Below, one piece after another: positions 1-57,214 of a stretch of DNA of 57,214 bases (its first letter is position 1; the number at the start of each line of letters is the position of its first letter). The notes below the pieces were generated by a model, which saw only the letters and a list, made by a program, of their open reading frames with translations, made no database searches and was not told the origin of the DNA. The stretch covers positions 156,282 to 213,495 of the forward strand of contig JAGOPY010000007.1 in the NCBI GenBank assembly GCA_017991835.1, read 5' to 3'. The position numbers and the translations under genes were made by a program. Source of the stretch: Bacteroidales bacterium (GTDB lineage Bacteria; Bacteroidota; Bacteroidia; Bacteroidales; JAGOPY01).

Positions 1-35
1 AGGTTTCAATCCCCGCGTCCCACGCGGGACGCGAC
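1..35 (-). CRISPR. First (leader-proximal) repeat of a type I-C CRISPR array
   Basis: Read on the minus strand, about 33 bases (35 down to 3) start GTCGCGTCCCGCG and end GGATTGAAAC. They hold an internal palindrome (GTCCCGCGTGGGAC) and the ATTGAAAC end typical of type I-C repeats. Only one repeat is inside the window, so spacer content cannot be read. Its position beyond cas2, separated by an AT-rich leader, is the usual place for a I-C array. The array continues to the left of base 1. Confidence 0.85.
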
Positions 36-201
36 TGTATCAATGTAATTCTTTGGAATATAAACAAATATATAGCTTTTAATGCGAACCAAGATGTCAA
101 AGAACTTTCTACTAAAATATAATATTATTAATAATCACAATCGATTGATTATCAGAATCTGCGCTAAGCTCGAACTTTAATGTTCGCTTGGGGTTCGCAG
201 T
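36..201 (-). promoter_or_regulatory. CRISPR leader with nested inverted repeat
   Basis: This is AT-rich, non-coding DNA between the cas2 stop and the first repeat, where the leader that promotes pre-crRNA transcription and directs spacer integration is expected. Near the cas2 stop there are nested inverted repeats: CTGCG (159-163) with CGCAG (196-200), and inside them CGAAC (171-175) with GTTCG (182-186). They could form a hairpin at the 3' end of the cas mRNA, but no T-run follows it. No promoter was clearly recognised. Confidence 0.6.
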
Positions 202-495
202 TTAAACTACTAAACAGTCCTTCTCGGGATTTATGGAAGGTTTGGCACCTATATGCTCAACTTTACCAGTCCAGTTCGAACCCATAAAATAAAACCGTAA
301 ACTATCCTTCTTTGGATTAATAATATCCAGTAATTCGAACTTCAGTTGAGCAAATTTCGCTGGCTCAAGGACACATTCAAATACAGAATTCTGCACGCGT
401 AAACCATAATCCTCACAGGTTTTCGCCACCTTCCGCAAGCGCTTCTGGCCGGATCGACTCATTGTTTCTACATCATATGTTATTAGTACCATCAT
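202..495 (-). CDS. cas2: CRISPR-associated endonuclease Cas2
   Basis: Cas2 of 97 aa, the non-catalytic scaffold of the Cas1-Cas2 spacer integrase. The ferredoxin-like N-terminus reads MMVLITYDVET, with the family Asp in the first beta strand (YDV), and QNSVFECVL follows at the usual distance. The length is typical for type I-C Cas2. It lies 7 nt after cas1 and is the last gene before the leader. Translation could start at either of the first two Met codons. Confidence 0.95.
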   Translation of the reverse strand: MMVLITYDVETMSRSGQKRLRKVAKTCEDYGLRVQNSVFECVLEPAKFAQLKFELLDIINPKKDSLRFYFMGSNWTGKVEHIGAKPSINPEKDCLVV

Positions 496-502
496 ATCGT
501 AT

Positions 503-1534
503 TTATTTCATTATAAATACAGGATAATTATCCAGGTCACCCCTTAAAAACCGGGCAAATAATAAAGCCTGGGCATATGGAAGAAGACCGACTGGAATAT
601 TTTCTGAAAGAAATGGATGTAGTATGGTTTCTTGCTTTCTCTTTTGCCAGGCAGTGATTATTTCTTTGCGTGTATCTTCTTTCATAATTACACCTCCCGC
701 ATCATTTTTTATAAAACCATTCGGGCTGACTTGTTTCCGGTTTATAAGTGAAAGCACCAACCGGTCTGCAAGATACGGACGAAACTCTTCCATTAAATCA
801 AGAGCCAGAGAAGCTCTACCCGGCCGGTCCCTGTGCAAAAATCCAACATATGGATCTAATCCAACTGTTTCAAGTGCCGATTGTACATCGTGCATCAAAA
901 GCATATAAACAAAAGAAAGCATTGCATTTACATTATCCAGAGGAGGACGGCGGCTTCTTTCATGGAAAAAGAATTCAGCCTTTTGATGAAGAATCAAATG
1001 GTCAAGAGATGCAAAATACGTAAGTGCTGCTTCTCCTTCATACCCCCGCAACTGATCCAGTGATTTGACCCTGTTGATGCTTTTCATCTTCGTCTGCAGA
1101 ATAGTTGAAGACTCCTCTATTGCCGACGCATTAATTTCCTGCGAATGGTCGCGTAAAGCTCTTTGCATGACATTTCTGCAATTAGCAATCTTTCCCATAA
1201 TAAAAATGCGTGCCAGGTCTGCAGAGCCTTCCTCCGAATCTGCCAACCGATATTGTTTCCTTCGTAATAAAACATTCCCGGTTACCTTGCCCTGAAATCG
1301 TCCTATAAATCTGCCACTTTGTGAAACAAACGATAATCCCACATTCTTTTCTGCACACATACCCATCAAACCAGGACTTGCCCCCATGTATCCGAAACAT
1401 ATAATTCCTTCAAGATTATGAATCGGGATTCTGAATGTTTCTTCATCTTTAAGCTTAACCACCACATTCTCACCATCTTTCGTCAAATAGGACTCAGGAG
1501 TAGTCACATAAAGTATATTCAAAAGCTTGCGCAT
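503..1534 (-). CDS. cas1: CRISPR-associated endonuclease Cas1, type I-C
   Basis: Cas1 of 343 aa, the integrase subunit that inserts new spacers. The metal-binding residues of the family are visible: Glu in LRGYEGEAA, His in GFLHRDRPGR, and the acidic pair in LDLMEEFRPYLAD. The short alpha-helical C-terminus and the LHRDRPGRASLALDLMEEF block are characteristic of the I-C branch. It sits between cas4 and cas2 with 35 and 7 nt gaps, in the standard adaptation block. Confidence 0.96.
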   Translation of the reverse strand: MRKLLNILYVTTPESYLTKDGENVVVKLKDEETFRIPIHNLEGIICFGYMGASPGLMGMCAEKNVGLSFVSQSGRFIGRFQGKVTGNVLLRRKQYRLADSEEGSADLARIFIMGKIANCRNVMQRALRDHSQEINASAIEESSTILQTKMKSINRVKSLDQLRGYEGEAALTYFASLDHLILHQKAEFFFHERSRRPPLDNVNAMLSFVYMLLMHDVQSALETVGLDPYVGFLHRDRPGRASLALDLMEEFRPYLADRLVLSLINRKQVSPNGFIKNDAGGVIMKEDTRKEIITAWQKRKQETILHPFLSENIPVGLLPYAQALLFARFLRGDLDNYPVFIMK

Positions 1535-1569
1535 ATTTGTTGCAGGTTTGGCTTGATGAAAATATTCTA

Positions 1570-2244
1570 TTATTCACTACTCCAGAAATTACTTTCCAGG
1601 TAGGTCTCAACATTATTGTTGTAACTTAATGATTTGGGTAAGCAGATATCCAATAATGAACATGACTTGCAATGCGATTTATAGACAGGAAGAGGTGTAA
1701 TGCCCTGATCATAAAGCTCATGCATTCTTTCTGAGTATTCCCTGACTAATGCTCTGAGCCCTTCCGAAAAGTCCACTTCCACTCTTCGTCTCGTTTCTCC
1801 ATAATACAAAAAACCAAAATCAATTTTGACCTGATGCATTTCCTCAAGGCACATTGCCTGGGCACAAAGTTGCACCTCATCCCTTTCATCGGGTTTAGGC
1901 TCTCCACGCTTATATTCAACCGGAATTACCTTCCATCGACCACAATGATCATCTAACGAAATTGCATTATCATTTTCATTATTAGCAACTTTTCTCAGTT
2001 CGACCACATCTGCCCTGCCATTCAATCCCAATAATTTTGATGAAAGTGTAACCGCGCGAAGTACGATAACATCTCCCCTCTTATCACTTTCCACAGGGTT
2101 ATCAACCCTTTCATGCAAATGATGACCTTCAACTGTTAATACGTTTTCAGACCATTGCTGCTCAATATGAATTAATGCCCATTGCCGTTCACAAAATGCA
2201 ATGTGCTGAATACCTGAAAGAAGCAGCATGTCATCTTCTTGCAT
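1570..2244 (-). CDS. cas4: CRISPR-associated exonuclease Cas4
   Basis: Cas4 of 224 aa, a RecB-family nuclease that trims prespacers and selects the PAM together with Cas1-Cas2. Four iron-sulfur cysteines are visible: Cys18 (AFCERQW) and Cys192/195/201 (CKSCSLLDIC). The nuclease core shows GRADVVE and the PVEYKRGE strand (E-x-K). The start is the Met preceded by a GGAG-type ribosome site. It lies 19 nt downstream of cas7. Confidence 0.95.
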   Translation of the reverse strand: MQEDDMLLLSGIQHIAFCERQWALIHIEQQWSENVLTVEGHHLHERVDNPVESDKRGDVIVLRAVTLSSKLLGLNGRADVVELRKVANNENDNAISLDDHCGRWKVIPVEYKRGEPKPDERDEVQLCAQAMCLEEMHQVKIDFGFLYYGETRRRVEVDFSEGLRALVREYSERMHELYDQGITPLPVYKSHCKSCSLLDICLPKSLSYNNNVETYLESNFWSSE

Positions 2245-2263
2245 GAAAAGCTCCGCTGTAAGA

Positions 2264-3109
2264 CTATCCCAATAGCGTTATGATCTCGACTCCCTGTGGC
2301 ATCTCAGCCTGTCCAGGGATTTTCAAAGAATAATCACTCCAAGATCTTGGCAATGGACTGTTTTTTGAAATTTGGACTTTCTCAAATAGTTCGCCTGAAC
2401 GCGCAGAACCAAGATGATTGTTGTGCTTGAAAACTATCAGTGCTCTTGGGTTCATTTCTCCCCGGGCTGCTGCACGGTCATGTTCAAATGCGTTTAATAA
2501 CGCTTCCCATAGCAAACTCAAATCTTCTTCGGAAAAACCCGTTTTCAGCGCATCAACAGCTGAGATAAAACCGTGCATTCGATATAAGGCATAAGGGACT
2601 GTTGATTTACGACCAAAGGTTGATGCACTTTCACGCTTTTCCTGGGATTTTGCCTCTTTTTCAGTAGTTACAGCACAACGTGTGATTGAATGTTCAGCCT
2701 GATAAATCCTATCTTGGGAACGTGAGAAAGTGAATTGTACCGGGCCACGTACGGTTCCGGCACCTTCTTTTCCCACACTCAACACCGCACCAAATGTGCG
2801 TATATCATAATAATCGTTACATAGTTTTCCCTGTCGTTCCGAAATGGAATTACCGGGAGTGTTATCAATAATAGGCGCCAGAATATTTCCTTGACGTATG
2901 AAGATATCATTCGGTTTATTTAATTTAAATTTCAATTGGACATAATTCCTTACCTTCCTCTTAATACAAACGTCCGTTACTAAACCATCCTGGTTTTCAG
3001 CGTCTACTCTTGGCAGGTTAGCCTGGTCAGGGTCTCCGTTGGGATTTCCATCTTTAACATCAAATAAATAAACAAAGTCGTACCTGTTTTTAATTGCTTC
3101 TGTTGACAT
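2264..3109 (-). CDS. cas7: Cascade backbone protein Cas7 (Csd2), type I-C
   Basis: Cas7 of 281 aa, the RNA-binding backbone that polymerises along crRNA. The N-terminus (YDFVYLFDVKDGNPNGDPD) is the signature of the Csd2/Csh2 family. The central region carries RRM-like strands, and the C-terminus (MPQGVEIITLLG) is conserved in I-C proteins. A strong ribosome site (GGAGGA) lies just upstream of the ATG. Only 3 nt separate it from cas8c. Confidence 0.95.
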   Translation of the reverse strand: MSTEAIKNRYDFVYLFDVKDGNPNGDPDQANLPRVDAENQDGLVTDVCIKRKVRNYVQLKFKLNKPNDIFIRQGNILAPIIDNTPGNSISERQGKLCNDYYDIRTFGAVLSVGKEGAGTVRGPVQFTFSRSQDRIYQAEHSITRCAVTTEKEAKSQEKRESASTFGRKSTVPYALYRMHGFISAVDALKTGFSEEDLSLLWEALLNAFEHDRAAARGEMNPRALIVFKHNNHLGSARSGELFEKVQISKNSPLPRSWSDYSLKIPGQAEMPQGVEIITLLG

Positions 3110-3112
3110 AAA

Positions 3113-3526
3113 TTATTCCTCCATATTTTCTATTGATGATTGTAATTCTTTATTACCTTTTGCATTCTCATAATCGTGTTGTTTTTGATGATAGTATCCA
3201 AGAGCAAACTGACCTTGCTCTTCCAGCGAAAAGATTGCAGGGAAACCATTGATCTGACCACATAATTCCTGAAGCTGCCTGTCAAGAATAATCGCAAGCC
3301 CAGGCTTTTCATGTTTCAATTTAGAAATGTGATTTTGCGATAGTTTCATCAGTCTGCCAAAAGCAGGCGCAGGGCTTGTTGAGGCAAAAGAAAAAAACCG
3401 TTCACGTATCCCGGCATTAATTTCATTTCCTAACGCAGCTTTTTGAATTCTTTCCATAACTGCGAAAATCTTCCCACATACGATTGCAGGATCTGTGTCA
3501 TTTGGATCGTTTTGTTCATTAATCAT
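3113..3526 (-). CDS. cas11c: Probable Cas11c, internal translation product of cas8c
   Basis: An in-frame ATG at 3526 inside cas8c is preceded by GGAGG with a 4-nt spacer (GGAGG-TTAT-ATG). Similar strong ribosome sites precede the neighbouring cas5-cas8c-cas7 starts, so this operon uses Shine-Dalgarno initiation. The product would be 137 aa, equal to the helical C-terminal domain. In studied I-C systems the small subunit Cas11c is made from such an internal start in cas8c; that it is made here is an inference from this site. Confidence 0.65.
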   Translation of the reverse strand: MINEQNDPNDTDPAIVCGKIFAVMERIQKAALGNEINAGIRERFFSFASTSPAPAFGRLMKLSQNHISKLKHEKPGLAIILDRQLQELCGQINGFPAIFSLEEQGQFALGYYHQKQHDYENAKGNKELQSSIENMEE

Positions 3527-4912
3527 ATAACCTCCGTTCTTATTGTTTCTATTTAAAATAAACCGAATTAATGCTGCCCTCTCTGGTGAAATAGTTTCCT
3601 TAGCTTTTCCATCAGTAGTATTTTCTGTGAAACGAATTCTTTTTAATACAGCCGAAAGAATCCAAAGTGGGGGTTTTGAATTCTTAATAGCTGCATTCCA
3701 TAGATGAGTAGCGATACGGGAGATAGTTGGGTCATTTTCCGATTTTGCACGCTGGGCTGTCCTGGCTAAAGCATACAAAGGGGTATACCTAATTTCTCCA
3801 AAAGCCTTAATTGCAATATCCTGAAACCATTTTGCAATATTTCTCTTGTAATCAGCCATACTGACCTGAATCCAATCGCGTACCGCAATGCGCGCTGCAG
3901 CGCCCGAGAGAGTACAGGAATAAAACTGATTGGTTATAATACCTCTTGACTTTTCCTCTTGACCGGAGGCAACAGAACTTATCAGATTAGTAATTTCTCC
4001 TGCATCAGGATGATCGAGCATGTTTAATTCATCCAATGAATCCTCCTCTTTTGTCCAGTATACCATAGCGGTATCTGGACCGAAATTTCTCCTGTTTGTT
4101 GCTAAAAAGACTTCTTTCCCTTTTTCATTCAGCACTTTCCTACCATTTGTCATTAGCCAATTTAAACCTATGATATAGTTCTTTATACAATGTGTACAAA
4201 CCGATGAATTGTCATTACCCACTAAATCATAGGATTCAAATGCCTCAGCATTATATGCAATTAAACTACATCCTGAGGATTGACCATCCGGTACTCTTTT
4301 GATTACTCCATGAGTGGCAATATTTCGAGTTCTGTAATTGCTACCACCACAAACTGTACAAATAGTTCTATCTCCACCCTGTCTTTCAACTTCATCTTTA
4401 TGATACTTTTCATCCAATGCATTATAAACTGATAGTTCCTCATGTAAAAACTTTTCCGACCCCTTTATGATAAAAGCAATATTCCCACTGTCGTTGATCT
4501 CTTTATTCTCAAATTTCAATTTAAAAGCTTCATATGCTCTATTCAAACCGATATCCTCTCTTTGATAAAAGTGAATGACCGGCAATATTTCATTAATGTT
4601 ACTAAGTTGTTCAATTTTCTCTATGAATTTCGCCAGGCATTCCTTCGCTCTAGCCTTATCGTTAGGAAAACCTAATACATATTGAGAATTGTCTACTAAT
4701 AGCCTTGGAACAATTCCACTTGTCCTGCCTTTATCTTCTGTTCTTAAAACATCTTCAATAAAGGATTCTTTCTCAGTTGAATAAAAATTCTCAAATCTAC
4801 CGTCAGTATCAATCTCGATTATAGCATTTATTATATCTTTAATAAGTGAATCTTTCTTGTTATTTTCTTCATGTCTAATTCTAACTCCAAATTCAGCTAA
4901 TTCTTTTATCAT
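3113..4912 (-). CDS. cas8c: Cascade large subunit Cas8c (Csd1)
   Basis: Cas8c of 599 aa, the I-C large subunit used for PAM recognition and Cas3 recruitment. Two CxxC pairs at residues 185-188 (CTVC) and 239-242 (CTHC) form a probable zinc site, as in other Csd1 proteins. The start overlaps the cas5 stop by 4 nt (ATGA) and is preceded by AGGAGG, so translation is coupled. The last ~137 residues form a helical domain that can also be translated on its own (see the internal Cas11c entry). Confidence 0.95.
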   Translation of the reverse strand: MIKELAEFGVRIRHEENNKKDSLIKDIINAIIEIDTDGRFENFYSTEKESFIEDVLRTEDKGRTSGIVPRLLVDNSQYVLGFPNDKARAKECLAKFIEKIEQLSNINEILPVIHFYQREDIGLNRAYEAFKLKFENKEINDSGNIAFIIKGSEKFLHEELSVYNALDEKYHKDEVERQGGDRTICTVCGGSNYRTRNIATHGVIKRVPDGQSSGCSLIAYNAEAFESYDLVGNDNSSVCTHCIKNYIIGLNWLMTNGRKVLNEKGKEVFLATNRRNFGPDTAMVYWTKEEDSLDELNMLDHPDAGEITNLISSVASGQEEKSRGIITNQFYSCTLSGAAARIAVRDWIQVSMADYKRNIAKWFQDIAIKAFGEIRYTPLYALARTAQRAKSENDPTISRIATHLWNAAIKNSKPPLWILSAVLKRIRFTENTTDGKAKETISPERAALIRFILNRNNKNGGYMINEQNDPNDTDPAIVCGKIFAVMERIQKAALGNEINAGIRERFFSFASTSPAPAFGRLMKLSQNHISKLKHEKPGLAIILDRQLQELCGQINGFPAIFSLEEQGQFALGYYHQKQHDYENAKGNKELQSSIENMEE

Positions 4913-5622
4913 ATTTCAACCTCCTTTTCTTCCTTTTGATTAAATTCATAAATAATTGAAGAAAACTCACTATCTGAACCAGGTTGCAGGTGTGTAGACT
5001 GCATCATTTTCTCATTTTCAGGTTGAGGACACTCCAAAATTCCATTCAGAACAGCAACATCGTAAAAGAACAGAGGTGAAGGTTTCCCTTTCTCATCATA
5101 AAATACATCGAAAAGCATACTACCTATGGGTATGATTTCCTGAATCGGTTTTTCATTTCCATCCGGCGTAAAAAACTCAGCCGCGAATTCACGTGTGCCC
5201 AAATATGGTTTTCTCCAGCACTGACCTTTTCTCACTCGTCGTTTAAACATTTCGCTGTACTTTTTTGGGGGACTATCGGGATTATAGGATTTAAAATAAA
5301 TAGAAGCTTCGATAATATATGCCACATCTTTCAATATGATACTATTACGCTGAGCTCTCTTATCCTCAATAATTATTGGGGTTTTTCCTTGTTTGACATT
5401 GATCTCATTTCGCTTAACCGAATAAAATTTAAGTGGATTTAAAACCAAAATCCTATGTATCCACCACTGAAATTCAGGCTTCCAGAGTATCGAATCAAGG
5501 ATGCCTCTGGCTGCCGATGGAGTCATGCAAGGATAAGTCATACGCTCTACCTTTAAATCAGGGCGCGTAAAACAGGCAAATTCACCTGTTACCTTAACGC
5601 TAACAATGTCACGATCTAACAT
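4909..5622 (-). CDS. cas5c: Cas5c, pre-crRNA processing endoribonuclease of type I-C
   Basis: Cas5 of 237 aa. In type I-C, which lacks Cas6, this protein cleaves pre-crRNA and keeps the 5' handle. Family segments are visible: VKVTGEFACFTRPDLKVERMTYPCMTPSAARG near the N-terminus (split here only for description; residues 9-40) and the glycine-rich YLGTREFAAEF region. The ORF has no cas6 neighbour, which fits this role. It begins 18 nt after cas3 and overlaps cas8c by 4 nt. Confidence 0.93.
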   Translation of the reverse strand: MLDRDIVSVKVTGEFACFTRPDLKVERMTYPCMTPSAARGILDSILWKPEFQWWIHRILVLNPLKFYSVKRNEINVKQGKTPIIIEDKRAQRNSIILKDVAYIIEASIYFKSYNPDSPPKKYSEMFKRRVRKGQCWRKPYLGTREFAAEFFTPDGNEKPIQEIIPIGSMLFDVFYDEKGKPSPLFFYDVAVLNGILECPQPENEKMMQSTHLQPGSDSEFSSIIYEFNQKEEKEVEI

Positions 5623-5640
5623 TTATCAGAATATTGATTT

Positions 5641-7800
5641 TCATTGAATTAGAGTGTCAAGCTGTGAATTATTTGACAAGCCAAAATCACTATCATAATG
5701 ACCATGCCAAATCCAATACCCTTGTGGTTCTTTTCCCAATTTTCCAATGTTACCCTTTAAAAAATTATCATAAACCTGCACCGAATATTGCTGCATGGCC
5801 CGGTAATCATCTCTCGACAATACTGGCTTGTGTCGAATACGTTGATATAAATCGTTGCTTTCATCGCTTAAGATAAATATAGGAGTAGTCTGGTTTTCAA
5901 TTAAATGGTAAGCGTCAGCTACAGTTCTAAAATTGAATCCCTGCCTGGAAGCTTCAATATTTTTAATGTCATCAGGTATGAATAGCCGGAAAGCTTTCCG
6001 GTAATACTCTCCAAAAAATCCATGGTCAAATAGCAACTCCTCTTTCCCTTTATATAAACCATTTGCAAACTCTGCCAAAGATCGGTATTGCCTGTTTGGC
6101 GCACTTGCCTCCTTTAAGGAAAAAATAAAAACTTTTCCTGGCTCATTCATTTTTCCCTCCCTGTTGCATCGTCCGGCTGACTGAATTATAGATTCCAGTG
6201 GTGATATCTCTCTATAAACACATGGAAAATCAAAATCAACCCCGGCTTCAATCAATTGAGTTGAAGCAACCAAAATCCTTTCACTCTTTTTCAAACTATT
6301 TCTAATTTCCTCAATCACCCTTTTACGGTGAGCAGGGAACATACTGGTTGACAAATGAAAAACATGACAATTTACCTCATTTTTAAGGGCATTAAAAAAT
6401 AAAAGAGCTTGTCTCTTAGTATTAAAAATACACAAAGTAGAGGATACTTGTTCTAATACGGATGTGGATAATTCATCAATTGAAACAGGCTCATAATTAT
6501 TGACTGATAAGTAATTAACCCTTCGGGTTGCATTAAAAACTTCTTTTGGATTTTCAACTAAAGGCTGTATTGATTCAATACCATTAAAATATTCGCTCTT
6601 TTCAAATGCCGGTTGGGTAGCTGTGCAAAAAAGAATTGAAGTCTGCATTAACTTTTGGACATTTCTCAACATACTTAAAGTAGGCAAAACCAGTTCTTTT
6701 GGTAAAGTCTGAACTTCATCAAATATGACAACTGATTGCGCGATATTGTGCACTTTCCGACATCGTGCAGGCTTATTGCTAAATAACGATTCAAAGAACT
6801 GTACAGATGTTGTGACTATAATAGGAAAATCCCAATTTTCAGTTGCAAGCCTTTTAGCATATGCTTCGTCTTTTACAGATTCATCTGCAATACTTAAATT
6901 AGCTTCATCGTCTTCGTAAAAATTGGAATGATGTTCAAGAACCCATTCTTCACCGAAAATACGCTTAAGTTCCTTAGCAGTCTGATCTATTATACTGATA
7001 TACGGTAACGCAATAACAATTCGCTTCAAGCTATTGTGTTTTGCATGATGCAAAGCCCAGCTTAAAGAGGCCAGAGTCTTTCCCATACCTGTCGGCAGGG
7101 TCATGGCATAAAATCCGGTTTCAGATTTTGCTTTACCAATTGCATAGTTTCTGACTTCATTTCTGAGTTGATTTATATACCCCTCTTTACTTTTTCCCAG
7201 GATTTCTTTTTCAATTTTTCCTAATAGATAATCAGGATCTAAAATTTTTGACCTTCTAATCTCACTAATTGAGTTATTGAAATGTCTTTCGGTATCAAGC
7301 CAATCTGCATCAGTCAATGCGCTGAAAAGTATCCTGATGAATAGTTCTTTATCAGTTCCTCGCAAGTTAGTATCAGAATACTGCAAATCTTTATCAGATA
7401 AAGCATTCTGATTATAGAACACTTCCTTTGTTTCTCTATATATTTCATTATCAGGTTCTGAGAACTGATACAAATCCGTCTTTAAATCTCCAATATCAGG
7501 TAACCCTTTATGATGTCCGTCAATTGCAAAAGCTGCTTCTATTTGGCCATATTCCTTGCACAGAGCTGCTCCCCATGCAGCATGCGGCACACTTCCTCTC
7601 TTTCCACCCTCTCGTAAGTATCTTTGAAATGCCGGTTGATATTTACCAAAATCATGAAATAATCCTGTAACCTTAAATATCTTTTTATACGGTAAATATT
7701 TCAAAAAATTCTCCAATTGAGCAGCTACTCCTTCAAGATGATCAGTAAGAATATGCTCTTTACCGGATCCATTCTTAGAATGTGCAATAAAATTCTTCAT
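5641..7800 (-). CDS. cas3: CRISPR-associated nuclease-helicase Cas3 (HD-DExH fusion)
   Basis: Cas3 of 719 aa, recruited by Cascade to unwind and degrade target DNA. The N-terminal HD nuclease shows His21, His49-Asp50 (FHDFGK), HAAWG and the HHKG motif. The SF2 helicase has Walker A LPTGMGKT at 235-242, a DEVQ box at 361-364 (instead of DEAH/DEAQ), and SAGRCNREG in the second RecA domain. It is the first gene of the cas operon. No strong -33/-7 promoter was identified upstream of it. Confidence 0.95.
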   Translation of the reverse strand: MKNFIAHSKNGSGKEHILTDHLEGVAAQLENFLKYLPYKKIFKVTGLFHDFGKYQPAFQRYLREGGKRGSVPHAAWGAALCKEYGQIEAAFAIDGHHKGLPDIGDLKTDLYQFSEPDNEIYRETKEVFYNQNALSDKDLQYSDTNLRGTDKELFIRILFSALTDADWLDTERHFNNSISEIRRSKILDPDYLLGKIEKEILGKSKEGYINQLRNEVRNYAIGKAKSETGFYAMTLPTGMGKTLASLSWALHHAKHNSLKRIVIALPYISIIDQTAKELKRIFGEEWVLEHHSNFYEDDEANLSIADESVKDEAYAKRLATENWDFPIIVTTSVQFFESLFSNKPARCRKVHNIAQSVVIFDEVQTLPKELVLPTLSMLRNVQKLMQTSILFCTATQPAFEKSEYFNGIESIQPLVENPKEVFNATRRVNYLSVNNYEPVSIDELSTSVLEQVSSTLCIFNTKRQALLFFNALKNEVNCHVFHLSTSMFPAHRKRVIEEIRNSLKKSERILVASTQLIEAGVDFDFPCVYREISPLESIIQSAGRCNREGKMNEPGKVFIFSLKEASAPNRQYRSLAEFANGLYKGKEELLFDHGFFGEYYRKAFRLFIPDDIKNIEASRQGFNFRTVADAYHLIENQTTPIFILSDESNDLYQRIRHKPVLSRDDYRAMQQYSVQVYDNFLKGNIGKLGKEPQGYWIWHGHYDSDFGLSNNSQLDTLIQ

Positions 7801-8006
7801 TCTTTGATTAGCAATGCTTTACTTTATAAAGATACAAAGTGACTAAAGGATTAAAGGTCAGAAATCAGATTTTAAAAATAGTAATATTAATTCTGAAAAG
7901 ATTATTGATTATTAATAAAAATTATCAACAAAAATAGCTGATCATTATATTCGCTATAATACATCTTACCACAATAAGGCTTTATGCCGAAGGATGTAAA
8001 TCCTAT

Positions 8007-8036
8007 ACTCCCGCTTCGGTGGGAGTTTCTTTTTTC
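8007..8036 (+). terminator. Rho-independent terminator with UUCG tetraloop
   Basis: An 8-bp stem (ACTCCCGC / GTGGGAGT with one G-U pair) is capped by TTCG and followed by TTTCTTTTTT. It is oriented to the right, yet no coding gene on the plus strand precedes it in the 7801-8006 gap. It may end a short RNA: a promoter-like TATATTCG (7946-7953) lies upstream. The rest of the gap (7801-7945) is AT-rich and shows nothing else recognisable. Confidence 0.75.
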
Positions 8037-8040
8037 TATG

Positions 8041-8270
8041 AATGTTTAATTTTGAATGCTTAATTTTGAATGCTTAATTTTGAATTCTTAATGAATTTCC
8101 AAATTGTCTCATTTCCAAATTCCCAAATTGTCTCATTTCCAAATTTCCAAATTGTCTCATTTCCAAATTTCCAAATTGTCTCATTTCCAAATTCCCAAAT
8201 TGTCTCATTTCCAAATTTCCAAAATGTCTCATTTCCAAATTCCCAAATTGTCTCATTTCCAAATTCCCAA
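8041..8270. repeat. 24-bp tandem repeat array upstream of the fucosidase
   Basis: About seven copies of a 24-bp unit (core AAATTGTCTCATTTCCAAAT) run from 8098 to 8270, preceded by three copies of a TTTTGAATGCTTAA word at 8041-8095. The period is a multiple of 3, so both strands stay open in frame. The units differ only by T/C at one position (ATTTCC or ATTCCC) and one A variant. The array stops 4 nt before the start codon of the GH29 gene and therefore forms its 5' leader. Confidence 0.9.
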
Positions 8271-8273
8271 GCC

Positions 8274-9725
8274 ATGAAACGATTCCTCCTTCTTCTCTTC
8301 ACCGTTCACTGCTCACTGTTCACCCTGCACGCCCAATACACTCCCGATCCCGACCCGCAGGCGATGGCAAAGCTCCAGGCCTGGCAGGACCTCAAGTTCG
8401 GCCTGCTGATGCACTGGGGACCGTATAGCCAGTGGGGCGTGGTGGAATCGTGGTCGATCTGCGCCGAAGATGAAGGATGGTGCCGGCGAAAATCGGATAA
8501 TTATACGGAGTATAAAAAAGATTACGAAGGGCTGAAAAATACGTTCAACCCGGTTCATTTCGACCCGGCGGCGTGGGCCAAAGCCGCCAGGCACGCGGGA
8601 ATGCGCTACGTGGTCTTTACGACGAAGCACCACGACGGCTTCTGCATGTTCGACACCAAACAGACCGATTACAAAGTGACCGACCCGGGATGCCCGTTCA
8701 GCGCCCATCCCAAGGCCAATATTGCTGCTGAGATCTTCAACGCTTTCCGGAATGAAGGGCTGTGGACCGGCGCCTACTTTTCGAAACCCGACTGGCACTG
8801 CCCCGATTACTGGTGGCCCAACTTCGCCACACCCGACCGGAATGTGAACTACGACATCAAAACGTACCCCGACAGATGGGAAAATTATGTGCAGTTCACC
8901 CACAACCAGATCATGGAACTAATGACGGACTACGGGCCGATGGATATTCTCTGGCTCGACGGCGGATGGGTGAGGACGCTCACCGATGCGGACATCTCAA
9001 AGTATATCAACGCGCCTGACTATAAGTTCATGCACATCCAGAGCCAGGATATCCGGATGGATGAACTGGTGCAAAAAGCCAGGGCAAGGCAGCCGGGATT
9101 GATCGTCGTTGACCGGGCGGTGCCGGGGAAGAACCAGAACTACCTGACCCCGGAGAACGAGGTGCCCGAGAAAACGCTCCCATACCCGTGGGAATCGTGC
9201 ATCATCTCCGGCGGAAGCTGGTCGTGGGTGCCCGACGCAAAATACAAAACACCGGCACAGGTGATCCACCTGCTGGCCGATATCGTGGCCAAGGGCGGCA
9301 ACCTGCTGCTGAATATCGCGCCGGGACCGGATGGCCGCTGGGATGCGGGCGCAATTGAAATGCTTCAGGGTGTGGGCGAGTGGATGGAGGTCAACAGCGA
9401 AGCAATTTACAATACCCAACCGCTGGCGCCTTACAAGGAGGGCAAGGTGTGCCTGACCCGGGGAAAGGATGGCGCAGTCAACCTGATCTACCTGGCAGGC
9501 GAAGGAGAAACCGGTCCCCCGGCGAAGATTTGGTTCTCCACGCTGGATATGCCTGCCGGCGCCACGGCACGGATGCTGGGAAACCATGAAAGTTTATCCT
9601 GGGAAAAAGTTGCGAACGGTGTGATCATCCATATCCCGGAAAGCCTCCAAAAGAAACCGCCGTGCTCTTCGGCCTGGGTGGTGAGATTTTCGAATTTATT
9701 GTTTTCTCACAGATTTCACGGATGA
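8274..9725 (+). CDS. Alpha-L-fucosidase, glycoside hydrolase family 29, secreted
   Basis: A 483-aa enzyme expected to release alpha-linked L-fucose from glycans. The chosen ATG gives a signal peptide (MKRFLLLLFTVHCSLF...HAQ); the frame is open further upstream only because it reads through the tandem repeat. GH29 landmarks are KFGLLMHWGPYSQWG near the N-terminus, TTKHHDGFCMF, the nucleophile Asp229 in LWLDGGW, and GGNLLLNIAPGPDG. There is no T9SS sorting domain, so it is probably periplasmic. The last residues (FSHRFHG) are encoded inside the hairpin that separates it from the convergent neighbour, so the C-terminus may have been extended by that repeat. Confidence 0.92.
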   Translation: MKRFLLLLFTVHCSLFTLHAQYTPDPDPQAMAKLQAWQDLKFGLLMHWGPYSQWGVVESWSICAEDEGWCRRKSDNYTEYKKDYEGLKNTFNPVHFDPAAWAKAARHAGMRYVVFTTKHHDGFCMFDTKQTDYKVTDPGCPFSAHPKANIAAEIFNAFRNEGLWTGAYFSKPDWHCPDYWWPNFATPDRNVNYDIKTYPDRWENYVQFTHNQIMELMTDYGPMDILWLDGGWVRTLTDADISKYINAPDYKFMHIQSQDIRMDELVQKARARQPGLIVVDRAVPGKNQNYLTPENEVPEKTLPYPWESCIISGGSWSWVPDAKYKTPAQVIHLLADIVAKGGNLLLNIAPGPDGRWDAGAIEMLQGVGEWMEVNSEAIYNTQPLAPYKEGKVCLTRGKDGAVNLIYLAGEGETGPPAKIWFSTLDMPAGATARMLGNHESLSWEKVANGVIIHIPESLQKKPPCSSAWVVRFSNLLFSHRFHG

Positions 9726-9776
9726 ACAGCACATATTGACACAGATCTGTGACTAATCTGTGTTATCTGTGAGAAA
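9703..9776. terminator. Long hairpin between convergent genes
   Basis: Perfect 12-bp arms, TTTCTCACAGAT (9703-9714) and ATCTGTGAGAAA (9765-9776), flank a second perfect palindrome CACAGATCTGTG (9740-9751). Both neighbouring coding sequences end inside it (stops at 9723-9725 and 9763-9765). It probably acts as a bidirectional terminator. Its short-word composition resembles the other hairpins of this genome. Confidence 0.7.
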
Positions 9777-11367
9777 TTCTATAAAGCTTAAAAAAGTATA
9801 ACCCGTTCCCGGAAATCAATCGCAAGGTCAGCAAGCCATCAGGTGTGTCTGGCAAATGGAGAACGAACTGATTATTTCCTTTCCTGCAATATTCTTCAGA
9901 GTGAAATAATCTCCTGCCCGCCATATCAAAAACTTCGACAAATACCATTTCTCCATCAATAACGTCTATTTTCACATTCACATCATCCCGGAACGGATTG
10001 GGGAAAACAGTGGCAATACCAGTAACAATATCAATGTCAGGGGCGGGGACAGAGACGGGGAGGTACTCATAGGCGCCGATATCAATCCGGTTGTTATAAA
10101 CCCTGGTTACTCCGGCCAGGTCGGTTTCCGGTAACAAGAATCCGGCTGTGTCGGCCGCACCGGCGTCGATCATTGGTGACGAAGGATTGAGGCTGTAAGG
10201 ATAATCGCCCTCGCCGGCAAAACCCGGGAGGGTGTCGAGGCACGATTCAAAGGCTCCGAAAAACGCCTCTCCTCCCCCGCTGCCGCCAAACATGCCGGGG
10301 CCGTCCTCCACATTGCAATAGAAAAAATCGGCCTGGGAATAGACCTCGAAAAGGTACCCCTGGGATCCGACTGCGGCGGTGTTTCCCCGGATGACCGTGT
10401 TGTAGAAATCGGGAGAGACGGAGTCTTTGCAGTAAAATCCTCCCCCGTATGTCGATGAATTATAAATAATTGTGTTGTTGATATAATAGGGACTGGCATT
10501 CAGGTTGGCGACGCCGCCACCGAAAAAAGCCGACTGGTTGTTCACGATCAGGTTGTTGCTGATCCGGTTGACGCACTGAGGGATGTGCAGGAAACCGAAC
10601 GCTCCGCCCAGGGCGCTGACATTTCCTTCAAAGATATTGTTGTAGACGTTGCAGTCGGTGAATCTCACCGCCAGCGCCCCTCCGACTCCCGTCGAGGAGT
10701 TGCCGCCGAAGACATTCCAGCGAATATCGGGCGAGGAGTTGTCGGAACAGACCGCTCCGCCATAGCCCCAGGGCGCCGAGGCCGGCCCGCAGCGGTTGCC
10801 GGTAAAGGTGCAGTGCTGAATTGAAACGTCGGACGAATCCAGGTAAACCGCACCTCCGTTGTAGGTTGAAAAATTGTTTTCAAAAACGCACCCGTGAAAA
10901 CTCACTTTGTCCCAGGCTTTGATATAAAAAGCCCCTCCATGGCCTGTGGCCGGATCAGCGCTTACCTTCTTGGCATAACTGAAACGACAATGGTAAAATT
11001 CGGATACGCCATTGCTCAGGCGGTTATGATCGAAGCGAATGCCGCCCCATCCTCCTCCCGGGATTGTGTCGTTCGAAAATCCTGTTGTGTCGTTGGGGGT
11101 GAAAACGATCATGGATCCGGGTTCACCAATGGCCTCGACCGCCCCGTTGACGGCAAAGTGGAAATCGCCCTGGAATTTGATCACAGTGCCCGGCGCAATC
11201 ATCAGCGCCTCTCCATCGGGAACGCTGATATCGCCCATAACCATTACCGTATCGGCATTCCACAGGCCGGAAACCTCTCCCTGCACGGTGATATGATCGG
11301 CCCGCATCATCCCGGGGACAAACAGGATCAATAAAAGGATCAGGATCTTAATATCTTTTAAAATCAT
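9763..11367 (-). CDS. Secreted right-handed beta-helix protein with T9SS sorting domain
   Basis: A 534-aa secreted protein. The signal peptide (ILILLLILFVPGMMRA) is followed by a region rich in N-N-x-I and GGA-V repeats (e.g. GGAVYLDSSDVSIQHCTFTG), typical of parallel beta-helix domains of the polysaccharide-binding or lyase type. The last ~80 residues are a T9SS type A sorting domain (VFPNPFRDDVNVKI...VEVFDMAGRRLF). It is likely exported across the outer membrane and attached to the surface. No catalytic residues could be assigned. It is convergent with the fucosidase. Confidence 0.8.
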   Translation of the reverse strand: MILKDIKILILLLILFVPGMMRADHITVQGEVSGLWNADTVMVMGDISVPDGEALMIAPGTVIKFQGDFHFAVNGAVEAIGEPGSMIVFTPNDTTGFSNDTIPGGGWGGIRFDHNRLSNGVSEFYHCRFSYAKKVSADPATGHGGAFYIKAWDKVSFHGCVFENNFSTYNGGAVYLDSSDVSIQHCTFTGNRCGPASAPWGYGGAVCSDNSSPDIRWNVFGGNSSTGVGGALAVRFTDCNVYNNIFEGNVSALGGAFGFLHIPQCVNRISNNLIVNNQSAFFGGGVANLNASPYYINNTIIYNSSTYGGGFYCKDSVSPDFYNTVIRGNTAAVGSQGYLFEVYSQADFFYCNVEDGPGMFGGSGGGEAFFGAFESCLDTLPGFAGEGDYPYSLNPSSPMIDAGAADTAGFLLPETDLAGVTRVYNNRIDIGAYEYLPVSVPAPDIDIVTGIATVFPNPFRDDVNVKIDVIDGEMVFVEVFDMAGRRLFHSEEYCRKGNNQFVLHLPDTPDGLLTLRLISGNGLYFFKLYRISHR

Positions 11368-11439
11368 ATTTATATGGTTTTGACAATAATGAAGCCGAAC
11401 GGCAAAGTTAGAAATAATGGCTTGCTGCTCAATTTGATA

Positions 11440-12567
11440 TTATGTAATGAACTCCAGATAGTTATCCTTGTTTATAATCTCAAAAGTCGCTTCAGGATAG
11501 GATTCAAGCCACAAAGAAGGAACTTTGGTTCTGGCATTCGACCATTTTATCTCAAAACCAAAAAGCTTTCCTTCTCTTTCTTCAATAAAATCAACCTCCT
11601 TCCCGGTCCAGGATCTCCAGAAATAATTATTAGCATATAACGGCAAATAGGTCTGTTTCTTAATCCGTTCCATAACGATGAAATTTTCCCATAACTGCCC
11701 AAGGTCATTCCTGGTTTCAGGCGGGTTGAAATTGGCTATAATAGCATTGCGTATGCCCGTATCATAGAAATAGAATTTTGGCTTTTTCGAAATTTCTTTT
11801 CTCAGGTTTCCGCTATAGCCCCTGACGGTGTGGAGAATAAATGACTTCTCCAATAATTCTATATACTTTTTAACGGTTTTATTATCTATTCCCAACTTAA
11901 CAGATAGCTCATTCACTGAAACTTCACTGCCGATCTGAAAGGCCAGCATACGCAGTAAATCGATCAGAAACTGCGGATTCCTGATTCTCTCAAAAGCCAG
12001 GATATCCTTAAAAAGATAGGACCCTGTGATTTCATTGAGGACTTTTCTTTTTTCCTCCAGAGAATCCCGGGTAATAACTTCAGGATATCCTCCGTAAACA
12101 AGAAAATCATTTATTTTCTGACCAAGTTCAAATTTATTGAAATGATTCAATAGTTCCATCTGGGCAACCGGGTAAAGCAATAATGTTGTTTTTCTCCCGG
12201 TAAGCGGTTCTCCGGTTTGCCCGGCCAGTTCAAAGGATGACGATCCGGTGGCAATAACATGAAGCCCTGGAATATTATCTACCATTAATTTCATTGCAGC
12301 GCCTATATTAGGAATCTTCTGCGCTTCATCTATTGCCAGAAGGTCATAACCTTCACAAAATGATTTTATTTCGCTGAGCGATTGGGTGACAAATGGTTTA
12401 TGAATCAACAGGTCATCGCCAGTTATGAATTTGTACCTCAAAGGACTTTTTTTTAGATAATCCTTCATCAGTGTTGTTTTCCCGACCTGTCTGGGCCCAA
12501 GTATAAGCAATACTTTGTTAGGCTGGATGATGCTTCCGAGATCCTGAAATTTTCGAACTATCTTCAT
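11440..12567 (-). CDS. AAA ATPase with DUF4143 domain
   Basis: A 375-aa protein. The N-terminal ATPase has Walker A (LGPRQVGKTTL, about residues 24-34), Walker B (LLAIDEAQKIP), and sensor-like VIATGSSSFEL. The C-terminal DUF4143 part contains a winged-helix-like segment (VSVNELSVKLGIDNKTVKKYIELLEKS) and an REase-like FGFEIKWS strand. The family is widespread and its function is not known. A -7 box on the minus strand (TATATTTG, 12588-12581) puts the transcript start only a few bases before the ATG. A paralogue is at 41587-42717. Confidence 0.85.
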   Translation of the reverse strand: MKIVRKFQDLGSIIQPNKVLLILGPRQVGKTTLMKDYLKKSPLRYKFITGDDLLIHKPFVTQSLSEIKSFCEGYDLLAIDEAQKIPNIGAAMKLMVDNIPGLHVIATGSSSFELAGQTGEPLTGRKTTLLLYPVAQMELLNHFNKFELGQKINDFLVYGGYPEVITRDSLEEKRKVLNEITGSYLFKDILAFERIRNPQFLIDLLRMLAFQIGSEVSVNELSVKLGIDNKTVKKYIELLEKSFILHTVRGYSGNLRKEISKKPKFYFYDTGIRNAIIANFNPPETRNDLGQLWENFIVMERIKKQTYLPLYANNYFWRSWTGKEVDFIEEREGKLFGFEIKWSNARTKVPSLWLESYPEATFEIINKDNYLEFIT

Positions 12568-12620
12568 CTTGAATTTTCTTCAAATATAGAATTATTTTCG
12601 ACATATTCCCAATATTACTG

Positions 12621-12651
12621 ATATTATTTGGATTATTAGTCCAAATAATAT
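12621..12651. promoter_or_regulatory. Perfect 12-bp inverted repeat upstream of the DUF4143 ATPase
   Basis: Arms ATATTATTTGGA (12621-12632) and TCCAAATAATAT (12640-12651) are perfect and separated by 7 nt. The palindrome lies about 33 nt upstream of the minus-strand -7 box (12588-12581) of the ATPase gene, a position suited to an operator or upstream activator site. Confidence 0.5.
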
Positions 12652-12704
12652 AAACTTATAGCATTCTTATTTACTTAGCGGAGTAAAGCAATTTCGCCTG
12701 GCAC

Positions 12705-12735
12705 TTTGAACTTTGAACTATTTTAAGTATTTTTG
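12705..12735 (+). promoter_or_regulatory. Bacteroidota-type promoter of tRNA-Thr
   Basis: TTTG (12705-12708) and TATTTTTG (12728-12735, an exact match to TAnnTTTG) are separated by 19 nt. This is the -33/-7 arrangement of Bacteroidota sigma-ABfr promoters. Transcription would begin about 8 nt before the tRNA. Confidence 0.75.
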
Positions 12736-12749
12736 CCGGCGATTTTTCC

Positions 12750-12822
12750 GCCTCTTTAGCTCAGTTGGTAGAGCAGCTCACTCGTAATGAGCAGGTCGGG
12801 GGTTCGAGTCCCCTGAGAGGCT
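12750..12822 (+). tRNA. tRNA-Thr (anticodon CGT)
   Basis: The cloverleaf is complete: 7-bp acceptor stem GCCTCTT/GAGAGGC (one G-U), D-arm with AGCTCAGTTGGTAGAGC, anticodon stem GCTCA/TGAGC around the loop CTCGTAA (anticodon CGT, reads ACG), and T-arm GGGGGTTCGAGTCCCC. No CCA is encoded. Confidence 0.95.
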
Positions 12823-12823
12823 C

Positions 12824-12910
12824 ACTGCCATTTTTCATTTTGCATTTTGCATTGTGCATTTTTCATTTCATTTTACATTTGTCGTTTTATATTGCATTTA
12901 TCATTTATAA
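12824..12910. repeat. Degenerate short-word repeat (CATTTTG / CATTTAT)
   Basis: Directly after tRNA-Thr there are about ten imperfect 7- to 8-base words of the form CATTTTG, CATTTTT and CATTTAT. No reading frame or promoter is visible here. It belongs to the same class of short-word arrays seen at several intergenic sites in this window. Confidence 0.7.
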
Positions 12911-12946
12911 TTGATGCATTTCATAGTGTAAATAGTTAATTAATAT

Positions 12947-13360
12947 ATGAAAAATTTCCTTTTCAATTCCGGCAACCATAAAGCGATGGCCAGCTTTGCG
13001 CTGCTGGTGCTGAGGGCCTCGTTCGGCCTGATGATGATCGTGCACGGATGGGACAAACTGGCCCACTACAACAGCTACGCATCCGGTTTTCCCGATCCTT
13101 TGCATATCGGCAATGAATTCTCTTTCTGGCTGGTCGTCTTCGCCGAGTTTTTCTGCGCCATCCTGATCGTACTGGGATTAATGACCCGCTTTGCCGCCAT
13201 TCCGCTGATCATCGCCATGGCCGTCGTTGCGTTCGTCATCAATATAAAAGAGCCTTTCGCAGATAGAGAGTTATCCATGTTATACCTTTCGGCCTACCTT
13301 GCCATCCTGATCTTCGGGGCCGGAAGCTATTCGCTTGACAAAGCCATCAGCGGGAAGTAG
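12947..13360 (+). CDS. DoxX family membrane protein
   Basis: A 137-aa inner-membrane protein with four hydrophobic segments. The DoxX-type N-terminal helix (LLVLRASFGLMMIVHGWDKLAH) carries the family GW-K motif. The second and third helices hold acidic and aromatic residues (VFAEFFCAILIVLGLMTR). Proteins of this family are often linked to thiol or redox stress functions, but the role here cannot be read from context. It stands alone between repeat arrays. Confidence 0.85.
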   Translation: MKNFLFNSGNHKAMASFALLVLRASFGLMMIVHGWDKLAHYNSYASGFPDPLHIGNEFSFWLVVFAEFFCAILIVLGLMTRFAAIPLIIAMAVVAFVINIKEPFADRELSMLYLSAYLAILIFGAGSYSLDKAISGK

Positions 13361-13366
13361 GGTTGA

Positions 13367-13508
13367 TGGTCATGGATGGTCATTGGTAGTCATTTATAGT
13401 CATTGATTGTCATTTATTGTCATTTATAGTCATTTATAGTCATTGATTGTCATTTATAGTCATTTATAGTCATTTATAGTCATTGATTGTCATGGATTGT
13501 CATGGATG
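13367..13508. repeat. 10-bp tandem repeat array, left arm
   Basis: About 14 copies of a 10-bp unit, mainly TCATTTATAG and TCATTGATTG, begin a few bases after the DoxX stop. The same unit occurs in the opposite orientation at 14021-14070, on the far side of the four-helix-bundle gene. Confidence 0.9.
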
Positions 13509-13537
13509 GAAGAATTTGAAAGTTAGTTACAATATGG

Positions 13538-13900
13538 TTATGGCTGTTTTGAATTTCCAATCGACCTTATATAATTGTTAAGCTTAACTCCAAGTTTTGT
13601 ATACTTTTCATCAAGCTCTTCATAATCACTAATTTCAATTAAATCGCGATCAAAGGCTTTCCTTAACCATGTTTTAGTTTCATACAAAGATCCCCTTGCA
13701 TAATATAGAAAAATCTTTGCATCCTTATAATAATATCTTCCAAATCCTTCACTAATATTAGCCGATACTGAATCAGCCGATCGTACGAATTGTTTACCAA
13801 TTGTGTCCTTTGCAAAGAATGACCAATTATCAACTAATTTCCATACCTTTCCGGATAGTTCCATTGAAATGATGTATACCTCTAATTTTGTCAGCTCCAT
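13538..13900 (-). CDS. Four-helix-bundle protein (23S rRNA IVS / Avd-like family)
   Basis: A 120-aa protein predicted all-helical. The family signature is seen in KLEVYIISMELSGKVWKLV, the central QFVRSADSVSANISEGFGR, and the later ARGSLYETKTWLRKA segment. Homologues are encoded within 23S rRNA intervening sequences, and related proteins assist diversity-generating retroelements. Here it is neither in rRNA nor next to a reverse transcriptase. It lies between two oppositely oriented 10-bp repeat arrays, resembling the stem-flanked layout of an IVS. Function unknown. Confidence 0.85.
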   Translation of the reverse strand: MELTKLEVYIISMELSGKVWKLVDNWSFFAKDTIGKQFVRSADSVSANISEGFGRYYYKDAKIFLYYARGSLYETKTWLRKAFDRDLIEISDYEELDEKYTKLGVKLNNYIRSIGNSKQP

Positions 13901-14020
13901 AGAATAAGTATTAAAATATCCAATTATTTATCCGGAATCTTATATGAAAATACCCGGTCAAATTCAAATAAATTTTCTCCACATAGCTATCTGTCTGATT
14001 ATCTTTATTCTATAAATATT

Positions 14021-14070
14021 CTACCAATGACTATAAATGACTATCAATGACCACCAATGACTACCAATGA
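14021..14070. repeat. 10-bp tandem repeat array, right arm (inverted)
   Basis: Five copies of a 10-bp unit (CTACCAATGA, CTATAAATGA, CTATCAATGA, CCACCAATGA, CTACCAATGA). These are the reverse complement of units in the 13367-13508 array, so the two arrays can pair around the gene at 13538-13900. Confidence 0.9.
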
Positions 14071-14080
14071 TAAAAGTTAC

Positions 14081-14088
14081 TACCTTTG
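14081..14088 (+). promoter_or_regulatory. -7 box of the RibD-C gene
   Basis: TACCTTTG matches the TAnnTTTG consensus and lies 18 nt before the ATG at 14107. This argues for that ATG and against a TTG in the same frame at 14086, which overlaps the box. No clear -33 TTG was found because the position falls in the tandem repeat. Confidence 0.5.
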
Positions 14089-14106
14089 AAATCCAATTCT
14101 TACAAT

Positions 14107-14781
14107 ATGTATCCGAAAGTCATCACCCACAATGCGATAAGCCTCGACGGTTCGATCTCCGGATTCGCCATCGACCTGGAAAAGTATTATGCCGTTGCCG
14201 GAAGTCTGAACCCCGACGCCATGCTGGTTGGCTCGTCCACCGCCAAATCAGGAATAGAGATGTATTCAGACGGTATCCCGGATGAGAGCCCTTCTGATTT
14301 TGTCAAACCGAAAGTAGCCTCTGAAGATAAACGGCCGTTCTGGGTCATCCCCGACAGCCACGGCCTGTTGCAAGGCAGGCTTCACGTATTCAGGCGGTTT
14401 GAATATTGTAAGGATGTTATTATACTCCTTTCGGAGAAAAGTCCCGAATCGTATGTCAAATACCTTATGGAGCGGAATTATGACGTGATCATTTCGGGCC
14501 ATGAGGAGATTGACCTGAAAAAGTCGATGGAGATCCTGGCCGATAAATACGACTGTAAAGTGGTGATGACCGACAGCGGCGGCAACCTGAACAAGGTTCT
14601 GCTGGAGGCCGGCCTGGTCGATGAGATCAGCCTGATCATCAACCCGGTCCTGGTTGATCAGCGTCATTTGAAACTCTACCGCGGATTGGTCCTTCCACAA
14701 AAATCCATTCAATTGAAACTCATCCGCTCAGAAATTATCGGAGACCAATTGATGGTTCTTTATAAGGTGATTGGTCATTGA
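14107..14781 (+). CDS. RibD C-terminal domain (dihydrofolate-reductase-like) protein
   Basis: A 224-aa stand-alone RibD-C fold protein. The N-terminus (PKVITHNAISLDGSISGF) matches the strand-loop typical of the family. DAMLVGSSTAKSGIEMYSD and the glycine-containing VVMTDSGGNLNKVLLEAGLVDEISLIINPVLV block form the NADPH-binding and C-terminal parts. Such proteins reduce pteridine- or pyrimidine-type substrates, but the true substrate is unknown. Its last 7 nt overlap the convergent esterase gene. Confidence 0.82.
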   Translation: MYPKVITHNAISLDGSISGFAIDLEKYYAVAGSLNPDAMLVGSSTAKSGIEMYSDGIPDESPSDFVKPKVASEDKRPFWVIPDSHGLLQGRLHVFRRFEYCKDVIILLSEKSPESYVKYLMERNYDVIISGHEEIDLKKSMEILADKYDCKVVMTDSGGNLNKVLLEAGLVDEISLIINPVLVDQRHLKLYRGLVLPQKSIQLKLIRSEIIGDQLMVLYKVIGH

Positions 14782-15509
14782 CATTGTTCCAGCATCCAGT
14801 CCCACAGTTCGGGATTGTTGTAGGTTTCGGTCCAGGAGTCGTGGTTTGCTTCGGGATACAGGGTGAATTTCACCGGGCTGCCCATCGCTTTCAAAGCATT
14901 GACGATATTCTCGGCTTCCGAAAACGGGACGATATCATCTTTTGCCCCGTGAAATACCCAAACGGGAAGATCCCTGATCTTCTCTGCCTGGCTCACGTCG
15001 GCCCTTCCGCAAACCGGCACAATGGCTGCAAACCGTTTGGGAAAAGCCATCGCAAGGTCCCAGGTGCCGGCGCCGCCCATGCTTAGTCCCGTCACAAAAA
15101 GGCATTTTTCATCCACATTATATTCTTCTGCCAGGTGATTCAGCAGCATGTCGAGCACATCCACCGACCACCGCTGCTCTTCAGGACACTGGGGCGAAAC
15201 AACGATGAACGGAAACGATTTTCCTTCCTCTATCATCATGGGAGGGCCGTTCTTTTTTACCAGCTCGATAAAATCGCCCCTTTCGCCTGCGCCATGGAGA
15301 AAAAGAACAAGAGGCCACTGCTTCGGATCCTTTTTAACATATCCTTCAGGCAGATAAAGAAGAAAAGTGGATTCAAGGAATTTTCCTTTCTTAACTTCGG
15401 TTTTTACATATTTGGCGTTTTGCTGCGACATGGCGGGGTTAATGAATAGTGAACAGTGAACGGTGAACAGTGTAAAGACCAGGGTAAATTTCATAATAAG
15501 AAGTTTCAT
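14775..15509 (-). CDS. Secreted alpha/beta-hydrolase (esterase/peptidase S9-like)
   Basis: A 244-aa enzyme from the ATG at 15509. The frame is open upstream, but this start gives a proper signal peptide (MKLLIMKFTLVFTLFTVHCS), and ATG at 15494 is an alternative. The fold is shown by VLFLHGAGERG (oxyanion loop), the nucleophile elbow GLSMGGAG, the acidic loop GAKDDIVP and the catalytic His in EANHDSW. It resembles the PHB-depolymerase/dienelactone-hydrolase-type esterases. The signal peptide is encoded by heptamer-like repeats shared with other genes here. Confidence 0.83.
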   Translation of the reverse strand: MKLLIMKFTLVFTLFTVHCSLFINPAMSQQNAKYVKTEVKKGKFLESTFLLYLPEGYVKKDPKQWPLVLFLHGAGERGDFIELVKKNGPPMMIEEGKSFPFIVVSPQCPEEQRWSVDVLDMLLNHLAEEYNVDEKCLFVTGLSMGGAGTWDLAMAFPKRFAAIVPVCGRADVSQAEKIRDLPVWVFHGAKDDIVPFSEAENIVNALKAMGSPVKFTLYPEANHDSWTETYNNPELWDWMLEQCQ

Positions 15510-15673
15510 GGCTTTTTTTTCAAAATTCGGAATAATAGCCGGATCAATTACAGTTGAAATAAAATCCTGAATCATTCTAAATAAGGATGCTGATAATGTT
15601 TTGATTATGGAAAAAGTATATTTGTTTTATCAAATCGAATGCATCATCAATAACAACTCAAATCCATTCTACA

Positions 15674-17701
15674 ATGAAAAAAAATTACATTTTTGCGCTG
15701 CTGCTGGTTTTACCATTCCTGGTCAGCTCACAGACTTTCCTGACAGAAAACTTCGATGCCGGCGCCATGCCACCGGCCGGATGGACGATCGATGCCCATT
15801 CCACGAACTGGACGGCGGAAGGCAGTGTCAATGCCGGGGGAACAGCGCCCGAGGCCCGGTTTGCCTGGGAACCCGACTTTGTCGGACAATCCCGGATTAT
15901 CTCTCCTGCCATCGACCTGGCAGGTCAATCTCAGGTAGTGCTGATGTTCAAACATTTCCTGGACGATTACGATGGGCTGGGTGGCTATTCCATCGGTGCA
16001 GCAACCCGCAGTGGCGGCGGAGCATGGAATGTTGTCTGGACAATAGACCCGATGGCGAACGTCGGGCCCGAAGAGAAAATCATCAATATCAGCAATTCTG
16101 ACGTGGGCAGCGCCGATTTCCAGTTTTGTATTTTCTTCGACGGCGATTCTTACAACCTCGATTACTGGTATATCGACGACATCATGCTTTTCGTCCCCTA
16201 CGAAGTCGACGGTGCCATGGCTAAAATAACCACACCAGCATATGTCAGCGGCCAGGCACAGGTAGAAGGCGTCGTCAGGAATCTGGGTATTTCCCCGATC
16301 ACCTCCATGGTTATCGAATGGAAAGTATCCGACGATATGGCATATGAGACCATCTTCACCGGATTGGATATCGCTTTCTCCGAATCATACAGCTTTGTTT
16401 GCGACGATCCTTTCTATTTCCCGATCGGAGGCTATCTTCTCGATGTCAGGATCACATCCGTGAACGGCTCGCCTGACTTAAACCCCGGTAACGACTTCCT
16501 GGCAAAGGCCGTGAGTGTTGTCAGCCACACGGTTTACCGGAAACCGGCTTTTGAAGAGTTCACCAGTTCTACCTGCGCACCCTGTGCCGCCTTCAACGAG
16601 GATTTCAATCCGTGGACTGAGGATCATGCCGATGACATCACCCTGATCAAATACCAGATGAACTGGCCCGGCGCCGGTGATCCGTACTACACGGCAGAAG
16701 GCGGGCAAAGAAGAGAGTATTACGGGGTTTCCTATGTTCCGTGGCCGCAATGCAACGGTTCTTATGTCGATTACAATGTCGGCGCGGTAGAAGCCGCTTT
16801 CCAGAATGCCATCCTGCAGCCCGGTCTGGCAAAAATTGCCGCCACCCATACATTGAACGGCACAGTGATGACGGTCAACGCCAACTTCCTGCCCTTTGCC
16901 AACTTTACCAACTTCAGAGGGCATATTATCGTCATTGAGAACACGACCACAGAGAATACAGGAAATAACGGAGAGACCGAGTTTCACCATGTGATGATGA
17001 AAATGATGCCCGGGGCAAACGGAACCGAATTAAATATGGATGACCGCGAATCGGCTACCATAACCGAGGTATTCGACCTGGCCGGTACCAATATCGAGGA
17101 GTTTGATGACCTTTCGGTCGTGGTCCTTTTCCAGGACTATACTTCCAAAGAAATATACCAGTCGGCCTATTCTATTGAAAACAAGGCTTATGCTACTGAT
17201 TCACAAGTAACGGGAATTACCTATGATGGGATGCCTGTCCCGGGATTTGATCCGCTTGTTTTTGATTATGAGATCGAACTTCCGGCCGGTACTACCGAGG
17301 TGCCAATGGTTGCTGCCGTTTCATCGGATCCGAATGCCACGGCCATCGTGTTGCCGACGTGGGAATTGCCGGGGACGACGGTTGTCGATTGCTTTGGAGA
17401 GGATCTGCTGGCCCGCAGCACTTACAACATCCATTTCTCCGTTGCGGTAGGGATCGGCGAACCTGACACGAAAGACCGGATCACCCTCTACCCGAATCCG
17501 GCAAGCAACACATTGTATCTTAAAGGTTTATCCGGGCAGAACATCCGGATTTATAATATTACCGGGCAGTTGGTGATGACGGTGGATAATCCCGTTGAGA
17601 ATTCAATAGACATTTCATCACTTATGAGCGGCTCCTATACTTTGCAAACGGTAACGGAAGACAATACCGTTGTCTACGGGAAGTTCGCGGTGATAAGGTA
17701 A
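15674..17701 (+). CDS. T9SS cargo with adhesin-like jelly-roll and Omp28-like thioredoxin domain
   Basis: A 675-aa secreted protein. After the signal peptide (ending VSSQTF), residues ~20-175 form a choice-of-anchor J / cleaved-adhesin-like domain (ENFDAGAMPPAGWT...WYIDDIMLF). A CARDB-like region follows. Then comes an Omp28-like thioredoxin-fold part with FEEFTSSTCAPCAAFN, whose CAPC looks like a redox pair. The C-terminal ~75 residues are a T9SS sorting domain (LYPNPASNTLYLKG...LMSGSYTLQ). It is probably displayed on the cell surface; function beyond adhesion or redox is not clear. Confidence 0.85.
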   Translation: MKKNYIFALLLVLPFLVSSQTFLTENFDAGAMPPAGWTIDAHSTNWTAEGSVNAGGTAPEARFAWEPDFVGQSRIISPAIDLAGQSQVVLMFKHFLDDYDGLGGYSIGAATRSGGGAWNVVWTIDPMANVGPEEKIINISNSDVGSADFQFCIFFDGDSYNLDYWYIDDIMLFVPYEVDGAMAKITTPAYVSGQAQVEGVVRNLGISPITSMVIEWKVSDDMAYETIFTGLDIAFSESYSFVCDDPFYFPIGGYLLDVRITSVNGSPDLNPGNDFLAKAVSVVSHTVYRKPAFEEFTSSTCAPCAAFNEDFNPWTEDHADDITLIKYQMNWPGAGDPYYTAEGGQRREYYGVSYVPWPQCNGSYVDYNVGAVEAAFQNAILQPGLAKIAATHTLNGTVMTVNANFLPFANFTNFRGHIIVIENTTTENTGNNGETEFHHVMMKMMPGANGTELNMDDRESATITEVFDLAGTNIEEFDDLSVVVLFQDYTSKEIYQSAYSIENKAYATDSQVTGITYDGMPVPGFDPLVFDYEIELPAGTTEVPMVAAVSSDPNATAIVLPTWELPGTTVVDCFGEDLLARSTYNIHFSVAVGIGEPDTKDRITLYPNPASNTLYLKGLSGQNIRIYNITGQLVMTVDNPVENSIDISSLMSGSYTLQTVTEDNTVVYGKFAVIR

Positions 17702-17705
17702 TAAA

Positions 17706-17863
17706 AAGAGGCTGTCTCAAAAGGATTCAACCACAAAGGAACACCAAGGAATTCACAAAGGCGCACAAAGGTATACTAATTGATATTCAACTACTTAGTG
17801 TTCTTTCGTGATGTACTTTGTGCGCCTTAGTGGTTAATAAAAAGCCTTTTGAGACAGCCTCTT
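17706..17863. repeat. MITE-like inverted repeat element, 158 bp
   Basis: Perfect 19-bp terminal inverted repeats, AAGAGGCTGTCTCAAAAGG (17706-17724) and its complement (17845-17863), enclose further imperfect inverted repeats built from AACCACAAAGG- and GGCGCACAAAGG-type words. Almost the same termini bound another element at 29594-29796. It contains no gene. It follows a gene end, so it may also act as a terminator (stem then CTTTT). Confidence 0.8.
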
Positions 17864-17940
17864 CTTTTAACATCCCGTTAACAAGGGCGGGTGAAAGCAT
17901 AATGTATTTTCGCGGCCGGTATTGACCAGACAAATTCATT

Positions 17941-18480
17941 ATGAAAAACTCATTTTTCCCAAAAGCATCATTTGTAATCCTTTTGATTGCATCAACTGTT
18001 CTAAGCTCCTGTAACAAAGTCGATGAACTGTTTCTCAGCGATAGCGAGAAGCTGATGAAAGACCTGAAAGGGACCTATAACCTTGTGAGTGTAAGGTATG
18101 AGGATTTGGCCAGCAACGACGGAGGCAACACTTATTACAACGTACTTGATACCACATTTGCGGCCACGGGCGTACTCGACATTCAAACGATTGATAAAGC
18201 GGAGTACACCGGGATACTGACCATTCAGTTCGCCGGTTTTAACGAGACCCATGCGATAAACGGCAGCGCCTCCGGATTTGACGATTACGACAATCTATGG
18301 ATCATTACCAATGGAGGAGAAAACATTGAGTCGATGATCCTTTTCAATCCGCCGGCTTCTTATCTCGAAGGGTGGCTCGACGAGCGCGACGACGATCATA
18401 TCCTTCTGCGGATCTCCGAGACCGGGGTTGACTATTCAGCCCACAAGAACAGGTACTTCAGGTTTGAGACAGCAAAGTAA
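17941..18480 (+). CDS. Lipoprotein of unknown function
   Basis: A 179-aa protein. The signal peptide ends in a lipobox, VLSSC, with Cys23 as the lipidated residue. The mature part contains LKGTYNLVSVRYEDLASNDGG and alternates short beta strands, suggesting a lipocalin-like or DUF5004-type fold; this is a guess. It is monocistronic, lying between two repeat elements. Confidence 0.75.
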   Translation: MKNSFFPKASFVILLIASTVLSSCNKVDELFLSDSEKLMKDLKGTYNLVSVRYEDLASNDGGNTYYNVLDTTFAATGVLDIQTIDKAEYTGILTIQFAGFNETHAINGSASGFDDYDNLWIITNGGENIESMILFNPPASYLEGWLDERDDDHILLRISETGVDYSAHKNRYFRFETAK

Positions 18481-18507
18481 TCCCAATTAAAATGGCTGGC
18501 AAAAAAG

Positions 18508-18655
18508 TCCTAATATTTACCCTTTTTAGGTAGTCCGACGACTGAAGCCGTCGGTTCAATCAATTCTGGAACCAACGGCTTTAGTCGTTGGAGCACGAAC
18601 ACATGCAACCGACGGATTAACCCGTCGGACTGCAAACTCAGCAGAGCGCGTCGGA
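18508..18655. repeat. Palindromic repeat related to the 29.6-kb element
   Basis: It contains GTAGTCCGACGACTGAAGCC and the inverted counterpart GGCTTTAGTCGTTGG, with a second CCGACGG/CCGTCGG palindrome. The same words occur at 29634-29748. The left boundary (GGCTGGCAAAAAAGTCCTAA) looks like a decayed copy of the GAGGYTGTCTCAAAAGTCT terminus. It has no coding content. Confidence 0.7.
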
Positions 18656-18666
18656 GTAAGGTTTAT

Positions 18667-20973
18667 TTACCACAGCTCCTGCCAGAAATCTCCGTCGTAG
18701 CAATACAGCATGGCCCCGTCGAAATAGATCATCCCTGCCTGCGGATTTGACGGCGGCGAAGTAAGCGCCGGCAACTGGATCACATCGTTCAGTGTGATGA
18801 CGCCGTCCGCATCCCGGATAATACTGTTCCCGATATTGATCTGATCGGATAGGTCTCCGTCAGGAACAGGCACATCATAGCCGATGGCAATATTATTGAA
18901 ACCAGCCCCGATGTTCATTCCCGCCTGGTATCCGATGCCTATATTCCCATCGCCTTCCGGAATTGTTCCGTTTCCCCGCAAGGCCAGCTGACCGATTGCG
19001 ATTGCATCATTTCCATTATTATTATAGGCTGCCTCATACCCCATTGCAATGACATGATAACCTGTATTGTTCGCAGCGGCCGACTGTCCGATGGCGTTGA
19101 CCCAGTATCCCTGGTTGAACTGGGCCGCGCTGGGCCCCAGGGCATTAACATTGGCCCCATTGTTGCTTTCCGCAGAGAAAAAACCCAGGGCATTGACGCT
19201 ATAACCTGTATTATTTAAGGCCGCTGAATTCCCAAATGCATTTAAGCTGCCCGCAGTATTATTCTGCCCTGCCATTGCCCCAAACACATTAACTTCACTG
19301 CCCTGATTAGACTGGGCAGCCATATGCCCCATAGCATTGACTGAATTTCCTGAATTTGATTCACCTGCTTGAGGCCCAAACGCATTTACAATATAACCCG
19401 TGTTTAATCTCGCAGAGGCATTCCCAAATGCATTGACCCCCCACTCGGAGTTTTCCCGGGCTGCAAAATACCCGAAAGCATTCACATCACTGTTCATATT
19501 CAGGTTAGCTGCCTGCTCTCCCATGGCATTGACATTCCAGCCCTGATTATACTGACCTGCATAGTATCCAAAAACATTTGAATGAGGTCCGGTATTGAAT
19601 TCGGCTGCACTTTCACCAAAGGCATTAATACTCCAGGCATCGTTCTCACGGGCTGCTCTGCGGCCAAAAGCATTCAGTCCCCATTGAGTATTTGCGAAAG
19701 CCGCCTGCCACCCAAGAGCATTAACATTGGAACCTAAGTTTGAATCGGCCGACTGATAGCCTAATGCATTGACATCTTCCGCACGGTTAACGCCAGCGGC
19801 TTCAAATCCGAAAGCATTGACATTTCCATGGGAATTTTCAAATGCAGCCCGTTCACCCATGGCATTTATATCCCATCCTAAATTGTACCTTGCCGCTGCA
19901 AATCCAAAGGCATTCAGGTTCGGCCCGTTATTATATTCTGCGGCAGATTCGCCCAATGCATTGACTTTCTCCATCATATTACCAGCAGCGGCCCGGCGCC
20001 CCAGTGCATTGATTCCCCAGTTAATGTTTGTATAAGCAGCCTGGAATCCCAGGGCATTTATATCAGTTCCGGCATTGGCTTCGGCGGCCTGAAGGCCGAT
20101 GGCGTTTACATCATGTCCTGTGTTATTGGATGCCGCTCCTTCGCCGATGGCATTGATCTGCGACCCCTGGTTCTCATAAGCTGAATACCTGCCAATGGCA
20201 TTCACCTGGCCACCCGTGTTTAAATGGGCAGCAAACATGCCGAATGCCGTAATATCGTTTGCGGTATTGTCCTGCGCAGCTCTCTCTCCCAGTGCGGTAA
20301 CGTTGTCTCCCCTGTTCGTGTAACCCGCATAGTCACCAATGCCGATCACATTGGTTCCCCTGTTGTTCATGCCGGCTTCCCGGCCCATGAAGGTAACGTT
20401 ATACCCTCTGTTCCAGTGACCTGCCTGGTAACCAATACCAATGTTACGGGCATCGCCTGCTGTAGAGTCATGGCCTAAAGCACCGGTTCCAATGGCAATT
20501 ATATTCCCGCTCGGTTCTCCGTCATCATCGGCAAAAGCATTATAGCCAATGATCACATTGTCGAACCCGCCAAGGGCCTGGTTGGCGCTGTTAGCCGACA
20601 AGATATTTTCGTTATCGTCGATCCAGACATCGCCGGTGACGGCTCCATCTGCACCGGTCCGCAGGCGGATCCATCTACCTTCATCCTCCAGGAAATAATA
20701 AAAACCGGGGCTGACCGGGTTGGAGCCACCACCAAAATTCGTATTATAAACCAGCAGGCTGTTGGCCGGATTGGGAATGGTCCAGATGTCGTAAACATCG
20801 GCAAGTGAAACACGGGTTATGAGCAGACCCAGGTTCGCCGAATCCAGTTCAAGGATGGCAGAAGGATCCATCTGGTCAGGTTTTTCGCCGATCTTCACTT
20901 GTGCAGTCAGAGTGCTGACCAGGAGTGAAAGAACGATTACTCCAAAAAACTTAAGAATTGGCATGGTTTTCAT
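18667..20973 (-). CDS. Secreted protein with 30 tandem 16-residue beta-roll repeats
   Basis: A 768-aa protein. The signal peptide ends at TLTAQ, and a ~150-aa N-terminal region common in Bacteroidota cell-surface proteins follows. From residue 178 to 657 there are 30 uninterrupted 16-residue repeats with consensus N-A-[FIL]-G-x-x-A-A-x-x-N-x-G-x-x-V, followed by a short C-terminal domain (MIYFDGAMLYCYDGDFWQEL). The AxG repeat resembles YadA-head / Hep_Hag left-handed beta-rolls, so a trimeric fibre is plausible. There is no T9SS sorting domain. Units 9-14 resemble units 16-21, showing a 7-unit duplication. Confidence 0.85.
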   Translation of the reverse strand: MKTMPILKFFGVIVLSLLVSTLTAQVKIGEKPDQMDPSAILELDSANLGLLITRVSLADVYDIWTIPNPANSLLVYNTNFGGGSNPVSPGFYYFLEDEGRWIRLRTGADGAVTGDVWIDDNENILSANSANQALGGFDNVIIGYNAFADDDGEPSGNIIAIGTGALGHDSTAGDARNIGIGYQAGHWNRGYNVTFMGREAGMNNRGTNVIGIGDYAGYTNRGDNVTALGERAAQDNTANDITAFGMFAAHLNTGGQVNAIGRYSAYENQGSQINAIGEGAASNNTGHDVNAIGLQAAEANAGTDINALGFQAAYTNINWGINALGRRAAAGNMMEKVNALGESAAEYNNGPNLNAFGFAAARYNLGWDINAMGERAAFENSHGNVNAFGFEAAGVNRAEDVNALGYQSADSNLGSNVNALGWQAAFANTQWGLNAFGRRAARENDAWSINAFGESAAEFNTGPHSNVFGYYAGQYNQGWNVNAMGEQAANLNMNSDVNAFGYFAARENSEWGVNAFGNASARLNTGYIVNAFGPQAGESNSGNSVNAMGHMAAQSNQGSEVNVFGAMAGQNNTAGSLNAFGNSAALNNTGYSVNALGFFSAESNNGANVNALGPSAAQFNQGYWVNAIGQSAAANNTGYHVIAMGYEAAYNNNGNDAIAIGQLALRGNGTIPEGDGNIGIGYQAGMNIGAGFNNIAIGYDVPVPDGDLSDQINIGNSIIRDADGVITLNDVIQLPALTSPPSNPQAGMIYFDGAMLYCYDGDFWQELW

Positions 20974-21075
20974 GACACATAAATTTTTTTAAATATAAGG
21001 AAATATTAGATGTTTTTATTGGCATGGGGATGATAAAGGTTGTTGGATTTTTTGTTTCATGGCTGATTTTTTTCA

Positions 21076-21153
21076 CCACAATAGGCACATAGATCACATA
21101 GGTTTCACATAGGATTCTATGTGATTTCTATGTGTCCTACTGTGCCTATGTGG
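21076..21153. repeat. 78-bp intergenic hairpin, copy A
   Basis: An imperfect palindrome starting CCACAATAGGCACATAG and ending CTACTGTGCCTATGTGG. Near-identical copies lie at 22481-22558 and 23925-24002. On its left (21030-21056) a fragment like the start of the neighbouring paralogues (ATGAAACAAAAAATCC on the minus strand) remains, without a gene body. It lies just past the stop of the gene at 21161. Confidence 0.85.
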
Positions 21154-21160
21154 TTTGTTT

Positions 21161-22462
21161 TCATACTTTTATGATCTTTTTCACGATTGTTTGGTTTTCA
21201 AGAGATATCCGGAGGAAGTAGATCCCGGCCGGGAGATAGCTGATGTCAAAATCAATAGCAGCATTGTTCAATTGTTCCATTGTTATATTGTTATTGGATT
21301 CCACAATCAATCCACAGATATCTGTCAACTCTAAACTTTGAAACTCAACTTTGAACTTTGAACTTTGAACCTTGAAATGCCCTGTCGTTGGGTTCGGCCA
21401 CACCTCCACCTCCTCCCTCTCCATGTCTCCCGGCCTCCCTGTATCCTCTTCCCCATTGATCTGCGTGTACTTGAAAATCTGCTTCCCTTGCCCCGTAATA
21501 TATCCGCGGGTGGGCGAAGTCATATGAACATCGATCAGATTTTCTGTCGTGCCAAGGTCCAGTTTCTCCCAGGTTTCGCCTCCATTGGCGGTAAAGTAAA
21601 CCTGCCCGACTGTACCTGCAGCACAACCGGTTTCGGAATTGGCAAAACTGATACCGAACAGATCTCCGTCCAGTTGATCGCCTTCCACCTGATTGACCCA
21701 GTTGTAACCATCTTCTGTATGCATGATCCGGTCGCCGCAGGTCCATCCGGTCTGATTATCAATGAATTCTATATCGTTATGATAGCCTGTAATATGGATC
21801 TGGTCGGCGTACCAGGTTCCATCTACATAATGCCTGACGATATTCCAGCCGCTGAGCCAACCCTGTGCGTTGTTCACTGGAAAGGAGAGGCCGTGAAGAT
21901 CGCTGTTCACATTCACATCTACGATATTACCGCCTGTTGGTGTGATCATCATCAGGCTTCCGTTCATTCCACAGGCATACCCGGTATCAGCAGGCAATGG
22001 CGGAAACTCAATTTCTGCCAGGGTAGTCCCAAGTGTCCAATGGAAGATCCAGGTATATCCTCCGTCCGTTGTTTTGTATATGATCCCCCCATCCTGACCC
22101 CCTGCAAAGCCGGTCAACTGATCTCTCATATGAATCGCATTGAAAACGGTTTTGTGCGTGGAACGGTGTTCCCAGGATTCGCCTCCATTGGCTGTGTGCA
22201 GGATAAAACTGCTATCTACGGCATTATGAATGACGATCCATCCATTCGAATCATCCAGGAAATGGCTTGCACGTATCATGGAAACCATGGTGTCTCCGCC
22301 GAAAATCACCGTATCATAGGGCAGATCGGGAAGATTTGCTGAAATGTTCTTCCAGCTGTATTGCTGCGCATTCAGTGAACAGTGAACGGTGAGGAGTGAG
22401 CAGAGCAGCAGTGAAGCGTGAAGCGTAAAGCGTGAAGCGAATTTCTGACTTTTTGGTTTCAT
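21161..22462 (-). CDS. T9SS cargo, YCF48/BNR-type beta-propeller
   Basis: A 433-aa secreted protein. The signal peptide (SLLLCSLLTVHCSLNAQQ) is encoded partly by heptamer repeats. Repeated T-x-N-G-G-x-T-W motifs (TANGGESWEH, TTDGGYTWIF, TANGGETWEK) mark a photosystem-II-assembly-factor (YCF48)-like or BNR propeller. The C-terminus is a T9SS domain (VWPNPTTGHFKV...LPAGIYFLRISLENQTIVKKII), interrupted by a linker made of SSKFKVE-type repeats. It is a tandem paralogue of the next gene, with identical gene boundaries. Confidence 0.85.
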   Translation of the reverse strand: MKPKSQKFASRFTLHASLLLCSLLTVHCSLNAQQYSWKNISANLPDLPYDTVIFGGDTMVSMIRASHFLDDSNGWIVIHNAVDSSFILHTANGGESWEHRSTHKTVFNAIHMRDQLTGFAGGQDGGIIYKTTDGGYTWIFHWTLGTTLAEIEFPPLPADTGYACGMNGSLMMITPTGGNIVDVNVNSDLHGLSFPVNNAQGWLSGWNIVRHYVDGTWYADQIHITGYHNDIEFIDNQTGWTCGDRIMHTEDGYNWVNQVEGDQLDGDLFGISFANSETGCAAGTVGQVYFTANGGETWEKLDLGTTENLIDVHMTSPTRGYITGQGKQIFKYTQINGEEDTGRPGDMEREEVEVWPNPTTGHFKVQSSKFKVEFQSLELTDICGLIVESNNNITMEQLNNAAIDFDISYLPAGIYFLRISLENQTIVKKIIKV

Positions 22463-22480
22463 GGCTGTTCTTTTTTTTCA

Positions 22481-22558
22481 CCACAATAGGCACATAGATC
22501 ACATAGGTTTCACATAGGATTCTATGTGATTTCTATGTGTCCTACTGTGTCTATGTGG
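22481..22558. repeat. 78-bp intergenic hairpin, copy B
   Basis: Near-identical to copies A and C; one base differs at the right arm (GTGTCTATG instead of GTGCCTATG). It occupies nearly the whole gap between the two YCF48-like genes. Confidence 0.88.
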
Positions 22559-22565
22559 TTTGTTT

Positions 22566-23909
22566 TCATAATTTTATAATCTTTCTCACGATCGTTTGGT
22601 TTTCAAGATGTATACAGAGGAAGTAGATGCCGGCCGGACATCCGGTGAGGTCAAATTCCAGGGTTCCAGCCCCCACCCCCGGCCCCTCCCCCATCCGGTG
22701 GAGGGGAGAGATCGCGACCGGTTTACCGAATAAATCAACCACCTCAACCTGCAATTTTGAATTTGGAATTTTGAATTTTGAATTTGTTTGGTGCTTGGTG
22801 CTTATAATTTGGAATTTCCCCCTGGTGGGGTTGGGAAACACCTCCACGCTTCCCCTCTCCCGGTCTCCCTGTCCCCCTGTCTCCGGTTCTCCGTTCAGTT
22901 CGGTGTACTTCAGCAATGTCTTCTCCCCGCCGATGATATAACCATTGGTCGGCGAAGTAAAAAGTACGCCGGTTAATATTTCATCCGTCAGGTGATGCTC
23001 CAGCATCGTCCAATCCTCTCCACCGTCATTGGAATAGGCGATTTGGCCCTGAGTTCCGACGGCCCATCCATTGTTCAGGTCTGTAAAGTAAACCCCCATC
23101 ATGGCGCCGGTCTGGACGAATTCCGGATCGGTCCGATACCAGTCAATTCCCACGATCGTTTTCAGGAACATTTCACCGACGCACCACCCGACCGTATCAT
23201 TGCGGAAATAGAGCCAGTCTTTAGATGAAAAGGGATAACTGGCCTCGACATGCCATTCCTCATCCAGATAATAGATGATCATCTGGTAGTCCAACAGGGC
23301 ATACCCCCTTTCTTCCGAAGGAAAATCGATGCAATACACACTGCCGGCCAGGCCAAGATCAACTGGGAACACGCCTTCGGGAGAGATCTGTGCCAGGTGG
23401 CCGTCTTTCCCGCCTGCAAAACCGTTTTGAGCCGGCCGCGGCGGGAATCCCAGGTCGTACAGGGGAGCGGTCAGGAGTCCGTGAAGGGTCCAGGATTGAG
23501 CGCCGTTCGTTGTCTTGTAAACAAATCCGTTAATTGCGCCAAAATACCCGTTCAGTTCATCGATCATGTGTATATCGGCACCGGCATAGGGTGCGGAATG
23601 CTCGGTCCAGTTCTGTCCGCCGTCGGTGGTTTCAAGCACTGCCGAAGGCTCCCCGTCGAAGGGGTGGTAGGTACTGATCCAGCCATGGTTGTCATCCAGG
23701 AAGGATATCCCGCTGATGTTTGCGATGAGGGTGTCAGCCCCGTCGTTGATGATCACGGTGTCGTTGTAAAAGTCGGGCAGGTTGCCGGAGATGTCGACCC
23801 AGCCGTACTGCTGGGCGTTCAGTGAGCAGTGAACGGTGAGGAGTGAACAGAGGATTAGTGAACAGTGAAGGGTGAGGCGTGAAGCGGATTTCTGGATTTT
23901 TGGTTTCAT
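22566..23909 (-). CDS. T9SS cargo, YCF48/BNR-type beta-propeller (paralogue)
   Basis: A 447-aa paralogue of the gene at 21161-22462, sharing the start MKPK-QK-ASR and the motif order. Propeller motifs include TTDGGQNWTE, TTNGAQSWTL and SNDGGEDWTM. The sorting domain is VFPNPTRGKFQI...CPAGIYFLCIHLENQTIVRKII. Its linker at about residues 372-392 is encoded by TTGAATTTGGAA-type words, and a second low-complexity piece follows (SPLHRMGEGPGVGAGTLE), also found in the next gene. Confidence 0.85.
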   Translation of the reverse strand: MKPKIQKSASRLTLHCSLILCSLLTVHCSLNAQQYGWVDISGNLPDFYNDTVIINDGADTLIANISGISFLDDNHGWISTYHPFDGEPSAVLETTDGGQNWTEHSAPYAGADIHMIDELNGYFGAINGFVYKTTNGAQSWTLHGLLTAPLYDLGFPPRPAQNGFAGGKDGHLAQISPEGVFPVDLGLAGSVYCIDFPSEERGYALLDYQMIIYYLDEEWHVEASYPFSSKDWLYFRNDTVGWCVGEMFLKTIVGIDWYRTDPEFVQTGAMMGVYFTDLNNGWAVGTQGQIAYSNDGGEDWTMLEHHLTDEILTGVLFTSPTNGYIIGGEKTLLKYTELNGEPETGGQGDRERGSVEVFPNPTRGKFQIISTKHQTNSKFKIPNSKLQVEVVDLFGKPVAISPLHRMGEGPGVGAGTLEFDLTGCPAGIYFLCIHLENQTIVRKIIKL

Positions 23910-23924
23910 GGCTGACTTTTTTCA

Positions 23925-24002
23925 CCACAATAGGCACATAGATCACATAGGTTTCACATAGGATTCTATGTGATTTCTATGTGTCCTACTGTGCCTATGT
24001 GG
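23925..24002. repeat. 78-bp intergenic hairpin, copy C
   Basis: It has the same 78-bp palindrome as copies A and B and again fills the gap between a gene start and the stop of the next gene on the minus strand. The arms can pair over most of their length, so it is a plausible terminator and a likely site of recombination between the paralogues. Confidence 0.88.
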
Positions 24003-24009
24003 TTTGTTT

Positions 24010-25569
24010 TCATAATTTTATAATCTTTTTCACGATCGTTTGGTTTTCAAGATTGATCCGGAGGAAGTAGATGCCGGCCGGACATCCGGTGAGGTCAAAT
24101 TCCAGGGTTCCGGCCCCCACCCCCGACCCCTCCCCCATCCGGTGGAGGGGAGAAATCCTCACTTCCTTTCCGGATAAATCAACAACCTCAATCTTTTGAA
24201 TTTGATTTTTCGAATTTGTTTGGTGCTTGGGACTTGGTGCTTGGAATTTGGGATTTGTTTGGAATTTGGTGCTTGAGATTTGGAATTTCCCATGCGTGGG
24301 GTTGGGAAACACCTCCACGCTTTCCCTCTTCACCTTTTCTCCTTCTTCATGCTCTTCGATCCCCGAACTCTCCGAATAAAAATAGTAGTCCCTGAAACTC
24401 AGCAAATACTCCCCGGTGTGCACGACGAGCTTGTAATACGAGTCGGTGTGCATCCTGAACAGGGAATCATACCGGTAGTTATGACAGTCCACGAACTCCC
24501 ACACCTGGTCGTCTTCAATCCATTGGAAAAGTGAATCAGCCATGAGCAAGGTGTCGTTCTGGTATGGATACCGCCTCTCATAGGTCGGCACCCACTGCGC
24601 CTGGTCATTCCCGCTGTATCCCCTGTAATGGATCAACCTGCCCCGGTTGTTATAGGTCATTTCAGTTTTTAAATTCGGATACCAGGTTACCAGGTCTTCC
24701 CCGATCCGGTAATAAGCGTAAATCGTCAGGCTGTCGTTATCGTCCCAGCCCCAGTCCTCTTTCTCTTCCTCAACCCACATTTCCCCCTGTTCATCATATA
24801 AGGAATACACACAATTTTTTTTCCTGTTCTGCTCGTCATAATTATACTGAAACCGTATCGACCAATACCATTGTTCGGTGTTGGGATTATAAATTTGATG
24901 GGTGATTTTGAAGACATTGCCAAATTCATCGTACTCATAATCTCCCCTGTCACTGGGATAAATGATCCCTGATCCTTCATCGGGCTCATAGGTGGTCAGG
25001 TACTCCAGGAAACCTGAACCGCTATATTCATATATTTCGTATGAAGCAGTATCCCAATGTTCAGAAACCGTATTCCACTCCAGATGATCCCTGCGGGTCA
25101 GCTTATTTTCATTATCGTAATCAAAAAGGTCCCAGAAACGGTTTCCCCAGTCATACGATGTATAGTCCCAGGTGAAATAATGATATTCTGCCTGGTTTCC
25201 GTTATTGTCATACATTGTCGTTTCTTTCATCCATCCTTTATAAGCCATCTCATTGTTATCCCACTCATAAATGGCCCAAAGGGTGCGCCGGTCGTGGTTA
25301 TCATATTCCCGTACCTCTTTCCGGTTGGGGATCCAGAGATTCAGGGATAGTTCCCTGACAAACTTTTCCGATTCGATAACACGCAAATGATTGTCATAGC
25401 GGTAGGTCATCTTTGCGTTCAATGTCGAATCGCCCTGCGCGTCGAACTTGTAGGTGATGACCGAATCCGGGGAGGAGGGGGCCAGGGTTTCACGGCCCGG
25501 TGGCTGACCGTATCCCATTGAAAAAAGGTGAATGAGGATAATCAGGGGGAGGAAGGTAATGTTCTTCAT
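24010..25569 (-). CDS. T9SS cargo with YD-like repeats
   Basis: A 519-aa protein from the ATG at 25569; a TTG two codons earlier is less likely. The signal peptide ends MGYGQ. The body has many Y-D-N/Y-D-E-x-G/N motifs (YRYDNHLRV, REYDNHDRR, YEYDEFGNVF, YNYDEQNRKK) like YD/RHS or DUF3836-type strands. A low-complexity linker (FQTNPKFQAPSPKHQTNSKN) precedes the sorting end (CPAGIYFLRINLENQTIVKKII). It is cotranscribed with the upstream 926-aa gene, with only 2 nt between them. Confidence 0.8.
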   Translation of the reverse strand: MKNITFLPLIILIHLFSMGYGQPPGRETLAPSSPDSVITYKFDAQGDSTLNAKMTYRYDNHLRVIESEKFVRELSLNLWIPNRKEVREYDNHDRRTLWAIYEWDNNEMAYKGWMKETTMYDNNGNQAEYHYFTWDYTSYDWGNRFWDLFDYDNENKLTRRDHLEWNTVSEHWDTASYEIYEYSGSGFLEYLTTYEPDEGSGIIYPSDRGDYEYDEFGNVFKITHQIYNPNTEQWYWSIRFQYNYDEQNRKKNCVYSLYDEQGEMWVEEEKEDWGWDDNDSLTIYAYYRIGEDLVTWYPNLKTEMTYNNRGRLIHYRGYSGNDQAQWVPTYERRYPYQNDTLLMADSLFQWIEDDQVWEFVDCHNYRYDSLFRMHTDSYYKLVVHTGEYLLSFRDYYFYSESSGIEEHEEGEKVKRESVEVFPNPTHGKFQISSTKFQTNPKFQAPSPKHQTNSKNQIQKIEVVDLSGKEVRISPLHRMGEGSGVGAGTLEFDLTGCPAGIYFLRINLENQTIVKKIIKL

Positions 25570-25571
25570 GA

Positions 25572-28352
25572 TCAATAATTTTTAAGGATGATGAATTTTC
25601 CGGTGAAGATTTCGTTACCCGCTATGATCCGGCAGTTATAGAGTCCATTCCTCATGTGCATATTATTCAATTCGAATTGACCGTCACCTTCGGGGAAGTA
25701 CCGTGGCTCACTTTTGTAGACGATACGGCCGGCGATGTCGGTGATTTCCACGACGGCATGTTCCTGGGAGGAAAGTGTAAATCCGATGATAGCCTGGTCG
25801 TTTACTGGGTTGGGTGAAACGATGGCAGGTTGGGTTTTATGATTAGTGTTGATAAAAGGTAATTCTTTGATACCGAGCGGAGGCAGCGGCAGCATGGTAA
25901 GGGTACCGCCTTTGCGGTAAAGAACTATATTCCAATTGTTTGCATTCCCTGCGATGTTTCCTTTGCCAACTGCCACGTAACCGCCGCCGGATGTCGGCTG
26001 GGCATCATTGGCCAGGGCGGTAGTAGGATATAATACATATCCGGGCGACCAGCCCATGGTATCGGAAGAGATGAAATTCCCTTCGGTATCATAGGTCCTG
26101 ACGTTCATCAGGTATTGTGAGCCGAACCTGTTCCGGCTCAGCAAAATATTGCCGTCCGGCTTTTTGCTGATAGTCGTGAACCCGCCATTCTGTTCTGTTT
26201 CACTGGTTTTCTCCCAAAGAGTTTTTCCATCGGCATCCAGCTTGGCTATGTACTCATTATTGAGATAATAACCCACCAGGAGAAAGGTTCCGTCGTCCTG
26301 TTCCAGGATATCCCCGCCTGCATCCCAGTAATCTTCGGAGCCGATCTCACGGGTCCAGAGCGTATCGCCTGCGGCATCGAATCGGATCGCATAAATATTG
26401 GTAATGTAGCCCAGGGTGAGGGCATGCCCCCGGGTACCGGCGAAAATATAGCCACCATCGGCCGTCCGGTGCACCTCGCCCACCTCATCGCGTCGGTCGC
26501 CGCCGTATCGCCTGGTCCACAGGCTGTCGCCCTGCGCATTGATCTTCATGAACCACAAATCGCCCGCTCCATCGTACTGGTAGGTCTTCCCGGCAATGAA
26601 GTAACCCCCGTCGGTGGCGGTGACAATGGAATAGCCTTCCTCGTCGGTTTCGATGCCGTAGGTCTTTTCCCATTGCATATTGCCGTTCTCATCGGTTCTG
26701 ACAATGTAAAGGTCTTTTCCTCCGGCTCCAAATGATTTGGTGAAACCGGTGAGTATGTAGCCGTTGTCCGGGCAAATGGCCACGTCGAAGGCCCTTTCTT
26801 CGCTGTTGCCGCCGTAATTGCGGGTCCAGAGTGTGTCGCCGTTGATATCGGTCTTGATGAGCCGCATATTATAGGTGGAGGATGTCATGGATGAGCCCTG
26901 GTAGCCGGCAATGACGAATCCTTTATCGGGCGTCTCCAGCACGGCATGGCCTTCGCCCCATGTGTCGTAACCTTCCAGGTTGTAATAACCATCGGTGTTT
27001 TTCGGGGGTTGAAGTTTCCAGACGTATACGTCGTGCAGCCTGTTCGCTTTGTAGTCGTATCCTGTCACGTAGAGGTACCCATCCTCGTCGGAGGTGATGG
27101 CATAGGCTACATCCATGTCGATGGCGGGGCCCACGTAACGCATGACCCAGAGGTCGCGGCCGGTGCGGTGGTCGATGCTGATGGTGCCTGCCTCGGCCAG
27201 CAGGCCGCAGAAGTAGCCGGCGACATGCACGTTGGTGTCGGGCGTCTGGGTGATGGAAAAGGCCATGTCATGATCGCCGTACAACCCCTCATAGCGGTAG
27301 AACCATACCGGGTTGCCCTGCAGGTCGACTTTCATCACGGCCGCATCCATGTCGGTATCCACCTGGTTGTCGCGGCCCCCGGCCCGCCCGGTGACATAGA
27401 TGTTGTTATCGAAGCCATAGATCAGCTCATAGCAGGTTTCTCCCCAGTAAGGCTCGGGCCCGGGGCCGTCGACATTGCAGTTCCACTGGTACTGGCCGGT
27501 GGCGTCAACGCAAATCACGGCGATGTTCGAATAGATCAGGCCGCTGGCGTAGATCCGGCCGTCGGCCCCATAAACGATGTCCGTTGCCCAGGTCCTGCCT
27601 TCCGAAAATGGGAATAAGTATTTCCAGTTCTTGCTTCCTTCTTGTGTTAGGCTGAGGATGGTGAGTTGTGGTTCGGTGGCCTCATGAGTGTAGCCCGCTG
27701 CATAAATATTTCCATCATTACCCACGGTGATGGCCGAAGCCTGGTCGTCGCATAAAGCATACGGGCACCCGCCGTCGAACCAGTAGATCCATTCCTGCTC
27801 CCCACTCCCGGCATTGATCCCTACCACAAGGAAATCATAGTTGGCCTTCCCGGCCGCATAAACCATCCCGTTGCCGCCGTATGCGACAGAAAACGCCTCG
27901 CTGGGATAGTTTCCATCCACATCATAAATGTATTCCCATCGCAAGCCTCCTTCCGGATTTATGCTGATCACCAGGAATTTATTATTGTCCTCCGCGTTAT
28001 TGGCAGTCCCGCATACATAGATATTGCCGTCGCTGCCTGCCTGGATCTCGGCAACTACCATGGTTTTATCCGGTTGGCCTTCATAAGTGTAGACCCATTC
28101 CTGTCCGCCGGATTTGTTAATTTTGATGACAATGATGTCGTAGTCGATTTCATCTTCTTCCGTGCCTGCGACGTAGATGTAGCCATCCGGACCGTAAGCG
28201 ATGTCCTGGCCGATCTCACTTCGGCCATTGTTGTAGTTGTAATACCATTTGTGGTTCTGGCCCGTGGCTAAGAGCACAGGGCATAGGGCTAAGAACAGCA
28301 GTGAAGCGTGAAGCGTAAAGCGTGAAGTGAATTTCTGACTTTTTGGTTTCAT
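25572..28352 (-). CDS. Large T9SS cargo, SBBP/delta-60-type beta-propeller
   Basis: A 926-aa secreted protein. The signal peptide starts MKPKSQKFTSRF and is followed by repeats of the form G-x-x-Y-V-A-G-x-x (YIYVAGTEEDEIDYD, NIYVCGTAN, YIFAGTRGHA), often W-x-Y/W-T-R-x-Y-G-G (LWTRNYGGN, LWTRRYGGD). This is typical of SBBP and delta-60 propellers with two repeat blocks. The C-terminal T9SS domain is IVSPNPVNDQAII...MRNGLYNCRIIAG. The start region is nearly identical to that of the YCF48-like genes. It leads a two-gene operon. Confidence 0.85.
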   Translation of the reverse strand: MKPKSQKFTSRFTLHASLLFLALCPVLLATGQNHKWYYNYNNGRSEIGQDIAYGPDGYIYVAGTEEDEIDYDIIVIKINKSGGQEWVYTYEGQPDKTMVVAEIQAGSDGNIYVCGTANNAEDNNKFLVISINPEGGLRWEYIYDVDGNYPSEAFSVAYGGNGMVYAAGKANYDFLVVGINAGSGEQEWIYWFDGGCPYALCDDQASAITVGNDGNIYAAGYTHEATEPQLTILSLTQEGSKNWKYLFPFSEGRTWATDIVYGADGRIYASGLIYSNIAVICVDATGQYQWNCNVDGPGPEPYWGETCYELIYGFDNNIYVTGRAGGRDNQVDTDMDAAVMKVDLQGNPVWFYRYEGLYGDHDMAFSITQTPDTNVHVAGYFCGLLAEAGTISIDHRTGRDLWVMRYVGPAIDMDVAYAITSDEDGYLYVTGYDYKANRLHDVYVWKLQPPKNTDGYYNLEGYDTWGEGHAVLETPDKGFVIAGYQGSSMTSSTYNMRLIKTDINGDTLWTRNYGGNSEERAFDVAICPDNGYILTGFTKSFGAGGKDLYIVRTDENGNMQWEKTYGIETDEEGYSIVTATDGGYFIAGKTYQYDGAGDLWFMKINAQGDSLWTRRYGGDRRDEVGEVHRTADGGYIFAGTRGHALTLGYITNIYAIRFDAAGDTLWTREIGSEDYWDAGGDILEQDDGTFLLVGYYLNNEYIAKLDADGKTLWEKTSETEQNGGFTTISKKPDGNILLSRNRFGSQYLMNVRTYDTEGNFISSDTMGWSPGYVLYPTTALANDAQPTSGGGYVAVGKGNIAGNANNWNIVLYRKGGTLTMLPLPPLGIKELPFINTNHKTQPAIVSPNPVNDQAIIGFTLSSQEHAVVEITDIAGRIVYKSEPRYFPEGDGQFELNNMHMRNGLYNCRIIAGNEIFTGKFIILKNY

Positions 28353-28362
28353 GGCTGATATT

Positions 28363-29487
28363 TTATGTTTTGATCATTTCCTTTTTCACCGACATGATCC
28401 GGTTCAGGTTGCTCATAAAAACCATGGGTGTCACCGGTAAAACGCCTCTGTCATACCATTCCGGGAAAACCGGCGGCAACCTGTTCACTTTTTCAAGCAA
28501 TGAATAAAAGTTTACCGGCATCATGAAATCGAAGCGGAGCTTATTGATACAATTCTGCCTGACTGTCTCTAGCGTTGCTTCTTTAATCCCCAGCAGGTTT
28601 GCTGCCGTCCGTGCAAATAAGCTGTCGGTGACAGGTTCTTCCAGGAAAGTCCTGATAAAACCGGATGCCCTTCCACTGCCGGCAGCATCAGCATTCAGAA
28701 CAATCATCTCCGCCAGCATGTCCACCGGGATGATCCGGAAACTGAACGGGAAAAAATAACCCGTCTTCAGAAAAATATCCAGGATGATCCAGATGGAGTA
28801 GTGCGACGGGCAGATGCCTTTTCGCTCAGAACCAAGCACCAGCGGGACATCGTAAATACATGAACCGAGGCCCTGCCGTGAGGCATTCCGGATGGCCTCC
28901 TGCGCTACCCATTTGAACCCGGCATAACCCGATTGCCAGGCATTCCTGTTCAAGGACTGAAAATCCTCATCGGTCACAAAAAAATTAGCGTTATAAGAAG
29001 AAGTATAGTGGAGAAACTTAGGATAGTCTTTGTCCATGCAAAAAGAAATCATCCGCTCAAGCTCCGGTATCCATGTATGGCCGAAATGATGATAAGGCAG
29101 ATGATACATCGGGGTCATGGCCAGGTGGATGACCTGGCCTATTTTACTGCTCATTCGCCGGAATTCTTCCGGTTTCATTCCCATTCCGCTCAAACAAACG
29201 TCGCCCCGGTGAATTTTAAAACGCCCTATATTGAAAGGCCCCAGTTCCCACCGGTCGAAGGATTGCTGCATCCGGGCCACCGCCTCAATATCATTTGGCG
29301 CCCGGACCAGTAGGTGGATGTCACCCTTGAAATTCTGCTGCAACGTTTTTACCACATGGCACCCGATAAAGGAGTTGGCGCCGGTTACCAATATTCCTCC
29401 CGAATAATTCTTTAAACCCGGCATCGCATTTTCCCATTTACGGGAAATCAGTTTTTCTTTGCGGATATCTTCGGTAGGAGAAGTCAT
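28363..29487 (-). CDS. NAD(P)-dependent reductase, thioester-reductase/NAD_binding_4-like
   Basis: A 374-aa Rossmann protein. The dinucleotide motif is GILVTGANSFIGCHVV near residue 32, followed by LHLLVRAPN-like IHLLVRAPND and the GDVCLSG strand. Active-site Ser/Thr and the Tyr-x-x-x-Lys are in HYTSSYNANF and YAGFKWVAQEA. This resembles the reductase domain that releases thioester-bound acyl groups (male-sterility/TE-reductase family). No carrier-protein partner is adjacent, so the substrate is unknown. Its upstream gap holds a MITE-like element. Confidence 0.78.
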   Translation of the reverse strand: MTSPTEDIRKEKLISRKWENAMPGLKNYSGGILVTGANSFIGCHVVKTLQQNFKGDIHLLVRAPNDIEAVARMQQSFDRWELGPFNIGRFKIHRGDVCLSGMGMKPEEFRRMSSKIGQVIHLAMTPMYHLPYHHFGHTWIPELERMISFCMDKDYPKFLHYTSSYNANFFVTDEDFQSLNRNAWQSGYAGFKWVAQEAIRNASRQGLGSCIYDVPLVLGSERKGICPSHYSIWIILDIFLKTGYFFPFSFRIIPVDMLAEMIVLNADAAGSGRASGFIRTFLEEPVTDSLFARTAANLLGIKEATLETVRQNCINKLRFDFMMPVNFYSLLEKVNRLPPVFPEWYDRGVLPVTPMVFMSNLNRIMSVKKEMIKT

Positions 29488-29593
29488 AACAGTTGATTTG
29501 TTTAGCTGTTATAAAAATACAACCACCGGAAGGGTCAATGCAAATATTCCAGGTTACGATTTCTCTCACGGCACCTTACAAAAACACTCGCCT

Positions 29594-29796
29594 GAGGTTG
29601 TCTCAAAAGTCTAAATATTCACTTTTTTCAGGTAGTCCGACGAGCGTCCCGTCGGTTCCAGAGAGTTTTTCCTTCCGACGACTAAAGCCGTCGGTTCAAA
29701 CCTTCTAAGATTCCCAGGAACCAACGGCTTTAGTCGTTGGAGCACGAACTGTTTTCAGGCAATCAAATCGAAATATCAGACTTTTGAAACAGCCTC
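29594..29796. repeat. MITE-like element, 203 bp
   Basis: Terminal inverted repeats GAGGTTGTCTCAAAAGTCT (29594-29612) and AGACTTTTGAAACAGCCTC (29778-29796) differ by two bases. Inside are the palindromic words GTAGTCCGACGA..., CCGACGACTAAAGCCGTCGG and AACGGCTTTAGTCGTTGG, also found at 18508-18655. No gene is inside. The termini match the element at 17706-17863, so they define one family. Confidence 0.82.
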
Positions 29797-29827
29797 CTTA
29801 CAAAGCTGGGACCTGTTAGTTCAAGGA

Positions 29828-31834
29828 TCAAATAGCTGCCAGGTAACTGCTAAGGTTTTCGTTCCTGTTCAGTTCAAGTTTGGTGCGGATGCGGCTTCGG
29901 GCCACCTCGATACTTTTGGCGGATCTTCCGGTTATTGAAGAGATCTCCTTTGTATTCAGGTTCATCCTCAGAAAAGCACAAATGCGTTGTTCATACGAAG
30001 TCAGCGCCGGATGCTTCTCAAACAAACGCTGGTAAAATCCCGGATGCACCTGGATGAACTGCGTTTCGAATTCTTTCCAGCTGCTTTGAGGTGAGTCGGA
30101 ACGAAGTTCATTAACCAGCGACAGGATCTCTTCCGATGAATTTTCATCAGAATCGCGAATCTCCTGCAACCGTCGCATAAGCCTGGAGATCAAATCATTC
30201 TTCTGGTTAAGGAACATCATTTTTGAGGTTAGTTCCCTGTTTTTACCATCCAGCTCATTCTCCAGTTCTTCAAGATGTTTCAGATTCAACATCTGCTGCT
30301 GCTGAAAAAGTAACCGGGCATCCCGGCTCCTTCTAACCAACAAGATAATAATTATAATGCTGAATATCAATCCTGTAACGAAAGCAATGCCGACTATTGT
30401 CCTGCTTCTCAGTTTTTGCTCCTGCAAAGTGGCCTTGTTCCGGAGAATCTCATTTTCTTTTTCTTTTTTATCGTAATTATATTTTGCCTCGATCCGGGTG
30501 ATCTCTTTATGCTGATTGGCGTAATTCAGGCTATCTGACAATTTCTGAAACTGTTTGTGCCAGAAAAGCGCTTCACCCGGTTCACCGTTTTTTTCATAAG
30601 CCTGTGATAAAACCATTGCCACATCTTTGCTGGCGGCCTGAATCATGAGTTCTTCCGCCATGTCGAATGCTTTCCTTGCTTTCACTATAGCCCCCTTAAA
30701 ATTTCCAAGTGCCAGCAAATTCCTTGAATCCCATAGCAAAACATTGATCATCATTGGTTTATCATTGGTTTTTATGACCGATTCCGCCGCCGCCGCCAAA
30801 AATTCCCGGGCTTTATCGTAATTTCCTTCCAGGTAGTAAAACTTTCCCAGTAAAAGGTTGCATTCGGTAATGAATGGCTGGGCTCCGATCTCACTTGCTA
30901 CGGATAAAGTCTTGTTGCAGTATTCAAAAGCGGTCTCATTCCGTTTCATCTCCATGTAAAGATCAGCCAGGTTGGAATACCGGATCACCAGCTGCGATTT
31001 TTGCTGCAATGCTTCTGATATGGCGGCAGATCTCAGGATATAATCTTCCGCTTTTTCAAATTCCCCCAGCATCTTCATGACCACGCCTATATTCAATAAA
31101 GCCAGTGATACCGCTTCCCGGTTGTTCTTTTTATCATAATAATCAAGCGCTGTTTGAAAAAGTCGCGTCCCCTCCTCCAGGTTCCCCAGCTCACACAGCA
31201 AAATGCCGTTATTAAGCTGAACATCAGCAATCTGGGTACTATCCCCGATAGCTGCAGCCAAAGCAGATGCCCGCCGGTAACAACTGTCCGATTGTTCCAG
31301 GTTACCCAGGTGCCGTTCGGCCAGTGCCCAGGCCTGGATAGCATCGAACATGCCCTGGTTGTTATCCGACTCGTAAAACATTTCATACGACTCCTTAAAG
31401 TATTCAGCTGCCTTTTTATAAGAATTCGTCACATAAAACGTATACCCCACATCGTAAAGGGAATTGGCGGTAAAATCGCTGAATCCGGCTTTCCTGGCCA
31501 GTGTAAGTGACCGGCGGTAATAATAATCGGCCCGGTTGTACTCATCATTATAATAATAAATGTTTCCTATGTAATTCTGGGCCCTGATCACAGATACCAG
31601 GTAAGCTTTTTCCAAATCGCTGATTCCGGGGTGAATGAGATTCGTGTCGACCTTCGTATGGCTTAATATATTTTCATAAAAGAAGACAGCAGAATCGGGA
31701 TTGGAATAATGAATGCTCCGGGCTTTTCGCAACAGATGGTTCACCCTTGCCGTATCCTGCTCAGTGATCGTCGCTGAAAAACCGGATACCACGGCAAATA
31801 CCAATAAAATGGCCCATTTTGAAAAGGATTTCAC
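29828..31834 (-). CDS. Membrane-anchored TPR regulator with LuxR-type HTH
   Basis: A 668-aa protein. The signal/anchor N-terminus (WAILLVFAVVSGFSA) is followed by tetratricopeptide repeats (YIGNIYYYNDEYNRADYYYRRS, SLYDVGYTFYVTNSYKKAAEYF and more). A transmembrane helix (IVGIAFVTGLIFSIIIIILLV) and a coiled coil (LKHLEELENELDGKNRELTSK) follow. The C-terminal ~70 residues form a LuxR-type HTH (LTSYEQRICAFLRMNLNTKEISSITGRS). The layout is common in Bacteroidota: an external TPR sensor coupled to a cytoplasmic DNA-binding domain. The targets are not evident. Confidence 0.87.
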   Translation of the reverse strand: MKSFSKWAILLVFAVVSGFSATITEQDTARVNHLLRKARSIHYSNPDSAVFFYENILSHTKVDTNLIHPGISDLEKAYLVSVIRAQNYIGNIYYYNDEYNRADYYYRRSLTLARKAGFSDFTANSLYDVGYTFYVTNSYKKAAEYFKESYEMFYESDNNQGMFDAIQAWALAERHLGNLEQSDSCYRRASALAAAIGDSTQIADVQLNNGILLCELGNLEEGTRLFQTALDYYDKKNNREAVSLALLNIGVVMKMLGEFEKAEDYILRSAAISEALQQKSQLVIRYSNLADLYMEMKRNETAFEYCNKTLSVASEIGAQPFITECNLLLGKFYYLEGNYDKAREFLAAAAESVIKTNDKPMMINVLLWDSRNLLALGNFKGAIVKARKAFDMAEELMIQAASKDVAMVLSQAYEKNGEPGEALFWHKQFQKLSDSLNYANQHKEITRIEAKYNYDKKEKENEILRNKATLQEQKLRSRTIVGIAFVTGLIFSIIIIILLVRRSRDARLLFQQQQMLNLKHLEELENELDGKNRELTSKMMFLNQKNDLISRLMRRLQEIRDSDENSSEEILSLVNELRSDSPQSSWKEFETQFIQVHPGFYQRLFEKHPALTSYEQRICAFLRMNLNTKEISSITGRSAKSIEVARSRIRTKLELNRNENLSSYLAAI

Positions 31835-31881
31835 AAAGCGCAGCTCTCTTGATTATGACAAATAAAAATACGGATTTTTAA

Positions 31882-32982
31882 TTAAAATCCAACACGATAA
31901 TAATTCGGAGCATACAAAAGCTGATATCTTGAATGTTCGGAAAGATTCACCTCTTTGCCCCGAAGCAATTGTGTGAACAATTCGCGGATGTTTTTACTTT
32001 TCCGCGTAATATAGGAATAATAATAGGAATGTGTCGCGCCGGTTCGCAGGCGGAAACCAACCGATTGGGTAAAATCCAGGTAGGTGGCATTCTGAGCCAG
32101 GGTCCCCAGCGGCTTCTCCCCGAGCTGGTAACCGAATCGGGAAAAGGCCCTCAGCCCTGCAAGATTGACATCTCCATCGTTGCTGGTAATAAACAGCCGC
32201 TTTTGAAAATTCAGTCTTTCCACCCAGTCCCGGTGCCCTTCACTGTCGGTTGCCGCCGCATTCAGGATCATATTTTCAAATAAGCCCGGGCTGACATCAT
32301 CCAGAAATCCTTGTTCAATTGCGCTTTCCAGCATATAATTTGCCAGGCTGTGAAAGAAAATACTGAACTTAACCGGTGATTCTTTCTCAGTTTTTAACCG
32401 GTTGAATAAATGGATGAACTCATTCAGGTATGGAGCAGACCGGACGGCATTAATTCTGGAATTTTTAAAATTTCCGATCGGGCTTTTATCCGGGGCTTTC
32501 GACGGCCAGCTGAAAACCAGCATGTTTACATGGTGAAGCCGCTGGATCTCAAGCGCCCGCTCAACCGAAATCAGGAATGACTGCCCGTCGCCGTGAACCC
32601 AGGCAAGCCAGTCGGAATAGGGAGTGGCATTTGCCAGGAGATGCTCCAGATTATCGTATTTAACTACAAACCATTCACCGTTTTCTTTATACGCACTCAG
32701 GTATTTAAGCCCGTAAACCGAATCGATCCGGTTTGTGAAAATGACTGTGCCCTGAGCGGTCGTATCCACGATCCTGTTGGTGACCACGAACACTTTGTTG
32801 TCAGACTCTGCAAGAGAATGATTATTGGAAAATGCCTGTCCATAAGATGTTGAACATGACAAACCTGACATCATCCACAAGAAGAAATTGAATATTAAAC
32901 AGGAGACGGAGGCACTCCCCAATAGATTAAACCTTATTATCCCGATTATTCTTGACCCAATCAAACCGGTAATTTTTTTCAA
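31882..32982 (-). CDS. DUF900-like alpha/beta-hydrolase, possibly lipoprotein
   Basis: About 366 aa. Core features are WVHGDGQSF (His-Gly loop), MLVFSWPSKAP, the FHSLANYML elbow (a weaker nucleophile motif, HSLAN rather than GHSMG), and LFITSNDGDVN. This fits the DUF900 family, whose activity is unproven. The start is uncertain: there is no ATG before residue 37, and the TTG at 32982 overlaps a -7-like TATATTTG (32987-32980). A TTG at 32964 is a second candidate. The first ~45 residues look like a signal sequence ending LSC. Confidence 0.65.
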   Translation of the reverse strand: MKKITGLIGSRIIGIIRFNLLGSASVSCLIFNFFLWMMSGLSCSTSYGQAFSNNHSLAESDNKVFVVTNRIVDTTAQGTVIFTNRIDSVYGLKYLSAYKENGEWFVVKYDNLEHLLANATPYSDWLAWVHGDGQSFLISVERALEIQRLHHVNMLVFSWPSKAPDKSPIGNFKNSRINAVRSAPYLNEFIHLFNRLKTEKESPVKFSIFFHSLANYMLESAIEQGFLDDVSPGLFENMILNAAATDSEGHRDWVERLNFQKRLFITSNDGDVNLAGLRAFSRFGYQLGEKPLGTLAQNATYLDFTQSVGFRLRTGATHSYYYSYITRKSKNIRELFTQLLRGKEVNLSEHSRYQLLYAPNYYRVGF

Positions 32983-33018
32983 ATATAAAACGTAATTTTA
33001 CGCGCTAAATAGTTCCCC

Positions 33019-34182
33019 ATGCAACTGGTTGAAGTTAATGATAAAAAGACATCGAAGCAGTTTCTCGATGTGGCTAAAGTATTGTACAAAGATGATCCGG
33101 TTTGGGTTTGCCCGCTCGACCAGGACATCATTAAGATCTTTGATCCGGCGAAAAACACTTTTTATCGTGACGGGAACGCTATCCGGTGGATTTTAAAAGA
33201 TGATCAGGGAAAACTAATTGGCCGTATCGCCGCTTTCTATAACAAGCGGAAGGCTTTTTTATACAAACAACCGACCGGGGGGGCAGGTTTTTTTGAATGT
33301 ATTGATGATCGGTCGGCGGCCGGAATGCTGTTCGATGCGGCAAAGAAGTGGCTGGAAAGCCAGGGAATGGAGGCGATGGATGCGCCGGTCAATTTCGGGG
33401 AGAATGATAATTTCTGGGGACTGCTGGTGGAAGGTTACACTCACCCGGCCTATGGCATGCCTTACAATAAACCTTATTACAAGGACCTTTTCGAGGAATA
33501 TGGATTCAAGCCCTATTTTACACAGATCACCAAACACCTCGATTTAACGGTCCCATTTCCCGACCGGTTCTGGAAAATAGCCGAATGGGTCAACAAACGG
33601 GGCGGTTTCGTCTTTAAACATTTTACTTACGCCGAATCAGAAAAATTCCTCCATGACCTGAAAGAGGTTTATGACCAGGCCTGGGTGCATCATGAACATT
33701 TTATCCCGCTTGACATGGGTGTGGTGAAGCGGGAACTGGAGAGCGCAAAGCCCATCCTGGAAGAAGATTTCATCTGGTTTGTTTATCATGATGACAAGCC
33801 GGTGGCCTTTTATATCATGTTCCCCGATATTAATATGATCCTGAGGCATTTCAAAGGCAAACTGACCCTCTGGAACAAGCTGCGTTTTCTTTACTATAAG
33901 AAAAACAAAGAGATTACACGCATCCGCCAGACGATGATGGGCGTCATCCCCAAATTCCAGGGCCAGGGCATTGAGTCGGCTATTTTCTGGCACCTGCGGG
34001 AACCCGTCCTGATCAAACGTCCGCATATCAAAGAGATGGAGCTATCCTGGGTGGGTGATTTCAACCCGAAGATGATGGCTATCCAGGAGGCGGTCAATGC
34101 CAAACCGGGGAAGATTCATATCACCTACCGCAAACTGTTCAAAGAAGAGGCCGGCGAGCAGCACGCGGCAAAAGTCATTTAA
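33019..34182 (+). CDS. GNAT-like acyltransferase, conserved Bacteroidota protein
   Basis: A 387-aa cytoplasmic protein with a duplicated GNAT-like fold. Useful motifs are DDPVWVCPLDQDI near the N-terminus, IGRIAAFYNKRKAF (a beta-bulge strand), FFECIDDRSAAGML, and GVIPKFQGQGIESAIFWHL, where QGQGIES is like the acyl-CoA-binding Q/RxxGxG/A loop. The enzyme substrate is unknown. It is divergent from the DUF900-like gene, with only 36 bp between them. Confidence 0.75.
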   Translation: MQLVEVNDKKTSKQFLDVAKVLYKDDPVWVCPLDQDIIKIFDPAKNTFYRDGNAIRWILKDDQGKLIGRIAAFYNKRKAFLYKQPTGGAGFFECIDDRSAAGMLFDAAKKWLESQGMEAMDAPVNFGENDNFWGLLVEGYTHPAYGMPYNKPYYKDLFEEYGFKPYFTQITKHLDLTVPFPDRFWKIAEWVNKRGGFVFKHFTYAESEKFLHDLKEVYDQAWVHHEHFIPLDMGVVKRELESAKPILEEDFIWFVYHDDKPVAFYIMFPDINMILRHFKGKLTLWNKLRFLYYKKNKEITRIRQTMMGVIPKFQGQGIESAIFWHLREPVLIKRPHIKEMELSWVGDFNPKMMAIQEAVNAKPGKIHITYRKLFKEEAGEQHAAKVI

Positions 34183-34287
34183 AAAATCAATGTGTTTTAT
34201 TAAGACAAGGTTTAAAAAGAATGTCTTAAAAACAATTCGAATCAATCTTCTCGATTACAGCGATTTAACAAATCTTTAACATTCGGC

Positions 34288-34312
34288 ATGTACGAATAAA
34301 TTATTCGTACAT
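34288..34312. promoter_or_regulatory. Perfect 12-bp inverted repeat in a 231-bp gap
   Basis: Arms ATGTACGAATAA (34288-34299) and TTATTCGTACAT (34301-34312) are perfect around one central A. It lies 40 bp upstream of a -33/-7 promoter. It could be an operator for the following genes or a terminator stem for the GNAT gene. CTTTCTC follows instead of a T-run, which makes an operator slightly more likely. Confidence 0.55.
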
Positions 34313-34351
34313 CTTTCTCATCCAGACGTACAAGAATAGCTTTAATTGATA

Positions 34352-34382
34352 TTGACTAATCCAGATACGTCAATTAGATTTG
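34352..34382 (+). promoter_or_regulatory. Bacteroidota-type promoter
   Basis: TTGA (34352-34355) and TAGATTTG (34375-34382, matching TAnnTTTG) lie 20 nt apart by TTG. Transcription would start about 25 nt before the ATG at 34414, so it likely drives the 34414-36551 pair. Confidence 0.65.
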
Positions 34383-34413
34383 TGTCAAAATCCTAACTTA
34401 AAATTTTTAAATT

Positions 34414-34851
34414 ATGAAAAGAACGGTATTATTTACACTGCTGGTTTCCCTTATAACACTCATGGGCAGCACCATCTCAGGGGCCGGCGCCGGTGAAGAC
34501 GGCAAATGGATATTGAAAAAATCAACCGGTAACGTCAGTCTTTATTACAAAATAGGTGAATGCAATGGCAGTGATGTCATTTTTCTGAAATTCGATAACA
34601 AGAATAACTACAATGTCAGGATAACCTGGAAGGAGAGCATAACAGATAAAGCTAACGGGGCACAGATTGATAATTATAAAGGACAGAAGGAACTGGTTCT
34701 CGTTCCGGGTGTGACCCAGCAGGATGGTTGTGCCGGTTTTAACGTTGAAGAATGCGTGATCCGGATGACGGAAGTCACCCCGGTCCGGGTTGTTGACCCG
34801 CAGGAGCTGGAATTCAAAGATGTGAAGGTCAGCAAAGTATCTAATAATTAA
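34414..34851 (+). CDS. Secreted protein of unknown function
   Basis: A 145-aa protein with a signal peptide (LFTLLVSLITLMGSTISGAGA). The mature part is one beta-rich domain with a possible disulfide set (Cys in IGECNGSD, DGCAGFN and EECVIR). No family is recognised. It is followed after 26 nt by the IgGFc-like gene, and both appear to be transcribed from the promoter at 34352-34382. Confidence 0.7.
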   Translation: MKRTVLFTLLVSLITLMGSTISGAGAGEDGKWILKKSTGNVSLYYKIGECNGSDVIFLKFDNKNNYNVRITWKESITDKANGAQIDNYKGQKELVLVPGVTQQDGCAGFNVEECVIRMTEVTPVRVVDPQELEFKDVKVSKVSNN

Positions 34852-34877
34852 TCCACTAATTCTTAAATCAATCCATT

Positions 34878-36551
34878 ATGAAAAAGATATTCCAATCCCT
34901 TTCAAGCCGGTTGCTGACCATCCTGAGCGTTCTTCTTTTGGTTGGTGCGGTCTCACCTTCTCCTGTGAAAGCCCAGACCAGCCAGGGCACAGATTTCTGG
35001 ATCTGTTTCCCTGCAAATACCAGTTCAGGTGCACGCGAATTATACATCACAGCCGGAGCGGCTGCTTCGGTGAATATTCAGATCCCCGGTTTAGGATATT
35101 CCAACCTGGTCAACATTCCGGCCGGTACGCTGGCAACGGTCACCCTCCCCGGAACCGTTGATGTATCAAGCAATGGAACTGCCGATAACAAAGGAATCCA
35201 TATTACATCCGATAACCCGGTTACCGTTTACGGAATGAACCAGGCCACGGCCACTACCGATGCTTTTCTTGCCCTGCCAGTTGATGCATTGGGCACCGAT
35301 TACCTCGTGATGGGCTACACCCGCGATGCATCATTCGTTCTCTACGCCCAGATGACGATTGTCGCTACGCAGGACAATACCTCACTGACAATTACGCCTA
35401 CTGCAACCGGCGGCGGATTCACGGCCGGCGTGCCGGGAAATGTTGTCCTGAACCAGGGGCAGGTCTTCCAGCTCAGATCGAATGCGGTCGGGGCAGACTA
35501 CACCGGCTCACATGTGGTATCCGATAAGCCTGTTGCCGTTTTCGGCGGAAATGAGTGTACCAATATATCAGGAAGTCTCAGAGCTTGTGACCACCTGGTG
35601 GAGCAGATGGTACCCACATCGGGCTGGGGCAGGAGCTTCCTGACCGTTCCCCTGGCAACCCGGCTGGCCGGAGATGTTTTCAGGGTTTTGGCACAGCAGG
35701 CCGGAACCCAGGTCAGTGTAAACGGTTCCGTTGTTGCTAACCTGAATTACGGTCAGTTCCACGAAATGATCCTCGCCAGCAACACCTACAACCGGATCAC
35801 CTCCAATAATCCCATCCTGGTAGGGCAATACTCACGGAGCTCAGATGCCGACGGCGTAACCTCTGATCCGTTCTTTGCCCTCGTACCACCGGATGAACAG
35901 TTCCTCAACAATTACATTATTTCAGCAGGGACAGGGAATATCCCCAATAACTACCTCAACATTACTTCTCCTACAGCCAATACGGGAACAGTTCTGGTCG
36001 ACGGGAACCCCGTTGTCAACTGGACCCCCATACCGAGTACTACTTTCTCCGGCGCCCAGGTGTCCATCAATAACGGCATCCATACCATTACCAGTAACCT
36101 TCCGATCGGATTGCTTGTGTATGGGTTTGGCAATTATGATTCATACGGCTATATCGGAGGGCAGGCTTTTGCAGCCGTTGCCACCATCAATGCGCTGGAT
36201 CTGACACCGACGACAGGCACGGCAGGCATCAACAACCTGCGGTGCTGGGAAGCGGAGGTGACCGATAGCAATGGAGATCCGGTATCCGGAATCAGGGTCG
36301 ACTTCACGATAACGGGTGCCAATCCCGGTGCGGGATTTGCTTTTACCGATGCGAACGGTATTGCAACCTATTGTTATACAGGTACCAATGCGGGTCAGGA
36401 TGTGATCGTCGCAACAACAGGCGCCCTGGCCGATACGGCCCAGTTCACCTGGACCGATCAGTCGGCGCCGGTACCGGTCAGCAACTGGGCACTGTTCATC
36501 GGTCTTTTCCTCATCATTGCCACAGTGATCTGGAAATTCAGAAGATCATAA
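34878..36551 (+). CDS. IgGFc-binding-like surface protein with Big_1 domain and CTERM-like tail
   Basis: A 557-aa protein. The signal peptide ends VKAQTS. Residues ~35-430 match IgGFc-binding-protein N-terminal domains (GTDFWICFPANTSSGARELY, TSDNPVTVYGMNQATAT, AVFGGNECTNI, IISAGTGNIPNNYLN). A Big_1-like Ig fold follows (DSNGDPVSGIRVDFTITGAN). The last 27 residues form a tripartite tail: PVPVSNWALF, a hydrophobic helix, then WKFRRS. This differs from T9SS domains and resembles exosortase- or IPTL-CTERM-type signals. Confidence 0.8.
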   Translation: MKKIFQSLSSRLLTILSVLLLVGAVSPSPVKAQTSQGTDFWICFPANTSSGARELYITAGAAASVNIQIPGLGYSNLVNIPAGTLATVTLPGTVDVSSNGTADNKGIHITSDNPVTVYGMNQATATTDAFLALPVDALGTDYLVMGYTRDASFVLYAQMTIVATQDNTSLTITPTATGGGFTAGVPGNVVLNQGQVFQLRSNAVGADYTGSHVVSDKPVAVFGGNECTNISGSLRACDHLVEQMVPTSGWGRSFLTVPLATRLAGDVFRVLAQQAGTQVSVNGSVVANLNYGQFHEMILASNTYNRITSNNPILVGQYSRSSDADGVTSDPFFALVPPDEQFLNNYIISAGTGNIPNNYLNITSPTANTGTVLVDGNPVVNWTPIPSTTFSGAQVSINNGIHTITSNLPIGLLVYGFGNYDSYGYIGGQAFAAVATINALDLTPTTGTAGINNLRCWEAEVTDSNGDPVSGIRVDFTITGANPGAGFAFTDANGIATYCYTGTNAGQDVIVATTGALADTAQFTWTDQSAPVPVSNWALFIGLFLIIATVIWKFRRS

Positions 36552-36578
36552 CAGAATTCCCTTCTTAATACACAAAGA

Positions 36579-36610
36579 GGCTGCATCCGGCGAGGGGCAG
36601 CCTTTTTTTA
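36579..36610. terminator. Shared terminator between convergent genes
   Basis: The 7-bp stem AGGCTGC (36579-36585) / GCAGCCT (36598-36604) is followed by a T-run to 36610, and an A-run (CACAAAG) lies on the left. It can end transcription from the left gene. The stop of the minus-strand gene (36608-36610) lies in the T-run. Confidence 0.8.
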
Positions 36611-37336
36611 TCTTCTCCTGATCACGACCCAGATAACAGCCAGTCCCATCAGCGCAATGGCCAGGTAAATGGCCCAGTTGCTCAGTGGAATGGTATTCGA
36701 CATACCAGTACAGGTATAGGTCCGGAAGGTGTAATCGTAGGATGGAAACGGAAAATAGCCCGGATTGGCATACACCATGCCATATGGATAAGGGTTCTCA
36801 ACGTTTCCGGCAACCATGGGCTGTGGATTTGTACAGGTAAAAACTAAAAAATATGTATTTCCCGGTGTGATACTTACCTGAGGCCAGGATACGTCGGCCC
36901 AGATTAACGATATACCTTCACCAAACGAGAAACCGGTTGTTCCTGAAGCCAGCAGATTTCCCCCGGCATTCGGCAGGTTGTCATAAAGCATGATAGTAAC
37001 ATCGCCTGTATTGTTATAAAAATTGTAAATACCAATGCCGGCCCCGCAGATTTTATCTGCTGAGGGGACAAACGATTGGGCAAGGTCTGTCTGGTAGAAC
37101 TGGGCCATGTATGCGCCTGCCAGCGGTTGAATCTGGTCGATAGGATAGTTAAGATCCCGGTTGCCGCTTGCATCATACGGAGTCAATGGTAAGCCGGCAT
37201 TCTGGTCCTGATCTCCTTCGGCAAGGAATATCTCACTGGCCGTCCAGGTAGCGGGTTTTCTTTGACTTTCCTGTGCTGAGAGTAAAACCGGACCGATCAT
37301 CAGCAAAGAAAGTGAAATAACAATTACTCTCTTCAT
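36608..37336 (-). CDS. Secreted protein with the same NWA-TM-Arg C-terminal tail
   Basis: A 242-aa protein with a signal peptide ending LLSAQES. The mature domain is beta-rich (AQSFVPSADKICGAGIGIYN, GNTYFLVFTCTNPQPM) and resembles the discoidin-like or choice-of-anchor domains of surface proteins. The last residues are IPLSNWAIYLA, a hydrophobic helix and VIRRR, matching the tail of the convergent neighbour. The pair may be processed by the same sorting enzyme. No sortase or exosortase gene is in the window. Confidence 0.75.
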   Translation of the reverse strand: MKRVIVISLSLLMIGPVLLSAQESQRKPATWTASEIFLAEGDQDQNAGLPLTPYDASGNRDLNYPIDQIQPLAGAYMAQFYQTDLAQSFVPSADKICGAGIGIYNFYNNTGDVTIMLYDNLPNAGGNLLASGTTGFSFGEGISLIWADVSWPQVSITPGNTYFLVFTCTNPQPMVAGNVENPYPYGMVYANPGYFPFPSYDYTFRTYTCTGMSNTIPLSNWAIYLAIALMGLAVIWVVIRRR

Positions 37337-37499
37337 AATTAAGTTGTTAAGGTTTGATTAATTTGTGACAAGGAAACTTATCGACGAAATTAAGATATAA
37401 TCTTCACAAAAACAAATAAATTTGTGCTCAAGGGTTGGAAACCCTTCATTGAAAAACGTATATTCGAAAACCAAACCAAAATAAATTTCATCACCTGAT

Positions 37500-39008
37500 A
37501 TGAAAACAAGAATCCAATTCCAAACCACCCTTACAACCCTTATCACCCTTACAATCCTTACCACCCTTACAACCCTTCCCTCAACAGCACAGATTCCAGT
37601 GCAAATAATGATTTCGGACGCCCGGACCGCTGCCGGCAATCAGCTTTCCCGACACGGCCGGGTTGATCGGACACTTCAGATGGAGACCAGGGAAATCCGG
37701 GTGAACGATACCAAAATGGCTTATGTCTTTGACCTGGATCCCACCGGTTACCTGGTTATCGGGGCCTCTTCCGGGCTGCCTCCGGTGATTGCCTATTCCT
37801 TTGAAAGTGATTTCGGGCAAATGGATGAGCAGAATCCGTTGTACACCCTGGTGAAGACCGATCTGGCAAGCCGTTGGACATTTGTACATACTCCTGGCTA
37901 TTCATCGGAAGGATACTATGAAAATCGCTGGGAATCAATATTAAATGAGATGGTCCTACAGAAAACCGCTCCGCTTTTCGAGCAATGGCCGGCTGCGGGA
38001 GACGGATGGCTTAAGACCAACTGGACCCAGAATCCGCCGTACAACAATTTCTGCCCGATGGACCCGGTTACCGGCACCCGAAGCTATGCCGGCTGTCCGG
38101 CTACCGCCATGGCACAGATCATGAACTTCCACAACACCACCAATCTCACCCGGTTTGATGATACTGACGACTATTACCACAATTATGCCGGGCGGCAGTA
38201 CTGGATTGATGATGATGCCGAAACGGTCGATTTTCCCTCCTTTCCGGAACTGAATACTTACCTCGACACCCTTGATGCGCATTACCTTGCCGGGACGACC
38301 CTGACGGATGCCGATAAAGCAGCATTGACTTTTGCCTGTGGTACGGCAGCGACTCAGGTTTACACATCGCAGGGTTCGGGCACTTTTGGCGTCAGCCAGG
38401 CCTATGAAGCCTACCTGCGCTTCGGTTGCAATTCGGTGGCCTTGCTCGATTCCGATGATGCCGATCTGTTTGATCGATTGAAACAAAATATCAAGGATAC
38501 GTTGCCGGCCCACCTGGCCGTGGTTAACGAATCGTGGACGACGGGCCACAATGTGGTGGTCGATGGCTATAATACCGATGATTATTACCATCTCAACTTC
38601 GGATGGGGCGGCAGTTACAATGGCTGGTACCTGTTACCAGATGAAATCCCATACGAACTCACTGTGATCGAAGGCGTTGTTGTAGATATTATGAAGAAAT
38701 CGCCGGTTGGAATTGATGAGTCGGCAGACGGCAGTTGGCAGTCGGCAGTCAGGATTTATCCCAATCCGGCTACCGATCTGATCTTCATCGAACTGCCAGC
38801 AAATTATTTCAGGTTCCAGGCATATCCGGAGTCCAAATTTCAAATCTCCATTTTCGGTATAAACGGCCAAAAACCCGTTCAATACCAGAATATGGAACAA
38901 TCAATGGCCTTTGATGCCACAGGGCTCGCTCCGGGAATCTATATTATTAAAGTTACTGATGGAAGCGGGCTAAGGGTTGGAAAGGTCGCAAAGTTTGTAA
39001 AGAAGTGA
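37500..39008 (+). CDS. Peptidase C10 (streptopain-like) with T9SS domain
   Basis: A 502-aa secreted cysteine protease. The signal peptide is made of Thr-Leu repeats (TTLTTLITLTILTTLTTLP) encoded by ~9-bp tandem words. A Spi/C10-type propeptide is followed by the catalytic domain with Cys199 (SYAGCPATAMAQIM) and His350 (TGHNVVVDGYN), then HLNFGWGGSYNGWY. The C-terminal T9SS domain is IYPNPATDLIFIEL...LAPGIYIIKV. Prevotella and Porphyromonas relatives are secreted proteinases. Its last 56 nt overlap the convergent lipoprotein gene. Confidence 0.9.
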   Translation: MKTRIQFQTTLTTLITLTILTTLTTLPSTAQIPVQIMISDARTAAGNQLSRHGRVDRTLQMETREIRVNDTKMAYVFDLDPTGYLVIGASSGLPPVIAYSFESDFGQMDEQNPLYTLVKTDLASRWTFVHTPGYSSEGYYENRWESILNEMVLQKTAPLFEQWPAAGDGWLKTNWTQNPPYNNFCPMDPVTGTRSYAGCPATAMAQIMNFHNTTNLTRFDDTDDYYHNYAGRQYWIDDDAETVDFPSFPELNTYLDTLDAHYLAGTTLTDADKAALTFACGTAATQVYTSQGSGTFGVSQAYEAYLRFGCNSVALLDSDDADLFDRLKQNIKDTLPAHLAVVNESWTTGHNVVVDGYNTDDYYHLNFGWGGSYNGWYLLPDEIPYELTVIEGVVVDIMKKSPVGIDESADGSWQSAVRIYPNPATDLIFIELPANYFRFQAYPESKFQISIFGINGQKPVQYQNMEQSMAFDATGLAPGIYIIKVTDGSGLRVGKVAKFVKK

Positions 39009-39921
39009 CATTTCTATAGGTACAGGAAGGAACCGGGTAATTTCCCGTATTGATCAGGCCACCTCCAGGGATCTTTATTTGCAGGAAATTTCCAGGTCCT
39101 GCTTCATATTTATACTCAATGGAATTATCCTCGCCTCCGCCGGTGAATCTTTCTGAAGTGAGATTTTTATGCGCATCGTAACGGAACTGATACAAGCCTG
39201 TCGTGTCCCACGTGGAACCAAATTTGTAATATTCTTCAATTCTTGATACCCGATCGCTGTTATAAAAAATCTTTAACAGATAATCATCAGTACAATCACC
39301 GGAGAGGCAGTTATACGTAATAACCTGATCGATCCTGCCATCGAAAAGAACCGCAACATCTTTTGCACTTAACGTCCAGTCATTTTGATAGGTGTAATAA
39401 TCCGATTCTACAAGTTGATCCTCATTATACAGGTAAGATATCTTTAGATAGGGTGACCATGAACTGAATTTGTATTCCCATTTGACCTCTTCGATAAGGT
39501 TTGTTCCTGAATAAACAAATTCTATCCGTTCAGAAGGTGTCCAATAGGCGCCATCCAGAAAATAGTAGGTATAAAGCACCATTTGGTCATTTGCAAACTC
39601 CATGGCCTCCTTTTGAAAAGGATACCAGATCCCGGCAAAATAAACAGAATACTCTAATATGATATTGTTTTCATCAGGATACTCCGGCAAACACCTGATC
39701 GAATCCTTACCCTCAAGCAACAGGTACTTTATAGATTCAATCTTCTCCCCGGAATATGTGTACCAGGCCATTAATTTCAGGGAGTCATGACTATTATAAC
39801 TCCTTTCTGTCAGCCGGTAATACTCAGGTTCTTCACTATCCTTTTTACAGGAGATCAATGTAATGAAGAGGCCTGTGAATAAAATCACTAAAACAATAAA
39901 ACAAAAAGATTTTGTTTTCAT
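38953..39921 (-). CDS. Lipoprotein of unknown function (DUF4595-like)
   Basis: A 322-aa lipoprotein. The lipobox is TLISC (Cys25), followed by the KKDSEEP that is typical of Bacteroidota surface lipoproteins. The body is rich in aromatic beta strands with YxYxxxG/N patterns (FRYDAHKNLTSERF, YLYNEDQLVESDY), like the DUF4595/DUF5042 type. The C-terminal residues overlap the peptidase C10 gene on the other strand; the true end may be earlier, but no earlier stop exists. Confidence 0.7.
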   Translation of the reverse strand: MKTKSFCFIVLVILFTGLFITLISCKKDSEEPEYYRLTERSYNSHDSLKLMAWYTYSGEKIESIKYLLLEGKDSIRCLPEYPDENNIILEYSVYFAGIWYPFQKEAMEFANDQMVLYTYYFLDGAYWTPSERIEFVYSGTNLIEEVKWEYKFSSWSPYLKISYLYNEDQLVESDYYTYQNDWTLSAKDVAVLFDGRIDQVITYNCLSGDCTDDYLLKIFYNSDRVSRIEEYYKFGSTWDTTGLYQFRYDAHKNLTSERFTGGGEDNSIEYKYEAGPGNFLQIKIPGGGLINTGNYPVPSCTYRNVTSLQTLRPFQPLARFHQ

Positions 39922-40029
39922 AAAGGATTGGTTAATTGAAGTCTCTTAAAAACATCTAATATAAAAAAAGGATTGTTTCATATGAATTAAGAAAAAACTT
40001 TTTCAATGCTCATTCTTTGTTATGCCCTT

Positions 40030-40048
40030 AAGCCGGGAGGGCTTTTTT
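40030..40048 (+). terminator. Small orphan terminator
   Basis: AAGCC / GGCTT stem with a short loop, followed by a T-run (GGGCTTTTTTG). It is oriented to the right, but no plus-strand coding gene precedes it in the gap 39922-40145; the convergent lipoprotein gene runs the other way. A similar orphan terminator occurs at 8007-8036. Nothing else was recognised in 40049-40145. Confidence 0.55.
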
Positions 40049-40145
40049 GCCTTACCGCAACTTCACCTGGAATAGCTGTCTGGAAAATTGAAAAACCAGC
40101 TGTGGTGGTGCGGTAATGGAAAAGAATTTTGACGCCCCAATCCCC

Positions 40146-40175
40146 TTGACTTCCATCTTTTTATCACTATATTTG
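40146..40175 (+). promoter_or_regulatory. Strong Bacteroidota-type promoter
   Basis: TTG (40146-40148) and TATATTTG (40168-40175) are separated by 19 nt, an exact consensus pair. It drives the receptor-L gene with a ~150-nt 5' leader (starting near 40182). Confidence 0.7.
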
Positions 40176-40348
40176 AGCCTTTATTAGGAGTTGTTGCTTC
40201 TGGCTACTTTTGTTACTCCTTTTGTCTGACATTATTAAAGTGATTCTTCTGATCTGGCGGCAATTCCTTGTCGGTTGCATCATTTGAAGTTGCTAACTTA
40301 ATTAATGAGTTCTGAAAAACCAAACCTATGAAATAGTTCTTTGTTCTT

Positions 40349-41269
40349 TTGATTGCGCTACTTTTGTTAAGCGGTGCAAGGGCACAGTCGTGCTTACCGG
40401 AAGGCATTACATTTACCACCCAGGCACAGATAGACAGTTTTCAGGTTAATTATCCAAACTGCACGGAAATAGAAGGGGATGTTACAATAGGAGATAATAA
40501 TGGTCTGGGTAGTGATATCATTGACCTAACCGGACTAAGTAACATTAATTCAATATCTGGATTTCTTCTTATTGGGCATAACTACGACTTACCCAGTTTG
40601 AATGGATTGGAAGGAATCACATCTGTTGGCGGTTTTCTGTGGGTTGGTTATCACCAAAAACTCACAAACATTGATGGATTAAGTAATTTGACCACAATTG
40701 GCGGAAATCTGTATATAACATATAATTCCCTTTTAAATAACCTGAATGGGCTTGAAAACCTCACTTCGATTGCCGGCGTTATCTGGATATGGCAAAATTC
40801 ATCACTAACAAGTTTAAGCGGATTGGATTCCATTAGTGCAGAATCTATATCCGACCTTTCAATTAATTGGAATTTTTCTTTGTCCGCTTGTGCAGTACAT
40901 AGCATTTGCGATTATTTAGCCAGCCCAAATGGTACCGTTGAGATACACGATAATGAAACGGGATGTGACAGCCAACAAGAAGTTGAAGACGCTTGCTTCA
41001 ATGGAGTGGAAGAAGCCCTGACACCAAAACCCCAGATATCCATATCCCCCAATCCATCCAACACTACTATCACCTTAGCCCTGCCATCCAATGCCCCACT
41101 CGATAACACGATCTTATCCATTTACAACATCAATGCCCAGCAGGTCATATCTCGCCGCATCACAGAACCCATAACGGTTCTGGATATCGGCACGCTGCCC
41201 AGTGGCGTTTATTGTACCCGCATTACAACGGGCAACACGGTAATGGCAAGCAATTTCATCAAACAATAA
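40349..41269 (+). CDS. T9SS cargo with receptor-L (leucine-rich) domain; start region disrupted
   Basis: About 306 aa if translated from TTG 40349. The receptor-L repeats are clear: L-T-G-L-S-N-I-N-S-I, LNGLEGITSVGGFLWVG, IDGLSNLTTIGGNLYI and LNGLENLTSIAGVIWIW. The C-terminal T9SS domain is ISPNPSNTTITLAL...LPSGVYCTRI. Upstream, ATG 40328-40330 starts a perfect signal peptide, but codon 3 is TAG (40334-40336): MK*FFVLLIALLLLSGARAQ. A single change from AAG would explain it. The gene may be inactivated or start at TTG with a shortened signal. A strong promoter lies at 40146-40175. Confidence 0.65.
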   Translation: MIALLLLSGARAQSCLPEGITFTTQAQIDSFQVNYPNCTEIEGDVTIGDNNGLGSDIIDLTGLSNINSISGFLLIGHNYDLPSLNGLEGITSVGGFLWVGYHQKLTNIDGLSNLTTIGGNLYITYNSLLNNLNGLENLTSIAGVIWIWQNSSLTSLSGLDSISAESISDLSINWNFSLSACAVHSICDYLASPNGTVEIHDNETGCDSQQEVEDACFNGVEEALTPKPQISISPNPSNTTITLALPSNAPLDNTILSIYNINAQQVISRRITEPITVLDIGTLPSGVYCTRITTGNTVMASNFIKQ

Positions 41270-41326
41270 CCGGCGGTTCATAATATGGCACAATAAAGAG
41301 CCCACACGCCCGCCACGCCAATCAAA

Positions 41327-41491
41327 AACACAACCCTGACCATTCATAACATCAAGGGGCAGGCAATAATACAGCGCCAGGTAACGGAACAACAAACCGT
41401 GGTGGATGTTACGGTGTCGGTTTCAGAGTTTTATTTTGTGAAGGTGGCGCGTGATGATGGCATAATGGTGGGGAAGTTTGTGAAGGAATAA
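41327..41491 (+). pseudogene. Orphan T9SS sorting-domain fragment
   Basis: A 54-residue frame ends in a stop (41489-41491) and reads like the C-terminal half of a sorting domain: LTIHNIKGQAIIQRQV...FVKVARDDGIMVGKFVKE. It aligns with the end of the preceding gene (LSIYNINAQQVISRRI...MASNFIKQ). It has no start codon or promoter, so it is probably a duplicated or decayed gene end. The rest of the 41270-41530 gap shows no gene. Confidence 0.75.
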
Positions 41492-41534
41492 CCTTTGGAG
41501 ATTCCAGATTCAGGCAAATTATTTCACAATAATA

Positions 41535-41581
41535 GTGATCGTATTCACCAATTTATTATAAATTTGGTGATCTAATTCACC
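41535..41581 (+). promoter_or_regulatory. Two operator-like repeats flanking a -7 box
   Basis: GTGATCGTATTCACC (41535-41549) and GTGATCTAATTCACC (41567-41581) are direct copies 32 bp apart, and each has GTGA...TCAC symmetry. Between them lies TAAATTTG (41559-41566), a -7 match. The ATG of the DUF4143 ATPase is only 6 nt further on, so the mRNA would be almost leaderless. This looks like an autoregulated promoter. Confidence 0.6.
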
Positions 41582-41586
41582 GGACT

Positions 41587-42717
41587 ATGATAAAAAGGGA
41601 ATTGTACGACCTTGCAAAATCAAAATTATTTTCAGGTAAAGCGGTCATAATTCTTGGCCCCAGACAGTCGGGAAAGACAACACTTGTAAAAGAACTTCTG
41701 GAAAAGGAAACCATCCCGGGAAATTTTCTGAACTGCGACGAACCTGCAGTTAAATCTATTTTTGAAGATATTTCTACCGCCAAATGGAAGCAGGTTATTG
41801 GGAATAATAAAATTATCGTTATCGATGAAGCGCAACATATCAGGGATATCGGGATCAAATTAAAACTGGTTACGGACCAGATTCCGGAGGTCCAGCTCAT
41901 AATCACCGGATCATCAGCACTGGAATTGGCGAATGATATTAACGAGCCTCTGACAGGCAGAAAATGGGAATATTATCTTTATCCTGTTTCCTGGCATGAA
42001 TTGGGCAGTATATATAATTATGCAGAACGCTTGCAGCAGATTGAACAAAGAATGATTTTCGGAATGTATCCCGAAGTAATAATGAACACAGGAAAAGAAA
42101 AAGAAATTCTTAACAATCTGGCAGGCAGCTATCTGTATAAAGACCTTTTATCGTATAAAGGTATAAGAAAACCGGAGCTGCTGGAACGATTGCTTAGGGC
42201 GCTTGCATTACAAATTGGTTCTGAGGTTTCTTATAATGAGCTTGCAAACCTTTTACAAGTCGACAAGAACACCATCATGAATTACCTGGATCTGCTTGAA
42301 AAAGCATTTATCGTTTTCAGAATTAATCCATTAAGCCGGAATCTGAGAAAGGAGATTTCGACCAGCAGGAAGGTCTATTTCTGGGATAACGGGATCAGGA
42401 ACGCGCTGATTGCCAATTTCAATCCATTAAATCTTCGCAATGATACCGGGGCGCTCTGGGAAAATTTCATGTTCAGTGAAAGAAAAAAATTCAATCATTA
42501 TAATCTTCGCTATGTGAATTCGTATTTCTGGCGAACCCACGATCAGAAAGAAATTGATCTTATTGAAGAATCAGACGGGAAATTCGATGCTTATGAGTTT
42601 AAGTGGAATGCAATAAAACCGGTCAGATCATTTGACTTTTTCAGCAGCAATTATCCCATGAGGAGTGCAAAATTGATTTCAAAGGCGGAAATAGAGGAAT
42701 TTGTCGGACAAACCTGA
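41587..42717 (+). CDS. AAA ATPase with DUF4143 domain (paralogue)
   Basis: A 376-aa paralogue of 11440-12567. Walker A is LGPRQSGKTTL near residue 24, Walker B is IIVIDEAQHI, and LIITGSSALELAND follows. The C-terminal part contains the same winged-helix-like LGLEV-type segment (VSYNELANLLQVDKNTIMNYLDLLEKAF) and FDAYEFKWN at the end. Unlike its paralogue, it is preceded by two operator-like repeats. The family may act in nucleic acid transactions, but its role is unproven. It is the last gene before the tRNA-Pro/island junction. Confidence 0.85.
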   Translation: MIKRELYDLAKSKLFSGKAVIILGPRQSGKTTLVKELLEKETIPGNFLNCDEPAVKSIFEDISTAKWKQVIGNNKIIVIDEAQHIRDIGIKLKLVTDQIPEVQLIITGSSALELANDINEPLTGRKWEYYLYPVSWHELGSIYNYAERLQQIEQRMIFGMYPEVIMNTGKEKEILNNLAGSYLYKDLLSYKGIRKPELLERLLRALALQIGSEVSYNELANLLQVDKNTIMNYLDLLEKAFIVFRINPLSRNLRKEISTSRKVYFWDNGIRNALIANFNPLNLRNDTGALWENFMFSERKKFNHYNLRYVNSYFWRTHDQKEIDLIEESDGKFDAYEFKWNAIKPVRSFDFFSSNYPMRSAKLISKAEIEEFVGQT

Positions 42718-42737
42718 TTTACATTAAAAGAAACAGC

Positions 42738-42875
42738 CGGGATGGTGAGTTTCGGACTTTTTAACTTTTTTTCAACAGTAGTTGTGGTGGAGAGACCTGG
42801 GGACGCGGACTGAGTTCGCTGGTTGGCTGAAGAACTCACGACCTTCCCGACTCCGTCGGGACGCACTAACCGGGC
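42738..42875 (-). pseudogene. Broken tRNA-Pro-like remnant
   Basis: Two pieces match parts of the tRNA-Pro at 42919-42993. The first (42738-42757, CGGGATGGTGAGTTTCGGAC) equals the acceptor and T-arm end. The second (42832-42875) equals the T-arm through D-arm side, with a changed anticodon arm (TCCCG/CGGGA stem). About 75 bp separate them. It looks like a scar of an insertion or recombination at a tRNA. Confidence 0.65.
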
Positions 42876-42881
42876 AAGTAT

Positions 42882-42910
42882 AAAAAAAAGCCAACAGAAA
42901 TTCTGCTGGC
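42882..42910 (-). terminator. Terminator of tRNA-Pro
   Basis: On the minus strand, GCCAGCAGAATTTCTGTTGG pairs as a stem and is followed by eight Ts (42889-42882). It lies just past the 3' end of tRNA-Pro. Confidence 0.75.
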
Positions 42911-42918
42911 CCCTGAAG

Positions 42919-42993
42919 TCGGGATGGTGAGATTCGAACTCACGACCTCCACGTCCCGAACGTGGCGCGCTAACCGGGCTGCGCTACATCCCG
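42919..42993 (-). tRNA. tRNA-Pro (anticodon CGG)
   Basis: Read on the minus strand it folds as a complete cloverleaf: acceptor CGGGATG/CATCCCG, anticodon stem CCACG/CGTGG around TTCGGGA (anticodon CGG, reads CCG), and T-arm GTGAGTTCGAATCTCAC. No CCA is encoded. The integrase gene starts 137 bp from its 5' end, so it may mark the junction of the AT-rich island. Confidence 0.93.
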
Positions 42994-43129
42994 TATGATT
43001 TCATTTATATACTGAATATCAATTAATTAGAGGGATAATAATCGATAATATTTACAATTTGTTTTAAGATTGTTTTATTATCGGGAATATTTATTGTATA
43101 TTTATTTCCCCATTAATTGAAAGAACAAA

Positions 43130-44578
43130 ATGAAAACGACCGCAAAAGTAATTCTTTTTCCTCAATTGACAAAGAACGGTTACCCATTAAAATTGAGAAT
43201 CACTCAACAACGCAAATCCTCCTACATCAGTTTGAAGTACTACCTGACAAAAACCGACAAGGCAAGATACTGGAACTCTGATACCAATGAACTGAGGAAG
43301 TCCTACCCCAACTACGAACAGGTCCAGGGCAAAGTTGATGAAATTATAAAAAAGCAAAGAATTGAACTTGAAGATGAGGAAAGCGTTAAAACCTACCTTA
43401 ACAACAGAAGTTTTAAGGATTATCTGAATAAAAAAATAAGTGACCTTGAAATCTCTGGAAAATTTGGCAGTGTCCAGAAGTTAAAGACCGTTCGTCTTCA
43501 TCTGAATAAGTTTAAAGAGGGTGATATATTTTTCAATGATGTGACCCTGGACTTTTTAAATGATTTCAAAATATATCTAATTGGAAAAAATGTGAAGCCA
43601 ATAAGCCAGAGAGCCTATTTTGAAAGAATTCGGAAATTACTCAACACCGCAATCAAAGAAGATAAATATAATCCACGAAAACATCCCTTTACGGGCTTTG
43701 AATTTGAAAAATCAATAACACCACCGAAAGCACTCACTTTAAGAATGTTAAATATTATAGAGGATGCGGTTTTCAATGAAAGTATCAAATTCATTGATGA
43801 TAATCCAAAAGATGGTAATAAGATAGATACCATTTCTTTAACACCAGAGATTAGAAAATCAGGATTGATGTTTTTATTTCAGTACTATGCATACGGAATG
43901 AGGGTGTCAGATTTATTATTGTTAAAATGGCAAAACATTTATGATGAAGGTGACCGGTTGCAGTATGAAATGTTTAAGACTAAAAACCAAATGGATGTCA
44001 AACTCACTGACAAATTGTACATTATACTTTTTCATTTCTTACCAGAACCCGTCAAATCAAGTATCCTTGAAAGAGATAAAAAGCTAAAACCTAGAACGAT
44101 AAAATGGCATGTGAGAAATATATCATTAGATAAAGAGAAAAGAGGTAACTACATTTTTGGAATGTTACCCGACCGTGAAATGTCAAAGCGTGAAATTTAT
44201 TCAAAAATTCAAACTTATAGTTCATACTATAATCGTGATTTAAAGAAACTTGCAGAACAGACGCATATATCTCATCGAATTGATTTCAAGTTAAGCTCTC
44301 ACACAGCTCGCCACACATTTGCCGATTTAGCCCGACTGCGTGGACTAAGTATTTACGATATAAGTAAGGCGCTCAACCATAAGTCAATTGGTACTACAGA
44401 AAAGTATCTCAATAACTTTGCGTCCAAACAGTTAGATAATAAATTCTATAATAATCCGATAGATGTGGATGAGAAAAATGAGATTAATAAGAGAATTAAG
44501 GACCTTCTAGAAAGCGATGATTTCGATAAGAAAGCCGCTTTTTTGAATATGTTAGATAAATCTTCAGGGTCGGAATAG
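43130..44578 (+). CDS. Tyrosine recombinase/integrase, Bacteroidota type
   Basis: A 482-aa site-specific recombinase. The N-terminal arm-binding part starts KVILFPQLTKNGYPLKLRIT, a SAM-like core-binding domain follows, then the catalytic domain. Catalytic residues are Arg258 (GMRVSD), His391-x-x-Arg394 (HTARH), His417 (LNHKS) and Tyr426 (TEKYL). It stands at the left side of an AT-rich island next to tRNA-Pro and probably mobilises it. A small frame after its stop (LSVNDFLLFGYLPQFIKE, without a start codon) could be a gene remnant. It has no adjacent transposase. Confidence 0.92.
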   Translation: MKTTAKVILFPQLTKNGYPLKLRITQQRKSSYISLKYYLTKTDKARYWNSDTNELRKSYPNYEQVQGKVDEIIKKQRIELEDEESVKTYLNNRSFKDYLNKKISDLEISGKFGSVQKLKTVRLHLNKFKEGDIFFNDVTLDFLNDFKIYLIGKNVKPISQRAYFERIRKLLNTAIKEDKYNPRKHPFTGFEFEKSITPPKALTLRMLNIIEDAVFNESIKFIDDNPKDGNKIDTISLTPEIRKSGLMFLFQYYAYGMRVSDLLLLKWQNIYDEGDRLQYEMFKTKNQMDVKLTDKLYIILFHFLPEPVKSSILERDKKLKPRTIKWHVRNISLDKEKRGNYIFGMLPDREMSKREIYSKIQTYSSYYNRDLKKLAEQTHISHRIDFKLSSHTARHTFADLARLRGLSIYDISKALNHKSIGTTEKYLNNFASKQLDNKFYNNPIDVDEKNEINKRIKDLLESDDFDKKAAFLNMLDKSSGSE

Positions 44579-44697
44579 ATATTACCGGAACTGCGAAAAA
44601 ACGAAAAAATAACCTGTCGGTTAATGACTTTCTTCTATTTGGGTATCTTCCTCAGTTTATCAAGGAAATGGAAACTGAAAATTAATATATATCCAAT

Positions 44698-45159
44698 ATG
44701 GATAACCAACTACTTAAACGATTTGCAGATGTGATGGATGAAATTCTTCCACATTGTCCCCAGATTAAACATCACATCCCTGAAAATATTATTCCGTTCG
44801 ATAGTGGCTATGAGGTTGGTACTGGGGTATGCACTGACCCTGGGCTAATTGATGTGAAATGGTTTCATCCTTACGGATATCGAGAATTCGCTGCGTCAGA
44901 ACTACCGCAAGGATATTGTTGCATCGGGTTCAAGAATCGGGGTGCCTCAGAAAACTTATTTATAATGTGGTTTAAAGATGGTAGAAGGTTTTGGTTCTAC
45001 GACCAGATTGCCGTTCTTGTTGGCAAGGAGCTTCTTACCTCCCCCGAACGAACTGGTGAAAGGTTAAACCTGGCTTTGGAACGATGGGAACAGTCGCATC
45101 ATGATGTTCTATTCAGTGGAATCGACAATTCTTTCCATCTTTTTTGTTTCGGCTATTAA
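44698..45159 (+). CDS. Hypothetical protein of the island
   Basis: A 153-aa soluble protein, not recognised. It has a Cys- and His-containing start (ILPHCPQIKHHIPENIIPF) and a beta-rich middle (GCTDPGLIDVKWFHPYGYRE-like segment at residues 36-55). There is no signal peptide or membrane segment. An 8-bp stem terminator follows at 45244-45268. Its GC content matches the island. Confidence 0.6.
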   Translation: MDNQLLKRFADVMDEILPHCPQIKHHIPENIIPFDSGYEVGTGVCTDPGLIDVKWFHPYGYREFAASELPQGYCCIGFKNRGASENLFIMWFKDGRRFWFYDQIAVLVGKELLTSPERTGERLNLALERWEQSHHDVLFSGIDNSFHLFCFGY

Positions 45160-45243
45160 TGAAAATATTTTTCGAGGTGAGAGCCGGATTTTAATATATA
45201 AGATGAATGGATGTTAAATCTGTTTAATTTTTTCATCGATGGG

Positions 45244-45272
45244 GGGTCGCCAAATCAACCGGCGACCCTCTT
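45244..45272 (+). terminator. Terminator between convergent small genes
   Basis: GGGTCGCC (45244-45251) and GGCGACCC (45261-45268) form a perfect 8-bp stem, followed by TCTTTC. It separates the 44698 gene from the minus-strand pair beginning at 45282. Confidence 0.75.
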
Positions 45273-45281
45273 TCATTCTGA

Positions 45282-45488
45282 TTATCTTGATTTCACTTCT
45301 AATTGCCCAACCTGATTCTCCAAGTCTGTAATTTCATTAATGAGTGTTTCGAGTGCCTTCTGTTTTTTAGCAAGTTCCCTTTTCAACTGGGTTCGATTTT
45401 TTTTATTAATCATCGTTAAGATTTTCTCGTTTTTGTCCTCCGAAGGATTTTTCTTCAACCATTCCGTAATTGATGTGTAGAGTTCCAT
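45282..45488 (-). CDS. Small coiled-coil protein
   Basis: A 68-aa charged protein. The segment RTQLKRELAKKQKALETLI and the following ITDLENQVGQLEV show heptad-type Leu/Ile spacing and form a likely coiled coil. It has no recognised family. It lies 27 nt downstream of the 45516 gene on the same strand and likely shares its transcript. Confidence 0.55.
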   Translation of the reverse strand: MELYTSITEWLKKNPSEDKNEKILTMINKKNRTQLKRELAKKQKALETLINEITDLENQVGQLEVKSR

Positions 45489-45515
45489 AGGTTCAAATTT
45501 TTATGTTATTGATTA

Positions 45516-45914
45516 TTAATACTTTTCAGGATATTCTCCTGCTATTGCTTTCAAATTCCGAATTACGCAGTCAACTTTCATGTTTATATTGTATGTTTTG
45601 CCATGCAGACCATATAGTGGTATCTTCCACTTTCGAGAGGCGATAATGAAGTTTTTCATAATTCGATATTGTAACCTGGGACAAACATTCACATTGCATT
45701 CCTCAGTGATATCTGTTAATTGGCTCATCGGGTAATCAAAAACCAGACCCAACATCGCATCGCAAAAAGGAATTTCATATCTTTCAAACAACCTTTTTTC
45801 CATGATAGTCAACCACCTTAATTCTTTTTTATGGACACCTCCACTAAGTGCGATGGTTTCCTGGAGCTCGATAATCTCTTGAATCATTTGACGCAGTTTC
45901 GGGTCATTCTTCAT
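45516..45914 (-). CDS. Hypothetical protein of the island
   Basis: A 132-aa protein with helical N-terminal ends (QMIQEIIELQETIAL) and three scattered Cys residues (FCDAM, EECNVNVCPR). Nothing in it allows a functional call. It is divergent from the HUH gene, with the putative origin region in between. Confidence 0.55.
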   Translation of the reverse strand: MKNDPKLRQMIQEIIELQETIALSGGVHKKELRWLTIMEKRLFERYEIPFCDAMLGLVFDYPMSQLTDITEECNVNVCPRLQYRIMKNFIIASRKWKIPLYGLHGKTYNINMKVDCVIRNLKAIAGEYPEKY

Positions 45915-46137
45915 CCTGTGTTTTTAGATTTGGGGGGCAAAACTAAGGAAAGACCGCAAACGGAAAAAATCCAACAGAAAATCGTAATACATACACTTAT
46001 TATGCATGTAAAATTTGAGAATACGCACTAATATCAGCTATCAAATTTTGTATGTGATTGTTATTGAACGATATAAGAAAATATTAAAATTTTCAACTTT
46101 TTGAATATATTGAAATAATATATATGTGTAATTGGGC

Positions 46138-46190
46138 GGTGAAATTTTAACACATATTTCACCCCTTGGTTCTTCTATGGGGTTAACCCC
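46138..46190. promoter_or_regulatory. Cluster of inverted repeats upstream of the HUH gene (possible origin)
   Basis: Perfect arms GGTGAAAT (46138-46145) and ATTTCACC (46156-46163) are followed by CCCC...GGGG and the perfect palindrome GGGGTTAACCCC (46179-46190). The cluster ends 20 bp before the HUH-protein ATG. Rolling-circle replicons and some mobilisable elements place their nick-site hairpins next to the rep gene. The rest of the 45915-46137 gap is AT-rich with nothing else recognised. Confidence 0.5.
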
Positions 46191-46210
46191 CAAAAAAATA
46201 ATCCTAAAAC

Positions 46211-46759
46211 ATGTATTATGATTTAGAAAAAGAATACTTCAGTCTAAAAGAGGTGTCAGTTTTTTCGGATTTAAAATATCGTCAGTTAGTGGTGAGAGTT
46301 AAATCTGTTAAAGATAAACTTGGTAGCAGTGAATTAATTTATAAAAAATCAAATCGGTGGTATATACACCATTCCTTAATAGACCAATATTTTCAAAGAA
46401 GAAGAAAACCTATTGGTTACAAATTATTTGGGACTATAAACTGTAAATACCCCTATGATATCGATTATTGGAAACACATTGTCCAGCATTTGGTTAAAAT
46501 ATTGAGAGGAATCGATTCAACAGTCAGAATAAAATATGTACTGGAAAGAACTAAAAGGAATATCATACATTTCCATTTCCTCACCACTTTTGATGATATG
46601 AAGAAATTGAAAAGGATAATCAAGGGGGATATATTAATGGGACCTGGTAACGGAATGAATGCCAAAATTAAATGGATTTATGAAGTAAAGGGTCTTCACA
46701 AGTATTTCAGAAAACAAAACAAACCGGTACTGTTGAGACAACATATCAGCCTTATATAA
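46211..46759 (+). CDS. Putative HTH-HUH endonuclease (rolling-circle replication initiator-like)
   Basis: A 182-aa protein. Residues ~10-65 look like a winged-helix/excisionase-like DNA-binding part (FSLKEVSVFSDLKYRQLVVR). Then LFGTINC resembles Rep motif I. His120-Phe-His122 in NIIHFHFLTTF is a clear HUH metal motif. Downstream tyrosines with YxxK spacing, Tyr157 (YEVK) and Tyr165 (YFRK), are candidates for the nucleophile. This order (motif I, HUH, YxxK) fits Rep/Y1-type endonucleases. The assignment rests on motifs only. The inverted repeats upstream could be its target. Confidence 0.55.
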   Translation: MYYDLEKEYFSLKEVSVFSDLKYRQLVVRVKSVKDKLGSSELIYKKSNRWYIHHSLIDQYFQRRRKPIGYKLFGTINCKYPYDIDYWKHIVQHLVKILRGIDSTVRIKYVLERTKRNIIHFHFLTTFDDMKKLKRIIKGDILMGPGNGMNAKIKWIYEVKGLHKYFRKQNKPVLLRQHISLI

Positions 46760-46930
46760 AAATACATTCGGGGGTTTGTCGGGGTAGTTCGGGATGAATC
46801 TATATCATAAAGTGATATTACTCGTTCAAACGGGGTAAAAACGACCCAGAACTAACCAAAACGAGCCAAAAAAGAGACAAATTAGGACCACAAACACTGC
46901 ATTTCTTCTTTTACAGACTGATTGAACCAT

Positions 46931-46967
46931 AAAAACCCCACGCCATTCAGCCCCAGGTGGGGTTTTT
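46931..46967. terminator. Strong bidirectional terminator
   Basis: An 11-bp perfect stem AAAAACCCCAC (46931-46941) / GTGGGGTTTTT (46957-46967) closes the HUH gene's downstream region. The following 46968-47259 stretch contains only a doubtful 92-codon frame that starts within the terminator and no credible gene. Confidence 0.85.
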
Positions 46968-47259
46968 ATTCGGAATGAGAATGGAGTTGAGATTCTTATT
47001 AAAAGTGCCGGATAACAATGATATTACAGGTTCTGGCAGAGGCAAAAAGAAAGGAATGTCTTTGTATAGCCCCGTAAATCTGTATCATCCTACATCTCAC
47101 CGACAAGTCCTGTTGAAATATATTTATACTCTTTCTAGATGTTATCACATGCAATCTTCATTAAAATTTAAAATCAATATTATTGGAGATTTAAATTATG
47201 ATATCTTTACTCATAAATTTTCTGTAAATTATTGAATGACATTATAATTCACTTTTGCC

Positions 47260-48045
47260 ATGGAAGATATTAACATGTCGGATTCAGCATACTTTCCTTA
47301 TGACATGATATTCGATGATAATTATCCTGTGAAAAAGAAATTACAGGACCAATTTGAAGCCTTGTTGATTGAACATAATGTGATGGGTAATTTAAGGTGG
47401 GGTGACTTAAGAAAGTTTGACAAGAAGTTGGCTGCCAAACTCACCGACCATTTTATTCAATCAGAGAGGAAAGCTGCCCGGTACAAATTAACTGGTGCCT
47501 ATATTCCTCATTCTGAGATTAAAGCAAAATTAAAGCAAGGAATAGATGTAAAGATTCCAGATATTCCTAGTTCTGTTGAATCAAAGAAGAAACTGTCATC
47601 GAATGAAACAATAGAAATGAATACTGGGAAGAAAAAGAAATCGATGGATGTAAAAGATTTATTGAAACTTCCTGTTAATACACTCACTCTCCGGCAAATC
47701 AAAGTGATACAAGATAAAGGAAATCTCGATATTAAAAAATTTGCACCCTATTTCAATAGGCATAAAGAATTGAAGAGTAAGAAGATTAATTACAATAAAC
47801 CCCCACACATTAAGACGGCAGTAGCCTTGATTACCAAAGTGTTTTCAGGAAGGGCAAATCCAAGTATGTGGATTGATTATCCTGAAATCATCAAAGCAAA
47901 ATTATATTCTATAAAAATGGGCATTCAATATCTGGAAAGGGAAAATCCAGAAGCCTTGATGACCGTTCTATCAAAGTTTCAACCGAAAATTGATGAATTA
48001 CTTAAAAGAGTGCATTACAATAATTTTGATGAAATAAATTTCTAA
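47260..48045 (+). CDS. Hypothetical protein upstream of the methylase
   Basis: A 261-aa protein, lysine-rich, without recognised domains. It has a low-complexity middle (NTGKKKKSMD) between two helical regions. It sits 2 nt before the D12 methylase start and so is almost certainly in one operon with it. It might be a DNA-binding partner, but this is only context. Confidence 0.65.
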   Translation: MEDINMSDSAYFPYDMIFDDNYPVKKKLQDQFEALLIEHNVMGNLRWGDLRKFDKKLAAKLTDHFIQSERKAARYKLTGAYIPHSEIKAKLKQGIDVKIPDIPSSVESKKKLSSNETIEMNTGKKKKSMDVKDLLKLPVNTLTLRQIKVIQDKGNLDIKKFAPYFNRHKELKSKKINYNKPPHIKTAVALITKVFSGRANPSMWIDYPEIIKAKLYSIKMGIQYLERENPEALMTVLSKFQPKIDELLKRVHYNNFDEINF

Positions 48046-48047
48046 TT

Positions 48048-48923
48048 ATGGTAAATTATTACGGAGGCAAAGGCAATATTCCCCACAAGATTTTTAAAAA
48101 TTTTAAATTACAGGGAATTCGAAATTATGTTGAACCGTTCTCTGGAATGTTCAGGGTTTACCTTGATAGAAGGAATGATTTCTCAAATGTTGAAAATATT
48201 ATTTATAATGACATATATGTGCCCAATTGTAATATATTTCAATGTGCCAAGATGCCTTATTTTTTCTTAAAGGCGATAAGATATGCATTGCATGATGAAG
48301 ATGGGTTTCTTTATTATCGGAAATACAAACATTACCCCGATGCATATGTGAAGTTTGAAGAAATCTATCAAGATTACAAGCATGGAAGAAGGACATTACC
48401 AGAAGTCAGTCTATCAGAAAGAAACTTTGAGGCAGCCGTAATTTATTCATTTTTAAGGGCAACAGCGTACAATGGATTTTATTTTACCGATGTATCTTTT
48501 AGGACCGGTTTATTTCAAGATACCTGGGATTTGAGATTCAAAATTTTACAAACATTGTGGAACAATTTAAGTAATATCCAAAAGATTGAAAAAGTTGCCA
48601 GGATAAGTGAAATCACAGCGGATGATTTTGAAGTTGTTATGGAAAGATACAATAGTGAAGACACTTTCATATATATAGATGCGCCATATATTGACAGGGA
48701 ACACTATTATGATTTTGAGGGCAAGGGTGTATTTACTGAAAAAGACCATGCAAGATTAGCAAAGGCAGTTCATAAATCAAAAGCAAAAATTGCAATCAGT
48801 TATTATGACAGTGATGTACTGCATGATTATTATCCAAAGCCAGATTTTAAATGGATTGAGATTCCTACCCGCAATAATGCCAAAGGGGAAGATGCCATAG
48901 AACAGTTAATTATCAGGTATTAA
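48048..48923 (+). CDS. D12-class DNA adenine methylase, variant DAPY motif
   Basis: A 291-aa N6-adenine methyltransferase-like protein. The AdoMet part is seen in VNYYGGKGNIPHKIF (YxGGK) and VEPFSGMFRVYLD (FxGxG replaced by FSGMF). Motif IV is IYIDAPYIDR, with DAPY at residues 211-214 instead of DPPY. A helical target-recognition part follows. The D12 family usually methylates GATC-like sites. The altered motifs raise doubt about activity. No matching restriction enzyme is adjacent, so it may be a solitary or mobile-element methylase. Confidence 0.8.
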   Translation: MVNYYGGKGNIPHKIFKNFKLQGIRNYVEPFSGMFRVYLDRRNDFSNVENIIYNDIYVPNCNIFQCAKMPYFFLKAIRYALHDEDGFLYYRKYKHYPDAYVKFEEIYQDYKHGRRTLPEVSLSERNFEAAVIYSFLRATAYNGFYFTDVSFRTGLFQDTWDLRFKILQTLWNNLSNIQKIEKVARISEITADDFEVVMERYNSEDTFIYIDAPYIDREHYYDFEGKGVFTEKDHARLAKAVHKSKAKIAISYYDSDVLHDYYPKPDFKWIEIPTRNNAKGEDAIEQLIIRY

Positions 48924-49043
48924 TTTTATGTTGAAGAGGAATAATATCATTAAGACATCATTAGAAGATTACTATTAATTTTTGGAAAGCATTTCTCTAA
49001 TTATTCTTTGAGACGAAATATACATCACTGATTCCTAAACAAA

Positions 49044-50621
49044 ATGAGCGAAGACCAAAAGCGAATCCTTGAACAACAACTCTGGAACATTGCCAATACC
49101 CTGCGAGGCAAAATGAATGCGGACGAGTTCCGTGATTATATCCTTGGATTCATATTCTACAAGTACCTTTCGGAGAAAATGGATATTTATGCGAATTCCA
49201 TTCTAAAGCAAGACCAAATCAAATACAAACAGATTAAAGAAAACTCGGCCCAGGGCGCAGAGTACATCGATGCCATCAAAGAAGAAGCCTTGGAAAAACT
49301 TGGCTATTTTCTTAAGCCTTCTGAATTGTTCAGCGAAGTGGCAAACCGGGGCAATGGTAACGGTAATAAAGAAAATCAAAGCAATTTCATTCTCGAAGAC
49401 CTTCAAAAAATCCTGACCAATATCCAACTCAGCACTATGGGAACGGCGAGTGAAGAGGATTTTGACAATCTCTTTGAGGATATGGATTTGAATAGCACGA
49501 AGTTGGGCAAAACACCCGAAGCACGCAATGAAATCATAGCAAAGGTTTTGTCCCACCTTGATAAAATCGATTTTAAACTGGAAGACACGGAATTAGATGT
49601 TCTGGGCGATGCGTACGAGTACCTGATTGCCCAGTTTGCCAGCGGTGCAGGGAAAAAAGCAGGTGAATTTTATACGCCCCAACAGGTGAGTACTGTTCTT
49701 GCAAAGATTGTTACTACCGGAAAGATGAAACTGAAATCAGCCTATGACCCGACATCAGGCTCAGGCTCTTTGTTATTGCGTATTGCCCGCCAGGTTAAAG
49801 AAGTGAGCAACTTTTACGGACAGGAACTGAACCGGACCACCTACAACCTATGCCGGATGAATATGATTTTGCATGGGGTTCACTACCGTAGGTTCGATAT
49901 TAAGCAAGAGGACACTTTGCAACATCCTCAACATATGGGGATGACATTTGAAGCCATTGTGGCAAATCCACCATTTTCGGCACAATGGAGTGCCAACCCT
50001 TTGTTTATGGGCGATGACCGGTTCAGCCAGTATGGAAGACTAGCGCCTTCCAGTAAAGCCGACTATGCCTTTGTGCAGCATATGATATACCATCTAGCAG
50101 AAAATGGAACAATGGCAATTGTTTTGCCGCACGGAGCATTATATAGAAGTGGAGCAGAGCAACATATTCGCAAATATCTGATTGCCGATAAGAACTATCT
50201 CGATGCAGTAATCGGTTTGCCACCCAATATCTTTTACGGAACAGGAATACCAACCTGTATTATGGTTTATAAAAAATGCAGGGAAAATCCAGAAGATGTT
50301 TTGTTTATTGATGCCAGTCGTGATTTTGAGAAGGTAAAGACCCAAAACTTTCTGCGAGACATTGATATTGATAAAATCATAGACACATACCGCAACCGGA
50401 AAGAAGAAGAAAAATACAGCAGACTGGCTACACTCAAAGAAATAGCAGAAAACGATTACAATCTGAATATTCCCAGGTATGTCGATTCCTTCGAAATTGA
50501 AGACAGCATTGATATTAATGCCATAGCCCAGGAACTACACGCACTGGAAGTAGAAATGAATTCAACTGATAAGGTGATTGAAGGGTTTTGCAAAGAACTT
50601 AATATTTCCACACCTTTCTAA
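49044..50621 (+). CDS. hsdM: Type I restriction enzyme, modification subunit HsdM
   Basis: A 525-aa N6-adenine methyltransferase subunit. The helical HsdM_N region starts LEQQLWNIANTLRGKMNADEFRDYI. The AdoMet motif is YDPTSGSGSLLLRI (about residue 235), and the catalytic motif is NPPFSAQW. It methylates adenine in the recognised target and is needed with HsdS for both modification and restriction. hsdS starts 3 nt after its stop. Confidence 0.95.
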   Translation: MSEDQKRILEQQLWNIANTLRGKMNADEFRDYILGFIFYKYLSEKMDIYANSILKQDQIKYKQIKENSAQGAEYIDAIKEEALEKLGYFLKPSELFSEVANRGNGNGNKENQSNFILEDLQKILTNIQLSTMGTASEEDFDNLFEDMDLNSTKLGKTPEARNEIIAKVLSHLDKIDFKLEDTELDVLGDAYEYLIAQFASGAGKKAGEFYTPQQVSTVLAKIVTTGKMKLKSAYDPTSGSGSLLLRIARQVKEVSNFYGQELNRTTYNLCRMNMILHGVHYRRFDIKQEDTLQHPQHMGMTFEAIVANPPFSAQWSANPLFMGDDRFSQYGRLAPSSKADYAFVQHMIYHLAENGTMAIVLPHGALYRSGAEQHIRKYLIADKNYLDAVIGLPPNIFYGTGIPTCIMVYKKCRENPEDVLFIDASRDFEKVKTQNFLRDIDIDKIIDTYRNRKEEEKYSRLATLKEIAENDYNLNIPRYVDSFEIEDSIDINAIAQELHALEVEMNSTDKVIEGFCKELNISTPF

Positions 50622-50624
50622 TAT

Positions 50625-51875
50625 ATGGAAAAGCAGAAGAACATTCCTCAATTGCGCTTTCCTGACTTTGAAAGTGAATGGAAAACAAAGAAATATGGTG
50701 ATATTTATTCATTTAGAAACACTAATTCATTTTCAAGAGAAGATTTAAATTACGATGATGGTGCAGTAAAGAACATCCACTATGGTGATATTCACACCAA
50801 GTTTGCAACACTTTTTGATATCAAAAAAGAACTCGTTCCTTTTATTAATCCTGAAATTGAGTTAAAAAGAATCATAGAAGATAATTATTGCAAAGAAGGT
50901 GATTTAATAGTTGCAGATGCATCAGAAGATTATGCAGATGTCGGGAAATGCATTGAGATAGTGAACTTAAACGGTGAAAAAGTCTTAGCAGGATTACATA
51001 CAATTCTTGCAAGACCTGATTTATACATAATGGCAATAGGTTTTAGCGGCTATTTAATGAAATCTCAAAAAATCCGTTTACAGATAAAAATCTATGCGCA
51101 AGGAAGTAAAGTTTATAGTATTTCCCCAAAACAAATTTCAGCCATTGAGATTACTATTCCTGAAATAGTAGAGCAGACTCGCATTGCCTCTTTCTTAACC
51201 GTCATTGATAAAAAAATTACAGAACTCAAACAGAAGAAATCCTTGTTGGAGCAATACAAAGAAGGCATAATGTATAAACTGTTTTCGCAGGAATTGAGGT
51301 TCAAGGATGATGACGGGAAGGAGTTCCCGAAGTGGGAGAAGAAAAAATTAAGAGATTTAGTTGAATTTAGAAATGGCAAGGCGCACGAACAAGAAATTTC
51401 TGAAGGCGGACAATATATCGTTATAAACTCAAAGTTTATATCAACAAAAGGCGAAGTGAAAAAATATTCTGATGCTCAAATTTGTCCATTGGAATATGGT
51501 GAAATAGTGATGGTTATGAGTGATGTCCCAAATGGGAAAGCCTTGGCAAAATGTTTTTATATTGATGAAAATGACAAGTACACTCTTAATCAGCGGATTT
51601 GTGGACTGAAAGCAAAAGGGGTTGATGCAAGATTTTTATTTTATATTTTAAATAGAAACAGTTATTATATAAAGTTCGATTCTGGAGTAGGGCAAACAAA
51701 TCTTACAAAAGATGAAGTTTTAAATTGTCCATTACTCGTTCCAGCATCAGACACCGAACAAACCAAAATCGCCAATTTTCTTTCAGCCATTGATGATAAG
51801 ATAAACCACACACAAATCCAGATACAGCAAACCGAACAATATAAAAAAGGACTCTTACAACAAATGTTCTGTTAA
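50625..51875 (+). CDS. hsdS: Type I restriction enzyme, specificity subunit HsdS
   Basis: A 416-aa subunit with two target recognition domains. TRD1 spans about residues 15-190, followed by the central conserved helix (ASFLTVIDKKITELKQKKS). TRD2 starts about residue 235 (KWEKKKLRDLVEFRNG), and a second spacer helix (NFLSAIDDKINHTQIQIQQ) closes the protein. The two half-sites cannot be predicted from sequence. It is 3 nt from hsdM and 45 nt from the toxin-like gene. Confidence 0.93.
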   Translation: MEKQKNIPQLRFPDFESEWKTKKYGDIYSFRNTNSFSREDLNYDDGAVKNIHYGDIHTKFATLFDIKKELVPFINPEIELKRIIEDNYCKEGDLIVADASEDYADVGKCIEIVNLNGEKVLAGLHTILARPDLYIMAIGFSGYLMKSQKIRLQIKIYAQGSKVYSISPKQISAIEITIPEIVEQTRIASFLTVIDKKITELKQKKSLLEQYKEGIMYKLFSQELRFKDDDGKEFPKWEKKKLRDLVEFRNGKAHEQEISEGGQYIVINSKFISTKGEVKKYSDAQICPLEYGEIVMVMSDVPNGKALAKCFYIDENDKYTLNQRICGLKAKGVDARFLFYILNRNSYYIKFDSGVGQTNLTKDEVLNCPLLVPASDTEQTKIANFLSAIDDKINHTQIQIQQTEQYKKGLLQQMFC

Positions 51876-51920
51876 ATATTGTGAAAAAAATGTTAAAAAG
51901 TAAACCTATAAGTTGATTTT

Positions 51921-52433
51921 GTGAAAATCGTTACTATATTTGCAGAAAAATTATTCTCTTTTCATTACGAGGGTGAAGTTGATAATGAGTTCGACCGGTT
52001 GATGGAACTCTGGACCAATCCTCAGTATTTGAAGAAGTTTGCAGAGGATAATGAAATAGCAGATGTAGAAGATTATGTTTTAGACCGATTGTCGGATGCA
52101 GAGCAAATCCAGGATGTTTTAGACGAGATTGAAACAGATGAAGTACCGTTGGAGCAATATTTCAAGCCACTTTTTGATAAAGAAACCGGTATCAAAATTC
52201 TCTCTTTACGAAAAGGAAAACTAAATCACAATCACTTAAGAATTTATGCCATTAAAATCGACACGGATTGTTTTGTAATAACAGGCGGTGCCATCAAAAT
52301 GAGCCAGGCCATGCAAGATTTTCCAGACACTCAAATCGAATTGGACAAATTATACGCCGCCCAAAGATACCTGAAAGATAACGGGGTTTTTGATATAGAT
52401 TCATTCTTTGAACTATTAAGAGAAGCCAAATGA
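51921..52433 (+). CDS. Putative HigB/RelE-like toxin of a TAC module
   Basis: A 170-aa protein starting with GTG. The C-terminal half (IKILSLRKGKLNHNHLRIYA, then VITGGAIKMSQAMQDFPDTQ) resembles RelE/HigB/Gp49-type mRNA interferases. The N-terminal part (TIFAEKLFSFHYEGE) is an added domain also found in Bacteroidota relatives. It overlaps the antitoxin gene by 4 nt (ATGA). The toxin-first order matches HigBA-type modules, not the usual antitoxin-first order. The catalytic residues could not be assigned with confidence. Confidence 0.6.
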   Translation: MKIVTIFAEKLFSFHYEGEVDNEFDRLMELWTNPQYLKKFAEDNEIADVEDYVLDRLSDAEQIQDVLDEIETDEVPLEQYFKPLFDKETGIKILSLRKGKLNHNHLRIYAIKIDTDCFVITGGAIKMSQAMQDFPDTQIELDKLYAAQRYLKDNGVFDIDSFFELLREAK

Positions 52434-52894
52434 CAAACAAGGAAAAATTTATGAAATTGGTATCTGATGAAAAAACAGATACGATTGCAAGGAACCGGGA
52501 ACGGATAAAGAATAGGGCAATGTTGAGAGAATCCCAGAGGATTGCCCTGAAAGTTCTCTTGAAATTGGATGAACTGGGTTGGACCCAGAAAGACCTGGCA
52601 TCCAAGATGTCTGTGAGTCCCCAGCAAATCAATAAGATTGTCAGTGGCAAAGAGAATCTGACTATTGGAACCCAAATCCAATTGCAAGATATCCTGGACA
52701 TTCCGATTCTTGCCAGTTACTACGAGAATAAGTCGAAAGAAATGGTGGAGCAAATTAAAATCTTCACTCAGGAACTTATTTATGCATTCAACGAACAAAA
52801 CTTTGTCCCTAACTATAAATCCGGCAAAGTCATAAAAATGCGTAACCTGCAAGTTTCAGAAGTTTATCCTTGTCAAGAAGCCATCAATGAGTAA
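52430..52894 (+). CDS. XRE-family antitoxin with long C-terminal tail
   Basis: A 154-aa protein. The HTH_3 domain is at residues ~46-96 (LGWTQKDLASKMSVSPQQIN). After it comes a helical segment (MVEQIKIFTQELIYAF) and a C-terminal tail ending in VPNYKSGKVIKMRNLQ and beyond. HigA antitoxins of TAC modules carry a C-terminal chaperone-addiction region, and this tail has the right place. It overlaps the next gene by 8 nt. It probably binds its own promoter. Confidence 0.7.
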   Translation: MTNKEKFMKLVSDEKTDTIARNRERIKNRAMLRESQRIALKVLLKLDELGWTQKDLASKMSVSPQQINKIVSGKENLTIGTQIQLQDILDIPILASYYENKSKEMVEQIKIFTQELIYAFNEQNFVPNYKSGKVIKMRNLQVSEVYPCQEAINE

Positions 52895-53333
52895 AGAGAA
52901 TCCAAAAGTGGGATTTAGTTTCCAGGGAATCAAATGTGAACAGTTTGCCATTCTGGAAGAAAATTTCAATCCCAAGAAAGAAATACAACTTGGTTCACAA
53001 CTGGAGTTGAAGTTAGACGAGGCAAATAAGCAAATCGGTGTTTTTTTTGGAATTGAATACATCCAGTCTAAAAAGACATTCCTCAAAATTGTAGTCAGTT
53101 GCCACTTTATCATTAAAGATGAATCGTGGAATAAGTTCGTTCAGAAAGAAGAGCCATTACTTATTGTCCCCAAAGGTTTTATTGCACATTTAGCAACGAT
53201 TACAGTAAGCACCACCCGTGGCGTTCTCTATGCAAAGACTGAAGGAACCCAGTTTTCGAAATTTATGGTACCACTTGTGAATGTTACTGAAATAATTACG
53301 GAAGATGTACCATTTAATCTGAATAAAGATTAG
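52887..53333 (+). CDS. SecB-like chaperone of a toxin-antitoxin-chaperone module
   Basis: A 148-aa protein. Its alternating beta strands and helices fit a SecB fold: FSFQGIKCEQFAILEENFN near the N-terminus, IGVFFGIEYIQSKKTFLKIVV, then GFIAHLATITVSTTRGVLYA. The last segment resembles SecB-like chaperones of Bacteroidota. It stops exactly where hsdR begins (TAG then ATG). The fold call is from pattern recognition, not a search. Confidence 0.6.
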   Translation: MSKENPKVGFSFQGIKCEQFAILEENFNPKKEIQLGSQLELKLDEANKQIGVFFGIEYIQSKKTFLKIVVSCHFIIKDESWNKFVQKEEPLLIVPKGFIAHLATITVSTTRGVLYAKTEGTQFSKFMVPLVNVTEIITEDVPFNLNKD

Positions 53334-56189
53334 ATGCCTAAACAACCCGAACAAATACTGGAAGAACAACTGGTTGAGCGGCTACAAGCCCTGGGGTATA
53401 GTTTAGTATTGATAAAAGACGAAGAGGATCTCCTTGCCAACCTTAAACGCCAGTTAGAAAAACACAATAATATACTGTTCAGCGATGCGGAGTTTGAAAA
53501 GGTTCTGAACATCCTGAGCAAAGGTTCAGTATTTGAAAAAGCCAAGTCATTACGGGAAAAGCAGCATATTGTAAGAGATAATGGCGACAACCTTTATTTT
53601 GAGTTTATCCAGATGGAACACTGGTGCCAAAACCAGTACCAGGTAACCCACCAGGTTACCATTGAAGGAAAATATAAAAACCGTTACGATGTTACCCTTC
53701 TTGTCAACGGCTTACCCCTGGTGCAGATAGAACTGAAGCGAAGGGGTTTAGAGTTAAAGGAGGCGTTTAACCAGGTTAACCGATATCAACGACATTCTTT
53801 CGGGGCAAATTCAGCCTTGTATCAATACATCCAGATTTTTGTTATCAGCAACGGGGTAAACTCCAAGTATTACGCCAATAACAGATTCCAGTCTTTTAAA
53901 CAGACTTTCTTCTGGACAGATGTCGAGAATAAACGAATCACAAATATCCTGAACGGATTTTCCACCGAGTTTCTGGAGCCTTGCCATATCTCCAAAATGA
54001 TATGCAAGTACATTGTCCTGAACGAAACTAATAAAATCCTGATGGTATTGCGCCCCTACCAGTATTATGCAGTGGAAGCCCTTGTAGATAAGGTAATGCA
54101 CAGCCATAATAACGGTTATGTCTGGCATACAACAGGTTCAGGCAAGACATTGACATCGTTTAAAGCCAGCCAGATTCTCACCCGGTTACCAAAAGTCAAA
54201 AAGGTTGTATTTGTCGTTGACAGAAAAGACCTGGATTATCAAACCATCAAGGAGTTTGACAGTTTTAAAAAAGGTTGTGTAGATGCCACAGACAATACCA
54301 GGCAATTGGTTCAACAGTTTACCGATGACACAAAACTTATTGTTACCACTATTCAAAAACTGAATACCGCCATCAGTAAAAAATGGTATCTGGAAAAAAT
54401 GGAACCCTTGAAGGATGAACGAATTGTGTTCATCTTTGATGAGTGCCATCGCACCCAGTTTGGAGAAACACACAAGCGAATCCGGGAGTTCTTCAAGAAT
54501 ATTCAGTTATTTGGGTTTACCGGCACACCAATTTTCACCGAAAATGCTGTCAAAAATGAATTTGGTAAACGGACTACAAGAGAGTTGTTTGGCGAATGCC
54601 TGCATAAGTATGTCATCACCGATGCCATCAAAGACGAGAATGTTTTAAAGTTTTCCGTTGAATATGTTGGCAGATACAAGAAAAAGGACAGTGCCACCGA
54701 AATCGATATTGAAGTAGAAGGCATTGATACCAAAGAGTTGATGGAGTCGCCGGTACGATTGGAAAAGATTACCGATTATATTTTAGCCCACCATAGCCAG
54801 AAAACCCACAACAGGGAATTTACGGGCATGTTTTGTGTCAGTAGCATAGACTCTTTAATAAGGTACTATGATATTTTCCAGAAGAAGAAAGAGGAAGGAC
54901 ATCACAATCTGAAAATCGCAACCATTTTCAGTTATGTCGCCAACGAAGACGATGCCGACGCCAATGGTTTTATTCCCGATGAATTATCTGTTGCAGAAGA
55001 ACCAAAAGTTTTATACGGGTTGAACAAACACAGCCGGGAGAAACTCGATGAATGCATCGAGCATTACAATAAAATGTTCGGAACAAATTTCTCCACAAAA
55101 GACAGTGAATCCTTCTATAATTATTATAAAGACATTTCAAAAAAGGTAAAAGAACGCAAAGTTGACATTCTACTGGTGGTAAACATGTACCTGACAGGTT
55201 TTGACAGTCCACCCCTGAACACTTTGTATGTCGATAAGAACCTGAAATATCACGGGTTGATTCAAGCCTATTCCAGGACCAACAGGATACTCAACGAACA
55301 GAAATCACAAGGAAACATTGTGGTTTTCCGTAATCTCAAAAATGCCACCGATGAAGCCATAATCCTTTTCAGCAACAAGGAAGCCATCGATGTAATCATC
55401 ATGAAACCTTATGATGATTATGTTAAGAAGTTCAACGAGGCTTTTGTTGCGCTACTGGGCATTACCCCAACCGTAAACAGCGTCAATGAACTTCCCACAG
55501 AAGATGAAGAATTGAAATTCATCACCGCATTCCGGGAATTAATCCGCATAAAGAATGTTCTGACCACATTCTCCGACTTCAAATGGGACGATTTGTCGAT
55601 GGACGAACAGAAATTTGAGGATTTCAAAAGCAAGTATCTCGACCTGTACGACAAAGTTAAATCCGACCACCAGGCAGAGAAGGTATCCATTCTGGAAGAT
55701 GTCGATTTTGAACTCGAACTTATTCACAGGGATGAAATCAATGTAGCCTACATCATCAAACTATTGATAAAACTGAAATCCAAGTCTAAAACAGATACCA
55801 CAGAAACCGAAAAGGAAATCTTCAACCTTCTCAATACCGAAGCCAGATTGCGAAGCAAACGGGAACTGATAGAGCGTTTCATCAAAGAAAACCTACCTGT
55901 AATAGAAGATTCCGAGGATGTTCCCAAGGAATTTGAAAAATTCTGGGACATTGAGCAACAGAAAGCATTTGACCAGTTGGTAAAGGATGAAAACCTATCT
56001 GCCGAAAGAACCCAGGCTTTGATAGAGCAGTATTTATATTCTGAACGGGAACCATTAAGAGATGAAATCCTGGAACTGCTTCAAGGCGAACAACCGAAGG
56101 TCTTGGAACGCAAGAAACTTGGCGACAGGATAATGAAGAAGATTATCGGGTTTGTTGATACCTTCATCAACGGGATAGTGGGGCAATAA
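53334..56189 (+). CDS. hsdR: Type I restriction enzyme, restriction subunit HsdR
   Basis: A 951-aa motor-nuclease. The N-terminal PD-ExK nuclease has Asp in NRYDVTLLVNG and Glu-x-Lys in PLVQIELKRRG. The SF2 motor has Walker A HTTGSGKTLTSF (about residues 264-275), DECH in IFDECHRTQFGETH, and GFTGTPIF. The C-terminal region is helical for HsdM/HsdS contact. Its stop region overlaps the convergent 56167 gene by 23 bp. It is the last gene of the hsdM-hsdS-TAC-hsdR operon. Confidence 0.95.
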   Translation: MPKQPEQILEEQLVERLQALGYSLVLIKDEEDLLANLKRQLEKHNNILFSDAEFEKVLNILSKGSVFEKAKSLREKQHIVRDNGDNLYFEFIQMEHWCQNQYQVTHQVTIEGKYKNRYDVTLLVNGLPLVQIELKRRGLELKEAFNQVNRYQRHSFGANSALYQYIQIFVISNGVNSKYYANNRFQSFKQTFFWTDVENKRITNILNGFSTEFLEPCHISKMICKYIVLNETNKILMVLRPYQYYAVEALVDKVMHSHNNGYVWHTTGSGKTLTSFKASQILTRLPKVKKVVFVVDRKDLDYQTIKEFDSFKKGCVDATDNTRQLVQQFTDDTKLIVTTIQKLNTAISKKWYLEKMEPLKDERIVFIFDECHRTQFGETHKRIREFFKNIQLFGFTGTPIFTENAVKNEFGKRTTRELFGECLHKYVITDAIKDENVLKFSVEYVGRYKKKDSATEIDIEVEGIDTKELMESPVRLEKITDYILAHHSQKTHNREFTGMFCVSSIDSLIRYYDIFQKKKEEGHHNLKIATIFSYVANEDDADANGFIPDELSVAEEPKVLYGLNKHSREKLDECIEHYNKMFGTNFSTKDSESFYNYYKDISKKVKERKVDILLVVNMYLTGFDSPPLNTLYVDKNLKYHGLIQAYSRTNRILNEQKSQGNIVVFRNLKNATDEAIILFSNKEAIDVIIMKPYDDYVKKFNEAFVALLGITPTVNSVNELPTEDEELKFITAFRELIRIKNVLTTFSDFKWDDLSMDEQKFEDFKSKYLDLYDKVKSDHQAEKVSILEDVDFELELIHRDEINVAYIIKLLIKLKSKSKTDTTETEKEIFNLLNTEARLRSKRELIERFIKENLPVIEDSEDVPKEFEKFWDIEQQKAFDQLVKDENLSAERTQALIEQYLYSEREPLRDEILELLQGEQPKVLERKKLGDRIMKKIIGFVDTFINGIVGQ

Positions 56190-56565
56190 AATACCGAGTA
56201 GTTTGAAGGTTAGGTTGTTCCTCACTCTTCTCTACCTTATTATAGAGAACCACATTCACCCCAGATATTTCATTTTGTGCAATGACCATATCGATATAAT
56301 GACCATCATCACAGACCATGGCTCGTTGCTCGATTACTGCAAAATGAAAGAGGTCCAAAAGGCTGTAAAACCCATCTATACCGATATCTTCCAGAGGGTT
56401 TTCTTCGGAATATCCCTTGTCGTCCAAAAGCTGCCGGCAGCCATCTTTCACTTTATTCAGGAGCTCTGCTGACAGGCATTCAGGCATTGCATACGGTGGA
56501 ACTGATGGCATTTTCTCTGCAAGAGCCGTTTTATTACTTTTGAATCTTTCAAATTTCTTTACCAT
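56167..56565 (-). CDS. Hypothetical protein, convergent with hsdR
   Basis: A 132-aa protein with a basic start (MVKKFERFKSNKTALAEK) and a beta-rich end (GVNVVLYNKVEKSEE). A DIGIDGFYSLLDLFHFAVIEQ segment is present, and no family is recognised. It overlaps the 3' end of hsdR by 23 bp and may belong to an unrelated small minus-strand set on the right side of the window. Confidence 0.6.
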   Translation of the reverse strand: MVKKFERFKSNKTALAEKMPSVPPYAMPECLSAELLNKVKDGCRQLLDDKGYSEENPLEDIGIDGFYSLLDLFHFAVIEQRAMVCDDGHYIDMVIAQNEISGVNVVLYNKVEKSEEQPNLQTTRYFIAPLSR

Positions 56566-56610
56566 ATACCTTATTATATTTTGAAGGGAACATCCCGCTG
56601 ACTTCTGTTC

Positions 56611-56766
56611 CTATTTCCGATACCATAATTCATAGAGGTATATATAAAATATTAATTCTGGTTCCGGAATAGATTTTGGGTAGTTCTTTGTTACTGTCGA
56701 TGCGGTTTTGTTCAAGGACTGGAAATCTTCAATAATTTCAGTTTTGCATATGCCGGACTTTATCAT
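56611..56766 (-). CDS. Small protein of 51 aa
   Basis: The frame reads MIKSGICKTEIIEDFQSLNK and continues to a TAG stop. It has a plausible protein composition, and the frame extends upstream another 11 codons without a start. It lies between two other minus-strand frames and may be the end of a larger lost gene. Function unknown. Confidence 0.4.
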   Translation of the reverse strand: MIKSGICKTEIIEDFQSLNKTASTVTKNYPKSIPEPELIFYIYLYELWYRK

Positions 56767-56856
56767 TTTAGCCTTAACTCTAACGAGTATTTTAAAAAGT
56801 TAGAAATCCTTGACTTAAGTGATATTAAATATGGATGGCACAAAATATTATGTAGG

Positions 56857-57126
56857 TCAAATCAGAAGTTTTTCTAATTCTTCAATAAATCTCTCACTAT
56901 ACTCCTTCCTTTCATCATCTGTTATCAGATTATACATTCTTTTAAAATAGTTTTTAGTAACATATGAATCCGCAAAGTTCATATCTCTTCTATATTTTGA
57001 AACTATAATAACAAAAACTATCTCCGAGTTTTGTCGCCAAGGATAATCTAAAAACTCGTATACTTTTTGAGTATATGCTTTATCTCTCTAAAGTACTCCC
57101 CAATCTTTAGACCAGGGATCTGTCAT
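56857..57126 (-). pseudogene. ORF of 89 codons interrupted by one in-frame TAG
   Basis: From ATG 57126 the frame gives MTDPWSKDWGVL, then TAG (57088-57090), then RDKAYTQKVYEFLDYPWRQN and 55 further residues to a TGA at 56857. Both parts have normal coding composition, so one base change or a sequencing error would restore an 89-residue protein. A start at an internal Met (codon 42) would give 48 residues. Function unknown. Confidence 0.6.
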
Positions 57127-57164
57127 TCATAGTTGATTTAAATATTTCTATTTGTATTATTACT

Positions 57165-57214
57165 GCTGTTAATTTCGGGAAATAACTCGAAGAGTTATTC
57201 TCGATATTAACAGC
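57165..57214. repeat. Long inverted repeat at the window edge
   Basis: GCTGTTAATTTCGGGAAATA and its near complement TATTCTCGATATTAACAGC can pair across a 3-nt loop, with one mismatch and one extra base. It lies upstream (minus strand) of the interrupted ORF. It could be a terminator stem or part of a mobile-element end. The sequence stops at base 57214, so nothing beyond is visible. Confidence 0.6.

Follow-up and report, generated by a model that had tools for sequence, protein, structure and literature searches.

A type I restriction-modification (R-M) operon of a Bacteroidales bacterium encloses, between hsdS and hsdR, three genes that we read as a toxin-antitoxin-chaperone (TAC) module. 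We consider it reasonably probable that this module is a self-contained phage sensor, serving as a second defence line in R-M loci and linked to restriction by shared transcription and inheritance. The TAC reading, put forward in the original prediction, is now well supported by the predicted SecB fold of the chaperone, by a probable RelE-superfamily toxin and by an antitoxin tail that is present or absent together with the chaperone across relatives.

The whole order lies on the + strand of the window, i.e. of the entire stretch of 57,214 nt that we analysed. It starts with the modification subunit gene hsdM (49044..50621; Pfam N6_Mtase, 1.1e-109; TIGR00497, 463 bits) and the specificity subunit gene hsdS (50625..51875; Pfam Methylase_S, 5.2e-27). 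These are followed, after a gap of 45 nt, by a probable RelE/ParE-superfamily toxin of 170 aa with a GTG start (51921..52433), by an XRE/HTH protein of 154 aa assigned as antitoxin from its position and domain (52430..52894; HTH_3, 3.7e-9; TIGR02607 HigA, 31.3 bits for a cut-off of 47.7) and by a SecB-like chaperone of 148 aa (52887..53333). The restriction subunit gene hsdR closes the order (53334..56189; EcoR124_C, PF12008, 3.9e-67; PADLOC REase_I, 1036 bits). The toxin and antitoxin ORFs overlap by 4 nt, the antitoxin and SecB-like ORFs by 8 nt, and the ATG of hsdR at 53334 abuts the SecB-like ORF with 0 nt in between. Coordinates, order and overlaps are those originally given for the trio. 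The single transcript that had been deduced from them is less secure, because overlaps need not imply one transcript when a conserved palindrome and a promoter-like box sit at the toxin start. All three proteins match PDC-M64 models of PADLOC: the toxin M64B (3.6e-8), the HTH protein M64C (4.4e-13) and the SecB-like protein M64C (1.6e-13). Just upstream of hsdM (46211-48923) there are a weak REP/G2P-like ORF (0.0025, below cut-off) and a D12-class adenine methyltransferase (2.2e-16, Pfam), which may signal a mobile-element neighbourhood.

Neither the 170-aa toxin ORF nor the 148-aa SecB-like protein scored above any Pfam cut-off. The HigB/RelE toxin models of Pfam matched neither the window toxin nor five divergent relatives, the same held for PF02556 (SecB) with the window SecB-like protein and five divergent relatives, and sequence searches of both proteins against solved structures gave nothing useful. 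The Foldseek search with the toxin model was weak (best row ParE2, E 4), and a RelE/ParE pattern emerged only in a second look with VIA over 161 preselected chains. There the model aligns to RelE/ParE toxins with moderate confidence; the 170-aa protein is thus probably a RelE/ParE-superfamily toxin, in agreement with the family proposed for it. The SecB fold proposed for the 148-aa protein is likewise what its structure model predicts. All 29 SecB-like rows match PDC-M64C, and 4 of these 29 also match PD-T4-9_C (best E 4e-4), which from the model name we take to be CmdC. TAC chaperones outside PF02556 have already been described (accessible part of PMC4257090). In the window's own assembly (G000, 76% complete) we found no PF02556 SecB. 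The SecB-like family also has genes that stand alone, in 29 loci of one genus (g60; L046-L074), with similar neighbours and without an adjacent TA call. These lone genes would fit a reading in which there is no TAC, the SecB-like protein being an export chaperone and the small ORF something other than a toxin. We find this highly improbable in view of the RelE-like fold, of the conserved toxin-antitoxin-chaperone order and of the association between antitoxin tail and chaperone presented below.

We searched for relatives in overlapping genome samples. The SecB-like profile was found in 59 of 395 genomes (phylum sample) and the toxin profile in 29 of 395 (phylum), 20 of 295 (order) and 19 of 395 (class). 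The toxin alignment used 72 of 120 listed proteins (425 found), the SecB-like alignment all 28, and flanking genes were annotated by a home-made gene caller. This gave 73 toxin genes encoding 120 aa or more; an HTH gene was called directly behind 64 of them, followed by a SecB-like gene in 44 (trios) and not in 20 (pairs). The other nine stand outside the tail counts, and toxin fragments shorter than 120 aa entered neither the tree nor the counts for the palindrome and for R-M genes. No toxin or SecB gene was called in L082 and L110. The arrangement goes beyond chance, since the trio recurs in hsdS-hsdR intervals of other genomes, where the original prediction had suggested looking for it: the order hsdS-toxin-HTH-SecB-hsdR is complete in L034 and L173, and L155 has a partial hsdS at a contig edge. 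In L154, a transposase gene and a 172-aa ORF with no Pfam match precede toxin-HTH-SecB-hsdR, and hsdM and hsdS are absent from the six upstream genes shown. Another locus, L178, has three tandem toxin-antitoxin pairs of the family, none with a SecB-like gene. Viral contigs yielded 35 and 16 stretches that fitted a pattern, none of which was confirmed as a relative.

Known TAC antitoxins have a C-terminal chaperone-addiction extension, and the ChAD sequences of tested TACs lack significant mutual similarity (PMC5105189, in the part available). The window antitoxin ends in a tail of 56 aa with 6 aromatic residues (52724..52891, + strand), which we predict to be the chaperone-addiction region. 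Defining the tail as the residues behind the HTH core, we obtained a median length of 53 aa with SecB behind (47 loci) and of 17 aa without it (22 loci), toxin-fragment loci included. When tails shorter than 25 residues are disregarded, the fraction of aromatic residues averages 0.107 with SecB (46 tails) and 0.020 without (9 tails). The toxin tree requires a minimum of 10 changes of the SecB state (L163 dropped). With a cut-off that was chosen after the counts had been seen, at least three tail aromatics are present in 42 of the 44 tree rows with SecB (the two others are, by eye, L043 and L168) and in 0 of 19 without. When this aromatic trait was compared with SecB over 6 independent pairs on the tree, contig-edge rows being kept in, 175 of 200 random pairings gave 6:0 and the other 25 gave 5:0 plus a tie. 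Taking 40 aa as the minimum tail length instead, agreement is seen in 42 of the 44 rows that have SecB (L043 and L111 are short) and in 16 of the 19 that lack it (L101, L105 and L179 are long), and pairs typically split 5:0 with one tie (median p 0.06). The contig ends 303, 170 and 477 nt past the antitoxin in L096, L162 and L174, respectively; once three contig-edge rows are also removed, the length test has 4 supported pairs left and no power (median p 0.25).

Two loci can be read as natural experiments on the link between tail and chaperone. In L095, the same hsdS-hsdR interval holds a toxin of the family and an antitoxin without SecB, and the tail is reduced to 15 aa without aromatics; a 388-aa pentapeptide-repeat protein is encoded in front of this pair. 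The second, L163, is a relic in which a tail-less antitoxin core stands beside a C-terminal scrap of a SecB-like gene. It was first taken as a two-gene locus, was dropped from the later tail tests for its SecB scrap, and is still among the 20 pairs of the R-M counts given below. CmdA and other TAC antitoxins carry a C-terminal ClpXP signal (PMC11618068, in the part available). Among our antitoxins, the C-terminus is AA in 14 of 47 SecB-linked proteins and in 0 of 22 others; the window antitoxin ends in EAINE.

Aligning the DNA before 11 toxins of the window's clade revealed one conserved block, AAATMAACYTATARGTTGATTT, mostly at -23 to -2 of the called start codon. In the window this 22-bp palindrome spans 51898..51919 (+ strand), ends 1 nt before the toxin start codon and is likely the operator of the antitoxin. 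The consensus is matched with at most 6 mismatches of 22 in 49 of the 73 toxin genes, leaving 24 unmatched, and with at most 4 in 39; the best match of the whole fetched locus falls at the toxin start in 56 of 73. These counts include L178 three times and the near-identical L098-L100, and the consensus was derived from the same loci that were later scored. The window copy has 3 mismatches and the next-best site in the 57 kb has 6; searched with its own version of the palindrome, the window yields this site alone, and 100 shuffles yield none. All six toxin genes that precede hsdR (window, L034, L095, L154, L155 and L173) have the palindrome at -23, with 1 to 4 mismatches. The presence of the palindrome follows the recognition helix of the antitoxin: it accompanies 43 of 49 antitoxins whose helix has Gln at position 4 and 1 of 15 with another residue there. 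This association supports binding without proving it, because helix and palindrome share ancestry. We set aside an RNA hairpin, because A occupies position 5 in 34 of 49 sites and G occupies position 18 in 43 of 49, so that these two positions cannot pair in most of them.

Behind the palindrome, the window has TATATTTG (51935..51942, + strand), a promoter box of the Bacteroidota -7 type that overlaps toxin codons 5-8. A TAnnTTTG box lies 37-39 nt from the start of the palindrome in 28 of 50 palindrome-bearing toxin genes, and this motif is the Bacteroidota -7 consensus (PMC7366714 and PMC2483708, in their accessible parts). Codon usage at the box is biased: ATA encodes Ile in 30 of 44 cases there and in 183 of 535 in the remainder of these toxins (p 1.4e-5), TTT encodes Phe in 29 of 31 and 353 of 449 cases, respectively (p 0.06), and the preceding base at the box site is T in 44 of 44. 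In L186 the box precedes the called toxin start, i.e. it lies in non-coding DNA. Because of this synonymous-site bias and of the non-coding copy in L186, a coding effect alone fails to explain the box. A scan for sigma-70-type promoters and terminators found sites no more frequent than in shuffles. The module thus seems, from these motifs, to bring along its own operator-promoter, which in the window is found downstream of the modification genes and ahead of hsdR. Transcription from the window box would presumably start near toxin codon 9-10, judging from promoter spacing. The RNA would then carry the antitoxin, the chaperone and hsdR without the toxin start. The position of palindrome and promoter box after hsdS suggests that the module and hsdR are transcriptionally linked.

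The same layout could be taken to mean that the HTH protein is mainly an R-M controller, which would bind the palindrome and set the expression of hsdR once methylation has taken place, with toxin and chaperone in the service of this control. The palindrome and the -7 box do stand between hsdMS and hsdR, and there is a zero gap from the module to hsdR. However, the palindrome also precedes copies with no R-M genes near (e.g. L165 and L176) and one copy that comes after hsdR (L040), hence its conserved role would be the control of the module itself. We therefore regard a dedicated R-M controller as quite unlikely.

R-M genes are frequent neighbours of the three-gene form. The immediate neighbour on the same strand carries an R-M label in 17 of 44 trios and in 2 of 20 pairs; when the range is extended to three genes, the counts are 18 of 44 for trios and 2 of 20 for pairs (Fisher p 0.019, ignoring relatedness). 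As controls, we counted such genes beside lone SecB-like genes (0 of 29) and among genes of the same loci at a distance of seven genes or more (24 of 305). The profiles behind these R-M labels were themselves made from members of the set, and a check with Pfam found an R-M model in 7 of 10 neighbours; the three without are the 439-aa partial ORF of L036 and the neighbours in L158 and L177, while the labels of L085 and L088 fall outside this check. The kinds of R-M genes that adjoin the module are type I, type III, Eco57I-like (L041 and L044) and McrBC (L043). The type III cases include the order ResIII-TAC-methylase in L039, a Res gene behind L112, and L036, with a methylase that Pfam confirms and an upstream partner recognised only by a home-made profile. 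Adjacency to R-M genes changes at least 12 times on the toxin tree (73 rows, 19 positive), so the module came beside R-M genes repeatedly.

A precedent for toxins embedded in R-M operons is PrrC, an anticodon nuclease that is silenced by the R-M enzyme itself. It lies within the type IC operon of EcoprrI and is released upon T4 infection (PMC3874165), and its orthologues occur without exception in linkage with type Ic systems (PMC2610378), according to the available text of both sources. The window resembles this arrangement in having a probable toxin gene embedded in a type IC operon, as what would be an abortive second layer; its R-M system is type IC as judged from the name of the EcoR124_C domain of HsdR and from EcoR124 being the type IC prototype (accessible part of PMC3874165). 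One could thus imagine that the assembled HsdRMS holds the toxin or the whole complex, and that a phage anti-restriction protein frees it by blocking the enzyme. We think such gating very unlikely. Unlike the PrrC locus, the window encodes an antitoxin and a chaperone, and the Pfam and PADLOC matches of the three embedded proteins (148-170 aa) include no PrrC-like domain, be it ABC-ATPase or anticodon nuclease. Since the toxin-antitoxin-SecB family also occurs without R-M genes near, on plasmids, and beside type III, McrBC and Eco57I-like genes, HsdR is not needed and the module would have its own silencer. Of the original interpretation, the TAC part is supported; a functional coupling to restriction, as an abortive layer, stays a conjecture. 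Most likely, the link with restriction is one of shared transcription and inheritance rather than of physical gating by HsdR.

The hsdS-hsdR interval of one R-M lineage appears as a slot whose cargo differs among near relatives. Some HsdR match was found in 181 of 295 genomes of the order sample, and we fetched twenty loci of near HsdR relatives. The interval is empty in L223 and L233. It encodes a Fic protein in L219 and Fic proteins with further ORFs in L232 and L237; an HTH-ImmA protein, a weakly PIN-like protein and an HTH protein in L222; and a NucS/DUF4268 protein (L221), a GHKL ATPase (L224), an Mrr-like protein (L225), an unnamed 214-aa protein (L229), a Schlafen-type protein (L234) or a 23S-IVP protein (L236) elsewhere. 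In the remaining eight loci, hsdR stands in a different order, no upstream gene was recognised as hsdS, or the contig breaks off. A single HsdR lineage for the module-bearing loci was rejected (AU p 4e-54, 6 of 26 rows), in a tree with flagged long branches.

Such variable cargo, absent altogether from two near relatives, also suits an addiction element, i.e. a TAC that rides along in R-M loci and stabilises the operon or a mobile segment, with no role in sensing phages. The plasmid copies point the same way: two-gene forms are found on Bacteroides and Phocaeicola plasmids and the trio on a Persicobacter plasmid. Yet proximity to R-M genes is more frequent for the three-gene form than for the two-gene form, in the comparison given above that ignores relatedness, and the TACs that have been studied defend against phages (PMC11618068 and PMC9519451, as far as accessible). 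Pure addiction is accordingly a possible explanation that we hold to be unlikely.

Several elements of this arrangement are already known, namely TACs, DarTG2 between hsdS and hsdR, and PrrC, and PDC-M64 lists the proteins. The novelty that had been assumed for the arrangement is reduced by the matches to PADLOC PDC-M64A/B/C and by the published DarTG2 locus. PDC entries are unvalidated candidates obtained through 'guilt-by-embedding' (PMC10855318 and PMC12988326, available parts). We found no mechanism for PDC-M64, because the name is absent from the literature that we searched. As in HigBA-SecB TACs (HigBAC; Rv1955-1957 type), the window has the order toxin-antitoxin-SecB, an HTH antitoxin with a C-terminal extension and a SecB-fold chaperone; unlike in these, its toxin has no HigB/RelE Pfam match, its chaperone lacks PF02556, and the copy lies inside an R-M operon with a conserved palindrome of its own. 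CmdTAC (PD-T4-9) is a TAC that senses phages through a SecB-like chaperone, which a T4 capsid protein captures (PMC11618068, accessible part). The present family resembles it in the SecB-like rows that match PD-T4-9_C, but CmdT is an ADP-ribosyltransferase whereas the window toxin looks RelE-like and has no ADP-ribosyltransferase model among its Pfam and PADLOC matches. DarTG2 is a TA system placed, as in the window, between hsdS and hsdR, in the RRDM island of a type I R-M operon (PMC12255303). That island has a separate repressor, RptR, at the operon front, where the window has a palindrome inside, at the toxin start; no chaperone is named in the accessible part of this source, whereas the window module encodes a SecB-like one. 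Our search of published work, with preprints outside it and most texts unopened, returned no description of a SecB-type TAC between hsdS and hsdR. The tail-chaperone association, the palindrome, the promoter box and the recurrence beside several R-M types come from the present analysis.

We infer from these patterns how the module may work, i.e. its toxicity, the binding of tail and chaperone, the phage trigger and the control by the antitoxin, via the palindrome, of an internal promoter into hsdR. A TAC accounts for the patterns most economically: in a healthy cell, the SecB-like chaperone would likely hold the tail of the antitoxin. A phage protein that occupies the chaperone would expose the antitoxin to degradation, and the RelE-type toxin, once free, would stop translation. 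Such a trigger is supported for CmdTAC, with the T4 capsid protein (PMC11618068), and reported for HigBAC, with the major tail protein of lambda, as told in the accessible part of PMC11980606. By binding the palindrome, the antitoxin would also regulate the internal promoter that reads into hsdR. It is possible, if on the unlikely side, that this chaperone-dependent antitoxin controls restriction as well, by repressing the promoter between the methylase genes and hsdR. If so, capture of the chaperone by a phage protein would have a double effect, releasing the toxin and inducing the module along with hsdR. Two layers of defence would then depend on a single SecB-like sensor, and R-M loci of several types would have had this cassette built into their control on repeated occasions.

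These results turn PDC-M64 from an unvalidated entry into a concrete TAC that can be put to the test: a chaperone-addiction tail and an operator have been predicted for it, and loci with neither tail nor chaperone serve as natural controls. If the operator does control hsdR, a phage-sensing chaperone would set both the abortive toxin and restriction, and the cooperation of R-M systems with embedded toxins would become directly testable.
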